Of a DNA stretch of 64,000 bases, positions 1 to 64,000 are shown piece after piece. A model generated the notes under the pieces. It saw only the letters and a list, made by a program, of their open reading frames with translations. It ran no database searches and was not told the origin of the DNA. This DNA is from Holophagae bacterium. GTDB taxonomy: Bacteria > Acidobacteriota > Thermoanaerobaculia > Thermoanaerobaculales > Thermoanaerobaculaceae. The stretch spans positions 1-64,000 of the forward strand of contig JAAYVZ010000141.1 in NCBI GenBank assembly GCA_012516935.1, in the 5' to 3' direction. A program made the translations under genes and the position numbers. The first letter of the stretch is position 1. Each line of letters begins with the position of its first letter.

Positions 1-274
1 CCACTGTAACAACCTCACTGCACAACATTTCACCAACCTCTGATGGGGGGAACTTCCGTTACGGCGCCGGTCGGGGCTGCAGGTGGCCGAACCGTCGACC
101 AACGGTCCGCGGCCGGAGGAGATGGGTCGGGAACCAGCCCGGAGTTGGCGTCTGCGCCTTCGAGGCTGGTCTCGCGGAGAGCTCGCTCGTCCCCCCGGAG
201 GGGTGAAGCCGGAGGCGTTTGCAACCCGCGCAGCACCTGCCCAGTGCCGCGCGGGGAGGGGAGCGTGCCCCCTT
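1..274. other. window edge, no gene seen
   Basis: I see no supported gene here. The stretch lies downstream of the kinase gene that ends at 275 on the minus strand. Open frames across it are GC-rich shadows without a ribosome binding site or recognisable product. Confidence 0.5.
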
Positions 275-2098
275 CTACTTCTCCTCCTTGGCTTTCTTCT
301 CCTTGACCTTCTTTTCTTTGCGGAGATCGGTGTCGACGTCCACGACCTCCTTTTTGGCCGAGCTTGTGACCACGATCTGGACCCATGCTGTCTGGTACCC
401 GGCCAGCGAAAGCCTCACGAGGTAGGTTCCCTCCTGGGCAAACATGTAGGTCTGGCCACCTCCCATGCCGTCCCACTCGTCGGCAGTGCCGATCCGCTGC
501 TCGTCGATGAACACGTCCATCTCGTCGGGCGAGCCGTGAAACTCCACGCCCTTCCGACACTCGAACACGGCTGTGATCGGAGGCAGGGTCGGCTTCGGGG
601 TCGGGGGCACCGGAGTCGCCGTCGGTGCCTCCACCACCGCCAGCGGCGCAGCGCTGAGCGCCGTGGGCACCCGCGTGGGCGGCAGCGTCGGCCACACCCA
701 TGGCGTGGGCAGCCCGGTCGGAGCCAGGGTCAGGACTGGCGTCGCGTCGGCTGGAGCCGCGGGCTTTGTCGCGGTTTCCCGGGAGGGCACCTCCGCGACC
801 ACCGTCCTGGCCGATGGCTCGATTGTTTGGGTGCCCTCGACCTCGGTGCTCGGTCCACCGCGATGTCCGCGGAGCAGCACCACCGCTGCCACAACCAGCA
901 GCCCGACACCGACCAGGGCGATCAGCAGCTCCGCCCAACGCCGTGGCTGGCGTCGCCCGGGGCCGGGCGTCCGAGCATGCCCGGCGAGCGCCGGAGGAGG
1001 AACCGGAGGTGGCGGTGGATCGCAAGGCGCGATCGGTGGACCGCTCGGGGAGGCGGCCACCATCACCGTCGGTGAGGTTGAGCCGAGGTCGGCAGGGGGG
1101 CTGGTCCCGCCGGCCGCCACCGCGGTCGGGCGGAGACCCCCGGAGCCGGCGGTCGGAGGCACTGCTGTCGGCATCATTGGAGGTGGCGGCGGCGCGCCCG
1201 TGGTGGCCATGGGCGGTGGAGGAACGGCGGTTGGCCCGACCATGGCGACCGGCGCCGAGGCCGTGATCCTGGCGGCCAGGGCTCGCGCCTCGGCGGCCAT
1301 CGTCTGCCCGTCTGGGATGCGCTCGGGCGTGTTCTTGGCCAGGCAGCGGCGGAGGAAGGCGCAGACCGCCTCGGGGAGTAACCGCGAGGGTTCGGGATCC
1401 GCGAGAGGGTCCTCGTGCAGGATCTGGTAGATGAGGGTGGTCACCGTTTCGGAAGGGAACGGCTTGCGGCGTAGGAGCAGCTCGTACAGCACCACCCCAA
1501 GAGAGAAGAGGTCGGCCCGTCCATCGAGCTCCTGTCCCCGCACCTGCTCGGGTGCCATGTACGCCGGGCTACCCACGACGATACCCGTACGCGTGAGGTT
1601 GGTCTCCTCCCCGACCGCCTTGGCGACGCCGAAGTCGGCGACCTTCACGCCGCCGTCCTTGGTCAGCATGATGTTGCCCGGCTTGACGTCCCGGTGGATG
1701 ATACCGAGATCGTGGGCCACGCCCAGTGCTTCGGCGACCCTCGCCACCAGGGTGAGCGCCTCCGGCAGGCTGGGGTAGTTGCCGCGTGCCAGCCGCTCCG
1801 CCAGCGACTCACCCTCGATGAGCTCCATCACCAGGTACAGCGAGTCGCCTTCGCGCCCGGCGTCGTAGACGGTGACCACCCCCGGATGGTTGATTCGCGC
1901 CGCCACCCGTGCCTCGCGAAGGAATCGGGCCTCCAGCTCCTGGGAAGAGACCGTTGTTGCACCCATGCGCGTGGCGATGACCTTGATAGCCACCGGGCGG
2001 TCGAGCGACGGGTCGACGCCACGATAAACCACACCCATGGCGCCTCGCCCCAGCTCCCCGGTGACGCGGTAGCGTCCAATGGTTGCCGGAAGTGTCAC
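275..2098 (-). CDS. membrane Ser/Thr protein kinase with extracytoplasmic PEGA-like domain
   Basis: This 607-residue Hanks-type kinase phosphorylates Ser/Thr on target proteins. The kinase domain fills residues 8-275: glycine loop GRGAMG, ATP-anchoring Lys39 in VAIKV, catalytic HRDVKPGN (Asp137) and DFG at 155-157, so it should be active. A Pro/Ala-rich linker (280-385) leads to one membrane segment (391-409). A second Pro/Thr-rich stretch precedes an outer domain (510-590) with PEGA-like features (VFIDEQRIG, LAGYQ), and the protein ends in a Lys/Glu-rich tail. The start is GTG with GAGGAGC upstream. It is followed closely by a zinc-ribbon protein on the same strand. The kinase call is firm; the PEGA call is from pattern only. 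Confidence 0.93.
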   Translation of the reverse strand: MTLPATIGRYRVTGELGRGAMGVVYRGVDPSLDRPVAIKVIATRMGATTVSSQELEARFLREARVAARINHPGVVTVYDAGREGDSLYLVMELIEGESLAERLARGNYPSLPEALTLVARVAEALGVAHDLGIIHRDVKPGNIMLTKDGGVKVADFGVAKAVGEETNLTRTGIVVGSPAYMAPEQVRGQELDGRADLFSLGVVLYELLLRRKPFPSETVTTLIYQILHEDPLADPEPSRLLPEAVCAFLRRCLAKNTPERIPDGQTMAAEARALAARITASAPVAMVGPTAVPPPPMATTGAPPPPPMMPTAVPPTAGSGGLRPTAVAAGGTSPPADLGSTSPTVMVAASPSGPPIAPCDPPPPPVPPPALAGHARTPGPGRRQPRRWAELLIALVGVGLLVVAAVVLLRGHRGGPSTEVEGTQTIEPSARTVVAEVPSRETATKPAAPADATPVLTLAPTGLPTPWVWPTLPPTRVPTALSAAPLAVVEAPTATPVPPTPKPTLPPITAVFECRKGVEFHGSPDEMDVFIDEQRIGTADEWDGMGGGQTYMFAQEGTYLVRLSLAGYQTAWVQIVVTSSAKKEVVDVDTDLRKEKKVKEKKAKEEK

Positions 2099-2113
2099 GC
2101 GTCGCTCCTCGTC

Positions 2114-2473
2114 CTAGGCCTCCTGGGGCTCGGCTTCGCTCACCGTCGCGTCGCCCCGCTCGGCGGCCTCGATCAGTTGCCGAGCCGTGTCCACGACCTC
2201 TGGGGCGACCGCGAGCGCCACCGTTGTCACCCCGGGCATCACCTCGTGGTGTCCGGGGTCGGGGTCGCGCACCTCGGCCTCGATGCCCGCGGCTTCCAGG
2301 TACCCTTGAGCCAGCTCCGCTGCCTCCAGGCTCGGGAACGTCCCGACCTCGATCCAGGCGGGGCCTCTTCCGGCCTGGGCAGGAGGCAGGACCGCCACCA
2401 GCTCACGCTGGCACTCCGTGCAGCGCTCGATCCCCTCACGGTACTCCGCTCGACACTCCACACACCACGGCAT
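2114..2473 (-). CDS. zinc-ribbon protein with DUF2007 signal-transducing domain
   Basis: This is a small cytosolic protein of 119 residues. Residues 1-25 carry two CxxC knuckles (Cys4/Cys7 and Cys18/Cys21), which should bind one zinc ion. Residues 38-105 resemble DUF2007, an alpha-beta fold of the type EVGTFPSLEAAELAQGYLEAAGIEA that is often fused to zinc ribbons and is thought to act in signalling; its partner is unknown. The gene lies 15 bases upstream of the kinase gene on the same strand, so the two are probably cotranscribed. No catalytic residues are visible. Confidence 0.75.
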   Translation of the reverse strand: MPWCVECRAEYREGIERCTECQRELVAVLPPAQAGRGPAWIEVGTFPSLEAAELAQGYLEAAGIEAEVRDPDPGHHEVMPGVTTVALAVAPEVVDTARQLIEAAERGDATVSEAEPQEA

Positions 2474-2492
2474 GGGTACCCCCTTTCGAGGA

Positions 2493-2816
2493 TCAGAACT
2501 CGAACACCTCGCCTTCGAAGACGTCCGAGAGCTGGCGCATCACGGCCGTCGTCACCGCCGCCGACGCCCCGGCGACGATAGCGGAGCCGCGCGAGCGACC
2601 GAGCAGAAACCCGAGCCCGGCGGCGGCTCCCACCGCCAGCAGAGGGTGGCGTCGGACCATATCGCGCCAGTCGATCTCGCCTGGGATGACCCTATCCAGA
2701 AGGTAGTCGGCACCCAGCTTGGGGCGCCCGTCGGCAGCCGGGGCGGAGCCACGTTCAGCCTGGGGCTCCGTCTCCTGCTCGTCGAGCTCCTCGGGCTCGC
2801 GCTCGGTCATGATCAC
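2493..2816 (-). CDS. small Glu-rich protein with glycine-rich membrane segment
   Basis: I do not recognise the family. The 107-residue protein has an acidic N-terminus (about 1-40), then a soluble stretch, then a hydrophobic Gly/Ala-rich segment (about 60-95, LLAVGAAAGLGFLLG followed by a second weaker one) typical of YtxH/DUF883-like membrane-anchored proteins. Its start overlaps the stop of the gene at 2813-3310 by four bases, so the pair is translationally coupled. The likely setting is the inner membrane, perhaps together with its partner. Function unknown. Confidence 0.6.
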   Translation of the reverse strand: MIMTEREPEELDEQETEPQAERGSAPAADGRPKLGADYLLDRVIPGEIDWRDMVRRHPLLAVGAAAGLGFLLGRSRGSAIVAGASAAVTTAVMRQLSDVFEGEVFEF

Positions 2817-3310
2817 GCCTCACGCGGCCGCACGAGGTATCCCACCGCGAACCCGACGGCGAGAGCGACGAGGATCGCCTTGCCAGGGTTGCGCTGGATG
2901 TAGTCGATGACGTTATCGCGGACGCCTTTGAGGTCGATCTCCTCGAGCTTGGTCTTCAACCGAGCGTAGCCCTTGCGGACCTCGTCGACGAGCTTTTCGA
3001 GCTGGACCTTGGTCTTGGCATACGCCTCCTCGACGAGCTCGCGCGAGCGTCCATAGAGCTGACCCATGTACTCGCGCACCGACTCCAGGGCGACGCAGGC
3101 ATCAGCCAGGTACTCCTTGGCCTTGGCGTACGCCTCCGCCGAGCGGGTGCGTACCGTACCGTAGCCCTCGCCCAGGGCCTCCTTGGCCCGCTCCATGGAC
3201 TGCTCGGCGCGGCTGATTCCCTCCTTGGCGCTGTTCAGAACATCCTGTACGACCTCCTCGAGCTGCTCGATCTTCTCCTCGACTCCGGCCGGCTTCTTCG
3301 ATCCTGTCAT
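2813..3310 (-). CDS. DUF883/YqjD-like membrane-anchored helical protein
   Basis: The protein has 165 residues. Residues 8-125 are almost entirely charged amphipathic helix with repeated Tyr-Ala-Lys-Ala patterns and predicted coiled coil. A short C-terminal membrane segment (about 145-160, AILVALAVGFAVGYL) follows the motif RNPGKA, which is characteristic of the ElaB/YqjD/DUF883 group of C-tail-anchored proteins. Some members of that group bind stationary-phase ribosomes; that role here is inference. A GGGAGGTAACC ribosome binding site precedes the ATG. It overlaps the next gene by ATGA. Confidence 0.7.
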   Translation of the reverse strand: MTGSKKPAGVEEKIEQLEEVVQDVLNSAKEGISRAEQSMERAKEALGEGYGTVRTRSAEAYAKAKEYLADACVALESVREYMGQLYGRSRELVEEAYAKTKVQLEKLVDEVRKGYARLKTKLEEIDLKGVRDNVIDYIQRNPGKAILVALAVGFAVGYLVRPREA

Positions 3311-3404
3311 GGTTACCTCCCGTTTGACCTACACGGCGATTCTACGCTGTGGCACCCGCAGGACGCAATGCGAGCCGGCGGATCAGCATCTCGGTCGGCT
3401 TGGG

Positions 3405-3410
3405 TAGAAT
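3405..3410 (+). promoter_or_regulatory. candidate -10 box upstream of brkB-like gene
   Basis: TAGAAT lies 6 bases before an ATG at 3417 that opens a 26-codon frame ending at 3497, overlapping the GTG start of the YihY gene at 3491. No -35 hexamer is convincing. The arrangement suggests a leaderless upstream mini-ORF or simply the promoter for the YihY gene. Confidence 0.35.
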
Positions 3411-3490
3411 GCGCGCATGCAGCGGCCCCTTCTTTGCCGCCCCTGGCCCGGTGAGCGGGTGACGGGTGGTAAGCTCCTCGCGGGTGCGCC

Positions 3491-4624
3491 GTGCTAGGCA
3501 GATGGTTGCGTCGTGGCGGGCGCTTCGCCACCGAGGTCCTCCGCGCCCAGCACCGAGATAAGCTCTACTTACACGCCGCAGCCCTGGCCTACACCACGCT
3601 GTTCTCTATCGTTCCCCTGCTCACCGTGGCCCTGGTGATGATCGGTCGCGTCCAGCCCGAGCGAGCCGAGCTGGTGGTCCGGGCCATCGCCACGGTGATC
3701 CCGTTCTCACCAGCTCGCGTCCAAGCCACGCTGGCCGCTTTCGCCGAGCGTACCGCGGCCCTCGGGTGGGTCGCGATCACCGTCTCCATTCTGATGATCT
3801 TCAACGCGTTCTATCAGATCGAGGAGGTTTTCAACACCATTTGGGGGGTACCCCACCGGCGACACTGGCAACTGCGACTGCTCTCCTTCGCCACCGTGCT
3901 GGTGTGCGGGCCGTTGCTGATCACCGCGTTGTTCTCCTCGTTGTACTGGCTATCCGGCCGCGCCTGGTTCCCTAGCATCGCGCTGCTGGCTCGCCCGATT
4001 CCGGCCTTGCTGGCGCTGCTGACGCTGGGACTGCTCTACCGCTGGGTGCCCCACACCCGCGTGCCCTGGCGGGCGGCGTGGATGGGCGCGACCGTGGGAG
4101 CTTGCGGGTTGACGGCTCTCCATCTCGGTTTCCAGAGCTACCTCGACCTCGCTTCCGACCTCAACGTCATCTACGGCTCGCTCGCCCTCGTGATGTTCTT
4201 CCTCATGTCGCTCTATCTCTTCTGGCTCGCGGTGTTGCTCGGCGCCGAGGCATCGTGGGTGATAGGCCATGCACCCGTCGCTCATCCCGAGTGCTCGGCC
4301 GCAGTGCTCGACCTGCTGCTCGACTTGCAGTCCGGCGAGGGGCTACCGACACGCCGTGCAGCCGCCCGGCTCGGCGCCGCTGCCGAGGAGATCCTCGACC
4401 AGCTCTGTGTCGAGCCGGCGGTGCTGCTCCGCTCCCGGGGCACCATCCGCCTCGCTCGCAGCGCCGAGATGATCACCCTCGGGGAGGTTCGCGAGCGGCT
4501 CGGTGCCGACGTACCCCACAATCCGAACGGCCTCACGCTGGCTGCCCTCGCCAAGGCACGCGAGACCGATGACGAGCCCGGCGTACCCCCTCTCGCCGCC
4601 GCCGCGACCGATGGGACCGAGTAA
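3491..4624 (+). CDS. YihY/virulence factor BrkB family membrane protein
   Basis: This 377-residue inner-membrane protein belongs to the YihY/BrkB family. The N-terminal signature around residues 25-50 (AAALAYTTLFSIVPLL) is typical, and about six membrane segments fill residues 25-260. Members have been called RNase BN or serum-resistance factors, but the biochemical role is unsettled. After residue 265 there is a soluble C-terminal domain of about 110 residues that resembles a small winged helix (LDLQSGEGLPTRRAAARLG), present in some family members. The start is GTG; no strong ribosome binding site is visible. It overlaps a possible upstream mini-ORF and is followed directly by tldD. Confidence 0.88.
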   Translation: MLGRWLRRGGRFATEVLRAQHRDKLYLHAAALAYTTLFSIVPLLTVALVMIGRVQPERAELVVRAIATVIPFSPARVQATLAAFAERTAALGWVAITVSILMIFNAFYQIEEVFNTIWGVPHRRHWQLRLLSFATVLVCGPLLITALFSSLYWLSGRAWFPSIALLARPIPALLALLTLGLLYRWVPHTRVPWRAAWMGATVGACGLTALHLGFQSYLDLASDLNVIYGSLALVMFFLMSLYLFWLAVLLGAEASWVIGHAPVAHPECSAAVLDLLLDLQSGEGLPTRRAAARLGAAAEEILDQLCVEPAVLLRSRGTIRLARSAEMITLGEVRERLGADVPHNPNGLTLAALAKARETDDEPGVPPLAAAATDGTE

Positions 4625-4652
4625 TTTGACCCCGACCGGAGCACGCACCGAG

Positions 4653-5855
4653 ATGGACCCAGGGCTGGCGCCATGGAAGGTCCTTGCGGTCTCCCACGTC
4701 CTGCGCAACGGGATCGTTGACCTCTTCTTCGAGCGTCGCGTCGAGCGCTGCTGGCGCCTGCGGGGTGGCCGGGTCGTCGCGGTCGAGACGGCGTCGATCG
4801 AGGGAGCAGCTTGCCGAAGACCCGAGGGCAGGTTGGCCGCTCGCGACGGCCTCGAACGGAAAGGCCTCGCAGCTCTGATTGGGGTGAGCGCGCGACAGCT
4901 TCCTCCCGTACCCCTGCCGGCGGCACCAGTTGCACCGATATGGGACGAGCTGGGCGCTCCGGTGGACCCCGACCTCGTCACCGTCCGTTGGCTATGGCGA
5001 GCCGGATTCGTTGCCGGTACCGCAGGTGTCTCCCTCATCGCCCGGCCCACTCTGCTCGACCTGAGCTGGTCCGATGGGCGGCGAACGGTACGTCCCTGGC
5101 CCCTGGCGCCGGATTGGGGCTTGCCGGCTCCCACGCCGCTGCGCACCGCTCACCCGCCTGCTGGGGCAGTGCGCGTCCTCCTCGCGCCCCAGGCGGCCGC
5201 TACCTTGCTGCACGAGCTGCTCGGTCACCCGCTCGAAGCCGACCTCCTGCGCGCTGGATCCTCTCCCTGGCGGCAGTCTCTTGGATCGGTCGTGCTGCCG
5301 CTCGATCTCGAGCTGTGGGACGACCCCACCAGATGGGATCTCCCAGGTGCCTTCGACTGCGATGACGAAGGGACAGTCGCCACGCCACATCGGCTGGTGG
5401 AGGCCGGGAGGCTCGTCGGCGCTCTCGGAGACCGCTGGAGCCTCAACCCGGACGCAGGACCGGGCGGAAACGCCCGGCGAGCGACGCTGCATATGGCGCC
5501 GCGACCGAGGGTTTCGAACCTGGTTGCCCGAGTGCCGGGCGCGCTCGCACAGCCGCCGCGTCACGACGCGGATCTCGAGGTCGAGGCGGTGTCTGCTGCC
5601 ACCCTCGAGGCACGCGCTGGTCTTCTGGTGCTGCAGGTCCGAATCGGCCACACACTGCGCCACGGCCGGCGCGTCCGGCCGCTCGGTTCGTTCGCGCTCG
5701 TCGGCCAGGTGGAGCAGGTGGCCAAAGGTCTACTGGCCGCGGCCGGCACCCCCGAGCGCAGTGCCGAGCCTGGCTGGTGCGGCAAGGACGGCGAGATCGT
5801 TCCCACCGGCAGTGAGGCTCCGTGGTTGCTCGTTGAGGGACTGGAGGCGCGATGA
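4653..5855 (+). CDS. tldD: TldD-type metalloprotease subunit
   Basis: TldD with its partner TldE forms a zinc protease that degrades unfolded peptides and matures modified peptides in other bacteria. The zinc motif HExxxH is present as HELLGH at residues 187-192, followed by the family's GxxR/N-rich C-terminal beta domain (PGGNARRATLHM). At 400 residues it is shorter than typical TldD (about 480), mainly at the N-terminus. I place the start at ATG 4653; an in-frame ATG at 4611 overlaps the previous stop and is the alternative. It overlaps the TldE-like gene by ATGA, as expected for an obligate pair. Confidence 0.85.
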   Translation: MDPGLAPWKVLAVSHVLRNGIVDLFFERRVERCWRLRGGRVVAVETASIEGAACRRPEGRLAARDGLERKGLAALIGVSARQLPPVPLPAAPVAPIWDELGAPVDPDLVTVRWLWRAGFVAGTAGVSLIARPTLLDLSWSDGRRTVRPWPLAPDWGLPAPTPLRTAHPPAGAVRVLLAPQAAATLLHELLGHPLEADLLRAGSSPWRQSLGSVVLPLDLELWDDPTRWDLPGAFDCDDEGTVATPHRLVEAGRLVGALGDRWSLNPDAGPGGNARRATLHMAPRPRVSNLVARVPGALAQPPRHDADLEVEAVSAATLEARAGLLVLQVRIGHTLRHGRRVRPLGSFALVGQVEQVAKGLLAAAGTPERSAEPGWCGKDGEIVPTGSEAPWLLVEGLEAR

Positions 5856-7153
5856 GCAACGGCTCTTCCACCCTCCCACCGGCGGCCGAGAGTGCGGCCG
5901 CCGTGCTGGCCGCTGCTGGCGGTCGGTGGGAGGTCCTGGCGCGGCACAGCCACACCTTGTCCGTACGGTGGGGGGCCGGCGGCAGAGAGGAACGGACCAA
6001 TGAGGAGAGTGGCGTCGCTTGTCGGGTCACCGGGCCGCGTGGAGCAGGCTTTGCGGCCGCCTCCGGCCGTGGTGCCCGGGCCGGCCGGCAGGCGGCTGAG
6101 GCTGCCCTACATGCTGTTCTGCCCGGCCCTGACCCGCTCCCCCCAGTCGGCGTCCTGGGGTGGTCACCAGTGCCCCCTCCCCCACCCTCCGCCACTGCCC
6201 AACGTCTGCACGAGGTGGCAGCTCGCCAGCGGCACGCCTTCGAGCGCTACGCCGGTATCGAGCTGATGGAGCTGCGCATGAGCTCGGGGGAGGCGCACAG
6301 CCACCTCTTCACCGGCGAAGGTCACGCGGCGCAGGCACACGTGACCGGTGCGGTGGCGGAGCTCGTATTGGCGGCGAAAGCGGGCCCGGCCAGACTCGTG
6401 CGGTGGGCCGGGCCCTCGATCGAGGATCTCGACGTCGCAGCTCTCGCCGAGCGTTCGTCTGAGGCGGTACTGGTGTGCAGCCGGGGCGCGACGGTTGACC
6501 GGCGACTCGCCGACGTGGTGCTGGCGCCCGCGGCTGCCGCCCCGCTCGTGCTGGCGCTGGTCGAGCGCTTGCAGCACGCCAGCGGTAACCCGGCCGACCC
6601 GCTGCGCAGCATGCGGGTGGCCGTCCCTTGGCGGCTCGTCGACGAACGAGCAGGACCGGAGGGGCTTTTGCCGCAACCGTTCGACGGCGAGGGCCTCCCT
6701 TCGCGCTCCCACCCACTGTTGGCTGAGGGCTGTGTCGGTCCACCACTGCTGACGTGGGGAGAGGCCGCGCCGGTGCAGCGCGTGGCTGGCGGCGCGGTAC
6801 GGCCCTCCTACCGACAGGCACCGTGTGGGGGACCGGCGAACCTGGTCGTTCACCCGACGCGCCCGTTGCCTGCCCGAGCCCTCCTCGAGCACCTGGACGA
6901 TGGCTTCTGGGTCGACCTGCCGGCCGGACCGGTGCAGGTGGATGCGAGCGGCGAGCGTTTCACGCTCCGCGCTGCTGGCGTGGCGGTGACAGCCGGCCGG
7001 CCGATGTCCAGCTATCCCGTGGTCGAGCTGCGAGGCACGTTCCGCCGCCTCATTGGCGGCCTGGCGGCCACCGGCCTCGACAGCGAGAGCCTTTCGCTCG
7101 CTGCCGCCGTGACCACGCCCTCGCTGTTGGTTCGCAAGCTCGAGATAGCGTAG
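5852..7153 (+). CDS. TldE/PmbA-like partner subunit
   Basis: The 433-residue product has the same overall fold pattern as TldD but lacks HExxxH, which is the defining difference of the TldE/PmbA subunit. Its C-terminal part (about 300-433) shows the paired beta-strand region ending in LLVRKLEIA, like family members. It is translationally coupled to tldD (ATGA at 5852-5855). It is more divergent than tldD: the N-terminal third is rich in Gly/Ala/Arg and poorly conserved. The role as the non-catalytic half of a TldD/TldE heterodimer follows from the context and the missing motif. Confidence 0.75.
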   Translation: MSNGSSTLPPAAESAAAVLAAAGGRWEVLARHSHTLSVRWGAGGREERTNEESGVACRVTGPRGAGFAAASGRGARAGRQAAEAALHAVLPGPDPLPPVGVLGWSPVPPPPPSATAQRLHEVAARQRHAFERYAGIELMELRMSSGEAHSHLFTGEGHAAQAHVTGAVAELVLAAKAGPARLVRWAGPSIEDLDVAALAERSSEAVLVCSRGATVDRRLADVVLAPAAAAPLVLALVERLQHASGNPADPLRSMRVAVPWRLVDERAGPEGLLPQPFDGEGLPSRSHPLLAEGCVGPPLLTWGEAAPVQRVAGGAVRPSYRQAPCGGPANLVVHPTRPLPARALLEHLDDGFWVDLPAGPVQVDASGERFTLRAAGVAVTAGRPMSSYPVVELRGTFRRLIGGLAATGLDSESLSLAAAVTTPSLLVRKLEIA

Positions 7154-7277
7154 GGGCAGGCCGGCGAGCCGATCGCTGCCATCACCTCACGGTTGAGATC
7201 GACGACGAGCGATGCGGCTACACCTGGGTGTGCGAGGTCGGCGGTCACGACATCCGAGCGCCCCGACGCGGCGTCCC

Positions 7278-7664
7278 TTACGCCGTCGCGGCCTGCGGCT
7301 GACCCTGCTCCGCTTGGGCGACCTGCGCCCGCACCGCGTCCATATCGAGCGCCCGCACCTTGCCGATCAGGTCGTCGAGGACCGGTGCCGGCAGCATGCC
7401 GGGCTGGTTGAAGACCAGCACCCCCTGCCGAAAAACCATCAGGGTGGGGATCGAGCGGATGCCGAACGCGCCTGCCAACTGTTGCTCTTCTTCGGTATTG
7501 CAGGCGGCGAAGGCGATATCGGCGTGGGCCGCGGCGGCGGCTTCGAAGATCGGCTTGAAGGCGCGGCAGGGGCCACACCAGGGCGCCCAGAAGTCGATGA
7601 CGAGCGTATCGTTGTCGCGGATCATTTGCTCTACGTTGGCCATCGTCAGGGTGGTAGTCGCCAT
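7278..7664 (-). CDS. trxA: thioredoxin
   Basis: The product is a 128-residue cytosolic disulfide reductase. The active site WCGPC has Cys30 and Cys33, and the cis-proline region (SIPTLMVF) is intact. A C-terminal extension of about 20 residues (to QPQAATA) goes beyond the usual 105-110. An AGGAGGACAGG ribosome binding site precedes the ATG. Just upstream sits a perfect 11-base inverted repeat, which suggests repressor control. It converges on the TldE-like gene, so it is a single-gene unit. Confidence 0.93.
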   Translation of the reverse strand: MATTTLTMANVEQMIRDNDTLVIDFWAPWCGPCRAFKPIFEAAAAAHADIAFAACNTEEEQQLAGAFGIRSIPTLMVFRQGVLVFNQPGMLPAPVLDDLIGKVRALDMDAVRAQVAQAEQGQPQAATA

Positions 7665-7674
7665 CCTGTCCTCC

Positions 7675-7703
7675 TACATGGTTATTATCTTTATAACCAT
7701 GTA
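7675..7703. promoter_or_regulatory. perfect 11-bp palindrome before trxA, likely operator
   Basis: The arms TACATGGTTAT (7675-7685) and ATAACCATGTA (7693-7703) are exact inverted repeats separated by 7 AT-rich bases. On the minus strand the right part contains GATAAT, a good -10 box, just before the trxA ribosome binding site. The AT-rich site stands out against the GC-rich background. It is most simply an operator for a dimeric repressor that covers the promoter; the regulator is unknown. Confidence 0.6.
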
Positions 7704-7970
7704 CTGATGAATATAGACTTCCGATTCGCGCCTGTCAAGCCTTCGCTCCACGCCAGCCACCCAACCGGCGCCGGGTAGCTCAGCGCGACCGCCTCGAGGG
7801 TACAGCCGTTGCCGACCGGCGATCATGGGCTCGGAGATCCTCGTCACGCGCGCCATGACCCGGCCACCGTTCCCACCCTCGACCCGGCTTCACCCCCGCA
7901 CCAGCACCTTGGGCCGAGCTTGCGGCTCGAGCCCGTTGCGCCCACCCAGCAGTTGCCGTAGGCTCGGTGC
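7704..7970. other. intergenic between trxA and nitrilase gene
   Basis: This divergent intergenic region holds the upstream side of the trxA operator and, at its right end, the promoter-like boxes of the nitrilase gene (TTGCGC at 7936, TAGGCT at 7959). I see no supported gene in it. Confidence 0.5.
7936..7964 (+). promoter_or_regulatory. candidate leaderless promoter of nitrilase gene
   Basis: TTGCGC, a 17-base spacer and TAGGCT are followed after 6 bases by the ATG at 7971. No Shine-Dalgarno site is present. The spacing would put transcription start at or next to the A of the start codon, so the mRNA is probably leaderless. Confidence 0.45.
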
Positions 7971-8720
7971 ATGCGCGTCTACCTCTCACGCTGGGTGTGT
8001 CTGGACGTCGAGTCGAACCTGGAGAACCTGCGCTCGGAAGCCGTCGTGGCGGCAGCCTCGGGGGCTGAGCTGGTCGTCTTCCCCGAGGGGTTTCTTCACG
8101 GCTACACCCGCCACATCGACCCCGGGCGGGTGCGTGACGCCTTCGCCTCGGTATCGGGTGCAGCACCTGGCACCACGTTCGCGTTCGGGTCGTTCACCGA
8201 GCATCGCCGCAACCGCATGACGGTATGGCGAGGCGGGCGCGAGCTGGCGGCGTACGACAAGGTGCATCTCTTCCCGCCCCACAACGAGCACCTGCTGTGG
8301 GATCCGGGCGAGCGCTACGTGGCGGTGCGGCTCGGTGAGCACGTGGTGGGGCTCGTGTGCTGCAACGATCTCCGGTTTCCCGAGCAGACGCGGAGGCTAC
8401 GTCTCGAGGCTCGGGCGGACATCGTGCTGGCCGTGGCCTGGTGGCCGTGGCGACGAGACTGGGTTTGGAGGACGTTGTTGCAGGCCCGCGCGATCGAGAA
8501 TGCCGCCTGGGTGATCGGCTGCTGTGTGGCGGCCTCCGAGCACCCGGACGAGCGCTTCGCCGGCGCCGGCAACTACGTCTTCGACCCCCTGGGCGAGCCG
8601 GTGCGCACCCCCGACGACCACGTCTACGAGCTCGACCCGGCCCGTGCCCAGGCGGTCATCGTCGACCCGCTGAGCGCGTTCGTGCCGGTTCACGAGGTGA
8701 CCGTGCTCGGCACCCAGTGA
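7971..8720 (+). CDS. carbon-nitrogen hydrolase, nitrilase superfamily
   Basis: The 249-residue enzyme hydrolyses a C-N bond in an amide or related small molecule; the substrate cannot be told. The catalytic triad is visible: Glu39 in VVFPEG, Lys97 in YDKVHLF and Cys131 in GLVCCNDLRFPE. The length matches the omega-amidase/NIT-like branch. It is read from a probable leaderless promoter and lies upstream of a rubrerythrin-like gene with its own promoter, so it is likely a single-gene unit. Confidence 0.88.
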   Translation: MRVYLSRWVCLDVESNLENLRSEAVVAAASGAELVVFPEGFLHGYTRHIDPGRVRDAFASVSGAAPGTTFAFGSFTEHRRNRMTVWRGGRELAAYDKVHLFPPHNEHLLWDPGERYVAVRLGEHVVGLVCCNDLRFPEQTRRLRLEARADIVLAVAWWPWRRDWVWRTLLQARAIENAAWVIGCCVAASEHPDERFAGAGNYVFDPLGEPVRTPDDHVYELDPARAQAVIVDPLSAFVPVHEVTVLGTQ

Positions 8721-8736
8721 GTGGGTGACGCTCCGC

Positions 8737-8764
8737 TTGACACCCGGGGGGAAGGCTCTATCCT
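8737..8764 (+). promoter_or_regulatory. sigma-70-like promoter for rubrerythrin-like gene
   Basis: A perfect TTGACA (8737-8742), a 16-base spacer and TATCCT (8759-8764) lie 59 bases before the ATG at 8824. It is the best match to the consensus in this part of the window. Confidence 0.6.
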
Positions 8765-8823
8765 CGGTCCGATCGACAGCTCCCGGGTTGTGGTCGGGTT
8801 CCCTGCCCGGGTTCGGAGGGAGC

Positions 8824-9333
8824 ATGGACCTGAAAGAAGCCCTCACCGTGGCCATCGACTACGAGCACCGCGTGCGGGATCACTACGCTCGCGGCACCGA
8901 GGCGCTCCTCGACCCGAAGGCCAAGAAGGTATTCGAGACCCTGGCTCGTGAGGAGCAGGGGCACATCACCTACCTCGAAAGCCGCCTCGCCGAGTGGCAG
9001 AAACGTGGCTACGTCGACTCCCCCGAGTTGCCCACCATCTTGCCGTCGGTCGCCTGGGTGCAAACAGCGCGCGACCGGTTAGCCGACCTGCCGGCAGGCA
9101 CTACCACCGGGAACGAGATGGACCTACTCAAGACGGCGCTCGAGCTCGAGCGCGCCACGAGCGGCTTCTATCGCTCCCTCGTCGATACCCTGCCGGCCGG
9201 CCAGCGCGAGCTGTTCGCTCGCTTCCTGGCCATCGAGGAAGGGCACCTGGCGATCGTGCAAGCCGAGATCGACGCCGTCGCCGGACACGGCCACTGGTTC
9301 GACTTCCAGGAGTTCTCTCTCGAGGCGGGCTGA
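8824..9333 (+). CDS. ferritin-like diiron protein, rubrerythrin-type
   Basis: The 169-residue protein has the four-helix ferritin-like arrangement with paired iron-ligand motifs: YEHRVRDHY early in helix 1, EEQGH in helix 2, ELERATSGFY in helix 3 and EEGH in helix 4. This suits a carboxylate-bridged diiron site used in peroxide reduction or iron handling. It lacks the C-terminal rubredoxin CxxC knuckles of classical rubrerythrin, so the electron donor is separate. The ATG at 8824 has GGAGGG upstream. Confidence 0.85.
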   Translation: MDLKEALTVAIDYEHRVRDHYARGTEALLDPKAKKVFETLAREEQGHITYLESRLAEWQKRGYVDSPELPTILPSVAWVQTARDRLADLPAGTTTGNEMDLLKTALELERATSGFYRSLVDTLPAGQRELFARFLAIEEGHLAIVQAEIDAVAGHGHWFDFQEFSLEAG

Positions 9334-9387
9334 TCGGCCGGCAGAACTCTTCGGGCGGCGACTTGCTGGGTGGTTTCGGGAGGAAGC

Positions 9388-10470
9388 ATGGCTTTCGACC
9401 TGGGTAAGCTCTTCGAGGATGTCTTCGACCCCGAGCCGGGGGAGGTGGTGGTAGTGGCGTGTGATTTGCCGCGCCGATCCGAGGACGACACCCCGGCGTG
9501 GGCCGACCGACGGGCGATGGCGGCCGAGTGGCGCGCTGCCATGGAGGAACTGGGAAGCAGGCGTGGTTTTACCACCCTACCCATGCTTACCTACCCGGCA
9601 ACCGGCGCCAACAACGCCGAATTGCCCGCAACCGGCATCCTGGGCGGCCAGGAGGTCGAGCTTGGTTCGGCGATTCTCGGCAGCACGCTGGCGCTGTTCC
9701 TGACGGAGTACTCGGCGACGGCGCCCTTGGACGGCTTCACCCGCCAGAAAGAGGATTTCCGCGCCGCCTCGATGCCCGGCCTCGCCCGTGCGATGCAGGA
9801 CACAGCGCTGGCCGCCGACTACCGCGAGGTGGCGCGTCGCTGTCGCATCCTGGCTGAGCTTCTGGAGGGCGCCGATGCGGTCGAGGTACGCTTCTCGACC
9901 CAGGACGAGTGCCGATTCGACATCCGCTTCCGGCACCCGGAGGCCGACGACGGGTTCCTCCCCCGCTTCAAGCCCGGCGACCGGATCATCAACCTCCCGT
10001 CGGGCGAGACGTTCATCGTACCGTACGAGGGCGAGCGGCCATATGAACCCTCGCACACCGAAGGTATCCTGCCGGTCCAGGAAGGAGTCGAGCTGGCACG
10101 GCTGCGGGTCGAGGCCAACCGAATCGTGGCCGTGAACGGCGAGGGCGCTCTCGTGGCGCGCCTGAGCGCAGTATTTGCCGCCGACCCAGCCCGCCGCAAC
10201 GTGGCCGAGGTGGCGTTCGGCTGTAACGATCGCGCCCGCGTCTGGGGCAACGTGCTCGAGGACGAGAAAGCCGGTTTCCACTGGGCGTACGGACGTTCCG
10301 ACCACCTCGGAGGGGTCGTCGGCGTCGACGCCTTTTCCTCGCCGGCGCTGGTCACCCACCAGGACATCGTTTACGCGGCAGGAAACCCGATCCAGGTCCT
10401 CGATGCCGCCATCATCCGGGGGGCGCAGCGGGTCCCGGTCATGTGCCACGGCCAGTACGTTGTCTTCTGA
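9388..10470 (+). CDS. M29-like leucyl aminopeptidase
   Basis: The 360-residue protein resembles the C-terminal catalytic part of thermophilic M29 aminopeptidases (aminopeptidase T/PepS). Recognisable motifs are NLPSGE near residue 204, NVAEVAFGCND and GNVLEDEKAGFHWAYG with the Glu and His ligands, and HQD near the C-terminus matching the HxD metal pair. It would remove N-terminal residues from peptides using two metal ions. The ATG at 9388 has GGGAGGA at a good distance. Assignment to M29 is by motif order rather than overall identity. Confidence 0.75.
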   Translation: MAFDLGKLFEDVFDPEPGEVVVVACDLPRRSEDDTPAWADRRAMAAEWRAAMEELGSRRGFTTLPMLTYPATGANNAELPATGILGGQEVELGSAILGSTLALFLTEYSATAPLDGFTRQKEDFRAASMPGLARAMQDTALAADYREVARRCRILAELLEGADAVEVRFSTQDECRFDIRFRHPEADDGFLPRFKPGDRIINLPSGETFIVPYEGERPYEPSHTEGILPVQEGVELARLRVEANRIVAVNGEGALVARLSAVFAADPARRNVAEVAFGCNDRARVWGNVLEDEKAGFHWAYGRSDHLGGVVGVDAFSSPALVTHQDIVYAAGNPIQVLDAAIIRGAQRVPVMCHGQYVVF

Positions 10471-10488
10471 CGCCCTTCCCGATCGCCG

Positions 10489-11568
10489 TCACCGGTCCGG
10501 ATTGCCGACGGCCCACCCCGCTCTGGCCCCTGTCCCCGAAACGGGAGGACCACCTGCTCCCGGATGGCCGTACTCGGCCGAACCGATGCTCTGGATGCGG
10601 GCGGCGGCCTCAGCCTCGCCGACGCTCGATCGCCAGTGACCGGTGAGGCGAAAGCCGGTGAGCACGGCCAGGAACACTCCTGCAACCGCCAGGGCTGCCA
10701 GCCCCGGACGCAGTCCGCTCTCGCCTCGACGGGGACCCCGAACCGCCAGACACCGTGTCACCGGACAGGCGGCGACGCAGTCCTGGCACCCCGAGCACTC
10801 CACGTTCTCGACCCGGCCAGCGGCGTGCACCGCGATCCTCGCCGGGCAGGCTCTGGTGCATGCCCGGCAGTCGATGCAGGTGGCGGCGTTCCGCTCGATG
10901 CGTAACGGCGCCAGACGGCCGAGCAGGCCCACAAGCGCCCCGTATGGGCATAGGTAGCGGCACCAGGCGTCTCGCACCAGCACCGAGGCGACAACGAGCA
11001 CTCCCAGCACGCTGAGCGTCAGCCGTGACGGTTCGGCGAAAAACAGCAGCATCTTGACGTCCGCGACACGGTTGTAGGGGGAGTCGAGAAACGCCTCGAG
11101 CGCGGGCAGCTCCATCGCCAGCCAGGTGGCCCAGACGAAGAAGGCGAGCAGCAGGTACTTGAGGCTGCGCAATGGGATGTCGAGCCAGCGGGGGAGAAGC
11201 CACGTCCGGCCCAGAAGCGTGCGGCCGACACCGCCCAAAAGCTCCGAGAGCGTCCCCACCGGGCACACATGGGAGCAAAACGCCCGCGGCAGCACGAGGC
11301 TCGACACGCACGCGGCGAGGAGAATCGCCAGCGCTGCCGGGTGGACCGGATGGATCCCACCGCCGACGACCCACAGCCGGAGCGACATCAGCGCCGAGAT
11401 CGGCAGGAACCCCTCGACGCCGGCTGGTCTGGCGACAGCCGGTAACCTGCCCCCGAGGTGCGCTGTGGCCCACAGCGAGAACTGGACGCCGATCGCCAGG
11501 ACGATGAGCCCGAAAAACCCCTGGACGAGGTGGCGGGTGCGAATGCGCGAAAGGTACCCCGAGCTCAC
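10489..11568 (-). CDS. membrane polyferredoxin, NapH/NosR-like
   Basis: This membrane-bound electron-transfer protein of about 359 residues has four to five membrane segments. Two CxxxCP motifs (CSHVCPVG and CRYLCPYG) at membrane boundaries match the NapH/NosR/RdxA group. Two adjacent [4Fe-4S] ferredoxin motifs follow (CIDCRACTRACP and CSGCQDCVAACP). Such proteins pass electrons from quinol or NADPH systems to a periplasmic partner. No partner is encoded next door. I chose GTG 11568 because GGGAG lies five bases upstream; GTG 11586 is the alternative. Confidence 0.85.
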   Translation of the reverse strand: MSSGYLSRIRTRHLVQGFFGLIVLAIGVQFSLWATAHLGGRLPAVARPAGVEGFLPISALMSLRLWVVGGGIHPVHPAALAILLAACVSSLVLPRAFCSHVCPVGTLSELLGGVGRTLLGRTWLLPRWLDIPLRSLKYLLLAFFVWATWLAMELPALEAFLDSPYNRVADVKMLLFFAEPSRLTLSVLGVLVVASVLVRDAWCRYLCPYGALVGLLGRLAPLRIERNAATCIDCRACTRACPARIAVHAAGRVENVECSGCQDCVAACPVTRCLAVRGPRRGESGLRPGLAALAVAGVFLAVLTGFRLTGHWRSSVGEAEAAARIQSIGSAEYGHPGAGGPPVSGTGARAGWAVGNPDR

Positions 11569-11684
11569 GTCCACTCCCACGAGCACTCTCGACCACCCCG
11601 GAGCGGGTCGGCCTTGACCACGGTCAAGCTCGCGGTCGGCAGCGACCAGCGTGTCGTCTGGGTGGAAACCACCACCCTCGGCGA

Positions 11685-12053
11685 TCAGTCGCTGCCCTCC
11701 TTGGCCAGCGTCGAGAGCACCACGGTGACGAGGCTCACCACCAGACCGCCGAGAAACGCCGGCATGAAGCCGTCGACTTGGAAGCCGATCCCGAACCCCT
11801 GGGCGATGCGCGAGGCCAGGTAAAGCGTCGTCGCATTGATCACCAGCACGAACAACCCCAACGTCAGGATGATCAAAGGGCAGGTGAGGAGCTTGAGGAA
11901 GGGACGGATAACCGCGTTGACGAGCCCCAACACGAGCGCCATACCTGCGTAGGCGAGCCACGCCTGACCTTCGACGCGGATACCAGGCACCAGCCATGCG
12001 GCTGCAAACAACGCGAGGGCGGTAATGAACCACCGGACGACGAGCTTGCCCAT
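11685..12053 (-). CDS. phage-holin-4-like four-TM membrane protein
   Basis: The 122-residue protein is nearly all hydrophobic, with four predicted membrane segments, and matches the bacterial family named after phage holin superfamily IV (YvlD-like). The motif GLVNAVIRPFLKLLTCPLIILTLG around residues 40-65 is the family hallmark. Despite the name these are chromosomal proteins of unknown role. The ATG at 12053 has GGGAGG upstream. It is divergent from the first nitroreductase gene. Confidence 0.85.
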   Translation of the reverse strand: MGKLVVRWFITALALFAAAWLVPGIRVEGQAWLAYAGMALVLGLVNAVIRPFLKLLTCPLIILTLGLFVLVINATTLYLASRIAQGFGIGFQVDGFMPAFLGGLVVSLVTVVLSTLAKEGSD

Positions 12054-12136
12054 CGGACCTCCCTGCCGGTCAGCATACTCTACGGTGCTATCCTGCAGAC
12101 GGCTCGCCGCCCCCACGGCCAGCCGGGAGTGGGGCA

Positions 12137-12646
12137 ATGGACACCATCGAGGCTATCCTGACCCGCCGAAGCGTACGTTCCTTCACTGCCGAGCCGGTGT
12201 CGCCGGAGATCGTGCAGGAGCTGCTGCGGGCTGCGATGCAGGCGCCGTCGGCCGGCAACCAGCAGCCTTGGCAGCTCGTCGTGCTCGACGAGCGGGCGCT
12301 GCTCGAGCAGGTCGCCGCTGCTCAGCCGTACGCACCGATGGCGGCGCATGCACCGCTCGCCATCGTCGTCTGCGGCGACACGCGCCTCGAACGCCACACC
12401 GGGTACTGGGTGCAGGACTGCTCGGCTGCGGTTCAAAACCTCCTCCTCGCCGCCCATGCCCGCGGCCTGGGAGCGGTGTGGACCGCTGTCTACCCGCGGG
12501 CCGAGCGGGTGCGGGCGTTCCAGGATCTCTTGCACCTGCCACCCGAGGTCATCCCCCTAGCCATGGTCGTGCTCGGGCACCCATCCCAGACAGTGCCTCC
12601 CGCCGATCGCTTCCTGCCCGACCGCGTTCACCATAACCGCTGGTGA
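12137..12646 (+). CDS. nitroreductase family flavoprotein 1
   Basis: The 169-residue protein is an NAD(P)H-dependent FMN oxidoreductase fold. The N-terminal RRSVRSF and the APSAGNQQPW motif are the FMN-contact signatures; LLLAAHARGLGAVW near residues 100-115 is the usual helix. The natural substrate is unknown. It overlaps or adjoins a second, related nitroreductase gene (start at 12655) on the same strand, and the two may form a homo- or heterodimer. Confidence 0.9.
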   Translation: MDTIEAILTRRSVRSFTAEPVSPEIVQELLRAAMQAPSAGNQQPWQLVVLDERALLEQVAAAQPYAPMAAHAPLAIVVCGDTRLERHTGYWVQDCSAAVQNLLLAAHARGLGAVWTAVYPRAERVRAFQDLLHLPPEVIPLAMVVLGHPSQTVPPADRFLPDRVHHNRW

Positions 12647-12654
12647 GGAGCGAT

Positions 12655-13164
12655 ATGGAGCTGATGGCTGCGATCACGAGCCGATACAGTGTACGGGCGT
12701 ACCGGCCGGAGCCGGTGGAGCCGGCCACGCTCGCTGCCGTTCTCGAGGCAGCCCGGCAAGCGCCCACCGCCTGCAACCTCCAGCCATTCCAGCTCCTGGT
12801 CATCCGCACCGAGGGCCGCCGGGAGGAGCTGGCGCGCATCTACCACCGTCCGTGGTTTGCCGACGCCCCGCTCGTCATCGGCATCTGCTCCCTGCCCGGA
12901 GCAGCGTGGCGACGGCGCGACGGCAAGAGCTATGCCGATATCGACGCCGCCATTGCCATGGACCACCTCATTTTGGCCGCCACCGCTCTGGGCCTTGGAA
13001 CCTGCTGGGTGGCGGCGTTCGACCCAGCGACCGCGCGCGAGGTACTGCACCTCCCGGCCGACGTCGAGCCGATCGCGTTCACGCCCCTCGGCTACCCGGC
13101 AGACACCCCGCGCCCCAAGGTCCGCAAGCCCCTCGGCGAGCTCGTCCGCCACGAAGGCTGGTAG
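12655..13164 (+). CDS. nitroreductase family flavoprotein 2
   Basis: This 169-residue paralogue of the preceding protein has the same motifs: SRYSVRAY, APTACNLQPFQ and LILAATALGLGTCW. It differs in the central segment, which carries an extra basic stretch (AAWRRRDGKS). I chose ATG 12655 because GAGGAG precedes it by six bases; the GTG at 12643 overlaps the upstream stop and is less likely. Tandem position and equal length suggest duplication followed by divergence. Confidence 0.9.
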   Translation: MELMAAITSRYSVRAYRPEPVEPATLAAVLEAARQAPTACNLQPFQLLVIRTEGRREELARIYHRPWFADAPLVIGICSLPGAAWRRRDGKSYADIDAAIAMDHLILAATALGLGTCWVAAFDPATAREVLHLPADVEPIAFTPLGYPADTPRPKVRKPLGELVRHEGW

Positions 13165-13329
13165 CCCGCCCGATCGTCTCCCCCAGCCCCCCTCCCGGTC
13201 GCTGGCCGTTGGCTCTCGGTCTTCCTCTGCACCCCCCACACAAAAAGGGCGGCCGGCTCCCCACCTCCCATCCGCCCGCGGGGGTGGGGGTACCAACAAC
13301 GATCGACCAACAACTGTCTCACCGCCACC

Positions 13330-13358
13330 TTGCAGGAACGGCGGGAAACGGGTATAGT
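13330..13358 (+). promoter_or_regulatory. candidate rpmE promoter
   Basis: TTGCAG (13330-13335), a 17-base spacer and TATAGT (13353-13358) precede the rpmE start by 37 bases. The expected transcription start is near 13364, at the base of the leader hairpin. Confidence 0.5.
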
Positions 13359-13362
13359 TATC

Positions 13363-13382
13363 GGCCCCGCGCTGGCGGGGCC
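13363..13382 (+). other. rpmE 5' leader hairpin
   Basis: GGCCCCGC (13363-13370) and GCGGGGCC (13375-13382) form a perfect 8-bp stem with a GCTG loop, ending a few bases before the GAGGAG ribosome binding site of rpmE. It may be an autoregulatory L31 leader as known in other phyla, or a 5' stabilising hairpin. Confidence 0.5.
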
Positions 13383-13395
13383 ACGAGGAGGCACC

Positions 13396-13608
13396 ATGAA
13401 GCCGAAGATCCACCCCGCGTACCACGAGGTCGAGGTGCGCTGCGCTTGCGGCAACGTCTTCAAGACCCGCTCGACGAAGAAGGAGATCCGCCTCGAGATC
13501 TGCTCCAACTGCCACCCGCTGTTCACCGGCAAGCAGAAGCTCATCGACTCCGCCGGCATGGTCGAGCGTTTTCAGCGCCGTTACGGCAAGCAAGCTGAGC
13601 AGAAATAG
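13396..13608 (+). CDS. rpmE: 50S ribosomal protein bL31, zinc form
   Basis: The 70-residue protein is a component of the large ribosomal subunit at the central protuberance. It is the zinc-binding C+ type: CACG (residues 16-19) and CSNCH (36-40) provide four cysteines. The ATG at 13396 has GAGGAG upstream; an upstream in-frame ATG at 13330 lies in the promoter region and is rejected. A hairpin terminator follows at 13633. Confidence 0.97.
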
Positions 13609-13632
13609 CGTCCGTGCTCGAGCTTCTCTCCA

Positions 13633-13663
13633 GGCCGGGGTACGCCCCGGCCTTCTATGTTTC
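13633..13663 (+). terminator. rpmE terminator hairpin
   Basis: GGCCGGGG (13633-13640) and CCCCGGCC (13645-13652) pair perfectly around a TACG loop, followed by a T-rich run (TTCTATGTTT). This fits an intrinsic terminator for rpmE. Confidence 0.7.
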
Positions 13664-13812
13664 CCGCTGACCACAATCGATCGCCTGGTTGATGCCCTCG
13701 TCGGTGCCACCGCTCCCCCTCGGGTCGGGCGAAAGTGGGGGCCTCGGTGGCCGAGTCGTGCGGGGGTGCGGGAGAGAGCCTTCGTCTGCCGACTCTCATC
13801 CGGGCGGGCGGG

Positions 13813-14133
13813 TTACCAAATCCCGAGCTCGGCCTGGATCTCCTCGGATGCGTCGGTGCGCGGGTCCCACGGCGGGCTCCAGACGAGGTCCACGGCAGCG
13901 GCGGCCACGCCGGGCAGCGCCGCCACGACGGCCCGCACGTCCTCCAGGATGCGCGGCGCCTCCGGGCAGAACGGGCTCGTCAGCGTCATCAGCACGCGCA
14001 CACGGGCACCGTCCGAGCCGATGTGGACGTCGCGCACGAGCCCGAGATCGACGATCGAGAACCCGATCTCGGGATCCTCCACGACCCGCAGCGCCTCCCG
14101 CACCTGCTCCTCCGTCAGTACTGGCTCGCTCAC
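13813..14133 (-). CDS. sufT: MIP18/DUF59 family protein, SufT-like
   Basis: The 106-residue protein is of the MIP18/DUF59 (PaaD-like) family, which helps mature Fe-S proteins. The family pattern is clear: VEDPEIGFSIVDLGLV near the N-terminus and LTSPFCPEAP with the conserved Cys in the middle. The start is GTG 14133 with GGAGGAG upstream, overlapping the sufU stop (GTGA). It is the last gene of the SUF operon, so a role in cluster delivery is well supported by context. Confidence 0.85.
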   Translation of the reverse strand: MSEPVLTEEQVREALRVVEDPEIGFSIVDLGLVRDVHIGSDGARVRVLMTLTSPFCPEAPRILEDVRAVVAALPGVAAAAVDLVWSPPWDPRTDASEEIQAELGIW

Positions 14134-14678
14134 GGCTCCTCCTTCCCCGCGCGGGCGACGCCAGCCGCATGGCCAATCGCGTGCGAGCGCACGGCATCCT
14201 CGAGCGTCACCCACGGCAGCATTGCGCACTTCACGCGCACCGGAAAACGCGCCACGCCCCCAAGCCCCGCCAGGTCCCCGAGGTCGAGCTCAGGTGGTAC
14301 CTCGTTGCCGCGCAAGAGATCTCGAAACCCCTCGATGAGACGAAATACCTCCGCCACATCGAGACCGGGGACCAGCTCGGCGAGCATCGACCCCGATGCC
14401 GTGCAGATGGCGCAACCACGGCCCGTCACCTGCACTCCGGCTACGCTCTCGGCGTCCAGCGCTAGGCGGACCTCGACCTCGTCGCCGCAAACTGGGTTGA
14501 AGCCGTGGGCCGAGGCATCGACCCGCGCAAGCGGTTCGCGGCCGCGCGGATGACGCTGATGGTCCAGCACGACCTCGCGATAGAGGTCGTCGAGAGGCGC
14601 CCCGGACTGCTCGCTGGCAAACCGGAAGCCGGAGCCAGCGAGCCGGGGGCTGGGCGAGCGGGGGTCGTCAGCGCTCAT
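14130..14678 (-). CDS. sufU: SufU-type sulfur transfer/scaffold protein
   Basis: The 182-residue protein receives sulfur from SufS. The three family cysteines are present: NPVCGD, GCAICTAS and VKCAMLPW. About 25 extra residues precede the usual start (LYREVVLDHQRHPRG near residue 32), so a downstream start is possible, but the ATG at 14678 overlaps the sufS stop as expected in this operon. SufU is the zinc-dependent partner of SufS seen mainly in Gram-positives; here it replaces SufE. Confidence 0.92.
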   Translation of the reverse strand: MSADDPRSPSPRLAGSGFRFASEQSGAPLDDLYREVVLDHQRHPRGREPLARVDASAHGFNPVCGDEVEVRLALDAESVAGVQVTGRGCAICTASGSMLAELVPGLDVAEVFRLIEGFRDLLRGNEVPPELDLGDLAGLGGVARFPVRVKCAMLPWVTLEDAVRSHAIGHAAGVARAGKEEP

Positions 14679-15964
14679 GAGCCAAAGTAGCGGCGGGCGG
14701 CCATCAGGCCGTCGACCAGCGCATCCACATCGTCATGGTCGGAGTAAACCCCGAACGAGGCGCGGACGGTGGCGGTCTCGCCCAGGCGCCGCATGAGCGG
14801 CTGGGCGCAATGGTGGCCGGCTCGCACGGCAACCCCGAGGTTGTCCAGGACCTGTGCCTGGTCGTGGGGGTGGATATCGGGGTCGGTGAACGACACGAGA
14901 CCGCCGCGGCGCGCCGGGTCGAGCGGACCGTGGACTCGCAGGAAGCCGAGCGAGGACAGCCGGTCGAGCGCATAGGCGACGAGACCCTGCTCGTGGACCC
15001 GCACCGGCCCGAGGCCGAGCTCCTCGAACAGATCGAGCGCAGAAGGGAACGCCGCTGCACCAGCGATGTTCGGGGTGCCGGCCTCGAGTCGGTGCGGGAG
15101 GCCGTTCCAGGTGGCGCGGTCGAGGTGCACCTCGCGGATCATCTCCCCCCCGCCCCATACCGGCTCGACCTCCTCGAGGCGCTCGAGCCGGCCGACGAGG
15201 AACCCGACCCCGGTGGGGCCGTACGCCTTGTGGGCGGAGAACGCGAGGAAGTCGGCGCCCAGGGTCGCGAAGTCGACCGGCAGGTGCGGCACCGACTGCG
15301 CGCCGTCCACCACCACGACCGCGCCGACCCGACGGGCCATCTCGGCGATCTCCGGCACCGGGTTGATCGTGCCCAGGACGTTCGACATCGCGGTGACGGC
15401 GACGACGCGCGTGCGGGCCGAGAGCAGGCGTGCGAAGGCAGCGAGGTCCAGCTCGCCGTCGTCGGTGACCGGTACGTGCCGCAGCGTCACGCCGCGCTCC
15501 CGGGCCAGCATGATCCAGGGCACCAGGTTGGAGTGGTGCTCCATCTCGGTCGTGACGACCTCGTCGCCCGGCCCCAGCCGCGCCCCCCAGCCCCGTGCGA
15601 CCAGGTTGAGCGCCTCGGTCGCGTTGCGGGTGATGACGACCTGGCGGGCATCGGCGGCGCCGACGAACCGCGCCACCCGGTGGCGGCACGTCTCGTACGC
15701 CGCCGTGGCCTCCTCGGCGAGGGTGTGTACACCGCGGTGCACGTTGGCATTCGACAGCCGGTAGTGGCGCTCGATAGCGTCGAGCACGGCGAGCGGCTTG
15801 TGCGTCGTGGCCGCGTTGTCGAGGTAGACGAGCCGGTGCCCGTTGATCAGCCGTCCGAGAGCCGGGAACCGTCCGCGCAGCGCCCGCGCGTCGAGCGACC
15901 CTGCGTCGCCTCGCTCTCCGGACCCCTGACCCCGGATCTCGACCCCCAGATCGGCGTTCATCAC
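14675..15964 (-). CDS. sufS: cysteine desulfurase SufS
   Basis: This 429-residue PLP enzyme takes sulfur from cysteine for Fe-S assembly. The PLP lysine is in SAHKAYGPTG, the substrate motif is LDNAATTHKP and the catalytic cysteine is in GHHCAQPLM near the C-terminus. About 20 residues precede the conserved start. The start may be GTG 15964 or ATG 15961; the sufD stop is 3-4 bases upstream. SufU and SufBCD neighbours confirm the SufS (group II) assignment. Confidence 0.95.
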   Translation of the reverse strand: MMNADLGVEIRGQGSGERGDAGSLDARALRGRFPALGRLINGHRLVYLDNAATTHKPLAVLDAIERHYRLSNANVHRGVHTLAEEATAAYETCRHRVARFVGAADARQVVITRNATEALNLVARGWGARLGPGDEVVTTEMEHHSNLVPWIMLARERGVTLRHVPVTDDGELDLAAFARLLSARTRVVAVTAMSNVLGTINPVPEIAEMARRVGAVVVVDGAQSVPHLPVDFATLGADFLAFSAHKAYGPTGVGFLVGRLERLEEVEPVWGGGEMIREVHLDRATWNGLPHRLEAGTPNIAGAAAFPSALDLFEELGLGPVRVHEQGLVAYALDRLSSLGFLRVHGPLDPARRGGLVSFTDPDIHPHDQAQVLDNLGVAVRAGHHCAQPLMRRLGETATVRASFGVYSDHDDVDALVDGLMAARRYFGS

Positions 15965-15967
15965 CGG

Positions 15968-17242
15968 TCAGTCCTCGCTGTGCAGCCGCTCGGCAATCAG
16001 CGCCTCGATGCGCTCCCTCGTCGTCTGGGGCAGCCGCCGCAGCGTCTGATCCAAAAACCCGTAGACGATGAGCCGTTGTGCTTGGCCTGGCGGCAGGCCG
16101 CGCGAGAGCAGGTAGAAGAGCTGCTCGGCGTCGAGCGGCGCCACCGTGGCGCCGTGGCTGCAGCGCACGTCGTCGGTGAGGATCTCGAGCTCAGGGATGG
16201 TCTCGGCTCGCGCGTCGGCCGACAGCAGGAGGTTGCGGTTTTCCTGGTACGCCTCGCTGGCGCCGGCGCTCTCCGCGATTCGGATCAAGCCGGTATACGT
16301 CGAGTGCGCCGCCTGCGTGAGCGCGACCTTGAAGTCGAGGTGTGAGCGGGTGCGTGGTGCCGAATGCAGGTGCTCGGTGTGATGATCGAGGTGCTGCCGA
16401 TTCCCGCCCATCGCCACCCCGCACGTCTCGACCTCGGCACCCTCACCCTCGAGCAGCGCGCCGGCATCCACCTTGACCACTGCGCCACCGAAGCTGGCGA
16501 GCGACAGCTGGGCCTTCGCGCCGCGGGCGAGCCTCGCTCGCACGGTGAGGTGACCGATGACGCCTCCGTGCCAGCGCTGCACGAGACCGTGACGCACGTG
16601 GGCCGACGGCCCCACCAGCAGCTCGCTGATGCCCAGCACGTGCGAGCTCTCCAGCGTGCCGCACAGGTGGTTTTCGACGATCTCGAAGCTCGAGCTCTCA
16701 CCCGCCAGCACCAGGACTCGCGGGGTGGCCACCGACCCGGACCCACCGGCAACGATCTGCAGCTCGATAGGTGCGGCCAACCGCACCCCGGCCGGCACGC
16801 GCACGAGCACGCCGCCTTGCCAGACGGCGGTGTTGAGCGCCTCCACGAATCCGTGTGAGGGTGGCACCGCGCTGCCGAGAGTTTCCTCGACATCGGCTCC
16901 GTGCAGGTCCGTCACCGTCACGCCGGCGCGCCTCGCCACGTCGGCGAGCTCGAGCTCGCGCACGGCACCCCCCGCGATCAGGGCGGTGGCGCTGTGCGAG
17001 CCGTTCACCACCCAATCGGCACGAACCTCGGTCGGCACCGCACCCACCGACTCGCGGTGGGGTACGAACAGCCGCGGGTCGGTGTAGCGCCACAGGTGCC
17101 GCGCCCGATCTGGCAACACCATCTCCGCCAGCACCTCCCGGGCCTGCCGACGCATCGCCCGCAGCGCCGCCGGCTCCCCGCGCGCGTCGGAGATCCTCTC
17201 CACCTCCAGGCCAGGCATGACGAGCACCGGCTCCGCACTCAT
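15968..17242 (-). CDS. sufD: Fe-S assembly scaffold subunit SufD
   Basis: The 424-residue SufD forms the SufBC2D scaffold complex that builds Fe-S clusters. The C-terminal beta-helix part carries the shared SufB/D signature (DDVRCSHGATVAPLDAEQLFYLLSRG), with the conserved His in CSHGAT. I chose ATG 17242, which gives MSAEPV; a longer frame reaches 17284 but overlaps only intergenic bases before it and has no better ribosome binding site. Confidence 0.93.
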   Translation of the reverse strand: MSAEPVLVMPGLEVERISDARGEPAALRAMRRQAREVLAEMVLPDRARHLWRYTDPRLFVPHRESVGAVPTEVRADWVVNGSHSATALIAGGAVRELELADVARRAGVTVTDLHGADVEETLGSAVPPSHGFVEALNTAVWQGGVLVRVPAGVRLAAPIELQIVAGGSGSVATPRVLVLAGESSSFEIVENHLCGTLESSHVLGISELLVGPSAHVRHGLVQRWHGGVIGHLTVRARLARGAKAQLSLASFGGAVVKVDAGALLEGEGAEVETCGVAMGGNRQHLDHHTEHLHSAPRTRSHLDFKVALTQAAHSTYTGLIRIAESAGASEAYQENRNLLLSADARAETIPELEILTDDVRCSHGATVAPLDAEQLFYLLSRGLPPGQAQRLIVYGFLDQTLRRLPQTTRERIEALIAERLHSED

Positions 17243-17308
17243 CGCCCACGCCCTTCGCTCGCGGCGGGCGGGGGCACGGGCCACGGACCATGGACCACCG
17301 CAGACGAG

Positions 17309-18730
17309 CTACCCAACCGACCCCTCCATCTCCAGGGCGATGAGCCGGTTGAGCTCGACCGCGTACTCCATCGGCAGCTCCTTCACGAACGGCTCGATGA
17401 ACCCGTTGACGATCATGAGCCGCGCCTGGTCCTCCGACAGCCCGCGCGAGCGCAGGTAGAAGAGCTGCTCGTCGCCGAGCTTGGAAACCCGCGCTTCGTG
17501 CTCGATGCGCACGTCGTCCTCGGCGATCTCCATCGTCGGGTAGGTATCGGTGCGCGCCTTCTCGCCGATCAGCAGCGCATCGCACTGCACCGCCGTGCGG
17601 CTGCCGTGCGCCCCGCGCCGCACCTTGACCATGCCGCGATACGTGGCGCGCCCGGTGTCCTTGGAGATCGACTTGGAGGTGATCTTGGAGCTGGTGTTGG
17701 GCGCCAAGTGGATCGCCTTGGCGCCGGCATCCTGGTGCTGGCCGGGGCCAGCGAAGGCGATCGACAGCACCTCGCCGTGGGCGCGCTCCCCCTTGAGGAG
17801 GATCGACGGGTACTTCATGGTTAGCCGTGAGCCGATGTTGCCGTCCACCCACTCGACCACCGCGTCTTCGTACGCCACCGCCCGCTTGGTCACCAGGTTA
17901 TAGATGTTGGTGGCCCAGTTCTGGATCGTCGTGTAGCGGATGTGCGCCCCGGGCAGGGCGATGAGCTCGACCACCGCCGAGTGCAGCGAGTGCGTCGAGT
18001 AGACCGGCGCCGTGCACCCCTCGACGTAGTGCACCCGGGCACCACGGTCGGCGACGATGAGGGTGCGCTCGAACTGCCCCATGCGCTCGGCGTTGATCCG
18101 GAAGTACGCCTGCAAGGGGATCGCCACCTCCACGCCCGGCGGCACGTAGACGAACGAGCCGCCCGACCACACCGCCGAGTTGAGCGCCGCGAGCTTGTTG
18201 TCCTCAGCCGGGACTACGGTGGCGAAGTACTTGCGCACCAGCGCCTCGTGCTCCCGCAGCCCGGAATCCATGTCGAGGAAGATGACGCCCTGACGGGTGA
18301 GCTCCTCTTTGACCGAGTGGTACACCACCTCCGACTCGTACTGCGCCGACACGCCAGCCAGGAACTTCCGCTCGGCCTCGGGGATCCCCAACCGATCGAA
18401 AGTGCGTTTGATATCCTCCGGCACGTCGTCCCAGCTCTCCCCTAGCCGCTCGGTGGCGCGCACGAAATAGGTGATCTGGTCGAATTCGATCTGCGACAAC
18501 AGCTCGGAGTTGCCCCACGAGGGCATCGGCTTGGCCAGGAAGGTATCGAGGGCGCGGTGGCGGAACGTCCGCATCCACTCGGGCTCGGCCTTCAGGCGCG
18601 AGATCATCTCCACGACCTCGTGGGAAAGGCCGATCGGCGCCTTCACGAAGTACTGCTCAGGGTTACGGAATCCGTAGCGCTGGCTGTAGTCCGAACCGAT
18701 GTCGGTGAGGAGCGGGGGCGAGGCCATCAC
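17309..18730 (-). CDS. sufB: Fe-S assembly scaffold subunit SufB
   Basis: The 473-residue core scaffold of the SUF complex. It has the full SufB pattern including [29 protein letters not shown] with the conserved Cys, and the C-terminal [21 protein letters not shown]. The start is GTG 18730 or ATG 18727, overlapping the sufC stop. It is one of the best conserved proteins in the window. Confidence 0.97.
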
Positions 18731-19488
18731 GCCCTACCGTTTTCGCGGCTCAGCCAATCGTAGCCGCGCGCTTCGAGCTCCCGTGCCAGCTCCGGTTTGC
18801 CGCTGCGCACGATCCGTCCTTCCACGAGAACGTGCACGACGTGCGGCTGCACGTGGTCGAGCAGACGCTGATAGTGGGTCACCAACACCATCCCGACATC
18901 CTCGCGGGCGGCGGCGTTGATGCCGGCAGCGACCACCTTGAGGGCGTCGATGTCGAGCCCGGAGTCGGTCTCGTCGAGTAAGGCGAAGCGGGGACGGAGC
19001 ATGAGGAGCTGCAGGATCTCGAGGCGTTTCTTCTCGCCGCCGGAAAACCCATCGTTGAGATGTCGTCCGGCGAACGCCGGATCCATCTCGAGCTCCTCCA
19101 TGCGGGCATGGAGCTCACGCCGGAACTCGCGAACCGGGATCTCCCGGCCTCGCACCGCCGTGAGTGCGGCGCGCAGAAATGACGCCACCGACACCCCCGG
19201 GATGGCAACTGGGTACTGGAAGGCAAGGAACATCCCGGCCCGTGCTTTCTCATCCGGGGAGAGGCCACTCACGTCCTCTCCATTCAGCTCCACCTGGCCT
19301 TCCAGCGTGTACGCCGGATGCCCCATCAGCGCATTGGCAAACGAGGACTTCCCGGAGCCGTTCGGTCCCATGATGGCGTGGATCTCCCCCGGCGCCACCA
19401 CCAGATCCACACCCTTGACGACCTCACGGTCACCCACCCAGACATGCACACAGCGGCACGCGAACACGACAGGACGCGGTTGGGTCAC
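18727..19488 (-). CDS. sufC: SUF ATPase SufC
   Basis: The 253-residue ABC-type ATPase powers the SufBC2D complex. Walker A is GPNGSGKSS, the signature is SGGEKKR and the Walker B is [12 protein letters not shown], which is the SufC-specific form. The start is GTG 19488, overlapping the stop of the Rrf2 regulator gene (TGA at 19485-19487), so both are coupled. Confidence 0.97.
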
Positions 19489-19982
19489 GGCGAAATCCCT
19501 CTCTTTGACGGCCGCTCCGGCACGCGGTGCTCGACCACCACGCGGCCCGCCAAGCGACCCTTCATGTGCGTCTCACCGCTCACCAGATCGGCAACGGTGA
19601 TGCCTCCGAAAAGCTCCGTCACGGTGGCCTCGAGGTGGATCCATACCGGGCGCAGCGCACAGTCCTCATGGCGGCGGCAGGCCGCCTCGACGTACCCGTG
19701 GCGGTCGCAGAAGCGGGCGTCGAACAACCGCTCGCCGAGCGCCCGAAATACCTGCAGCACCGTGATCTGCTCCGGCGGAGCAACGAGGGAGTAGCCGCCG
19801 CCCCGGCCTCGGGCGGCCCGTACGAGACCCGCTCGTTTGAGCAGGGCCACGACCTTGGCGGCAAACGGCTCGGCGAGGCCTTCCGCAGTCGCCAGGTCAC
19901 CGACCGCTGCCATCGCCGGGTAGCGGCCCGCGAGCTGGACCATCAGGCGAAGCCCCGTTTCTTCCGTGGCGGTGATCCGCAA
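19485..19982 (-). CDS. Rrf2/IscR-family regulator of the SUF operon
   Basis: The 165-residue regulator has an N-terminal winged helix (residues 1-80) with the Rrf2 pattern GRGGGYSLVAPPEQITVLQVF. Three cysteines follow (FCDRHG, EAAC, HEDC at about 92-108) and could hold an Fe-S cluster, as in IscR/SufR. It heads the SUF operon, so it probably senses Fe-S or oxidative status and controls its own operon. The start is TTG with GGGGGAAAGG directly upstream. Confidence 0.88.
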   Translation of the reverse strand: MRITATEETGLRLMVQLAGRYPAMAAVGDLATAEGLAEPFAAKVVALLKRAGLVRAARGRGGGYSLVAPPEQITVLQVFRALGERLFDARFCDRHGYVEAACRRHEDCALRPVWIHLEATVTELFGGITVADLVSGETHMKGRLAGRVVVEHRVPERPSKRGISP

Positions 19983-20113
19983 CCTTTCCCCCCACCGGCG
20001 AAACCGAGAAAGGCGAGCGGGAATTCCGATTTACCGCGGCTGGTGATCAGCGAAAGGCGAGTACACGTGGGTCACCGCGTCAACAGCAGGGCGGTACCCG
20101 GGCCAGGAGCGGG

Positions 20114-20641
20114 CTAGCGGTGGGCGGCTGCCGCCTGGAGAGCGACGGTAAGCTCGGCCGGAAGCTGGTCACGGTTGGCGGGTGTCACCTCGAACAGGCG
20201 TGCCCCCGGGTGCTCCTTGACGTGGGTGACCAGGCCGCTGCCGCGCATCGCCACGGTGGCGACGAGCGGCACCCCGCCGTCCAGTACCCGGTGCACGGCC
20301 CGCACCAGCTCGCGGCTCAAGCACTCCATGCCGCCGATCTCGTCGACCACGTAGAGCTGCACCCCTGGCGCGGGCGCCAGCTCGGACGCCAAGGCGTCAA
20401 TCGCATCGACGAACACGCCGTAGCGCCCGACTCGCTGCGGGCCCCGGTGGTCGAGGTGGGCAATGAGCCGCTTCTGGCCCGAGAACCCCTTGCCCACGAA
20501 GCCGACTCGTTGGCCCTCCTGGCGGAGCTCGGCGGTGGTGAAGCCGGCCAGACGCCACCCCGCGAGCTGCTCGCACATCTTCTGGATCACGGTGGTTTTT
20601 CCCACCCCAGGCGGCCCCGACAGCAGCAGCACGACGCCCAT
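20114..20641 (-). CDS. THEP1-family nucleoside triphosphatase
   Basis: The 175-residue P-loop NTPase has Walker A GPPGVGKTT at residues 9-17, a Walker B-like LYVVDEIGGMEC near 98-109 and the overall length of the THEP1 (NTPase) family known from thermophiles and archaea. Biochemically such enzymes hydrolyse various NTPs; the biological role is open. It follows the M14 carboxypeptidase gene by 22 bases on the same strand. Confidence 0.85.
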   Translation of the reverse strand: MGVVLLLSGPPGVGKTTVIQKMCEQLAGWRLAGFTTAELRQEGQRVGFVGKGFSGQKRLIAHLDHRGPQRVGRYGVFVDAIDALASELAPAPGVQLYVVDEIGGMECLSRELVRAVHRVLDGGVPLVATVAMRGSGLVTHVKEHPGARLFEVTPANRDQLPAELTVALQAAAAHR

Positions 20642-20663
20642 GGCCTGGACAGTGTACCCAAGG

Positions 20664-22325
20664 TCAGTGCACCATGGGCCCCGACGCGTCCCCGACCTCG
20701 TCCTCGCGCAGCACCAGCAGCGGCACCGCCGGGCGCGCGCTCACGCGCAGCACCGGGTAGATGCCCGGCTCGGTGCTCCACTGGCGAACCAGGGCGCGGT
20801 TGAAAAACCCCCAAGCGGCGAGGCTGTCGGTCGAGGACGGCTCGAGCAGCACCGGCACGAGCCGCGCGAGTGGCTGCCGCATATCCACGAACACCGATCC
20901 TGCGGGCAGCTCCACCTCACCCCTCAGGTAAGAGCCCGTGAGGCTGACCTGCACGTGCCCCTGGAAAAGACCCGCAGCGGTCTCGACCTTCTCGAGTGCG
21001 AATCGCTCCGCCTCGACCGTGCCCCTCCGGCCCAGCCGCTCGACGGCGATGCCGTGCCGAAGCAGGTTCACCACCGCCTCGTCGAAGCCCGGCAGCAGCA
21101 CGTACCCCGCCGGCAGCTCCACCGTACGCGTGGGCTCGGCCCGCGCCATGTAAGGGATCGTGTAATCCCGGTGCGTCTGTGTGGGTTTCATCCGGAACTC
21201 ACCCCACCACGGGTACTTGACCCGTTCCTCGGCGGTGGTCGCCACCTTCACGTGCTCGAACCCTTCGACGGTTACGTCCATCAGCCGGGCGAGCCGCCAC
21301 CCGACTGCGAACGGCTCGCGAGCGAACGAGTCCCGGGTCTCGGCGTCGACCCGGCGCACGAGCGCCACGATCTCCGCCGCGTGGGCGTTGGTGTACTCCA
21401 GGATCGACAGCACGAACGCATACGAGGACAGCACTCGGGTGCGGAAGTCCGCGTACGAGTAGCTCTCGTCCAGGATCGTCAGCCGATTGCGCAGCGCCAC
21501 GTAGTTGGTCCCGTAGCGGGCCTCGAGGCTGTCGTTCTCCCAGCCCTTGGCGGGGTGCTCGGCATTCACGAAGCTGCCGTACGGCACACTGGCCCAGCCA
21601 TGCGTGCTCTGCAGCTTGCGAGCCACCGCCGGAAACAGCGCACCCCACATATAGTCAGTCAGTGCCTTTGCACCGTTGGGGTTACCGCCAGTCGTGTAGG
21701 TCACCGGCTCGCGATGATACGAACCGTTGGTGGTGTGCATGTCGACCAGCAGCACCGGGTCCCAGGCGCGGAGCACGCGCAGCAGCCCCCGCACTTCGGG
21801 GCTTTCCAGCTTGGTGTAGTCGCGGTTGAGGTCGAGGTACTGGCCGTTGTGGCGAACGCCGGCAAGCTCCGGCCCGGCGTCCCGGCGGTTGTGCCCCAGC
21901 TTGTCGTTGCCGTCCGGGTTGAAAATCGGCACCACCAACACCACCTGATGCTCGAGCAGGCCCACCAGGTGACCGCAGGCAACCTCGCGTACGAGCATCT
22001 GGCACGCTTCTTTACCCTCCACCTCACCCGCGTGGATATTGGCCATGACCAGCACCGCCGGCTTGCCTGTGGCGGCCATCTCCGCCGGCGTCCGCACCCG
22101 CTCCTTCGATAGGATCACAAGCGGGATATCTCGCCCCTCCGGCGAGCGACCGAGGGTCGAGAGCGCTGCCAGGTTCGAGCCAGCCACCACTCGCTCGAGG
22201 TGCTCCACCACCTCGGAGTACAACGACGTTCGCGCATAGTCCGTCGCCTCGACCACCGTGACCGGCTCACCCGCCCACGCGCTCGCCGCCATCGCCAGCA
22301 CCGCTCCACTCACGATCGCTCGCAT
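20664..22325 (-). CDS. secreted M14 zinc carboxypeptidase
   Basis: The 553-residue precursor begins with a signal peptide (cleavage after about residue 18, ASAWA). The M14 domain shows HAGE (zinc His and Glu), the zinc His in VDMHTTN and the catalytic Glu in LDESYSY. The length exceeds digestive carboxypeptidases; a C-terminal domain of about 200 residues extends from VKVATTAEERV onwards. It probably trims peptides in the periplasm or outside. ATG 22325 is chosen because the signal peptide begins there; longer frames run into non-conserved sequence. Confidence 0.9.
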   Translation of the reverse strand: MRAIVSGAVLAMAASAWAGEPVTVVEATDYARTSLYSEVVEHLERVVAGSNLAALSTLGRSPEGRDIPLVILSKERVRTPAEMAATGKPAVLVMANIHAGEVEGKEACQMLVREVACGHLVGLLEHQVVLVVPIFNPDGNDKLGHNRRDAGPELAGVRHNGQYLDLNRDYTKLESPEVRGLLRVLRAWDPVLLVDMHTTNGSYHREPVTYTTGGNPNGAKALTDYMWGALFPAVARKLQSTHGWASVPYGSFVNAEHPAKGWENDSLEARYGTNYVALRNRLTILDESYSYADFRTRVLSSYAFVLSILEYTNAHAAEIVALVRRVDAETRDSFAREPFAVGWRLARLMDVTVEGFEHVKVATTAEERVKYPWWGEFRMKPTQTHRDYTIPYMARAEPTRTVELPAGYVLLPGFDEAVVNLLRHGIAVERLGRRGTVEAERFALEKVETAAGLFQGHVQVSLTGSYLRGEVELPAGSVFVDMRQPLARLVPVLLEPSSTDSLAAWGFFNRALVRQWSTEPGIYPVLRVSARPAVPLLVLREDEVGDASGPMVH

Positions 22326-22451
22326 GCTGCCCCCGACCGGCTGAGCCGGCGGGCGCCAGTGTAACAGCGCCACACACGACATCTCCAAGCGAGGACGCCC
22401 TCCGCGTGCTGGTGGCGCGGGCACGAAAGGAAAAATCCGAGCGCGAAAGCT

Positions 22452-22487
22452 CGAAAAACGGCAACAGACCGCCGCATGGCGGTCTGT
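22452..22487 (-). terminator. tRNA-Ala terminator
   Basis: ACAGACCGCC and GGCGGTCTGT (22464-22487) form a perfect 10-bp stem around a four-base loop. On the minus strand it is followed by GCCGTTTTT, so it terminates tRNA-Ala. Confidence 0.75.
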
Positions 22488-22504
22488 AAGCCCTGGGTTA
22501 TCTA

Positions 22505-22580
22505 TGGTGGAGCCGAGGAGGATCGAACTCCCGACCTCTAGAGTGCGATTCTAGCGCTCTCCCAGCTGAGCTACGGCCCC
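22505..22580 (-). tRNA. tRNA-Ala (anticodon CGC)
   Basis: The 76 bases fold as a full cloverleaf: acceptor GGGGCCG/CGGCTCC, D arm GCTC/GAGC, anticodon stem CTAGA/TCTAG with loop ATCGCAC, and TTCGATC loop. CCA is encoded (22505-22507). Anticodon CGC reads the GCG codon. Confidence 0.97.
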
Positions 22581-23099
22581 ACACCGGGAGGCGAAGTGTA
22601 CCACCCCTGCCCGAGACCCGTCCACCCCTTGCGGTCCACTGCACGCTCGGGAGGCCCGCTTTCCGCCTTTTGCGGCGTTGCGGGATGGCCGATGCCGAGG
22701 ATGACCAAGAAAAGCACAAGCACCCACGCTGGGGCTCCCAACTTCCTGGTCAGCGGGAAAGGCCCAGCCGGCGTCGTGCTTCGCGCTGGAGCGCGATCCG
22801 CTCGTACGAACAGCAGTGGCGAGTGGACGATCGTTGGCATCCCAGGCGGGATATGCACTCTGGCGCCAGGACGCAGCGGCTTCGCCCTTGCGCCGTCCAG
22901 CCATTCGATAACGGTGGGTGGCATGAGCTTGACCAGCCGCAACTTCATGTCGCCTGGGCGACGAGCGGTGACGACTCGGAGCAATCCAGCTCAGGCCGCC
23001 GGCTGGCTCGCTGCACGGGATTGATAAGCACCGAGCGCCCGTTCGGGAGAGGGAAGGGAAGGCGCGCGCTATACTGCGCGAGCCGAAAGGGGACTGACT
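22581..23099. other. intergenic region with one weak minus-strand frame
   Basis: This 519-base stretch separates tRNA-Ala from gap. A minus-strand frame (22571-22948, ATG 22948) would give a 125-residue protein with one hydrophobic segment, but it runs into the tRNA, has less GC at third positions than the neighbours, and shows no recognisable family. I do not call it a gene. A TATACT box at about 23071 may be the gap -10, without a clear -35. Confidence 0.4.
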
Positions 23100-24101
23100 A
23101 TGGCCTTGCGTGTCGCTATCAACGGATTTGGACGGATCGGCCGGCTCGTATTCCGGCAGATGTTCGGTAACTCGGACTTCGAGATCGTCGCCATCAACGA
23201 TATCACCGATGCTCCCACGCTGGCTCATCTCCTCAAGTACGACTCGGTTCACGGGCGCTGGAACCGCGACGTCAACGCCACCGCCGATGGAATCGAGATC
23301 GGTGGGACCACGGTCAAAGTGACCGCTATCCCCGATCCGACCAAGCTGCCGTGGAAAGAGCTGGGAATCGACCTCGTGATCGAGGCGACCGGCCGCTACA
23401 CCAAGGGTGAGCAGGCTCGGGCGCACATCGACGCCGGCGCGCGTTGGGTCGTCATTTCCGCCCCGGCCAAAGGCGTGGACCTCACGGTCGTGTTTGGGGT
23501 CAACCACATGCTGCTCGACCCGGCCAAGCACCTCATCGTCTCCAACGGTTCCTGTACCACCAACTGCCTGGCGCCGGTGGTCAAGGTGCTGCGTGAGCAG
23601 TTCGGCCTCCACGACGGCTTCCTCACCACCATCCACGCCTACACCAACGACCAGAAGATCCTCGACCTCCCGCACAAGGACCTGCGCCGAGCCCGCGCCG
23701 CAGCGGTGTCGATGATCCCTACCTCGACCGGGGCCGCTCGGGCGATCGCCGAGGTGTTCCCCGAGCTCAAGGGCAAGCTGGACGGCGTGGCGGTGCGGGT
23801 GCCCACCGCCGATGTGTCGCTGGTCGATTTCACCTTCACCACCAACCAGCCGGTCACCGTCGAGGCGATCAACGACGCCTTCCGTGCCGCCGCCTCGGGT
23901 GAGCTCCACGGCATCCTCGAGGTGTGCGAGGAGCCGCTGGTGTCGATCGACTTCCGCGGCACCACCGCCTCCTCGATCGTCGATGCCCCGTCCACCATGG
24001 TGATCGGCGACCGGATCGGCAAGGTCTTCTCCTGGTATGACAACGAGTACGCGTACGCGGCCCGGTGCGTGGACGTGGCGCGGCTGTACCTCGGGAGGTG
24101 A
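23100..24101 (+). CDS. gap: glyceraldehyde-3-phosphate dehydrogenase
   Basis: The 333-residue enzyme converts glyceraldehyde 3-phosphate to 1,3-bisphosphoglycerate with NAD(P). N-terminal GFGRIGR binds the nucleotide; the catalytic Cys152 lies in SNGSCTTNC. Full length for type I GAPDH. It is the first gene of gap-pgk-tpiA-secG, with two bases between its stop and the pgk start. Confidence 0.98.
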   Translation: MALRVAINGFGRIGRLVFRQMFGNSDFEIVAINDITDAPTLAHLLKYDSVHGRWNRDVNATADGIEIGGTTVKVTAIPDPTKLPWKELGIDLVIEATGRYTKGEQARAHIDAGARWVVISAPAKGVDLTVVFGVNHMLLDPAKHLIVSNGSCTTNCLAPVVKVLREQFGLHDGFLTTIHAYTNDQKILDLPHKDLRRARAAAVSMIPTSTGAARAIAEVFPELKGKLDGVAVRVPTADVSLVDFTFTTNQPVTVEAINDAFRAAASGELHGILEVCEEPLVSIDFRGTTASSIVDAPSTMVIGDRIGKVFSWYDNEYAYAARCVDVARLYLGR

Positions 24102-24103
24102 GC

Positions 24104-25279
24104 ATGTTGCGGCAGATGGACCGGCTGGAGGTGGCGGGCAAGCGGGTGCTGGTTCGCCTCGACCTCAACGTGCCGCTCAAGGAGGGCAAGGTCCGTGACG
24201 ACACCCGCGTGCGCGAGGCCGCACCCACGGTCCGCGCGTTGGCCGAACGCGGCGCCATCGTCGTGGCCTGCTCGCACCTGGGAAGGGCCAAGGGCAAACC
24301 CGACCCCGCGCTGTCGCTGGCTCCGGTCGCCCCGGTCCTGGCCCAGTACGTGGGCCGGGCGGTGCGGTTCGTGCCCGACACGGCGGATGCGACAGCGCGG
24401 CAGGCCGTGGCCACAGCGCGTCCCGGCGATGTGCTGCTGCTCGAGAACTTGCGCTTCGACGCCGGCGAGGAGAGCAACTCGCCGGAGCTCTGCCGGAAGC
24501 TGGCGGCGCTCGCTGACCTGTATGTCAACGACGCGTTCGGCACCGCGCACCGTGCTCACGCCTCCACCACAGGGGTGGCGAAGCTCTTCGCCGCTCCCTC
24601 CGCGGGGCCGCTCATGGCCCGGGAGCTGAGGGCGCTCGGCAAGGTGCGGGACAACCCGGAGCGGCCGTTCGTGGCGGTCGTCGGAGGTGCCAAGGTCTCC
24701 GACAAGCTGGCGACGCTCAAGGCGCTGGCCGCCAAGGCCGACACGCTGGTGCTCGTCGGTGGCATGGCCAACACCTTCCTGCTGGCGAAGGGGATCGGCA
24801 TCGGCACGTCACTCGCCGAGCCCGACCTCGCCGAGGCCGCGCGCGAGATCATGGCCACGGCCACGGAGCGGGGGGTGGCAGTACTGTTGCCAACCGATGT
24901 GGTTGTGGCCTCCGACCTCGAGTCACCCGGCCGTACGGTGGGCGTTGGCGAGGTGGGGGCGAACGACAGGATCTTCGATATCGGGCCTGCCTCCCGGGCG
25001 GCCATCGCGGCTGTGGTGACCGGGGCAAGGACTGTCTTCTGGAACGGCCCGGCCGGTGTGTTCGAGAAGCCGGCGTTCGCCGAGGGAACGCTGGCGATCG
25101 CCAGGGCCCTCGCCGACTCCGGCGCTTTTTCGGTGGTCGGGGGCGGCGAGTCGGTGGCCGCGGTTCAGCAGGCCGGCCTAGCGGCCAAGCTCTCGCACGT
25201 GTCGACCGGTGGCGGCGCCTCGCTCGAGTTCCTGGCTGGCGACGTGCTGCCCGGCGTCGCGGTGCTCGAGGAGCGGTGA
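24104..25279 (+). CDS. pgk: phosphoglycerate kinase
   Basis: The 391-residue glycolytic kinase makes ATP from 1,3-bisphosphoglycerate. Landmarks are VLVRLDLNVPL near the N-terminus, ACSHLGRAKG, and the C-terminal GGGESVAAV nucleotide site. ATG 24104 is preceded by GGGAGGTGA within the gap stop. Its stop overlaps the tpiA start region. Confidence 0.98.
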   Translation: MLRQMDRLEVAGKRVLVRLDLNVPLKEGKVRDDTRVREAAPTVRALAERGAIVVACSHLGRAKGKPDPALSLAPVAPVLAQYVGRAVRFVPDTADATARQAVATARPGDVLLLENLRFDAGEESNSPELCRKLAALADLYVNDAFGTAHRAHASTTGVAKLFAAPSAGPLMARELRALGKVRDNPERPFVAVVGGAKVSDKLATLKALAAKADTLVLVGGMANTFLLAKGIGIGTSLAEPDLAEAAREIMATATERGVAVLLPTDVVVASDLESPGRTVGVGEVGANDRIFDIGPASRAAIAAVVTGARTVFWNGPAGVFEKPAFAEGTLAIARALADSGAFSVVGGGESVAAVQQAGLAAKLSHVSTGGGASLEFLAGDVLPGVAVLEER

Positions 25280-26037
25280 TGCGGCACCCGCTCATCGCCG
25301 CCAACTGGAAGATGTTCGGCACGCTCGACGGGGTGCAGCGCTACCTCGAGACACTCATTGGCCACCTGCAGCCGGGCAACCCGCAGGTGGTGGTGTGTCC
25401 GCCCTACACCCTGCTTCCCGCTGCGGTGATGGTGGCCACCGGCTCGGCGGTGGCGATCGGCGCCCAGAGCTGCCACTGGGAGGAGAAAGGCGCCTTTACC
25501 GGTGAGGTTGCCGCCCCGATGCTGGCCGAGCTGGGGGTGACGTGGGTGGTCGTGGGGCACTCGGAGCGACGGCAGTATTTCGGTGAGACCGACGCCACCG
25601 CTGCCGCCCGGGCCCGGGCCGCCCAGCGCGCTGGCCTGAGCTGCATCTTCTGCCTGGGAGAGCTGCTCACCGAGCGCGAGGCAGGCCAGACGCTGGCTGT
25701 GCTCGAGCGCCAGAGTGCCGTGCTGGCCGGGCTCGACCCGACCCGCCTGGCGCTCGCGTACGAGCCGGTGTGGGCGATCGGCACGGGCCGCAACGCCACT
25801 CCCGAGCAGGCCCAGGAAGCCCACACCTTCCTGCGGCAGAGGATCGCCAGCCTTTTGGGCAGCGACGCCGCGGCCGGCCTGCGCATCCTCTACGGCGGCA
25901 GCGTCAAGCCGGAGAACGCCGCAGCGATCCTCTCCCAGGCCGATGTGGACGGCGCGCTGGTGGGGGGCGCCAGCCTTGACGTTGATGCCTTTTCAGCTAT
26001 CATCCACGCTGCTTCCGGCTCGAGCCGGGCTGGCTGA
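25279..26037 (+). CDS. tpiA: triosephosphate isomerase
   Basis: The 252-residue enzyme interconverts the two triose phosphates. Catalytic residues are Lys11 in NWKM, His in VVVGHSERR and Glu in AYEPVWAIGTG; the phosphate-binding YGGSV is present. ATG 25279 shares one base with the pgk stop (TGATG) and has GAGGAG upstream; GTG 25276 is an alternative. Confidence 0.98.
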   Translation: MRHPLIAANWKMFGTLDGVQRYLETLIGHLQPGNPQVVVCPPYTLLPAAVMVATGSAVAIGAQSCHWEEKGAFTGEVAAPMLAELGVTWVVVGHSERRQYFGETDATAAARARAAQRAGLSCIFCLGELLTEREAGQTLAVLERQSAVLAGLDPTRLALAYEPVWAIGTGRNATPEQAQEAHTFLRQRIASLLGSDAAAGLRILYGGSVKPENAAAILSQADVDGALVGGASLDVDAFSAIIHAASGSSRAG

Positions 26038-26049
26038 GGAGTCGCTCTC

Positions 26050-26415
26050 GTGCTTTACACACTGCTGGTGATCCTCTTCATTGTCGTCTGCTTCTTCCTG
26101 ATCCTGGTCGTGCTCCTGCAGCAGGGCAAGGGTGCTGACGTGGCGGCCGCCTTCGGTGGTGGCACCTCACAGGCTTCGTTCGGGCCCCGTGGGACGACCA
26201 CCTTGTTGCACAAGCTCACCACCGGATCGTTCGTGACGTTCGTGGTCCTCAGCATCGGGCTGTCGGTGATGACGGCACGCAAGAGCCGCTCGGTGACCGA
26301 GACCGTCAAGGACCAGCCAGCAGTGGCTGCACCCGCGACCCCGGTGCCGAGCCCGGCGACAGCTCCAGCGCCGGAGCAGCCCGCTCCCTCCGCTCCTGCC
26401 GAGACGCCGAGCTGA
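26050..26415 (+). CDS. secG: preprotein translocase subunit SecG
   Basis: SecG supports SecYE in protein export. The 121-residue protein has two membrane segments (residues 1-23 and about 52-72) and the family LLQQGKGADVAAAFGGG loop. A Pro/Ala-rich C-terminal tail of about 40 residues is longer than usual. Start GTG 26050. The gap-pgk-tpiA-secG-tRNA-Leu order is common in bacteria. Confidence 0.94.
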   Translation: MLYTLLVILFIVVCFFLILVVLLQQGKGADVAAAFGGGTSQASFGPRGTTTLLHKLTTGSFVTFVVLSIGLSVMTARKSRSVTETVKDQPAVAAPATPVPSPATAPAPEQPAPSAPAETPS

Positions 26416-26442
26416 GGTAGAATCCCAACGATGGAGTGGCGT

Positions 26443-26527
<85 letters not shown>

Positions 26528-26530
26528 TTC

Positions 26531-26653
26531 TTCTCGGGGGGGCCGCCGACCCTCCACCCCCCCACCCGTCGGCTCGTGCCCCCCCGAACCCCCCGCGCTC
26601 GCCTGAACTGAATTCAGACTCGCGTAGCCTTTCTCCGGGGGGGCCGCCGACCC
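26531..26653. repeat. two-copy GC-rich direct repeat
   Basis: The copies begin TTCTC and share a G-run followed by CCGCCGACCC (26531-26552 and 26631-26653), 100 bases apart. Downstream partners CCCCGCGCTCGCCT and CCCTGCGCTCACCT extend the similarity. It may be a duplicated intergenic segment left after tRNA-associated rearrangement. Confidence 0.45.
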
Positions 26654-26832
26654 CCTGCGCTCACCTACAGCTAGCTCGGGCTCACTGCGTCCTCAACCTC
26701 CTACCAAGACACGACCGGCAGGCCCTCGCCCGCTGACGTCGCGACCACGCTCGGGAAACCGTGGGAGCTGCGGGCGTGACGAGGCGCACCTCGGAGCGTT
26801 GCAATCGTCCGCTCGTTGGGTCAAGATCCGTC

Positions 26833-26838
26833 TATAAT
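26833..26838 (+). promoter_or_regulatory. -10 box for secreted paralogue 1
   Basis: A perfect TATAAT 68 bases before the ATG at 26906. No good -35 hexamer is seen at 16-18 bases. Confidence 0.45.
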
Positions 26839-26905
26839 GCTCGCACGCGTCGTGTCGCCAGGCCCAGTGGTCGTGCTCGGGGAGGGGCGACGTCGCAAGG
26901 AGGAC

Positions 26906-28117
26906 ATGATGAGAAAGCTCGTGCTCGGCTTGGTGGCGCTCGCGGTGGCCAGCTCACTTTTCGCGCTTCCGCCGGCCAAGGAAACGTTCATCCTTTCAGC
27001 CGGCCAGGGCCCCGGGTCCGGCACCAGTCAGTGGCGTACCGACGCCTGGGTCTTCAACCCGTCGGCAACGCAGAAGGCGATCGTCGACATCTACTTCTTG
27101 CCTCGCACTACGGGCAGTGGTGGCAACCCCACCCCGACCTCGCGCCGGATCGAGGTGAACGCCCTCGAAACCCGTGAGCTCGCGGGCATCCTCTCGACCA
27201 CCTTCGGGCTGTCGGGCACCAGCTTCGGCGCGCTCCGGTTCGTGTCCGACCAGGACGTGGTCGTGACCGGACGAATTTTCGACGCCAACGTCAAGGTCCA
27301 GGGGCAAACCTCGACCGGCACCGCCGGCCAGTTCTACCCGGGGCTGTCGTCCGCGCTAGCGATCGGCAACGGGCAGTACACCGACATCGTCGGGCTCGCC
27401 CAGGACACCGCGACGCGCTCGAACCTGGCGTTCGTCGAGGTGTCGGGCAACGCCGCCAACCTCAAGATCGAGCGCATCAGCGCCTCCGGTATCGTCAAAG
27501 CGACGATCACCGAGGCCATCGGGGCATACGGCGTCCGCCAGATCAACAACGTACTGGAAAAGCTTCAGGGCGCCTCGACAACCAATCAACGGGTGCGCAT
27601 GACGGTCACCGGCGGCGCCGGCAAGGTGCTGGTTGCGGCCTCGCGCCTCGACAACATCACCAATGACCCGTTCACCATCGAGATGACCACGACGGCCGGT
27701 ACCGGGATCCCCGCCACCGGCACGTTCGAGGGCATGGTCACGGTCCATAGTCAAGACGGCGAGAGGGTGGACGGAGGGTTGCGCATCGTCGTGGGCTCCT
27801 CCGCCGTCACGGACTACGCGGGAGTCGCCGGGATCGTCTGCGGTTCGGTACCGTTCACGCTCGACTTCGGTCCCGACCTCGGCACCAGCATCCCCATCTC
27901 GGGCAATGCCTTCACCGCCCCTGCCGTGGCGATCCGGTACGAGGACGCGCCGAACCACACGATCTTCACCACCACCTGGACGCTTACGGGTACGCGCGCC
28001 GCCAACGGTACCTGGTCCGGCACGCTCACCAGCGTGACCGCTGGCGGCACCGGCGACTGGGCTTCCTGCAACGGCACGGTGAGCCACGCGTGGAGGGCTG
28101 GCTGGGTTTCGGACTGA
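26906..28117 (+). CDS. secreted beta-rich protein, paralogue 1, unknown function
   Basis: I do not recognise the family. The 403-residue precursor has a signal peptide (to about residue 21, SSLFA). Residues 25-270 repeat short beta-strand patterns with conserved phrases shared with the next gene: WxxDxWxFNPS, RxVxVNxxExRxxxxIL, FGALRxVSD, VxGxxxDANV, GTAGQFxxG, RSNLAFVE and NQRVRxxV. Residues about 285-403 form a different domain with two cysteines. The ATG has AAGGAGG upstream. The two tandem genes arose by duplication. Confidence 0.75.
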   Translation: MMRKLVLGLVALAVASSLFALPPAKETFILSAGQGPGSGTSQWRTDAWVFNPSATQKAIVDIYFLPRTTGSGGNPTPTSRRIEVNALETRELAGILSTTFGLSGTSFGALRFVSDQDVVVTGRIFDANVKVQGQTSTGTAGQFYPGLSSALAIGNGQYTDIVGLAQDTATRSNLAFVEVSGNAANLKIERISASGIVKATITEAIGAYGVRQINNVLEKLQGASTTNQRVRMTVTGGAGKVLVAASRLDNITNDPFTIEMTTTAGTGIPATGTFEGMVTVHSQDGERVDGGLRIVVGSSAVTDYAGVAGIVCGSVPFTLDFGPDLGTSIPISGNAFTAPAVAIRYEDAPNHTIFTTTWTLTGTRAANGTWSGTLTSVTAGGTGDWASCNGTVSHAWRAGWVSD

Positions 28118-28215
28118 CGAGGTGACCGGCCTCACACCGCGGAGCGACCTCCGCCCCCGAGCGGTGGTCGCTTCGCTTTCTGGAGGGTAGTCTTGCTGCT
28201 CGGAAGGAGTGACCG

Positions 28216-29394
28216 ATGAAGCGCATCCTCGCAGTCGTCGCCGCCCTGTCCCTAGCTGGGGCCGTCGCCTGGGCCCTCGAGCCGGGCAAGGACCTCTTCG
28301 TGCCCTCGGTGGGGCACGGACAGGGACAGCTGGTCAACGGTGTCCGCGCGCAGTGGCGGGCCGACCTGTGGATCTTCAACCCCGGCAGTCAGGCGGCCAC
28401 GGTGGATATCTTCCTGCTGCTGCGCAACCAGGCCAACGAGAACCCGGACTCGCGCCGGGTGACGGTCAACCCCGGCGAGGTCCGGCACTTCCCGGACATC
28501 GTCCTGTCACAGTTCGGCAAGGACAGCACCTACGGCGCGCTGCGCGTGGTCTCGGATCGTGGGGTGTTCGTGACCGGCTCGTCCTACGACGCTAACGTCA
28601 CCGTCGAAAGCAAGCAGCGCGGCGCCGGCACCGCTGGGCAGTTCTTCTCCGGCATCCCGGCCGCCCAGGCGGTTGGCTCGGGTGAGATCGTGGATATCAT
28701 CGGCCTCGACCAAGACGGCCAGGGCACCGACGGCGTCTGGCGCTCGAACCTCGCGTTCGTGGAAACCACCGGGCAGAGCGCCAGCCTCAACGTCGAGCGG
28801 CTCGACGCCGCCGGGCAAACCCTCGGCATGGTGCCGGTCAGCCTACGGCCTCGGGAAGCCAAGCAGCTCGACCTCGCGCTCCTCGCCATCAACCCCACCC
28901 CGGGAAGCAACCAGCGCGTCCGAGTCAAGGTCATCGCCGGTCCCGGCCGGGTCATCGCCTCGGCCTCCCACATCGACAACCGCACCGGCGACCCTTCGAC
29001 CGTCGAGATGGCCGGCATGGGCAGTGCCGGCACCTACCTCTGCAAGGTCGACAAGGCGAGCTACGACACCCCGGTGACGCTGGTGGTCAGCAACGGGACG
29101 ATCACCCAGGTCGAGGCCACGGTGCTGATCACCGACGAGGATGTGGGCACCTCGTGTACCGGCGGCGAGCTGCTGCGGATCGCACAGCTTCTGAACCCAC
29201 CCGTCGCGCTGGAGGATGGGACGTTCTCGTTCACGGCCGGGGGGACCGTGGGGGGCCTCGGCGTCACCATGGAGCTCGTCGGCACCGTCGACGGGTTCGG
29301 TGGGCTCTCCGGCGAGGTCACGACGACGCTCACCGGTGCCGGGGGCTGCAGCGGCACCAAGAGGTGGCCGCTGGTGGGCGCTCGTCTGCGCTGA
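28216..29394 (+). CDS. secreted beta-rich protein, paralogue 2, unknown function
   Basis: The 392-residue paralogue of the preceding protein has a signal peptide (MKRILAVVAALSLAGAVAWA) and the same N-terminal body (28-270), with closely matching motifs such as RADLWIFNPGSQ, YGALRVVSD and GTAGQFFSG. The last 120 residues are a separate beta domain with cysteines at about CKV, SCTGGE and GGCSG. GGAAGGAG precedes the ATG. Likely an outer-surface or periplasmic structural or binding protein. Confidence 0.75.
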   Translation: MKRILAVVAALSLAGAVAWALEPGKDLFVPSVGHGQGQLVNGVRAQWRADLWIFNPGSQAATVDIFLLLRNQANENPDSRRVTVNPGEVRHFPDIVLSQFGKDSTYGALRVVSDRGVFVTGSSYDANVTVESKQRGAGTAGQFFSGIPAAQAVGSGEIVDIIGLDQDGQGTDGVWRSNLAFVETTGQSASLNVERLDAAGQTLGMVPVSLRPREAKQLDLALLAINPTPGSNQRVRVKVIAGPGRVIASASHIDNRTGDPSTVEMAGMGSAGTYLCKVDKASYDTPVTLVVSNGTITQVEATVLITDEDVGTSCTGGELLRIAQLLNPPVALEDGTFSFTAGGTVGGLGVTMELVGTVDGFGGLSGEVTTTLTGAGGCSGTKRWPLVGARLR

Positions 29395-29442
29395 CCCGGC
29401 GGCCCCGGCCGGGTGCTACTCTTGCCGAATGACGAGGCTGCC

Positions 29443-30828
29443 GTGAGCGAGCTGCGCTCGAAACGCCGCGCCGCTCGGGGTCACCCCCCGATCGAGGCAG
29501 TGGTACCCACCCTGCCCACCATCGTCATCGTGGGCCGGCCCAACGTCGGCAAATCCACCTTCTTCAACCGGCTCACCGGGGTGCGGCGCGCCATCACCCA
29601 CAACCTCCCGGGGGTGACCCGCGACCGGGTCATCGGCGAGGCGGCCCGCCCCGGTGGCGGTGCCGTTGTGGTCGTGGACACCGGCGGGTTCGAAGCGGAC
29701 AGCGAGGCGGTGATCCCGGCGCAGATCCGGAGGCAAGCCCTGGCGGCGGTGGAGAGCGCCACCGTTGCCGTGCTGCTGGTCGACGGTGCCGCCGGGCTGA
29801 CTCCGGGCGACGAAGAGCTGGCGGCAGCACTGCGGCGCACCGGCAAACCGGTGGCGCTGGTGGTCAACAAGGCTGACCGCCGAGACGCCCGGCTGGGGTT
29901 CGGCGAGTTCAGCGGCCTGGGGTTCGACGTCGTCGTGCTGTCGGCCGAGCACGGGCACGGCTTCGACGAGCTTTGGGAGTGGCTGGAGGCCGTACTGCCG
30001 CCACCAGCCGAGACCAGCCCGGTCGTGCCCGAGCTCGCGGTCGCCATCGTCGGTCGCCCCAACGTCGGCAAGTCGTCGCTGCTCAACGCCCTGTTGGGCG
30101 AGGAGCGGGTCATTGTCTCGGCCGTGCCCGGGACCACCCGCGACTCGGTGGACACCGTCGTCCGCTGGGGCGATCGCACGCTCCGCCTCGTCGACACCGC
30201 CGGGATCCGCCGCAAAGGCCGCACCGACCGCGGGCCGGAGGTGCTCGGCGTGGTCATGGCCCGCCGGGCTATCGAGCGCGCCCACGTCTGCCTGCTGCTG
30301 CTCGACGCCGGGGAAGGCGTGACCGCCCAGGATGCGCACGTGGCCGGCCTCATCAACGAAGCGGGGCGGGCCGGCGTGGTGGTCGTCAACAAGGCCGACC
30401 TTCTCGAGGCCGGCGAGCCCGACCGCCGGAGGATGCTCGAGAGGCAGATCCTGGAGCGCTTCAAGTTCCTCAAGGGCACCCCCGTGCTGTTCACCTCGGC
30501 GCGCGAGCGATGGGGGCTGGAGCGCATCCTTCCAGCTGCGGCGGCGGGGGGAGACGCCTTTTTCCTACGCGTCGGCACCGGCGAGCTGAACCGCACGCTG
30601 CACGCCGCCTGGGATCGCCAGCCGCCTCCGGGTGGGCGTCGCCCGGGTAGGCTGTACTACGCCACGCAGCTCTCCGGCGGTCCCCCTCGTTTCATGCTGT
30701 TCTGGAGCGGCGGCGAGCTGCACTTCTCCTACTTGCGCTACCTGGAGAACGTGCTTCGCGACGCGTTCCCGTTGGCAGGGGTGCCGATTCGGTTTATCAT
30801 GCGTGGGAAACGCGAACGGAGCGCGTAA
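29443..30828 (+). CDS. der: ribosome biogenesis GTPase Der (EngA)
   Basis: Der assembles the 50S subunit. The 461-residue protein has two GTPase domains, each with GRPNVGKS (G1), a G3 motif (DTGGF, DTAGI) and NKAD (G4), and a C-terminal KH-like domain ending in PIRFIMRGKRE. I prefer GTG 29443 (GAGG upstream); GTG 29413 is possible. A five-codon leaderless-type ORF (29429-29446) overlaps this start. The stop is one base before the start of the MglA-like gene. Confidence 0.96.
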   Translation: MSELRSKRRAARGHPPIEAVVPTLPTIVIVGRPNVGKSTFFNRLTGVRRAITHNLPGVTRDRVIGEAARPGGGAVVVVDTGGFEADSEAVIPAQIRRQALAAVESATVAVLLVDGAAGLTPGDEELAAALRRTGKPVALVVNKADRRDARLGFGEFSGLGFDVVVLSAEHGHGFDELWEWLEAVLPPPAETSPVVPELAVAIVGRPNVGKSSLLNALLGEERVIVSAVPGTTRDSVDTVVRWGDRTLRLVDTAGIRRKGRTDRGPEVLGVVMARRAIERAHVCLLLLDAGEGVTAQDAHVAGLINEAGRAGVVVVNKADLLEAGEPDRRRMLERQILERFKFLKGTPVLFTSARERWGLERILPAAAAGGDAFFLRVGTGELNRTLHAAWDRQPPPGGRRPGRLYYATQLSGGPPRFMLFWSGGELHFSYLRYLENVLRDAFPLAGVPIRFIMRGKRERSA

Positions 30829-30829
30829 G

Positions 30830-32356
30830 ATGGTTCAGTTTCGACCACAAGCCCGGGAGATCATCGCGAAGATCGTGTACTACGGTCCTCCCCTGGGTGG
30901 CAAGACCACCAACCTGCGGACACTGTACAAGGGCTACCCGGCCGATACCCGCGGCGAGCTGGTGGTCGTCCCGGCCGGTGGTGACCGCACCATCTTCTTC
31001 GACTTCTTGCCGCTCGACGCCGGCACCCTGCGGGGAATGAAGCTGCGGGTGCAGCTTTACACTGTGCCCGGCCAGGTCCACTACAACGCCACCCGCCAGA
31101 TCGTGCTGCGCGGCGTCGACGCCGTCGTTTTCGTGGCCGACTCGCAGCGTGAGCTCACACGTTCTAACCGTGACTCCTGGGAGGACCTCAAGAACAACCT
31201 GCTGCTCCAGGGCCTCACGCTCTCCGACCTACCGCACGTGCTGCAGTACAACAAGCGCGATCTCTCCGACATCCTCCCCGTGGAGGAGCTGGACGCCGGG
31301 ATCAACGAGTACAACGCACCGTTTTTCGAGGCCGTGGCGACCGTCGGTATCGGGGTCGAGGAGACGCTGCAGAACGTGGTAAAGCTGGTCGCCCGCTCGC
31401 TGCGCGACCGCTTCAAGCTGGGTGCCGACACCCAGGGGATGCCGACCGACCTCGTCTCGACGCTCCCTCCGCTCGAGGATCGCCGAGTGACCACCGGCAG
31501 CAGCCGCGTGGTCCCGTTCCCGCCGTCCCCAGCGCCCGTGGACCTGTCCCAGTTGGGGGCAGCGGCCCGCCCGGAGGCCGGCCCGGCCGAGCGCGAACCC
31601 GCCGAAACCAGGAGAGTCAAGGTCGGACCGCTGCTCGACCAGGCCTTCGACGCGGCACCTCAGCCCACCTCCCCCCCCCCACCGGTTACTCCCCCCCCGA
31701 CGCCGCCAGAACCTCCGTCGGTCGCGCCGCCCGCCTCTCCAACCCCGGTCTCCGAAGCGATCCCGGCCGTTGCGCCACCACCCTCGCCGCACCCCGAGCC
31801 AGCTCCCGAGCCCCTACCGCTCCCTGCTCCACCGCCACCTCCCGAGGAGGTTTTCGCCTTCACCGACGAGAGCTCGCCACAGCCACCGCTCATCGAGCCG
31901 CCGTTGGTGCTCGACGACCCGTTCGCAACTCCCGCCGAGGCCAGTCCAGAGGACGCTGGCGACGACGTCTTCACCCTGCCCCACGTGGATGTCGCACCGC
32001 CGACGCCACCGGCCGAGGTCGAAGTGCCCCCACCGCCCATCGAGGCGGTTCTCATCGAGCCCGAGGAACCAGAAATGGTCCCGGAGGAGCCCGTGGCCGA
32101 CGCGCCCCCGCTGGCGGAGAGCGCAGAGGCGACCGCTCCCGAGGAGGCACTCGAGGTCGAGCTACCACCACCGGCGGCGGAGGTATCCGCCATCCAGCGC
32201 GCCGTGCCCCGCGCCCTGGCCCAGATGGGCGAGGTACGCGAGCTCGAGGTCGAGGTGCCGGTACCGGCCGTGTGGACGGGAGGCAGGCGCATGACGCTGC
32301 AGCTCCGGCTCACCCTGGTGCCGCAGCAGGACGAGGAGCCTGCCGATGGCGAATGA
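30830..32356 (+). CDS. MglA-like GTPase with long proline-rich C-terminal tail
   Basis: Residues 1-195 are an MglA-family small GTPase: P-loop GPPLGGKT (19-26), switch with TVPGQ in place of the usual DxxGQ (the MglA hallmark), and NKRD for base recognition. MglA controls polarity and motility in Myxococcus. Residues about 220-455 are low-complexity Pro/Glu/Ala sequence, and the last 50 residues ([22 protein letters not shown] onward) look folded again. The 508-residue length is far above the 195 of plain MglA. Start ATG 30830 directly follows der; its end overlaps the MerR gene by 11 bases. Confidence 0.9.
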
Positions 32357-32729
32357 GGTTGTCTTTCCCGACCGCGCCGACCTCAAGATCAGCGAGGTCT
32401 GCGAGCTGACCGGCGTCAAGCCGTTCGTCCTGCGGTACTGGGAGACCGAGTTCCCCGACCTCGCTCCGGCCAAAGGCGCAGGTGGCCAGCGCTCGTACAC
32501 CAAGGCCGACGTGGAGCTCATCCTGCGCATCAAACACTTGCTGTACGAGGAGCGTTTCACCGTCGCCGGAGCCAAGAAGCGGCTCGCCGAGGAGGTCCGC
32601 CCGGTCGCCCAGAGCTCGGCGACGACCGCGGTTGACAGCCCGGCCTCGGAAAAGGTAGAAAGCACGTTACGGGTGCTCGCTGAGACCCGTCGCGAGCTGG
32701 AGGAGCTCGTCGAGATCCTGAAAAGGTAG
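32346..32729 (+). CDS. MerR-family transcriptional regulator
   Basis: The 127-residue regulator has the MerR winged-helix DNA-binding pattern at residues 13-80 ([38 protein letters not shown]) and a C-terminal coiled coil (about 100-127) for dimerisation. No ligand-binding domain is present, which places it in the small group that lies beside MglA GTPases. It overlaps the MglA-like gene, so it is cotranscribed with der and the GTPase gene. Confidence 0.9.
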
Positions 32730-32760
32730 CCGTAGCGCAGCACCCTGCGCAGCCAACGGT

Positions 32761-32837
32761 CGGGACGTGGCGCAGCCTGGTAGCGTACTTGAATGGGGTT
32801 CAAGGGGTCGCGGGTTCGAATCCCGCCGTCCCGACCA
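32761..32837 (+). tRNA. tRNA-Pro (anticodon GGG)
   Basis: The 77-base cloverleaf has acceptor CGGGACG/CGTCCCG, anticodon stem CTTGA/TCAAG, loop ATGGGGT and encoded CCA. Anticodon GGG reads CCC/CCU. A GNRA-loop terminator hairpin follows. Confidence 0.97.
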
Positions 32838-32854
32838 ATGATCCCAAACTCTCA

Positions 32855-32885
32855 GGGCCGGGGAAACCCGGCCTGCTGTGTCTTT
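32855..32885 (+). terminator. tRNA-Pro terminator hairpin
   Basis: GGCCGGG (32856-32862) and CCCGGCC (32867-32873) pair around a GAAA tetraloop, followed by TGCTGTGTCTTT. Confidence 0.6.
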
Positions 32886-32971
32886 ACAACCCGGAAGGGG
32901 TGCCCGGATGGCGCCCGCGATTCCCTACGGCGCACACTGACGGCAGGGCGGGTGGACTTCTCCCGGAAGCG

Positions 32972-32998
32972 GTATTACGATTCTTGGCGTCGTGATAC
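32972..32998. promoter_or_regulatory. NikR operator upstream of nikR
   Basis: GTATTACGA (32972-32980), nine bases, TCGTGATAC (32990-32998): an inverted repeat with one mismatch, 27 bases long, ending at the nikR ribosome binding site. It resembles the 28-base GTATGA-N16-TCATAC site of E. coli NikR, so nikR is probably autoregulated. Confidence 0.65.
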
Positions 32999-33009
32999 GG
33001 AGGTGTCGC

Positions 33010-33426
33010 GTGGCGGATCTTGAGCGCTTGAGCATCTCGATCGAACGGCCGTTGCTGGAGCGGCTCGAGGTGCTGCGCAAGGAGGCCGGCTACGGCAATC
33101 GCTCCGAGTTCCTCCGCGACATGATCAGGGGACGCCTGGTCGACCGGGCATGGGAGCTCGATGAGGAGGCGATCGGCACCATTACGCTGGTCTACGACCA
33201 CCACACCCGTGGTCTTGGCGAGAAGCTCACCGCCCTCCAGCACGACCACCATGAGGTGATCCTCGCCACCACACACGTCCACCTCGACCACCACCACTGT
33301 GTCGAGGTCATCTTGGTACGGGGTCGTGCAGCCCAAATCCGTGCCATCGCCGACGGCCTGGGCAAGCACAAGGGCGTGCTGCACGGCGGCCTGTCGATGA
33401 GCTCCACCGGAAAAGAGCTGGCGTAG
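33010..33426 (+). CDS. nikR: nickel-responsive regulator NikR
   Basis: The 138-residue regulator combines an N-terminal ribbon-helix-helix (RLSISIERPLLERLE, RSEFLRDMIR) with a C-terminal ACT-like nickel domain. The nickel ligands match E. coli spacing: His78, His89, His91 and Cys97. With Ni(II) it represses nickel-uptake genes. The GTG at 33010 has GGAGGTG upstream; a GTG at 32992 lies inside the operator and is rejected. The same operator appears before the next gene, a TonB receptor. Confidence 0.95.
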   Translation: MADLERLSISIERPLLERLEVLRKEAGYGNRSEFLRDMIRGRLVDRAWELDEEAIGTITLVYDHHTRGLGEKLTALQHDHHEVILATTHVHLDHHHCVEVILVRGRAAQIRAIADGLGKHKGVLHGGLSMSSTGKELA

Positions 33427-33463
33427 ATGGCTCCCTGTCCTCGTGTGGATCTGCCTGCCCTCG

Positions 33464-33490
33464 TTATTACGATTGGTGCTGAGTTCATAC
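33464..33490. promoter_or_regulatory. second NikR operator, upstream of TonB receptor gene
   Basis: Aligned without gaps to the nikR operator, this site keeps TATTACGATT, the central TG, and ATACG at identical spacing (33464-33490). The right half-site AGTTCATAC contains TCATAC. It puts the receptor under NikR control. Confidence 0.6.
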
Positions 33491-33573
33491 GAGCCACCAA
33501 CGTTGTTTGTTGCCGGCCCCCGACAGGGCCTACGTCGTCGTGACGGCCACGAGGGGCCGAACAGGAGGAGATC

Positions 33574-35559
33574 TTGGCAACCCATTACCGGCTTTCGAAC
33601 CCTCGCTCCCTCTCGCGCGTGCTGACCGTGCTCGGTGCCGCACTGCTGACGATCGCCGCCACGGGCCCCGCTGCCGAGCCGGACGATCAGCAGCCGCAAA
33701 ACCCGCCGGCGGATGCCCCCGTAAAGCGGTTCACCGAGGAGGTCACGATCGTCGCCCCGCCGATCGTCGAGAGCGACCGCGTCACCTCGTTCGCGACCCA
33801 GATCACGAGCATCAGCGCCCGACAGGTCGACGACTTGGGCGCTGGCGAGCTGGCCAACGCGCTGCGCCGCATGCCCGGGGTGACGATCTCCCGCTATGGT
33901 CTCGTCGGCTCCTACGGTGGCGGCGATGGCGGCGCGGTTTACGTCCGCGGCCAGGGCTCCGGCCGCCCGGGGGCGGAAATCGGAATCATGATCGATGGCA
34001 TCCCACGCTTCGCCGGCGTGTGGACGCACCCGCTGCTCGACACGCTTTCCACCGATACCGCCGAGCGCATCGACGTCTACAAGAGCGCGCAGCCGGTGCT
34101 GCTCGGCACCATGGCGTTCGCTGGCGTCAACCTGCTGCCCAAGGCCGCCACCCAGGAGGGGATGTCGACGCGGGTGATGGGCTCGTTCGGCCAGCATGCG
34201 ACGAGCGCTGTGCTCGTCGAGCACGGCGCCAGGCACGGCGCCCTCGATTACTACCTGACGGCCAGTCAGCGACTGAGCGACGGGCAACGCGAGAACGCTG
34301 GCGGCCGCGTGCGGACGCTTTACGGACGACTCGGCTACGAGATCGCGCGGGGCACAAACCTCAGCCTCCAGGTGCACTCGAACGATGCCTGGGCCGACGA
34401 TCCCGGCCGGGTCGATGCGCCGGCAACAGGGGTGGTCCCTCGCTTCGGAGTCAAGGATACGCTGTCGATCGTCACGCTGACCCGACAGCATGGCAATCAC
34501 ACCGGCAGCCTCAAGCTCTATCACGACAACGGCAGCATCGACTGGCTGCAGTGGGATGCCGGCCAGCGTCACGCTTTCACTACCCTCACCGACTTCTCGA
34601 GCTATGGCCTGCATCTCCAGGAGAACCTGCGACTCGGGGATCGGACCGAGCTGGTGGTCGGATTCGACCACGACACGCATGGCGGGTCGACCACCGAGAG
34701 GCGCCCGACCTCCACCTTCGTCTTCTCCGAGCTGATGCTCCACAACAACGCCGGGTACGCCATGGTCGCCAGGACTTTCGGGACGGCGACCGAGATCACG
34801 CCGTCGATCGGGGTACGCTACACCGACTCCGCGGACTTCGGCGGCCACTGGGGCGGGCAAGCCGGCCTCGTGGTGCGCCGGGGCGGCACCGAGCTACACG
34901 CCAACCTCGCGCAGGCCTTCAACCTCCCCGGTGTGTACACGGCGGTGATGTACTCCATGTGGAACCGGGGCGACACCTGGAAGAACCTCGAAGCGGAGCG
35001 ACTCGACCACGCTGAGCTAGGTATCTCGCAACGGCTCTCGAACTCGACCCGGGCGCAGCTCACGGTGTTCCGCGACCGAGTCAACGACGCACTGCGCTTC
35101 GTGCCGCCTCCACCCCCACCGCCGATGTTCGCCAACCTCGGCGACTTCACGATTCGCGGCGCCGAGGCCTCGCTGAGCATCGCACCGAGCCAGTCGGTGG
35201 CTGTGTTCGCTGGCGCGACCTACCTCGACCCAAGTCCGACCGACGTTCCCAACGCGCCGAAGTGGTCGCTGGTCTCCGGGCTCTCGTGCCTCCCCATCGA
35301 GCACGTCCGCCTCAGCCTCGACGCTGAGTGGGTCGACACCCAGGCGGTCCTCAACCCGCGCTACGCCACCAGCCAGACCCGGATCGACAGCTACTTCCTG
35401 CTCAATCTCAAGGCCGGATACCGGCTCCCGTTCGGCTCGCGAGCAGCAGCGGAGCTGTACGTTGCCGGTGAGAACCTCACTGGCTCGAAGTACGAGTACC
35501 GCCCCGGCTACCCGGCGCCCGGACGGGTGCTGTCGGCCGGCGTGGAGCTGTGGTTCTAA
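33574..35559 (+). CDS. TonB-dependent outer-membrane receptor, probably for nickel
   Basis: The 661-residue receptor has a signal peptide (to about residue 33), a plug domain (about 50-180; AGELANALRRMPGVTISRYG, VYVRGQGSGRPGAEIGIMIDG) and a 22-strand-type barrel ending in aromatic VELWF. It would import a chelated metal using TonB energy. No TonB/ExbBD genes are nearby. The start is TTG 33574 with AGGAGGAG upstream. NikR control by the operator at 33464 suggests a nickel complex as substrate. Confidence 0.9.
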   Translation: MATHYRLSNPRSLSRVLTVLGAALLTIAATGPAAEPDDQQPQNPPADAPVKRFTEEVTIVAPPIVESDRVTSFATQITSISARQVDDLGAGELANALRRMPGVTISRYGLVGSYGGGDGGAVYVRGQGSGRPGAEIGIMIDGIPRFAGVWTHPLLDTLSTDTAERIDVYKSAQPVLLGTMAFAGVNLLPKAATQEGMSTRVMGSFGQHATSAVLVEHGARHGALDYYLTASQRLSDGQRENAGGRVRTLYGRLGYEIARGTNLSLQVHSNDAWADDPGRVDAPATGVVPRFGVKDTLSIVTLTRQHGNHTGSLKLYHDNGSIDWLQWDAGQRHAFTTLTDFSSYGLHLQENLRLGDRTELVVGFDHDTHGGSTTERRPTSTFVFSELMLHNNAGYAMVARTFGTATEITPSIGVRYTDSADFGGHWGGQAGLVVRRGGTELHANLAQAFNLPGVYTAVMYSMWNRGDTWKNLEAERLDHAELGISQRLSNSTRAQLTVFRDRVNDALRFVPPPPPPPMFANLGDFTIRGAEASLSIAPSQSVAVFAGATYLDPSPTDVPNAPKWSLVSGLSCLPIEHVRLSLDAEWVDTQAVLNPRYATSQTRIDSYFLLNLKAGYRLPFGSRAAAELYVAGENLTGSKYEYRPGYPAPGRVLSAGVELWF

Positions 35560-35868
35560 GGCCGAGCGTCGGGCGCTGGCGGAACCGCCGGAGACCGCGA
35601 GCTGCAACCGGTTACCTTCTCTCGACCGGAGACGACCACGAGACCAGGTACACGCTTCGCCGGTGCCGTCGTCGCCGTTGCGACCATCGCCGCTCTCCCC
35701 GCCACCGAGGTGAGGGGAGCTGACGCCCAAGCGAAACCGCAGGTGAAGGTCGTCGCTCTGGAACCGGGAGATGGGTCGTACCTGTGGCCGCGCGGAGTAG
35801 CTCGATCTCGCGTGCCTCGCACGGAGGGCTCAGCGCGCTGGTCGCCGTGTCGCTGCCGGCACGGTCGC
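35560..35868 (+). pseudogene. possible remnant of a secreted protein gene
   Basis: No intact gene lies here. In the frame that continues from the TonB receptor stop, 35640-35790 encodes a stretch that looks like a signal peptide (AGAVVAVATIAALPATEVRGADA) followed by QVKVVALEPGDGSYLWPRG, but there is no start codon and the frame then runs into the antisense of rtcB. It may be the 5' end of a truncated periplasmic or metal-uptake gene, or chance. Confidence 0.25.
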
Positions 35869-37281
<1,413 letters not shown>

Positions 37282-37635
37282 ATCACCCTCTCCCAACATG
37301 GCCGTGTTCCCCCGATTCCGCCACCTTGGACGCACTACCGCCGGTGGCGAGACGGTGTACCCCTGGCCGAGACCGCAAAGTGGCGGCGTGTCCCGGCTTC
37401 GACGGCCGTCGACCCGCGCCGGGCGCTCGTCGCCGTCGACGCGGGCCGCGGTACCGCCGAAGCACTCTGAACCCTCGGCGAGTCGTGCCACGACGTACCG
37501 AGGCTTCTCACGGATCGGGCGCCCCGAGCCAAACGTGCAGCACTACGGCGGACACGGCAGCCTCTGGCGCCGAGAAGCGGCAGGGAAGAAGCCGGCCACC
37601 TGCCCGGCCCGAGTCGAACCGGTATACTCGCCGGG
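37282..37635. other. divergent intergenic region rtcB/selD
   Basis: This 354-base stretch holds no supported gene. It must carry both divergent promoters; the only clear element is TATACT at 37623 before selD. Confidence 0.5.
37623..37628 (+). promoter_or_regulatory. candidate leaderless -10 box of selD
   Basis: TATACT ends 7 bases before the ATG at 37636, and no Shine-Dalgarno site is present. The -35 region is weak. Confidence 0.4.
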
Positions 37636-38679
37636 ATGACGCGCGAGGAGATCCTCAAGCTCACGCACCTCGTATCCTGCGCCGGCTGAGCCTCCAAGCT
37701 GGGTCCGGCGGACCTGCACGCGGTGCTCGAAAAGCTGCCGGAGGTGAGCGATCCCCGGCTGCTGCTGGGGACCGGCACGTTCGACGACGGCGCGGTGCTG
37801 CAGCTCTCCGACGAGCTGGCGCTCGTGCAGTCGGTCGACTTCTTCCCGCCGATCGTCGACTCTCCTTTCGACTTCGGCCGCATCGCCGCGACCAACGCCC
37901 TTTCCGACCTCTATGCGATGGGTGCTGACCCGCTGTGCGCGATGGTGGTGTGCTCCTTTCCGATTGCCACTTTGCCGCTGGAGGTGCTGCGCCAGATCCT
38001 GGCCGGCGGGCTCGCCGTGCTCGTGGCCGAGGGCGTGGTACCGATGGGCGGCCATACGGTCAAGGGGCCCGAGCTCACGTACGGGCTCGCCGTCACCGGC
38101 ACGGTACACCCCCAACGAGTCCTCACCAACGCTGGTGCGCGGCCAGGCGACGTCCTCGTCCTCACCAAGCCGATCGGCACCGGGGTGCTCTCCACCGCGC
38201 TCAAACGAGAGCTGCTCGACGCTGGCATGGCCCACACGCTCGTCGAGACGATGGCGGCGACCAACCGTCACGCCTCTCGCGCCTGTCAGAAAGTCGGGGT
38301 GCACGCTCTCACGGACGTGACCGGGTTCGGCTTGCTGGGTCACGCCCTCGAGCTCGCGGCAGCCTCGCGTGTCGCGCTGGAGATCGAGGCTGCCGCCGTG
38401 CCGCTCCTGCCCGGCGCGCTCGAGGCGGTCCTCGCCGGCGCGGTACCGGGCGGGTTGGTCGCCAACCGTGCCTGGGCCGCAGACAAGGTCCGATCGGTCG
38501 GCGTCGACGATTCGACGGTGCAGCTCCTGTGCGACCCACAGACCTCAGGGGGCCTGCTGGCGGCCGTGCCTGGGCCAAACGTCGCCGAGCTCGTGGCTGC
38601 GTGTGCAACGAGCGGTGTCAGCGCCTGCGTGATCGGCCGCGCGGTAGAAGGCGACCCCGGCACCGCGGTGGTCCTCTGA
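37636..38679 (+). CDS. selD: selenide, water dikinase SelD, itself a selenoprotein (UGA at codon 18)
   Basis: SelD makes selenophosphate, the selenium donor for selenocysteine tRNA. From ATG 37636 the frame reads LVSCAG-UGA-ASKLGP: the UGA (37687-37689) sits exactly where other SelD proteins have the catalytic Cys or Sec, before the conserved Lys. Reading it as Sec gives 347 residues, the usual length. Downstream GTGTFDDGAVLQL, YAMGADPLCAM and GGHTVKGPELTYGL are intact. A prediction that stops at UGA would start at GTG 37723 and lose the active site. A hairpin follows the UGA. Confidence 0.93.
37700..37716 (+). other. candidate bacterial SECIS stem-loop in selD
   Basis: TGGGTCC (37700-37706) and GGACCTG (37710-37716) pair around a GGC loop, starting 10 bases after the UGA. 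Position and a G-containing apical loop fit bacterial SECIS elements recognised by SelB. Confidence 0.5.
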
Positions 38680-38812
38680 CAGCGCGTGAGAGGCTGCGGG
38701 TTGGCATCCGCCCGGTCACGCGGCAGCCATCCAGCCGTGAACCTGGAGCCGGGCCGACGACGCCGTCAGCGACCTTGCGAGAACCCTTTGGGCGGCGGGC
38801 AGAGGAGGGAGG

Positions 38813-39154
38813 TCAGGAGGAAAAGGCGGCGAGAGCGTCGGACTCCTGCTCGTAGATCTCGAGCAGCGGCAGCATCTGGGAGAGGTGGAGGGCGTGGCGC
38901 ACCCGGTCACCGAGACGCACCAGCTTGACGGCCGCACCCAGCTTGCGAGCCTGCTTCCAGCCGGCCACCAGCTCGCCGATGCCAGAGGAGTCCAGCCGCT
39001 GCACCTTGGAGAGGTTGAGCACGATCCTCTTCCACCCCTCTGCGAGCACCTCCGCCATCACCTCGCCCAGCATCTCATCCCCGTCCCCGACGACCAGGTT
39101 GCCGGCCAGCTCGACGATGATGACGTCGTCCTTTTTCTTCACGTCGACGCGCAT
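38813..39154 (-). CDS. STAS-domain anti-sigma factor antagonist
   Basis: The 113-residue protein is a lone STAS domain like SpoIIAA/RsbV. The phosphorylatable Ser is in RLDSSGIGELV (Ser56/57). Such proteins bind an anti-sigma kinase and release the sigma factor when unphosphorylated; no kinase or sigma partner is adjacent. The start lacks a ribosome binding site, and TAGAAT lies 6 bases upstream on the minus strand, so it is probably leaderless. Confidence 0.88.
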   Translation of the reverse strand: MRVDVKKKDDVIIVELAGNLVVGDGDEMLGEVMAEVLAEGWKRIVLNLSKVQRLDSSGIGELVAGWKQARKLGAAVKLVRLGDRVRHALHLSQMLPLLEIYEQESDALAAFSS

Positions 39155-39160
39155 GGGGTG

Positions 39161-39166
39161 ATTCTA
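39161..39166 (-). promoter_or_regulatory. leaderless -10 box of STAS gene
   Basis: TAGAAT on the minus strand is separated from the ATG at 39154 by 6 bases (CACCCC). Confidence 0.45.
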
Positions 39167-39168
39167 CC

Positions 39169-40509
39169 TTACGGCGCGGTGCCGCTGGCGCCAGCTCTCC
39201 CCGGCAGCGGACAGGACCCGCTCACGGCCCGGCAAAGGAAAGCGGTCGCGCCGAGGCGACCGAGCAGGATGGCGGCCGCAGCGGCCACGGCACCCACGAG
39301 GTCGAGCCAGGTCGTGGCGACCCAGATGAGGAAGGCGATACTGGCAACCTCGATGGCGGTCGCCCACGTGATCGGCGGGGTGCGGCGGGCGTTCACGAGC
39401 AGCGCGCGTTGGAAGCTCACCAAGACCTCGAGGGCGGGCACCACCACCAGCAGGCGCAGCGGAACGATCGCGAAGCCCGCCAGCTCGGGCCGCAGCCCCG
39501 CCACGCCCTCCAGCCACAGGCCCGAGGCCGGGGTGAACGCCACCACCGCCAGTGCGCCAGCACTCGCCACCGCCAGCAGCGTCCCGAAAGACGCCAGCGG
39601 CTTTCGCCCACCCTGGTCGTCACCCAGCAGGGCGATTCCGGTCTCCTGGAAGGCGAGGCCGGCGCTCCGGAAAACGAACGCAAACCCGGTGACGACCGGC
39701 AGCACCGCGAGCGACTCCAACGCCATGCGGCTGTGGGCGACGAGGAAGGTGACGAGGGGGTGGACGCCGATGGTGAGCACCGAGGTCAGAGCGAGGGGGA
39801 TGTAGAAGCGTGCGATGGTCGCGCTGGAAAGCTCCTGGCTGCCTGCGGCTGCCTCACTGGCAGCCACCTCGCGCACGGCTCGCGCCGCCCACAGCCGCGT
39901 CGCCGCCGCTTCCAGCACCACCCCGGCCGACAGGGCGAGTGCCCCGACCGCCACGCCTGGCCAGGTATTGACGGCGTACGCCGCCAGCCCCGTTGCACTC
40001 ATCCCCACCAGCCGCGTCACCGTCCCGAACGCCACCCGCCGCGTCTGTCCCCGGCGGATGAGCACCCCCTGGTAGAACCGGCGGTAACCGATCGCCGCCG
40101 GCCACGGCAGCAGCAGCGCCGTGGCGCGGTGGGCAAGGCGCGTCACGTCCTCGGGGAGGCCCACGAGCCGCCCCGCCACGAAGGAAAACACCGAGGGCAC
40201 GAGCAGCACCAGCATGACCGCAGTGACGGTGCCATTGAGGGCGTAGGCGAACCGCCGCAGCGCTGCCAGCGACTGGCGGTCGCGCACGAGGGCGGTGGCC
40301 GCGCTCATCATCATGATCACCGGCGCCTCGATCAGCATGGCAAAGGCGATGGCCACGCCCCACGCAGCGAGGTTGAGCTTGGGCTCCGGCAGGCGGGCGA
40401 TGAGCGCGGCGACGAACGGCCCTTCGGCCGCCATCATCAGCCAGGTGGCGGCGAGCGGCGCCCAGAACCGGGCGATGCGCCCGCTGGTCAACGGTGAGTG
40501 CGGGGCCAT
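39169..40509 (-). CDS. MATE/MVF-superfamily membrane protein resembling ANKH
   Basis: The 446-residue inner-membrane protein has about 12 membrane segments. Two similar halves each begin with a FW/FY-xPLA pattern (residues 15 and 232), and a later VPLRLLVVVPALE motif resembles the animal ANKH (progressive ankylosis) family, which exports small anions such as ATP, citrate or malate. Homology to ANKH is my reading of the motif pattern. The substrate in bacteria is unknown. Confidence 0.6.
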   Translation of the reverse strand: MAPHSPLTSGRIARFWAPLAATWLMMAAEGPFVAALIARLPEPKLNLAAWGVAIAFAMLIEAPVIMMMSAATALVRDRQSLAALRRFAYALNGTVTAVMLVLLVPSVFSFVAGRLVGLPEDVTRLAHRATALLLPWPAAIGYRRFYQGVLIRRGQTRRVAFGTVTRLVGMSATGLAAYAVNTWPGVAVGALALSAGVVLEAAATRLWAARAVREVAASEAAAGSQELSSATIARFYIPLALTSVLTIGVHPLVTFLVAHSRMALESLAVLPVVTGFAFVFRSAGLAFQETGIALLGDDQGGRKPLASFGTLLAVASAGALAVVAFTPASGLWLEGVAGLRPELAGFAIVPLRLLVVVPALEVLVSFQRALLVNARRTPPITWATAIEVASIAFLIWVATTWLDLVGAVAAAAAILLGRLGATAFLCRAVSGSCPLPGRAGASGTAP

Positions 40510-40629
40510 CCGAGTCAGCGTCCGCGTGCCGGCGGTCGCGCCCGGGAGGATACCTCGGCTGGGTCGCCCGTGCGCTCCCGTTGACTCGCCAACCGTGCCC
40601 GGATAGCCTCGAGGATGGGGAGGCAGGAT

Positions 40630-40788
40630 ATGAGTCGAGAGGTAGCGCTCAAGGTCAACGGCGAGGTCGTCCGTGTGAACGCATTCGTGCAGGAGGCGCT
40701 TGCTGGCGTGCTCACTGGGTTCCTTTCGGCGCTCGACGAGGTGCCGGAGCCGGTGCGTGAGATCGAGCTGTCGATCGTGGAACGATAG
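40630..40788 (+). CDS. small conserved-looking 52-residue protein
   Basis: I do not recognise a family. ATG 40630 is preceded by GGGGAGG at a good distance, and the frame ends with TAG at 40788. The 52-residue product starts MSREVALKVNGEVVRV, has a helical middle (FVQEALAGVLTGFLSALDEV) and ends REIELSIVER: a beta-alpha-beta outline with the codon use of its neighbours. Good ribosome binding site and regular secondary structure support a real gene. Confidence 0.6.
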   Translation: MSREVALKVNGEVVRVNAFVQEALAGVLTGFLSALDEVPEPVREIELSIVER

Positions 40789-40791
40789 CCG

Positions 40792-41655
40792 TCAGACGCC
40801 CGGACGGGTCACCGACTCGAACAACGGGAAGACACGCTCGGCGAACGTGCCGCCGCGCCGGCGATCGGCCTCGGTAACCGGTGGAACGTCCGGGCCCGGA
40901 GCGCGACCCACGTACTCCGAGAACACGCCCAGCACGAGGGTGCGACGCACGCGTACGAAGCCGGCGTCGCACAGCGCCTGCTGGATGCGCTCAGGCGGCA
41001 CACACGCCTGGATGGTCTCCCAGAAGTACCGCATCAGCAGGCGGGCATCGCGGTTGCGGGTAAACACACCGGTAAAAAACGGCACCACCCACTTGAGGTA
41101 CACCCGCAGCATACCGCAGCCAACCCGGTTGGCCGGGCGTGTGAGCTCGAGAAGGCACACGCGGCCTCCTGGCCTCAGCACCCGCGCGAACTCGCGGAAC
41201 GTCACGGTCAGGTCCTCGAGGTGGCGCAAAGCGTAGCCCATGCTCACGAAGTCGACGCTGGCATCGCGCAAGGGGATGCACTCACCGAACCCGAGAACAG
41301 CCGGGAGACCGAGCTGCCGACGCGCCTCCCGCAGCATCCCGGGGCTGGGGTCGAGACCCTTCACCAACGAAGGCCGTTTGACGATGGTGATCGCCTCCCG
41401 GGCGACCAGGCCGGTGCCGACCGCCACGTCGAGCACGCTCATTCCTTCGGCAAGGCCGGCACGCCCGAGCGCCTGGCGCCGGTACCAAGGACCGGAGCCG
41501 AAGCCGATGAGGCGCTCGATCCGGTCGTACGAGGGCGCCGTGCAGTCGAAAAGGTGCTGCACGTACTGCGGGCGAGCCGCAGCGTCACCGTAGTAATCGG
41601 CCAGAACCGGATGCGGTGCCAGGCTGGTGGGAGCGGCGGGGTTGGTCTCGTCCAC
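40792..41655 (-). CDS. ubiE: UbiE/COQ5-like quinone methyltransferase
   Basis: The 287-residue SAM methyltransferase has motif I VLDVAVGTGLVA and the UbiE pattern RLIGFGSGPWYRRQAL, GYALRHLEDL and REFARVLRPGG. UbiE/MenG methylates demethylmenaquinone or the ubiquinone precursor; which quinone cannot be told here. The GTG at 41655 has no ribosome binding site but TATTCT lies 7 bases upstream (minus strand), fitting a leaderless mRNA. It converges on the 52-residue gene. Confidence 0.85.
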   Translation of the reverse strand: MDETNPAAPTSLAPHPVLADYYGDAAARPQYVQHLFDCTAPSYDRIERLIGFGSGPWYRRQALGRAGLAEGMSVLDVAVGTGLVAREAITIVKRPSLVKGLDPSPGMLREARRQLGLPAVLGFGECIPLRDASVDFVSMGYALRHLEDLTVTFREFARVLRPGGRVCLLELTRPANRVGCGMLRVYLKWVVPFFTGVFTRNRDARLLMRYFWETIQACVPPERIQQALCDAGFVRVRRTLVLGVFSEYVGRAPGPDVPPVTEADRRRGGTFAERVFPLFESVTRPGV

Positions 41656-41662
41656 GCGTGCA

Positions 41663-41668
41663 AGAATA
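41663..41668 (-). promoter_or_regulatory. leaderless -10 box of ubiE
   Basis: TATTCT on the minus strand, 7 bases before the GTG start at 41655. Confidence 0.35.
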
Positions 41669-41741
41669 TCAGGGACCGGTGATTGGCGGTTCCCGATCAC
41701 CCTTGCGCCGCCACCCGCGTGCGTGTACGCTGCCGACCCGA

Positions 41742-43160
41742 ATGAAGGCCTGCCGTTGCTCCGTCCTGTCCACCTTCTCGGTCCCGCTGTGCTTGGTGGC
41801 GACCCTGCTGGTCGCTGCAGCGGCCACCGCCGTACCGGTGACCACCCCGGAAGGCTCGGTCGAGGTGGCGGCGCGTGGGGACCTTCTCGATGTCCTCGCC
41901 CTGCTGCGTCTGACTGGCGCCGAGGTCGGCTTCGCACCGGCGGCTGGCTCGTTCACCGCCACCCTCGCTGACCTCGAGGTGCAGTTCACCCCGGGGAGCA
42001 GCCTGGCCGTCGCCGGTGGGCGCTTGCTCGACTTACCCGGCCCGCTGCGGCAGATGGGCGACAGCGTGTTCGGGTCGTTCGCCACCGCGGCCGCGCTCGT
42101 GGCCCCACTCGGCTGGTCGCTGGGAGGCCCACCGGCGGCGCCGGTGCTCAGCAAGACAACCGCGCGCGAGCGCTTGATCCTGACGGTGGTGCGGGCCGAA
42201 AGCGGCGTCATGGTGGTGGTCAGCGGCACCGCGCGCCGACCCCGGGTGAGCTCCTCGGCCAGCGCCGTGACGCTCCAGTTCACCGCACCGATCGAGCTGG
42301 GTGCGGCGCTGCCACTGGCTGATGAGCTGCGAGGCGCCGAGCTTGGCGAGGATTCCATTACCCTTCGGCTCGCGCCCGATCAGGAGATGGCCTCGAGCTA
42401 CCCACTCGAGGATCCGCCACGCTTCGTCATCCGGCTCCAGAAGGCACAGCCGGTGGTGCCGATGGTACAGCAGCCCCAAGGCCCGGTTATCGTCCTCGAC
42501 CCTGGCCACGGCGGCGAGGATCTCGGCGCCCAGTCGCCGACCGGCGCGGCGGAGAAGGATATCGTGCTGGCTGTTGCGCGCGGTGTCGCGGCGCGGCTGC
42601 AGGTCGCCGGCATCACCGCTCGGCTGACGCGCGAGCGGGACGAGCTGGTGGGGCTTGCCGAGCGGACCGCCGTCGCCAACCGGCTGCAGGCAGCCGCCTT
42701 CGTCTCGATCCACGTCAACGCGTCGCCAGCCCGTAGCGCTCGCGGCGCGGAGACGTACTACATGAGCGCCGACCCCAGCGACACCCAGGCGGCACAGTCG
42801 GCTGCACGAGAAAACGTCGGCGCCAGCGAGGACGCCCTGCAGCTCATCCTCTGGGACCTCGCGTACGTGGCCAACCTCAACTCCTCGGCCCGCCTCGCTC
42901 ACACCATCCAGGAACGTCTGAACGCCCTGCAGGGCATCAAGGATCGGGGTGTCAGGCAGGCTCCGTTCGTCGTCCTCACCGGGGCCACCATGCCTTCGGC
43001 GCTGGTGGAGCTGGGGTTTATCTCCAACCCCGAGGAGGCCAACCGCCTCCAGGACGCTACCGTGCAGGATCAGCTCGCCTCGGTGCTGGCCGAGGCGATC
43101 GCCGAGTTCGTCCGCACCCCGAGCCTGGACATCGCTTCCCCACCGGCGGGAACGCCGTGA
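41742..43160 (+). CDS. N-acetylmuramoyl-L-alanine amidase, AmiC-like
   Basis: The 472-residue periplasmic enzyme cleaves the amide between MurNAc and the peptide, for cell separation. A signal peptide (to about residue 31) and an AMIN-like beta domain (35-235) precede an Amidase_3 domain: DPGHGGEDLGA (zinc His), KDIVLAVA, FVSIHVNAS (zinc His) and VELGFISN (catalytic Glu). ATG 41742 begins the signal peptide. It overlaps the GerMN gene by GTGA. Confidence 0.92.
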   Translation: MKACRCSVLSTFSVPLCLVATLLVAAAATAVPVTTPEGSVEVAARGDLLDVLALLRLTGAEVGFAPAAGSFTATLADLEVQFTPGSSLAVAGGRLLDLPGPLRQMGDSVFGSFATAAALVAPLGWSLGGPPAAPVLSKTTARERLILTVVRAESGVMVVVSGTARRPRVSSSASAVTLQFTAPIELGAALPLADELRGAELGEDSITLRLAPDQEMASSYPLEDPPRFVIRLQKAQPVVPMVQQPQGPVIVLDPGHGGEDLGAQSPTGAAEKDIVLAVARGVAARLQVAGITARLTRERDELVGLAERTAVANRLQAAAFVSIHVNASPARSARGAETYYMSADPSDTQAAQSAARENVGASEDALQLILWDLAYVANLNSSARLAHTIQERLNALQGIKDRGVRQAPFVVLTGATMPSALVELGFISNPEEANRLQDATVQDQLASVLAEAIAEFVRTPSLDIASPPAGTP

Positions 43161-43759
43161 CCCCCACCCCGGCCGGTCCGCAACCAAAGGCAAGAAGACT
43201 CGCCCCGAGCGGACTCGCAACCGGGCTTCGGTGGCTTCCCGTCGCGCTCGTCTTCGGGCTCGCGGTCGCCGCCCCGGGCTGCGCCCGTCGCCGTCCGTCC
43301 GCCCCCCCCGCGATGCCGACCGCGGTCGTCGCCAGCCAGGAGACCACCACCTTGGTTTTATTCTTCGTCGGCGAGCACGGACTGCTGCGGCGCGAGCCGC
43401 GCGAGGTGGCGGAGCTGCCGAGCGGGACTCAGGCCCGGGTACACCTGGTGCTCGATGAGCTCCTCGGCGGGTCGCACTCGGGTCTGGCCTCGCCCATACC
43501 CTGGGCCGTGTCGGTGCAGACGGTATTCGCCGACCGAAAAGGGCAGGTCTTCGTCGACTTCTCCTCACCTTCCCAGCCCTCCATCGCCGGCACCAGCGCC
43601 GAGCTGGCGTTCGTGTACTCGATCGTCAACAGCGTCGTGGCCAACTGCCCTGGCGTCGTCGGCGTGCAGCTACTGTTCGGCGGCAAGGAGATCTCGACCC
43701 TCGGCAACCTCGACCTTCGCCGGCCACTTGCTCCTAACTTGGACGTCGTCGAGCCGTGA
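43157..43759 (+). CDS. GerMN-domain lipoprotein
   Basis: The 200-residue protein has an N-terminal hydrophobic segment with a lipobox-like VAAPGC (Cys42) and one GerMN domain (about 65-190), a fold found in spore and envelope proteins. GerMN lipoproteins often sit beside amidases and murI in bacteria, suggesting a link to peptidoglycan remodelling. Start GTG overlaps the amidase stop; the stop overlaps the murI start. Confidence 0.8.
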   Translation: MTPTPAGPQPKARRLAPSGLATGLRWLPVALVFGLAVAAPGCARRRPSAPPAMPTAVVASQETTTLVLFFVGEHGLLRREPREVAELPSGTQARVHLVLDELLGGSHSGLASPIPWAVSVQTVFADRKGQVFVDFSSPSQPSIAGTSAELAFVYSIVNSVVANCPGVVGVQLLFGGKEISTLGNLDLRRPLAPNLDVVEP

Positions 43760-44553
43760 GTGACCGGCGCCCGATAGGGGTCTTCGACTCCGGCATCGGC
43801 GGCCTCACCGTGCTCTCCGCCCTGTGTTGCCATCTCCCCGAGGAACGTTTCGTGTACCTCGGCGACACCGCCCGCCTGCCGTACGGCACCAAGTCCGGCG
43901 AGACCGTGACCCGCTATGCGCTGCGCGCCGCCCAGTTTCTCGCCGGCGAGGAAATCAAGATGCTGGTCATCGCGTGCAACACTGCATCCGCTGCGGCGTT
44001 ACCGGCGCTCGAACGAGAGCTGCCGGTGCCGGTCATCGGTGTGGTGGAGCCCGGCGCGAGAGCGGCCGTGGCGCGGAGCTCCGGTGCCATCGGGCTCATC
44101 GGCACCGAATCGACAGTTGCCTCTGGGGCCTACCAACGTGCGATCCAGGTTGTGGGCGGCACCTCGATCGTGCGTGCGCGCGCCTGCCCACTGTTCGTGC
44201 CGCTGGCTGAGGAGGGGTGGTTCGACCACCCGGTCACCCAGGCAGTCGCCTCGATCTACCTCGGGGAGTTCTGCGGCACCGTCGACACCCTGATCTTGGG
44301 GTGCACGCACTACCCGCTGCTCAAGTCGGCGATTGCCCGCGCCGTGGGCGGTGGCATCGTTCTGGTGGACTCGGCGGTGGCCGTGGCCGAAGAGGTCGCC
44401 GCGCGGCTGCGCACCGATGGCACCGCAGGCGAGGGCGGCGGCGGCCGTGTACGCCTGCTGGTTACCGACGCCCCAGCTCGCATTGCCCGTATCGCCGCTC
44501 TCATTTTGGGCGACGACACACCGCCGTTGCAGCTCGTCGACCTCCCGCTCTGA
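43756..44553 (+). CDS. murI: glutamate racemase
   Basis: The 265-residue racemase makes D-glutamate for peptidoglycan. Landmarks are GVFDSGIGGLTVL, YLGDTARLPYG, the catalytic Cys74 in ACNTAS and the second catalytic Cys in GCTHYPLL. GTG 43756 overlaps the upstream stop (GTGA). Confidence 0.97.
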   Translation: MSDRRPIGVFDSGIGGLTVLSALCCHLPEERFVYLGDTARLPYGTKSGETVTRYALRAAQFLAGEEIKMLVIACNTASAAALPALERELPVPVIGVVEPGARAAVARSSGAIGLIGTESTVASGAYQRAIQVVGGTSIVRARACPLFVPLAEEGWFDHPVTQAVASIYLGEFCGTVDTLILGCTHYPLLKSAIARAVGGGIVLVDSAVAVAEEVAARLRTDGTAGEGGGGRVRLLVTDAPARIARIAALILGDDTPPLQLVDLPL

Positions 44554-44659
44554 CCCGCTGCCGTGGTTGGTTCTGCGCCCGCCCGAGGCGATCGCCGCGC
44601 CGTGCTGACGGCTTGTGGTGAGCTGGCATCTCGACTACCGTGCAAGGTCTGGAGGTCGT

Positions 44660-45439
44660 GTGACGTCGAGCCTGGGTTTCGTGCGTAACGATGGGCGGAC
44701 CGACGCGCAGCCACGTCCCCTGGTGCTGACGCTCGATTTCGTCAAGTACCCAGAGGGCAGCGTGCTCGCTCGCGCCGGTGACACCGTGGTGCTGTGCAAT
44801 GTCTCGGTTGAGGGCAAGGTGCCACCGTTCCTGCGTGACACCGGGGAGGGTTGGCTGACCAGTGAGTACGCCATGCTCCCCCGAGCCACCGAGTCGCGCA
44901 CCCAGCGGGAGACCGGTAGGGGCGCCATCTCCGGACGCTCGGCGGAGATTCAACGGCTGATCGGACGATCGCTGCGCGCGGCACTGGATCTCGGCGTACT
45001 GGGAGAACGGACGCTGCTGGTCGACTGCGACGTCCTGCAGGCCGACGGTGGCACCCGCACCCTCGCGGTCACCGGGGCGTTCGTGGCGGTGGTGCTCGCG
45101 CTTGTACGCCTGCACAAGGAGCGGGCGTTGCCCGACTGGCCGCTCCGCGACCAGGTGGCGGCGGTCTCGGTTGGCAAGGTCGGAGAGCGATTTCTACTCG
45201 ATCTCGCGTACGGTGAGGATAGCCGGGCAGCCGTAGATCTCAACCTGGTCGGCACGGCCCGGCGGGGTATCGTCGAGATCCAAGGCACCGGCGAGCGAGA
45301 GTCGTTCTCCCGGGGTGAGCTCGACCACATGCTCGACCTCGCCGAGCACGGGCTAGCGCACGCGTTCTCCGTCCAACGCGAGGTGCTCGCCAGTCGTCTC
45401 GCCGAGGCGGGGCTTGCGGGGATCACAACATCAACCTGA
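44660..45439 (+). CDS. rph: ribonuclease PH
   Basis: The 259-residue phosphorolytic exoribonuclease trims tRNA 3' ends. Motifs SEYAMLPRATESRTQRE, SGRSAEIQRLIGRSLRAA and VDCDVLQADGGTRT are intact. GTG 44660 has GGAGG upstream. It follows murI by about 100 bases, as in many genomes. Confidence 0.97.
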   Translation: MTSSLGFVRNDGRTDAQPRPLVLTLDFVKYPEGSVLARAGDTVVLCNVSVEGKVPPFLRDTGEGWLTSEYAMLPRATESRTQRETGRGAISGRSAEIQRLIGRSLRAALDLGVLGERTLLVDCDVLQADGGTRTLAVTGAFVAVVLALVRLHKERALPDWPLRDQVAAVSVGKVGERFLLDLAYGEDSRAAVDLNLVGTARRGIVEIQGTGERESFSRGELDHMLDLAEHGLAHAFSVQREVLASRLAEAGLAGITTST

Positions 45440-45475
45440 CCGGCGGGTATACCATGGCGACCAAGGGAGCCACGC

Positions 45476-47908
45476 GTGAGCCGGCTCATTCTTCTCGACC
45501 ACGCGGCCCGCTCGGTGCGCCCGGAGATCTGGGGTGCGCTCTGGGTAGCGGGGGTTGCTGCATCGCTCTGGGCGACCGGAGCTCGCAGGGGGGGGCGATG
45601 GTCGAGGGCAGGCTCGGGGTTGGGCGTGTTTCTCGTCTCGTCGAGCCTGGGCATCGCGTGGGCGTACCTGCACGGGGCCGCAGTCTGGGTGCCGAGCGTC
45701 TGCGCGCTGCTCGCCGGCTCGACCCTCGTCTGGTGGGTGATCGTGGGGAGAACGTGCGACTCCACCCTGCCCACCGCACCTGCTGACAGCATCCCTCCAG
45801 CGGCCCGCGTATTGGCCCTGCTGGTGCTCGTGCTGGCCGTCGTCATGTCCTATCGGCTCACGAGCTATTCAGGCACTCTCCTGACCTGGGAGCCCTCGGT
45901 GATCGAGGGATTCGGCACGGCTCTGCGCGACCGGGTGTCGCTACCGGCTTTCGCGGCCGAGCGCCTGCTCTGGCAGGAGGGCTTGGTGAGCTCGAGCTCG
46001 GACAGCCTGCTCTTCGGTGTCCCGGTCTATGCGCTGTGGCTCGCGTGCGGTCCCTCGCTCTGGGCGCTGCGCGCGGTGGCGCTGGTCTGGGCGCTCGTCG
46101 CCGTGGTTGGCGCCTATCTCCTTGCTCACGAGCTGGGAGGACGGTGGCACGGACTGACAGCGGCCGGGATCCTGGCCACCAACGCCTTGCTTTTCTGCTA
46201 CGGTCGCAACGGGGTGTCGCTTGCGGCCACCCTCGCCGCGGTGGAGTTCGCGGCGTGGCTCGTTGTCCGGCAGGCCGGTCCGACACCACGATCACCGTGG
46301 GAGCTCGCCTTGGCTGGCGTTTGTTGCGCCGCAGCCACGCTCGGCTATTCCCCGGCACGGCCCGTGGTCGTGGTTCTCCTCGGCCTGGTCGTGGCCTGGG
46401 CTGCTTGGCGGTGGCGGCCCTTCACCCACCGACATGCGATCGGAGCAGCGGCATTCGCGGGTGTGGTCGCATCGATGGTGGCGTGCCAGGCGGTGGGTGC
46501 GCACCTCGGTCGATTTCACCACGCCCGCGGCGAGCAGCTCCTCAACATCCTCACTCACCCCGACTACACATTCGAGTTCCTGGGGTATCGGCTGCCCGGG
46601 GAGAAGCCGACACTGGCCGAAGGGACGAGCATTGCGCTGCAGGTCCTGCGTCGCACGCTGCCCCAGTACTCCGAGATCCTGACCCCTGGCCCGCGATTCG
46701 AGGGGCTGGCGGAGCAGGCCGTGGCGTCCGACCCTCCAGCGCTGCCTCTCCTGCCTGCGCCTCTCTTCCCGTTCGCCGTTCTGGGGCTGATCCAAGCGGC
46801 ACGCGGCTGGAGGCGCCCCGGGCACTCGCTGGCGCTGAGCTGGTTCGCCGTCGGCTCGGTGACGGTGCTGCTCACGACTCGTGCCGACGTCCACCGCATG
46901 TGGCTGCTGGTCGTACCGTTGACGCTGTGGGCGACGCAGGGTCTCGAGCTTTGCTGGCGCCTGGTGGTGGCGACAGGCTGGGCGGCGTCGACCAGGAGGC
47001 TGGCCGCGATCGGGCTGTGGATTCTGCTATCCGTGACCGCTGTGGTGTACTCCTTTCCCTTTGCGCCAGAGTCGCCGGGGATCGCAACGGTGGTGACCCG
47101 CGAGCTCGAGCGGATTGCCGGTCCGGTCAGGTTCGGTGGGCAGTTCGACCACCGCGAGCAAGGCGCCATCGAGCTCTATCTCCTGCGGCGATTCGTCCGC
47201 GATCCGAGATCGTCGCCGCCCCAGCTCCCCGAGGAGCTTCTCGAAAGCCTTGCGGCCGGCCCTCCGTCCCGCGAGTCGCTGGCGAAGCTCCGCCTGGAGG
47301 TGCGGAGAGCGACGGTGGTGCTGGGGCCTGCCGAGGCGTTCTCGCCCGCCGTCGGCTGCCTGGCGGCGGAGGGCTTTCCTGTGGCGCCGGCAGGTGAGAA
47401 GGAGGTGCGCCTTTGGCGCCTCGATCGGCACGAGCGCCCTCCCGACCCCGCTGTCCTCGAGCCACCACCCGGCCCCGAGGTGCCTCTCACATCGCTGCAG
47501 CCAACCGCCATCGCCTTCGGCTTCGCTCCCCCCCGCATCGATCAGGCTTGGGCAGGTGGGCCAATCCGACTCGCCGGCGTCACCAGCGAACGAGGACTCG
47601 GCATGCACGCTCCCTGCAGCGTGACGTTCCCGGTTCCAGACGATGCTGCCGTCTTCCGGGTCCGAGTCGGCCTCGACGACTCCGCGGCGGCCTGCGACAG
47701 AGGACAGGTGATGGTCTCCCTGCAGGCCGATGACGGCGTGCTGCTGTACGAGAGCGATCTCATCGACCGGCTGACGCCACCGCTGGTGGTTGTGGTGCCG
47801 GTGGCAGGACGACGGCTGCTCACGCTCGAGGCGGACGAGGGTGGCAATGGTCGTGACTGTGACCACGTCTCGTGGGCCGACCCCGCCTTCATCCTCAAGG
47901 CTCCATGA
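45476..47908 (+). CDS. GT-C-type membrane protein with C-terminal NPCBM-like domain (1)
   Basis: The 810-residue protein has about 13 membrane segments within residues 15-530. The arrangement, with a first long outer loop carrying acidic residues, suggests a GT-C glycosyltransferase that uses a polyprenyl-phosphate sugar. A soluble linker (540-665) precedes an NPCBM-like domain of about 140 residues (671-810) containing GMHAPCSV and GNGRDCDHVSWADP, the DHxxW signature of carbohydrate-binding NPCBM modules. GTG 45476 has AAGGGAG upstream. It overlaps the next gene by ATGA. Confidence 0.7.
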   Translation: MSRLILLDHAARSVRPEIWGALWVAGVAASLWATGARRGGRWSRAGSGLGVFLVSSSLGIAWAYLHGAAVWVPSVCALLAGSTLVWWVIVGRTCDSTLPTAPADSIPPAARVLALLVLVLAVVMSYRLTSYSGTLLTWEPSVIEGFGTALRDRVSLPAFAAERLLWQEGLVSSSSDSLLFGVPVYALWLACGPSLWALRAVALVWALVAVVGAYLLAHELGGRWHGLTAAGILATNALLFCYGRNGVSLAATLAAVEFAAWLVVRQAGPTPRSPWELALAGVCCAAATLGYSPARPVVVVLLGLVVAWAAWRWRPFTHRHAIGAAAFAGVVASMVACQAVGAHLGRFHHARGEQLLNILTHPDYTFEFLGYRLPGEKPTLAEGTSIALQVLRRTLPQYSEILTPGPRFEGLAEQAVASDPPALPLLPAPLFPFAVLGLIQAARGWRRPGHSLALSWFAVGSVTVLLTTRADVHRMWLLVVPLTLWATQGLELCWRLVVATGWAASTRRLAAIGLWILLSVTAVVYSFPFAPESPGIATVVTRELERIAGPVRFGGQFDHREQGAIELYLLRRFVRDPRSSPPQLPEELLESLAAGPPSRESLAKLRLEVRRATVVLGPAEAFSPAVGCLAAEGFPVAPAGEKEVRLWRLDRHERPPDPAVLEPPPGPEVPLTSLQPTAIAFGFAPPRIDQAWAGGPIRLAGVTSERGLGMHAPCSVTFPVPDDAAVFRVRVGLDDSAAACDRGQVMVSLQADDGVLLYESDLIDRLTPPLVVVVPVAGRRLLTLEADEGGNGRDCDHVSWADPAFILKAP

Positions 47909-50076
47909 GCGAAAGATCGACCCGACGGCCCGCCGAGAAAGCCGGGCTCCGACGGCAGAGATGGGCCACCAGGCGCAGCCGCACCGTCCAGGCGCTCCTC
48001 CGGCTGAGCGGTGCGGTCGGTCCGCGTACGTGGCGGTGGTCGCTGGTCGTCTTGCTGCTGTTGGCAGCCCTGCTCCGTCTGGTAGGGCTGGAGTGGGCAC
48101 CACTGCCGGTCAACCAAGACGAGCTCTCCAACGCCTACGACGCCTGGTGCCTGGCCCAGACCGGGTGCGATCGCTGGGGCAGACCGCACCCAGCGCTGCT
48201 ACGGGGGTTCGGAGACCTCGACTACCGGCCGGCGCTTCAGGCCTGGCTGACCGTCCTGCCCGCAAAGGTCGGAGGCTTCTCGGTCGGCGCCGCGCGGGGT
48301 GTCTCCGGCGTGGTCGGCACCCTCACGGTCCTGCTCGTAGCGCTCGCCGCCCGGCCCCTGCTGGGCCCCGGAGGAGCGCTGCTGGCCGCGCTTTTTGTGG
48401 TGCTGTCACCGTGGCATCTGCTGTACTCGCGCATGGCCCACGAGGGTGGCGCCTTGCCGCCGTTTTTCGTGGCCTCGGTCATCGTGCTCTGGCACCGTGC
48501 GCGAGGGCGGCGGTACGCACCTGCGGCGATGCTCTGGCTCGGGCTCGCCATTGGCGCCGCCACCAACGCCTACCAAGCCAGTCGGTTCTTCGCCCTGGGA
48601 GCCAGCGCCTTGGTAGCGGGCGAGCTCGGGCTGTGGGTTCGGCGTCGGCCAGCCCGCTTCCGTCGTGGTGCGATCGGGCTCGGCACTTTGGTCGTGGGCG
48701 CCGCACTGACCGCCGCGCCCCAGCTCTGGGCCGCCGTCGCGGAGCCCGAGCACTTCTTCGCCCGCGCCCGCGAGCGCCTGTTGCCGGCCACTGGCGCCGC
48801 TGACCTCGCGATCCACGTCACCCGTAACCTGGCAGCCAACCTGGGGCCCCGGTACCTGTTCTTCTCGTCCGGTGAGTACAACAACCTCTCGATGGGGCGG
48901 GCCTTGCCGGTGGAAGCACCGCTCTTCTATCTCGGGCTCGTCGGTGGCTGGTGTTGGCTCCCATCCGGCCGGAGGCGCCGCTGGGCTCGCCTTACCATGC
49001 TGCTCGTCCTCTGCCTGCTGCCAGCCGCGCTCACCGACACCCAGCCTCATGCCCTTCGCGCCTCGGGGGCAAGCGTGCTCGTCGGCCTGTACTCCTGCCT
49101 GGCGTGGTTAGCCGTGGCTGCGGGGGCTTCGGCCGGCCGTGCGACGGCCGATCGGTTTGCCTGGAGGCAGCGCGCCGCTATGTGGCTCGGTGCGGGTGCC
49201 GTGGCGGCCGCGGTGTGCGCATCGCTGCTCGCAACCGCCTACTGGCGATCCGAGCAGTGGCGCGATGCGGGCCACCAGCACCTCCTGGTGCGCATGGGGC
49301 AGTGGCTCGGCCGCCACGCGGGTGGCTTCGAGCGCGTCATCGTCGATCCCGCCGGCATCCAGCCGTACCTCTACGTGGCGGCGTTCGCAGGCATGACCCC
49401 GCAGGAGTTCCAGGCCGCTCCCAAAAAGGTGGACACCGTCGGCTGGGACGAGGTCATGCAGGTTGGCCGGTTCCACTTCATCCGTCTGGATCGGGCACTC
49501 GTCAGCTGGCGGGAGGCGGGCCAGCCTCCGTGGCTGGTGGCGATGCGGGACGCGCGGCCGCAACACGGTCGCGAGCTGGGGCACGTGGAGCACGGCGACC
49601 ACCGGGTGGTGTTCTCGGTTCTCGATCCGGAGCTTGGCGAGCCGGGTGCGGTGCCGCTCGCTGACCTCCCGTTCGTGCCCATTGGCTGTGAGTTCGCGCC
49701 CCCAGCCGTCAACGCTGCCTTCGACGGCGGGAGCCTCGACCTCGAGGGAATCCGATACGCCACCGGCATCGGCATGCACGCGCCGTGTCGCGCCGTGTTC
49801 CACCTACCGGAGGGGAGCTGGCGGCTGCGCGCCCAGGCTGGGATCGGCGACTCCGCGCGGGGTTGCCGCGAGGCCCTGGTCGAGCTGCGGGTCCTGGGTG
49901 CGGCCGGCCGTACCCTCGCCTCATCAGGCCCCCTCACCACCGGTAGCGTAGCCTGGCGGTTCGAGGTCGACCTGTGGGGACAGCGCGAGGTGACGCTCGA
50001 GGCCGATGACGGCGGCAACGGCCGCGATTGCGACCACGTGGTCTGGACCGACGCGCTCCTCGTTCCAACCAGCTAG
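47905..50076 (+). CDS. GT39-like glycosyltransferase with C-terminal NPCBM-like domain (2)
   Basis: The 723-residue protein has a first membrane segment (about 44-60) and the GT-C catalytic-type acidic pair D72-E73 in VNQDELSNAYDAW, followed by about 10 further segments. Such enzymes transfer a sugar from polyprenyl-phosphate to a surface acceptor. The C-terminal 140 residues (about 583-723) repeat the NPCBM-like domain with GIGMHAPCRAVF and GNGRDCDHVVW. ATG 47905 overlaps the previous stop. It converges with the next gene, with a 4-base overlap. Confidence 0.8.
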   Translation: MSERSTRRPAEKAGLRRQRWATRRSRTVQALLRLSGAVGPRTWRWSLVVLLLLAALLRLVGLEWAPLPVNQDELSNAYDAWCLAQTGCDRWGRPHPALLRGFGDLDYRPALQAWLTVLPAKVGGFSVGAARGVSGVVGTLTVLLVALAARPLLGPGGALLAALFVVLSPWHLLYSRMAHEGGALPPFFVASVIVLWHRARGRRYAPAAMLWLGLAIGAATNAYQASRFFALGASALVAGELGLWVRRRPARFRRGAIGLGTLVVGAALTAAPQLWAAVAEPEHFFARARERLLPATGAADLAIHVTRNLAANLGPRYLFFSSGEYNNLSMGRALPVEAPLFYLGLVGGWCWLPSGRRRRWARLTMLLVLCLLPAALTDTQPHALRASGASVLVGLYSCLAWLAVAAGASAGRATADRFAWRQRAAMWLGAGAVAAAVCASLLATAYWRSEQWRDAGHQHLLVRMGQWLGRHAGGFERVIVDPAGIQPYLYVAAFAGMTPQEFQAAPKKVDTVGWDEVMQVGRFHFIRLDRALVSWREAGQPPWLVAMRDARPQHGRELGHVEHGDHRVVFSVLDPELGEPGAVPLADLPFVPIGCEFAPPAVNAAFDGGSLDLEGIRYATGIGMHAPCRAVFHLPEGSWRLRAQAGIGDSARGCREALVELRVLGAAGRTLASSGPLTTGSVAWRFEVDLWGQREVTLEADDGGNGRDCDHVVWTDALLVPTS

Positions 50077-51917
50077 AGGCCCGGCACCACGAAGAACACC
50101 GGCTCGCCCCACACCGCGTGGTCGCAGTCGCGGCCGTTGCGGCCCTCGAGGGTCTGCAGGCTGACCTCGGTGACACCCCGCAGACGGACCCGCAGGATGA
50201 CAGGCGGGCTCTCCGCGGTCAGAACACCGGTCTCGGCGAGCACTCGGCTCCGGCCGTCGATGACTCTGAAGAGCACGTCGGCCACCTTGCAACCGGCGGC
50301 CGAATCGGCGACCCCAACCACGGTTTGGAGGACCGTGGCCTCGGGAGGCACCCGGAAGCTGACAGCGCTCGGAGCGTGCGTGCCGAACCCGAAGCCGAAG
50401 TCCACGTGGCCGGTGCGGAGCGCCCCTCCGGCCCATCCCTCGTTGACTCGCAGCGCATTCGGCGCACCCTCCTGGGCAAGGATCGGCAGCTCGGTCAGCT
50501 TGACGTACCCTTCGAGAAGCTGCGGCTTGACGAACGTCAGGTGGAACCCGGCCCGCCTCGCCACCGTCATGCCGCCCAGGGTCGCGAGCACGACCACGAT
50601 GACGCTTGCCCAGCACAGGCCCCGAGCCGTCCGCTCTCCCCGCCGCACCCACCTCGCTGCCGAGGGGTCGCCGCCTCTCCAGAGCCCGAACAGGACGACC
50701 CAGAACCCTCCCATGACGACGGCGGCGATCGACCACGGCGGCAACGCGCGTACGAGCCGGGCAAACAAGGTAGCGCCCAGCACGTGCTCGAGGTTGAGAA
50801 AGAACCCGGCTGACAGCCAGAGGTAGCTTCCCCACCAGCCGGTGAGACCAGCGGCGAGCCCCAGCAAAGGTATCGCCGGGTAGAGGTAGCGCTCGTGCAT
50901 CTCGGTGGCGAAGAGGAAGAACGCCATGACCATCAGTGCCAGGGCTGAGCAGACCCGGGCCAGGCGCTCGCCCTCACCCCCCGGCGGTGGCTTTTCGCGC
51001 CAGGCCCGGAGCATGGCCGCCAGCGCCACGAGGTAGTGAACCCCACACAGCGCCAACCCCATGGACTTGTACGACACCCCCAGTGCTCCGCCCGCATCGT
51101 CGAGGGCACCAAGATCTTCGCCGGGCAGAAGCAGGTTCCAGAACCCGTACGCTCCTTTCGAAACCACGGGGTGGAAGCCGACGGCGCTTCGAAACACCTC
51201 CACGACCTGTCCCAACGTACCCGCCAGGATGAAGGGCGCCAGCACCGCGAGGGCGGTACCGAGCGAGGCAACAACGGCGGCCGCGATCCGCCGGGGCTGG
51301 CGGCGAACCGGCCACAGGAGGAGCACGGCGAGCCCTGGCACGAGGATCACCGCCTGGAGCTTGGTCAGCAGTGCGAGAGTGATGCACACCGACCCCCACA
51401 CCGGTGCGCCGCGCACCGCCGACCACAGTGCCAGCACCAGGAACGCCGTGAAGACACTGTCCACCTGCCCCCACATCAACGAGATGTAGATGAACGCCGG
51501 GTTGGCGAGCAACCACAGCGAGCGCCTCCGCGCCACCCCCGCGCCAGCCAAGAACCAGCTCACGACGACCACGATGAGCACGTCGAAGCCGAGCGCAACG
51601 AGCTTCATGAAGGGGATGTAGTCGGCCACCGCCTGCGGTGTCGGGCACAGCCTGGCGTAGAGGTCGAGCACAAAAAGCCACACCGGGGGATAGTTGGCGC
51701 CCGAGTCGTAGGCGTGGGCGAGGCCGTGCTTCTGGATGTGCTGAGCCCACGACACCCAGTCGCCGCGGTCCCAAGGAAACCCGCTGCGCGAGACGAAGGA
51801 GACCAGCAGGAGGGTGAGCAGGCACAGCCCCACCAGCCACTCACGTCGGTCCTCGTCCCGGAGCCAGCTCGTGACGCCCTCCCACCAGCGGCGAAGGAAC
51901 CTGTCAGCGGGATGCAT
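50073..51917 (-). CDS. GT-C-type glycosyltransferase with C-terminal NPCBM-like domain (3)
   Basis: The 614-residue protein has about 12 membrane segments; an early loop carries RGDW and NYPPVW, typical of polyprenyl-dependent mannosyltransferase-like GT-C proteins. The last 140 residues (about 474-614) are the third copy of the NPCBM-like domain, with GTHAPSAVSF and GRNGRDCDHAVW. ATG 51917 (AGGA upstream) overlaps the end of the 1,599-residue gene by 14 bases, so it is the last gene of that minus-strand operon. Confidence 0.75.
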   Translation of the reverse strand: MHPADRFLRRWWEGVTSWLRDEDRREWLVGLCLLTLLLVSFVSRSGFPWDRGDWVSWAQHIQKHGLAHAYDSGANYPPVWLFVLDLYARLCPTPQAVADYIPFMKLVALGFDVLIVVVVSWFLAGAGVARRRSLWLLANPAFIYISLMWGQVDSVFTAFLVLALWSAVRGAPVWGSVCITLALLTKLQAVILVPGLAVLLLWPVRRQPRRIAAAVVASLGTALAVLAPFILAGTLGQVVEVFRSAVGFHPVVSKGAYGFWNLLLPGEDLGALDDAGGALGVSYKSMGLALCGVHYLVALAAMLRAWREKPPPGGEGERLARVCSALALMVMAFFLFATEMHERYLYPAIPLLGLAAGLTGWWGSYLWLSAGFFLNLEHVLGATLFARLVRALPPWSIAAVVMGGFWVVLFGLWRGGDPSAARWVRRGERTARGLCWASVIVVVLATLGGMTVARRAGFHLTFVKPQLLEGYVKLTELPILAQEGAPNALRVNEGWAGGALRTGHVDFGFGFGTHAPSAVSFRVPPEATVLQTVVGVADSAAGCKVADVLFRVIDGRSRVLAETGVLTAESPPVILRVRLRGVTEVSLQTLEGRNGRDCDHAVWGEPVFFVVPGL

Positions 51918-54900
51918 CTGATCCTTTCGACGCCGAGGCAGCCTCACGCCCAGCCAGGCGCGGCCACGGGAAACGCACGAGCTGGTCCTCGATATCGGTC
52001 ACCACGAGCTGCCCGTGCACCGGGTCGAACGCGATACCGATCGGGACCTTGATCGGCGGCACCAGCGAGGCGCCGCTCACCGTCTGGCGCAGCTCGCCCT
52101 CGGGCGAGTAGGCACGGATCTCACCGGCGAGCGGTACGGTAACCCACAGCAACCCCACGAGGTCCACCGTCACGTGCGGCTCCGAGAAGACCTCGCGACG
52201 CCACCCCGGCACCGCGAAGTGGGTGCGAACGGTGCCATCGGGGCGGAAGATCTGCACCCTTCCGTTGCCGCTGTCGCACACCACCAGGTCGCCGGAGCCG
52301 GTGATGGCCAGCCCCATCGGCTCATACAACGCTCCCGGAGCGTCTCCACGCTCGCCCCAGCCCCCCAGGCGGACACCGTCGGTATCGAAGCGGACGACAC
52401 GGTGGTTGCCGGTGTCGGCCACCCACACGTCTCCGTCACGCCCCACGGCGATGCCGCGCGGCCCGTAGAAGTCGCCGCTCCACTCCCGGAGCACCACCCC
52501 CTGGGGATCGAAGACCTGGACCCGGCCGTTCCACGTATCGGTGACGAAGACCGCATCGTCCGGCCCTACCGCCACATCGGTGGGCTCTTGGAGCTCACCC
52601 ACCGCTCCGCCTTCGCGGCCCCACGCCGCAACCACGCTGCCGTCCGCCGCCAGAACCTGGATGCGGTGGTTCCCGAAATCGGCGACCACGGCGTTCCCGG
52701 CCCGATCACAGACGACGCCGCGAGGCTCACGCAGGCGCCCCGGCGGCACCTGCGACTCGGTTCTCGGATCCCGGCTCGCCTCCCTGGTGGTGAGCGGGAA
52801 CGAACCGGGGAGGTTGTCTCGCACACCGAAGATGCTCACCGCCGGGTTCTCGTAGAGCAACACGAGGAGATCGGTCCAGGACCGGAAGTTGCCGAGGTTG
52901 GCGCCGCGGTAGGTCTGACGCTCGAGCCCGCCGACCACCACCAGCCCGACGTGATGGCGCGCCAGGGCGGCGGCCACGAGCGGCCGGCTCGGTGAGGTGA
53001 AGATGAGCTCGATGTCTCGCTTGCGCTGCTCGATTGCCGCCCGGCTCTGGCTGCGCTGGAAGACGTGGTACTCCCACCCGAGCACGGTCGGCAGACCAGT
53101 GTTCATGCTCACCCGGGCGTACTCCTGATACGAGGGACCAAACGCCTCGACCACCACCGGCACCCCACGGATCGAGCGGTTCAGCCAGTCGAATGCGGCT
53201 TTCTCAAGCGGTGCCCGGCGATTCAGATAGGCCATCCCATCGAGGGTGAACCGAGGACCCAATGCGTGGCGCTCCGTGACTGCCCCCCACGCCCCGGTGA
53301 CCGCCGTGAACACCGCGAGACCACCGGCGACCCCAACCGCGAGCCGCCAGAGCCGGCCCCCCCAACCGGTCGCGAACACGACCCGAGGCAGGAGCGCCGC
53401 TGCTGCCACCGTCACCAGAAGCCAGGCGTCCAGGTAGAACTTGAAGATGGTGTTCATGCGGTCCCACACGAAGACGACCTCGCACCCCAAGACCAGCCCG
53501 ACCGCGAGGGCGGCAAGGGCAAACGGCAGGCGCGATGCCGGCACCGCGTCGCGGAGACCGGCGAGCAGCACGAGAAGCAGGATCGCCGCCAGCGGTGCCA
53601 CCGAGCGGGTCGAGGCACTGTCCCCCGACCATAGCCCTGCGGGCACCGCTACGGCGAGCCCGATCGCGGTCCCGAGCACGCCGGCCGCTGCAACCCGCCA
53701 GCCCAGCCGCCGCGTCGCCATGCGCGCCTGCCACCACGTGCCGAGGGCTGCCGGCACCGCAATCAACCAGGGGAGACCAAAGATGAGCAGAACCCGCCAC
53801 GGCTCGGCGTACGGCCCCACCTCCCACCCCCACGAGCGCGGAGGCGGGGAGAAACGGCGCCAGAAAGGCTGCGTGAGGACGAATGCCCCCCCGCTGATGA
53901 CCAGGGCAGGCAGCACCACACGTTGTCCGACGGCGAAAAGCCACGCGGCCACCCCCCGTCCCGACGTTTCGCCCCACCAGGCGACCAACGCCACCCACGC
54001 AACCACCACGAGGTAGGTCGGCGTGCTCCAGCCGTTGGTGATCATGGTGGCACCCAACATCGCCGCACCCAGGATGAGCAGGGCCGTCCGCTGCCTGCGG
54101 GCCGGAGGCGGCCAGGCAAAAGCCAGCACCAACAGAGCGACGAGGGTGAGCGACCACGGCATCGCCAGCACGTGCGCGTGGAGGTCCGCGAAGACCAGGT
54201 TCCATGCCGGGTACTCGTTGATGGTGTTGGGGATGACCCGAGATGTGGCCCAGAAGTAGTCGAACCCCACCGCCCGCCGCTGCCACAGCTCAACAAGCCC
54301 GGAGAGGTTTCCAGCCAGCACGCACAGCCCCACCGCACCGAACCCCCACCGCAAACGGCCGCCGAGCAGTGCCCCAACAGCCAGCGCCGCGGCGGCGAGG
54401 AGCCCCGCCACGAGCCCGATACCGAGGTTGAACATGACCTCGGGGGCGATCGCCAGGGCCTTGCCGAACGCCGCCACGAGGTAGTGACCGAAGTAGGTGT
54501 AGTGAAGGACCGACCCGGAAAACCATGGCTCGGGAGGTGGCAGGGTGGGCGTTCGATAGAGGGTGTTGAGGAACGAGAAGTCCATCGGCTTCTCGCCCCA
54601 GTAGATCTCGGGGTTGAGCAGCCGGAGGCCGAGGAAGAGGGCGAAGCACCCCCACACCACGGCTTCGCTCGCCACCACCTCGCGCCTCGCCGGTCCGGGC
54701 CGGAACCGATGCCAGGCAAGCGCCCCCACGAGCACCACCACCACCGCCACGCTGAGCACCGTGGTGCCGGCAAAAGGCAACCAACCACTGCTCACCGCCC
54801 ACCAGCTACCGAAGCCCAGCAGCAGCACGCCGACCGGCTTTCCCAGGGCGTACAGCCCCTGCCGGGCCGTCCCGAGCCCGCTCGCCAAAAGCGCCCAACC

Positions 54901-56703
54901 AGCCAGACCGAGGAGCTCGACGAGGCCCGCGACCAAAAGCGTTGCGAGCCAGCCGTTTTTGATCACCGACACGCCGCCGGCGATGGGGTTTTGAGCTCGC
55001 GCCAACAGCAGTTGGGTGCGGGTGATCGGGTGCGACGAGACGGTGGCGCGGATTCGCCGCTCAATCTCCTCCGCCGGCAGCCTCCCCTGGTTGCGGAAGA
55101 TGAGGACCTTGGGGTGGTCGTACACGGAGAACGACTCGTCGGCCAGCTCTGACGGCAGCTCCACACCCAGCAACGTGGGGCGCGAGGTGAAGTCGACCAG
55201 GATCTCGTACCCGAGGTCGCCGGCGAACAGCAAATAGAAGAAGTTGCTGGTGAGGGGGAAGCGTGCGGATGCCTGGGTCGTGGCGCCATACAGCCGCTTG
55301 GTCTGGAGGGCGATGAAGTCGGCCGCGGCCACCTCTCGTGCGAGCCTCGCCGTTTTGGCCGGTCCGTCGGGCTCGTAAAACGGGAAGGTGATGACCGTCG
55401 TCGCCTCGGGTGAGCACCCGGGAAGGTGCTGCGGGTAGCCCTCGTCCCAGTCCTGTGACAGCACCCGGCTGCCGGCCGGCACATGCGCGTAGTACCACTC
55501 CGATGCGGTGCGCACCGTGTGCGGGTGAACGTAGATGGACATGAACGCCAGGAGGTAGGTGGCGGTGACGGCGACGACGCCGGCCCGCACCCAGCGGCCG
55601 AGGCGGGAAACGATCCCCCAGCGCTGCAGAGCGGCGGCACCCCACAGAATGAGAAGCGGGTAGACCGGGAGCAGGTACCGGGGAAACTTGACGTCGAACG
55701 ACATCGTGATAGCCGCGAACGGCACCACCCAGGCGAGCAGCAAAAGCTCGCTCGACCAGCGCTCTCGAACCGACCGCACGAGCGCAAGCCCCAGACCCAC
55801 CAAGGCGGCAAGCCCGAGCGGCGGCCCCATTCCCCAGACCACCAGCTCGCGCAAATCGTAGGCGACCTTGGGCACACCCACATACTGGTTGGTATAGGGA
55901 AACAACCCGGCGTTACGGACCATCTCGCTCTGCTCCAGCACATCGTGGAGAAAGGAGTGCGGGTCCAGCAGCGCGTACGGCTGGCCGAGACAGAAGCCTC
56001 CCAGCACGGCCGCCCCGGTCGCCGCGCCCCACCCCAGCAGCTGCCTCCACCCTCGCCGCGGCGCCCACCACAACACCGCCACCAGCCCGACAGGCAGCAG
56101 CAAAGGGGCGGCTGAGACCTTGGTGGCGAGCGCGAGCCCGGCGACCGCACCCGCGGCGATCGCGTACCCGAGACGGCCGCTGTCCACGGCCCGCTTCGCG
56201 AGGTAGAGCACGAGCAGCACCAAGGTGCTGAGGGGGATGTCGTTGGTCGCGAAGTGAGCGTTCTGGACCGGCAGCACGCACATCGCGAGGAGCGCGGCGG
56301 CAAGCAGCCCGGTCGCCGATCCGAACAGGCGCCGACCGAGCAGGAACAGCACCACGACCCCGAGCGTTCCCCACACCGCCGCGAGCATCCGACCCATCCT
56401 GATCGCCCCGTGGTACCCACCCCACCAGGGGTCGGCCAGTGCCGCGACCGAGCACACGGTGCGGGTCACGTACAAGGGAAAGGAGCCGTAGGCGAAGAAG
56501 TGCGGGTTGAGCTGCAGCGGCTGGAATGACATCCCCGAGATCGCCTCGGCGATGCGCCGTTCATCGGGGTGGAAGCCCGCTCCGTGGTCCCAGTTGACAC
56601 CGAAGAGCCTGACGCCGAGCGCGATCGCCAGGACCGCCGCGAGCGCCCAAACCTCCCTCCGGCCACGAGTCGGGGGCAGAGAGGGTGGGTCGGACGGGCT
56701 CAT
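51904..56703 (-). CDS. giant fusion: GT-C + DUF2298 membrane halves + NHL propeller
   Basis: This 1,599-residue protein has three parts. Residues 1-590 are a GT-C/PMT-like membrane half with FHPDE (45-49) in the first loop. Residues about 590-1150 are a second polytopic half of the DUF2298 (Chlor_Arch_YYY) type, with WGEKPMDFSFLNTLYRTP near 702 and SVLHYTYFGHYLVA. After an outer domain (about 1150-1285) come six or so NHL repeats (about 1290-1595), e.g. EPRGVVCDRAGNAVVADFGNHRIQV. Single GT-C/DUF2298 fusions are known; the NHL addition is unusual. ATG 56703 overlaps the DUF362 stop by ATGA. Confidence 0.85.
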   Translation of the reverse strand: MSPSDPPSLPPTRGRREVWALAAVLAIALGVRLFGVNWDHGAGFHPDERRIAEAISGMSFQPLQLNPHFFAYGSFPLYVTRTVCSVAALADPWWGGYHGAIRMGRMLAAVWGTLGVVVLFLLGRRLFGSATGLLAAALLAMCVLPVQNAHFATNDIPLSTLVLLVLYLAKRAVDSGRLGYAIAAGAVAGLALATKVSAAPLLLPVGLVAVLWWAPRRGWRQLLGWGAATGAAVLGGFCLGQPYALLDPHSFLHDVLEQSEMVRNAGLFPYTNQYVGVPKVAYDLRELVVWGMGPPLGLAALVGLGLALVRSVRERWSSELLLLAWVVPFAAITMSFDVKFPRYLLPVYPLLILWGAAALQRWGIVSRLGRWVRAGVVAVTATYLLAFMSIYVHPHTVRTASEWYYAHVPAGSRVLSQDWDEGYPQHLPGCSPEATTVITFPFYEPDGPAKTARLAREVAAADFIALQTKRLYGATTQASARFPLTSNFFYLLFAGDLGYEILVDFTSRPTLLGVELPSELADESFSVYDHPKVLIFRNQGRLPAEEIERRIRATVSSHPITRTQLLLARAQNPIAGGVSVIKNGWLATLLVAGLVELLGLAGWALLASGLGTARQGLYALGKPVGVLLLGFGSWWAVSSGWLPFAGTTVLSVAVVVVLVGALAWHRFRPGPARREVVASEAVVWGCFALFLGLRLLNPEIYWGEKPMDFSFLNTLYRTPTLPPPEPWFSGSVLHYTYFGHYLVAAFGKALAIAPEVMFNLGIGLVAGLLAAAALAVGALLGGRLRWGFGAVGLCVLAGNLSGLVELWQRRAVGFDYFWATSRVIPNTINEYPAWNLVFADLHAHVLAMPWSLTLVALLVLAFAWPPPARRQRTALLILGAAMLGATMITNGWSTPTYLVVVAWVALVAWWGETSGRGVAAWLFAVGQRVVLPALVISGGAFVLTQPFWRRFSPPPRSWGWEVGPYAEPWRVLLIFGLPWLIAVPAALGTWWQARMATRRLGWRVAAAGVLGTAIGLAVAVPAGLWSGDSASTRSVAPLAAILLLVLLAGLRDAVPASRLPFALAALAVGLVLGCEVVFVWDRMNTIFKFYLDAWLLVTVAAAALLPRVVFATGWGGRLWRLAVGVAGGLAVFTAVTGAWGAVTERHALGPRFTLDGMAYLNRRAPLEKAAFDWLNRSIRGVPVVVEAFGPSYQEYARVSMNTGLPTVLGWEYHVFQRSQSRAAIEQRKRDIELIFTSPSRPLVAAALARHHVGLVVVGGLERQTYRGANLGNFRSWTDLLVLLYENPAVSIFGVRDNLPGSFPLTTREASRDPRTESQVPPGRLREPRGVVCDRAGNAVVADFGNHRIQVLAADGSVVAAWGREGGAVGELQEPTDVAVGPDDAVFVTDTWNGRVQVFDPQGVVLREWSGDFYGPRGIAVGRDGDVWVADTGNHRVVRFDTDGVRLGGWGERGDAPGALYEPMGLAITGSGDLVVCDSGNGRVQIFRPDGTVRTHFAVPGWRREVFSEPHVTVDLVGLLWVTVPLAGEIRAYSPEGELRQTVSGASLVPPIKVPIGIAFDPVHGQLVVTDIEDQLVRFPWPRLAGREAASASKGSDASR

Positions 56704-57812
56704 CCCCTCGTCGTCGGCGGGCTCGGCCGCAGATAGCGTTCGAACAGCGCACCCCAGGGAGAGCGGGCTACGAACTCCCGGACCCGCCGGCGACCGAAGA
56801 CGGGGTACCACACGAAGTCGTGGTACAGGTAGGAACCAGCCACGAAAACGTACACGAGCGGGGTGTGGAAGAAGAGCTTCTGCAAGCCCTTGAGAGGACC
56901 GAACCAGAGGATATCGCCGAACCGGCTGGCGAAGTTGTCGCCAACCGAGAAACCCCAGCTCTCGTTGGCAATCTCGGGCTGGCCGACGATCTCGATGTCG
57001 CGCGGATCGGCGGTGCCCAGGCCCCGTTCATGAGCCAGCGCCAGATAGCGGATGGACAGGGGATCGAACCCCATGAGCCGGGCGGCCACGGCGTCGATGG
57101 CCACCTGATCGGAGGCCGCCAGCATGACGTCTTTCTGCACCGGGATCATGGTCCTGGGCCCGGGTCCGTTGCCGGCGGTAGTGCCGTCCATGACCGCGAA
57201 TAGCCCGGTGTGGATCTCCTTCTGGATCGTCAGCAGGTCGACCAGGGTTTCGTGGATCCAGGTGTGCGTATAGTGGCGCCGGGTGGCCAGAAGCCCCCCG
57301 AAGGCGTTCTTCATCGCCCCGGTGGTGGTGGTGTAGATGTGGCACTTGACCGTCGGCAGATGCACCACGTTGGTGCCGACGAAAAACTCCGGGATCCGAA
57401 TGCCGTCGGGAAAAACGCGCGACAGCGCGAGCATCGGCCCCTTCGGTACGTACTCCACCCACTTGAGGTCCCAGGCGAAGCAGTTGTACCGAGTCGGAAT
57501 CCCGTATCGGCCAAGTACCTCCACGTAGCCGTTGAGGCGCTCTCCTTTCCGGGGATCGGTGACCACCGTATTGTTCTGCACGCACACGAGATCGGTGTGC
57601 CCAGCAGCGCGCAACCCGAGGATCGTGCCCTCGAGCTGCCACGGCGTCGTGTTTGCTGCGGGGAACGGGAAGTGCCATGAGATGTTGTCCTTGAGGATCG
57701 TGGTCCGCCCTGGCGTCAGGGCCTCGCGTACCCCTGCCAGCTCCATGATGCGGCCGGTGTCCTCCAGGACCCGCTCCGGCGTGGTGCGCACTACAGCCAC
57801 TCGGCTCTTCAC
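56700..57812 (-). CDS. DUF362 domain protein
   Basis: The 370-residue protein matches DUF362: NISWHFPFPAANTTPWQLEG, NVVHLPTVKCHIYTTTTGAMKNAFGGLL and the DQVAIDAVAARLMGFDP region. The family's function is unknown; some members are near Fe-S and cell-envelope genes. No [4Fe-4S] motif is present here. It is coupled to both neighbours by 4-base overlaps, so it works with the DPPR-synthase-like enzyme and the giant GT-C fusion. Confidence 0.85.
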   Translation of the reverse strand: MKSRVAVVRTTPERVLEDTGRIMELAGVREALTPGRTTILKDNISWHFPFPAANTTPWQLEGTILGLRAAGHTDLVCVQNNTVVTDPRKGERLNGYVEVLGRYGIPTRYNCFAWDLKWVEYVPKGPMLALSRVFPDGIRIPEFFVGTNVVHLPTVKCHIYTTTTGAMKNAFGGLLATRRHYTHTWIHETLVDLLTIQKEIHTGLFAVMDGTTAGNGPGPRTMIPVQKDVMLAASDQVAIDAVAARLMGFDPLSIRYLALAHERGLGTADPRDIEIVGQPEIANESWGFSVGDNFASRFGDILWFGPLKGLQKLFFHTPLVYVFVAGSYLYHDFVWYPVFGRRRVREFVARSPWGALFERYLRPSPPTTRG

Positions 57813-58684
57813 GGATGACCTCCAGCTTGCGCCACGATGACCCCGGCGAGCACCGTCCAGACGACGACGGTGACGAGCAGCGGGCGGTCTGCCAGCAGCG
57901 CGGCGGTGGGGTCTTGCGACCCCTCCCGAGTGAGCAAGAAGAGGTAGCGCAGAATTCCGAACAGGACCACCGGCGCGGTGATCAACAGCGCCCGCGAGTG
58001 GATCTTGGCCTGGGTGTCCGGTGCCACGGTGTAAAGCACGTACGCCACCAGCGTGACGCCAGCCAGCAACGTGACCGCCTCGGTGAGAAACGCCGCGGGG
58101 TAGCGGGGGGTGCGTGAGGTGGGGTGGGAGACCTCAGGTACCCGCTTCCCGAACGCCAGAAGCAGCGCCAGCAGGAAGCCGCAGATGAGCAGCCAGTGCG
58201 AGATCTCGGCGTCGATCGCCAACGCCCCGGCGGCGAGGCGGACCACGAAGCCGGTGGCCAGCAGCATCGCCTCCAGCACCACGACCAGCTTGCCGCCAAG
58301 CGAGTAGGTGAGGTTCAGGCCGAGGTAGATGCCCAGCGCGGTCAGCACGCCGCGACCAAGCGTTGTTCCGAGCGCCACCGCAGCCGACGCCAGCAGTACC
58401 GCCGCCACAAGGGCAACGTGGACCGACAGCTCACCCGCGGCGATCGGGCGGTACCGCTTGACCGGATCGCAACGGTCCGCCTCCCGATCCATCACGTCGT
58501 TGACCAGGTACACGGCCGAGGATGCGAGGCAAAACAGGCCAGCCGCGGCACCTACCCGGAGCAGGGCGGGGGGGTCGAAGGCGTGGCCGGCGAACACCGC
58601 CGGCGCGACAACGAAGCCGTTCTTGAGCCACTGCCGTGGGCGCATCGCCCGTACCAGGGCGACGAGGGTCCGAACGAGAGTCAC
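57809..58684 (-). CDS. UbiA-family prenyltransferase, decaprenyl-phosphate phosphoribosyltransferase-like
   Basis: The 291-residue membrane enzyme has nine or so segments and two Asp-rich motifs: NDVMDREADRCDPVKRYRP and a second around YSLGGKLVVVLEAM. The N-terminal MRPRQWLKN and the ADRxHPxKRxRPxAxG pattern are typical of DPPR synthase (Rv3806c family), which transfers phosphoribose from PRPP to polyprenyl phosphate. It heads the operon, and so would supply lipid-linked pentose to the downstream GT-C enzymes. The start is set at GTG 58684; ATG 58708 would overlap the divergent tlyA start. Confidence 0.82.
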   Translation of the reverse strand: MTLVRTLVALVRAMRPRQWLKNGFVVAPAVFAGHAFDPPALLRVGAAAGLFCLASSAVYLVNDVMDREADRCDPVKRYRPIAAGELSVHVALVAAVLLASAAVALGTTLGRGVLTALGIYLGLNLTYSLGGKLVVVLEAMLLATGFVVRLAAGALAIDAEISHWLLICGFLLALLLAFGKRVPEVSHPTSRTPRYPAAFLTEAVTLLAGVTLVAYVLYTVAPDTQAKIHSRALLITAPVVLFGILRYLFLLTREGSQDPTAALLADRPLLVTVVVWTVLAGVIVAQAGGHP

Positions 58685-58706
58685 ATCGGCAATGCTAGCA
58701 TCCCTC

Positions 58707-59450
58707 ATGGGCCGAGACCGGCTACGGCTGGACCAAGCGCTGTGCGAGCGCGGCCTGGCGCCGTCGCGGGCGCGTGCCCAAGGCCTGATCCTAGCTGGAG
58801 TGGTACGGGTCGACGGCGAGGTTGCCACCAAGGCTGGGAGGCCGGTCGAACGTCAGGCGACGATCACGGTCGATGCCCCGGACCACCCCTGGGTCTCTCG
58901 CGCCGGCATCAAGCTGGCTGCCGCCCTCGAAGCTTTCCACCTCGATCCGAGCGGGTGCTGCTGCCTCGATGTCGGGGCCTCCACGGGCGGTTTCACGCAC
59001 GTGCTGCTCGAGCGCGGGGCGACGTCGGTGGTCGCACTGGACGTCGGCAGAGGCCAGCTCGACTGGCGGCTGCGCCAGGACCCACGGGTCGAGGTACGGG
59101 ACGGTGTAAACGCCCGCTTCCTCACCTCGGACGACCTGCCCGGTCCCTTCGACCTCATCGTCGTCGACGTGTCGTTCATCTCGCTGCGGCTCGTCCTCCC
59201 GGCGTTGCGAACGCTGCTGACTCCGGGCGGGGACCTGGTAGCGCTCGTCAAGCCACAGTTCGAGGCCGGCCGCAGCCAGGTCGGCAAGGGCGGAGTGGTA
59301 CGGGACCCGTCGGTGCGGGAGGCAGCGATCCTCGGTGTGATCGCCGCCGCCGACGAGCTGGGGCTCCGGCTGCGTGGCCGTCTCGCCTCGCCGCTGCCCG
59401 GTCCCGCCGGCAACGTCGAGGAGCTGGTCTGGCTCACTCCTTCGGCTTGA
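58707..59450 (+). CDS. tlyA: TlyA family rRNA methyltransferase/hemolysin-like
   Basis: The 247-residue protein has an N-terminal S4 RNA-binding domain (residues 3-62) and an FtsJ-like SAM methyltransferase domain (CCCLDVGASTGGFTHVLL, ALDVGRGQLDWRLRQDPRV, DLIVVDVSFISLRLVLP). TlyA 2'-O-methylates 16S and 23S rRNA in mycobacteria. The ATG at 58707 faces the divergent prenyltransferase start with almost no gap. Its end overlaps the convergent MBL gene by 17 bases. Confidence 0.95.
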   Translation: MGRDRLRLDQALCERGLAPSRARAQGLILAGVVRVDGEVATKAGRPVERQATITVDAPDHPWVSRAGIKLAAALEAFHLDPSGCCCLDVGASTGGFTHVLLERGATSVVALDVGRGQLDWRLRQDPRVEVRDGVNARFLTSDDLPGPFDLIVVDVSFISLRLVLPALRTLLTPGGDLVALVKPQFEAGRSQVGKGGVVRDPSVREAAILGVIAAADELGLRLRGRLASPLPGPAGNVEELVWLTPSA

Positions 59451-60051
59451 CGACCACCTCGATACCCGAGCCTTGCAGACAACGTACGAGCTCGTGGGCA
59501 TCGGCATCGCTGCCGACGATGGTGCCGTAGTGCATCGGCACGACGATCCGCGGAGCGATCCGGCGGGCAGCCTCAGCGGCCTCGCTGGCGGTCATCACGT
59601 AGGTACCCGACACCGGCAGGAGCGCGACGTCCGGGCGCAGCCCGTCCATCTCCGGGATGAGGTCGGTGTCGCCGGCGTGGTAGAACTTCACCCCCGCGAC
59701 GGTGAAAACGAACCCCACCTTGCCGCTCCCCTTCGGGTGGAACTGCTTGTTGGTGTTGTACGCCGGCACCGCCGTGACCGGCACCTCGGCCAGGATCCGA
59801 CTCTCGCCGGCGCGCAGCACCTCCACGGCGCCGAGCTTGGCCGCGACCTCGGGTGGCCCCGCAACCACCGTGACCGGCGTACGGACCTTTTCCAGGTCCT
59901 CTTCGGACAGGTGATCGAAGTGATCGTGGGTAATGAGGATGAGGTCAGCCGGCGGGAGGCCGGTCCCGAGCTTGTAGGGATCCAAATAGACGACCGGGGG
60001 GCCGTCGATCCGGAACGTGTCGTGACCGAGCCAGTGCAGCATCTCGAGCAT
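59434..60051 (-). CDS. MBL-fold metal-dependent hydrolase, UlaG-like
   Basis: The 205-residue metallo-beta-lactamase fold protein has ITHDHFDHL (metal ligands), AGDTDLIPE and MHYG. The short length without extra domains places it in the UlaG-like branch. The substrate is unknown. ATG 60051 has GAGGAAAC upstream. It converges on tlyA with a 17-base overlap. Confidence 0.9.
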   Translation of the reverse strand: MLEMLHWLGHDTFRIDGPPVVYLDPYKLGTGLPPADLILITHDHFDHLSEEDLEKVRTPVTVVAGPPEVAAKLGAVEVLRAGESRILAEVPVTAVPAYNTNKQFHPKGSGKVGFVFTVAGVKFYHAGDTDLIPEMDGLRPDVALLPVSGTYVMTASEAAEAARRIAPRIVVPMHYGTIVGSDADAHELVRCLQGSGIEVVVKPKE

Positions 60052-60114
60052 CGTTTCCTCCCGGCGCCAGCCGCGGCGCCTTCATGCCAGGACTATCCGG
60101 CAGGCCCCCGCCAC

Positions 60115-62442
60115 TCAGCTCGGCGAGCGGTGGGGGGCCGCCAGCAGGCACGCGAAGTACCCGTCGCGGCCACGTAACGTCTCGAGAGGCATGAGCGCCC
60201 CCTCGGAGTCACGGCGCAGCCCCTGATACAGCGTTGCGAGCTCGCCTCGCCGTTGAAACAGCCAAACCTCGGGCGAGTGGCCTTCGTTCAGACCCACGGG
60301 GTTGAGACCGACCCTGAACGCGTGGTCCAAAGCCCCCATCTCCTCGTGGAACATGCCGATGTGCCAGACCCACTTGCTGCCCTCGTCGAGCACCCCGACG
60401 ACGCACAGCCGCGGGTCCACGACCGCGGCCGAGCTGGGGGTCTCGGACGAGCTCTCACCCCCTTCACCCCCCTGCTGCTGGACGGCATGCAGCAGCGCGA
60501 GACCCTCCGGCAGCGGCTCCAGCTCGCCGGGCGCCGACTCGAAGGTGATCGCTTCCACCAGCGGCATAGCGTCGAGCCCCTTGAGCCGCGCGACGCCGAG
60601 CGAGCGCAGGCCAAGCCACGGCTGGCTGCCGCTCGGGTCCCCGGGCGCGAGCACGACCCACCCGGTGTTGAAAGCGTGGGTGACGAAGAGCTGCTGTTGA
60701 CCGAGCTCGACGTCGAGCGCCCGCACGAAGTCCTCCGACAGGACCGTCCCGTGGTTGACGAGCTCCCCGTTCTCGGCGATGTACGCCGCGTACGGTCGGT
60801 CGCGAGCGCCCTCGGGCGCCCGGCTCGACTTGCGCACCGGCTCGAGGAACCTCAGCACCTCGTGCACGTCGTACCCAGAGGCGATGAGAAAGTCGGCGAG
60901 GTCCTCCACCTCGTGCGTGCGCTTGCCGCTCGTGAGGCGGCCGAGCTCGACGATGCCGTGCCCGAAGAACTCGTACTGCGGCCGTTCGGCGGTCGCGGTG
61001 ACCATGGGTAACAGGTGGTACGAGCCGACGTTGACAGCGATTCGCATCCCGCGGTCGAACCCGAACCCCTGGCGGCGCAGGCGCTCGTACAGCAGCCGCA
61101 GCTCGGAGGCCATGCCCAGCAGAGAACGGGCCGACCGTCCAGAGTAGAACGCCCCATCCCCCAGGAACTTCTCGAACTTGAGCCGAAACCGCCCGCGGAG
61201 CACGTCCACCTGGCCGAGAAAGCGCACCATCTGGCGCATGGCCCCCTCCTCGGTGGCGCGCCCACGCCGGCGCAAGGCCTCGAGGATCTGCGTGAACTCC
61301 ACGAGGTCGTACACCATCCCGTAGCGCTGCACGACCGAGGAGACGACCCCGATGGTCGTGAACGAAAGCGGCCGGGTGAAGCTCGAGAGCTGGATCGGTC
61401 GGCCCTGGAGACGGGCTGAAACCTTGCCGCTGCGGGTGTCCACCGCGATCACCCGCCGCCGCAGCGCCGAGATCACCTCGTAGCGACGGCAACGGGATCC
61501 CAGCTCCTGGATGATCGTCCGCAACTCCGGGGGCGGGTGCGGCGTGTCAGGATGCGGCCACAGCGGTAGGAGGTCCTGTACGGCCCGGCACAGGACCAGC
61601 CGTTCGCGAGGCAACAGTGGGGTCTCCGGGTCCATGGCCTGAAGCACCTGGCCGAACCCGGAGTCCTTCTCCCTCAGACCGAGGATCTGCTGGTTGAGGT
61701 TGTGGAGCAACCTGCGAGCCCACCCGGCGTCGACGTGCAAAAACCCGTGGAGAAAGGAGTTCGTGCGCCGGACATCGCACCCGACGTGGCTCTCGGCGAA
61801 CGGCAACAGATCGTCGCGCAGCAGCCTCGCAAACGCTCTCGAGGGCGTCGGCACCTCGAGACCCTCACCCCGGCGCACACGGGAGAAGGCGTCGCTCTCG
61901 CCACGGTGAGCCACCTCGCTCAAGCGTTGGGCCAGCAGGTAGCGGAGCTCGTCGAGGTTGCGCTGGCCGATCTGTGGGAACGCCGCCTGCTCGGCGAGAG
62001 TAGCAGCGTGAACGCGGTCCCCCACCTCGGCGGTGAGCGCCAACCAGAAGATCTCCGGGAGCCGCTGCCCGTAGTCGTGTAGGATGGCGTTTTCGAGGTA
62101 GTCGGCGATCTTGCCAGCGACGACCCGCCGCAGCTCGACCAACCCCGACTTGTCGAGCTGCTCGTTGGAGGCGAGTGCGCGCCGGTTGGCCGCCTCGGCA
62201 TCGATGAGCCGCCCGAGCTCCCGGCAGAACACCTCCCACTCGCCGGTGGCGGCGTGGGGGTAGCCCAGAGCGACCGGGCGCTGCTCGTCCTCGGCGAACA
62301 GCCAGTAGGGCTGCGGCACGCGCGTCGCCGCCTCGTCGAACACCCGCGTCCACTCGCCCGCGACCTCCCGGGGCGTAAGGAAGGCGAGCTGCGGCGAGCT
62401 CTCCTGCAGCACCTGCTCGATCGGACCGGGCGCTTCCGCCAT
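60115..62442 (-). CDS. 775-residue protein with divergent class III cyclase-like core
   Basis: I do not recognise the whole protein. Residues about 365-500 resemble a class III nucleotide cyclase homology domain: MVYDLVEFT with Asp379 and FLGDGAFYSG with Asp429, at the spacing of the two metal-binding aspartates, then GMRIAVNVGSY. The base-recognition residues are not evident. The 360-residue N-terminus is helical without known motifs, and the C-terminal 250 residues contain a low-complexity Gly/Glu/Ser segment. It could make cAMP/cGMP or be a degenerate sensor. It sits upstream of the MBL gene and downstream of comM on the same strand. Confidence 0.6.
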   Translation of the reverse strand: MAEAPGPIEQVLQESSPQLAFLTPREVAGEWTRVFDEAATRVPQPYWLFAEDEQRPVALGYPHAATGEWEVFCRELGRLIDAEAANRRALASNEQLDKSGLVELRRVVAGKIADYLENAILHDYGQRLPEIFWLALTAEVGDRVHAATLAEQAAFPQIGQRNLDELRYLLAQRLSEVAHRGESDAFSRVRRGEGLEVPTPSRAFARLLRDDLLPFAESHVGCDVRRTNSFLHGFLHVDAGWARRLLHNLNQQILGLREKDSGFGQVLQAMDPETPLLPRERLVLCRAVQDLLPLWPHPDTPHPPPELRTIIQELGSRCRRYEVISALRRRVIAVDTRSGKVSARLQGRPIQLSSFTRPLSFTTIGVVSSVVQRYGMVYDLVEFTQILEALRRRGRATEEGAMRQMVRFLGQVDVLRGRFRLKFEKFLGDGAFYSGRSARSLLGMASELRLLYERLRRQGFGFDRGMRIAVNVGSYHLLPMVTATAERPQYEFFGHGIVELGRLTSGKRTHEVEDLADFLIASGYDVHEVLRFLEPVRKSSRAPEGARDRPYAAYIAENGELVNHGTVLSEDFVRALDVELGQQQLFVTHAFNTGWVVLAPGDPSGSQPWLGLRSLGVARLKGLDAMPLVEAITFESAPGELEPLPEGLALLHAVQQQGGEGGESSSETPSSAAVVDPRLCVVGVLDEGSKWVWHIGMFHEEMGALDHAFRVGLNPVGLNEGHSPEVWLFQRRGELATLYQGLRRDSEGALMPLETLRGRDGYFACLLAAPHRSPS

Positions 62443-62470
62443 ACTTCCTCATTGTACGGCGGCCCGTCCC

Positions 62471-63994
62471 TCATGCTCGTGAGGCGCGTTCGAGGGTGCG
62501 GTAGGCGACCGCCTCGGCGACGTGACGGGCCGTGACCTCCGGACACCCCTCGAGGTCGGCGATCGTCCGGGCGACCCGGAGAACGCGGTGGACACCGCGG
62601 GCCGACAGCCCGAGTCGTCCCACCGCCAGCTCGAGCAACCGCTCCCCCTCACGGTCCGGCTGGCACCACCGGCGTAGTTGGGGGACGGACAGGGCGGCGT
62701 TGCACGCTGCCGCCCCTCGCTCGCCCCGGGCGAGCTGGCGGGCTCGCGCCGCCACGACCCTGGCGCGAACCGTGCCCGAGCTCTCCCCACACCCGTGGCC
62801 CATCAGCTCCCCGAAACCCACCGCCGGCACCTCGAGCTGGAGGTCGATGCGATCCAACAGCGGTCCGGAAAGCCGGGCGCGGTAGCGCTGGATCTGCGGC
62901 GGCGTGCACCGGCACTCGCGTCGGGGATCGCCGAGATGTCCGCACGGGCAGGGGTTGGAGGCGGCGACGAGCTGGAACCGGGCGGGGAAGCGCAGAGAGC
63001 CGACGGCCCGAGCGATCACCACCTCACCGCTCTCCAGCGGCTGGCGCAGCACCTCGAGCACGTCTCGCCGGAACTCGGTGATCTCGTCGAGGAAGAGCAC
63101 CCCGTTGTGCGCCAGCGAAACCTCGCCGGGCCGCGGCGTCGACCCTCCGCCCACCAGCCCGGCCGCCGAGATCGTGTGGTGCGGCGCCCGGAACGGCCGG
63201 TGGGCGATGAGACCAGCCGGGCGTGGCACCCGCTGGGCCACCGAGTAGACCTTGGTGGTGGCGAGCGCCTCCCCCTCCTCGAGGGGCGGTAGGATTCCCG
63301 GCAGCCGTTGGGCCAGCATCGTCTTGCCGGCACCCGGCGGCCCCATGAGCAGGAGGTGATGCCCGCCGGCGGCGGCGATCTCGAGGGCGCGCTTTGCCTG
63401 AGGTTGCCCGCTCACCTCGGCGAGGTCGGGTCCCTCTGGCGGCGCGGCGGAAGGGCCGCCGTTGCCCCCCCTCACCGGGGGAATCTCCCGCTCCCCACGC
63501 AGGAACGCCACCCCCTCCGCGAGGCTGCACGCTGGCAGCAACCGCGCGCCGGCGACGACCCTGGCTTCGGCCAAGTTCTCGACCGGCAGGAGCACCGAGG
63601 CGCCGGCCTCGGTTGCCGCCTCGACGATTGGCAGCACCCCACGCACCGGGCGCAACACGCCGTCGAGCGCCAGCTCCCCGAGCAACCAGAGGTCCGGGGG
63701 AACCACCGGCGAGTGGCCGCACGCTGCCAGCACCCCGCATGCCATCGCCAGGTCGAGGAGCGCGCCTTCCTTGCGCTCCTCGGCCGGCGAGAGGTTGACG
63801 ATGATGGCGCGACCGGTCATGTCGGCGCCCAGGTGCCGGATCGCCGCCAACACCCGCTCCCGCGCCTCCCGGACCGCCGCGTCCGGCAACCCGACCACCG
63901 CCAGATCACCGGAGCCGTAGCGGGCGGCAACCTCGACCTGGACGCGCAGCGCCTCGACACCTCGGGGCACCGCTGAGTACACACGAGTCACCAT
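62471..63994 (-). CDS. comM: YifB/ComM family Mg chelatase-like AAA+ ATPase
   Basis: The 507-residue AAA+ protein has an N-terminal Lon-like (ChlI) domain (1-170), a Mg-chelatase AAA core with Walker A GPPGAGKTM and Walker B VLFLDEI, a Cys-rich insert (NPCPCGHLGDPRRECRC) and the C-terminal Mg_chelatase_C domain. ComM is a helicase that helps integrate DNA during natural transformation; YifB homologues are widespread. The gene is complete within the window, starting six bases from its edge. Confidence 0.93.
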   Translation of the reverse strand: MVTRVYSAVPRGVEALRVQVEVAARYGSGDLAVVGLPDAAVREARERVLAAIRHLGADMTGRAIIVNLSPAEERKEGALLDLAMACGVLAACGHSPVVPPDLWLLGELALDGVLRPVRGVLPIVEAATEAGASVLLPVENLAEARVVAGARLLPACSLAEGVAFLRGEREIPPVRGGNGGPSAAPPEGPDLAEVSGQPQAKRALEIAAAGGHHLLLMGPPGAGKTMLAQRLPGILPPLEEGEALATTKVYSVAQRVPRPAGLIAHRPFRAPHHTISAAGLVGGGSTPRPGEVSLAHNGVLFLDEITEFRRDVLEVLRQPLESGEVVIARAVGSLRFPARFQLVAASNPCPCGHLGDPRRECRCTPPQIQRYRARLSGPLLDRIDLQLEVPAVGFGELMGHGCGESSGTVRARVVAARARQLARGERGAAACNAALSVPQLRRWCQPDREGERLLELAVGRLGLSARGVHRVLRVARTIADLEGCPEVTARHVAEAVAYRTLERASRA

Positions 63995-64000
63995 GATCTC

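Follow-up and report, generated by a model that had tools for sequence, protein, structure and literature searches.

A predicted UGA-encoded selenocysteine in the active site of SelD from a Holophagae bacterium

SelD with selenocysteine (Sec) in place of cysteine has long been known, and surveys rank it as the second most widespread selenoprotein of prokaryotes (PMC4561486, PMC1794560). Of the prokaryotic SelD genes detected, 19% carry Sec, always at the position equivalent to codon 18 of the gene described here (PMC4561486). Bacterial SECIS hairpins have been described by a model with a loop of 3-9 nt, a G in the first two loop positions, a stem of 4-16 bp, a spacing of 16-37 nt and a minimum free energy (MFE) of -7.5 kcal/mol or lower (PMC13188914). 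Selenoproteins have also been reported earlier from the Acidobacteriota, as Occallatibacter riparius has three known selenoprotein genes (PMC12013277). The selD discussed below resembles the Sec-containing bacterial SelD in the placement of its predicted Sec at the single known position, in the SECIS within the coding sequence directly downstream and in its presence in a Sec-decoding genome. Nothing of substance differs between them; the hairpin sequence is lineage-specific here.

The gene (selD, selenide, water dikinase or selenophosphate synthetase) lies at 37636-38679 on the forward strand of the window, the whole stretch of 64,000 nucleotides analysed from contig JAAYVZ010000141.1 (assembly GCA_012516935.1). 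On translation, this is a single open frame, except for a TGA at 37687-37689, which is codon 18; the terminal stop, at 38677-38679, is also TGA. The read-through product has 347 amino acids, including Sec18. It matches the curated family profile TIGR00476 over its whole length with 371.1 bits (cut-off 125) and NF002098 with 343.7 bits (cut-off 299), and both the AIRS and AIRS_C domains are found in it by domain search. The nearest solved structure is that of a selenide, water dikinase, 3u0o (2.8e-73), aligned over residues 4-346. From these known families, the protein is inferred to have selenophosphate synthetase activity. The original prediction, that a TGA at 37687 interrupts an otherwise standard SelD frame, is thus borne out by the translation and by the TIGR00476 score.

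The interrupting codon is located at the catalytic position, as had been proposed. Codon 18 corresponds to the catalytic Cys in the alignment with 3u0o, and Lys21 (37696-37698, forward strand) supplies the partner Lys in the C/U-x-x-K motif of the active site, within the N-terminal loop; both residues line up with 3u0o and with the homologues aligned here, in which the Lys is conserved. Compared with this Cys-type SelD, the family and the length are alike, and the difference lies in the catalytic residue, which is Cys in 3u0o and a predicted Sec (UGA) here. The flanks read SCAG-U-ASKLGP. The SCAG named in the original prediction is therefore in place, and so is its SKLGP, except that the latter begins one Ala after the U.

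Immediately downstream of the UGA, a predicted SECIS hairpin is found at 37698-37717 on the forward strand, with a core fold of -10.4 kcal/mol. Its stem, GGGUCC/GGACCU, is formed by 37701-37706 pairing with 37710-37715, an uninterrupted 6 bp with one G-U pair. The apical loop is GGC (37707-37709), the U at 37700 is unpaired, and two more pairs are present beneath it; the core sequence is GCUGGGUCC-GGC-GGACCUGC. The hairpin starts 9-13 nt past the UGA, close to the 10 bases that had been suggested, and the distance from the UGA to the loop is 17 nt. The 3-nt loop with its G, the 6-bp stem, the 17-nt spacing and the folding energy all fall within the published model (PMC13188914), and no difference from it was found.

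The hairpin is under synonymous selection. When the fold around the UGA was examined as earlier proposed, the outcome depended on the length taken. Long stretches were unexceptional: folds of 44-55 nt had no extra stability over shuffled sequences (z of -0.25 and -0.51, in a window of 69% GC), and a 39-nt stretch was equalled by 1096 of 5000 synonymous recodings. The core, on the other hand, was exceptionally stable, as only 12 of 3000 recodings folded equally well at 24 nt and 19 of 3000 at 27 nt. The four core codons, GGT CCG GCG GAC, do not vary among the 14 family sequences. Of 79 further degenerate codons whose amino acid is constant in these sequences, only 1 is invariant; these counts come from an alignment made without gaps around the TGA, in which later codons are possibly misregistered.

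Among 73 distinct UGA homologues, the position of the best hairpin varies between lineages. A G in the first two loop positions was nevertheless present in 71 of the 73, against a mean of 36 and a maximum of 47 in 200 synonymous recodings, and the mean stem score was 17.7, falling to 11.8 (sd 0.5) after recoding. The Cys homologues had no clear excess of the loop G (14 of 33, against 11.5 when recoded). Since the excess is seen in the UGA homologues but not in the Cys ones, the hairpin goes with the UGA. When the MFE of each homologue over 39 nt was compared with that of its synonymous recodings, the result was weak, with a mean z of -1.0 for the UGA group and -0.3 for the Cys group.

In an assembly broken into 293 contigs, a lone in-frame TGA could also be a nonsense mutation or a sequencing error, in which case selD would be a pseudogene. 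The comparison with relatives speaks decisively on this point. The family comparison covered 59 relatives along with the source genome, and a separate scan of named genomes served for the wider one. The identical TGA occurs in a genome of the same genus and in 12 others of the family, at SelD identities of 57-77%, so that all 14 genus and family orthologues of the UGA-type SelD have it at codon 18; their consensus is SCAG, TCAG or ACAG, then U, then A(S/A)KLGPADL. In the named genomes, codon 18 is TGA in 61 of 80 homologues and TGC or TGT in the other 19, and the closest named record, at 70% identity, is from an Acidobacteria MAG, which makes Acidobacteriota the probable source of the window. 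The alignment with SelD families thus places a conserved in-frame UGA at the very position where other SelDs hold Cys. This conservation refutes a mutation or an error. Apart from codon 18 the frame is undamaged, and synonymous selection acts on the hairpin; the probability of a pseudogene is accordingly negligible. A chance origin of the TGA and the hairpin is likewise excluded because both are conserved in relatives. Another possibility is that translation begins at GTG 37723 and yields a shorter enzyme of the AIRS family. No standard ORF in this frame is longer than the one from this start, which is also the start listed by ordinary gene calling; as anticipated, such calling loses 29 residues and the active site with them. 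However, the protein sequence of residues 1-29, which contains the U-x-x-K active site, is conserved among the relatives, and the SECIS would be left without a role, which makes such a start scarcely believable.

It may also be asked whether the UGA is decoded as something other than Sec, either as Cys by an opal-decoding tRNA or as Trp or Gly under a changed code. The many homologues with Cys at this position lend the idea some appeal. Against it stands the machinery that profile searches, run family by family, recovered from the genome. The selA gene (451 bits, contig C229) has lost its N-terminus to a contig end, selB (contig C239) is an uninterrupted frame of 638 aa with 296.7 bits, or 324.5 with a C-terminal piece, and selC (contig C183) is a canonical tRNA-Sec whose anticodon is UCA, with a score of 72 bits where the gathering threshold is 47. 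Absence of these three genes had been named in advance as the finding that would count against a Sec reading, and all three are present. The sub-threshold matches to the tRNA-Sec model that were examined proved to be tRNA-Ser, tRNA-Leu and tRNA-Glu genes, none of which has a UCA anticodon. Furthermore, selD itself terminates at a TGA, and a non-Sec decoding would make no sense of a SECIS specific to the UGA homologues. Such a decoding is therefore highly implausible.

The best explanation, with a probability of about 0.97, is that selD encodes a SelD with a UGA-encoded selenocysteine in its active site at codon 18, along with a SECIS, the insertion of Sec itself being judged from known families. 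The selenoprotein proposed at the outset is supported by selA, selB and selC, by the conservation of the TGA at the catalytic position and by a SECIS that agrees with the model. SelD would make selenophosphate from selenide and ATP with selenocysteine as its catalytic residue. SelB-GTP carrying Sec-tRNA(Sec) would bind the hairpin just 3' of the UGA, and the bound complex would deliver Sec at codon 18, so that the ribosome avoids the stop. SelA, in turn, would use selenophosphate for the synthesis of Sec-tRNA; SelD would hence be needed for its own production. It might even be imagined that read-through at codon 18 acts as a selenium-sensitive autoregulatory switch, with full SelD made only when selenophosphate is already available. 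The lack of any variation in the four SECIS core codons within the family makes this conceivable, but it is improbable.

The formate dehydrogenase alpha subunit would be another user of the Sec system in the source genome. Its gene, fdhA (locus L128, 1501-3504; G000:C130:5319-7322), has exactly one in-frame TGA, at locus position 1894. This codon is at the Sec site, in the context HCARL-U-HSSTVAG, and is followed on its 3' side by a G-loop hairpin of its own with the loop GGUCU. The selenouridine synthase YbbB, sought in the genome as a second user of selenophosphate, was not found. Scanned by composition for more read-through TGA codons, the window gave nine candidates, several with a start codon soon after the TGA, like ordinary gene ends. 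An Rfam scan of the window returned tRNAs only. Upstream of selD, in divergent orientation, is an RtcB-family RNA ligase gene (35869-37491, reverse strand).

The selD finding holds up and helps annotation, yet it is ordinary, as Sec-containing SelD is well known. Its value is that standard gene calling removes 29 residues and the active site from an apparently functional gene. It supports the use of selenocysteine in an Acidobacteriota-related lineage and adds no new mechanism.

One genome of the UGA-type family (G006) has only a distant Cys-type SelD (L032, G006:C137:122-1123; motif YTHGLGCACKL, 52% identity) and retains selA and tRNA-Sec, which suggests that the Sec-type selD was replaced there by a Cys gene of outside origin. 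Three genomes (G003, G045 and G054) have two selD each, one with the TGA and the other an uninterrupted frame of roughly 750 codons. In the sister family f2 (order-level relatives, G017-G033), SelD is of the Cys type, with the motif YGGCGAKL. Nearly all of its genomes have selA and tRNA-Sec; thus, the use of Sec is retained in this family without a Sec-containing SelD.
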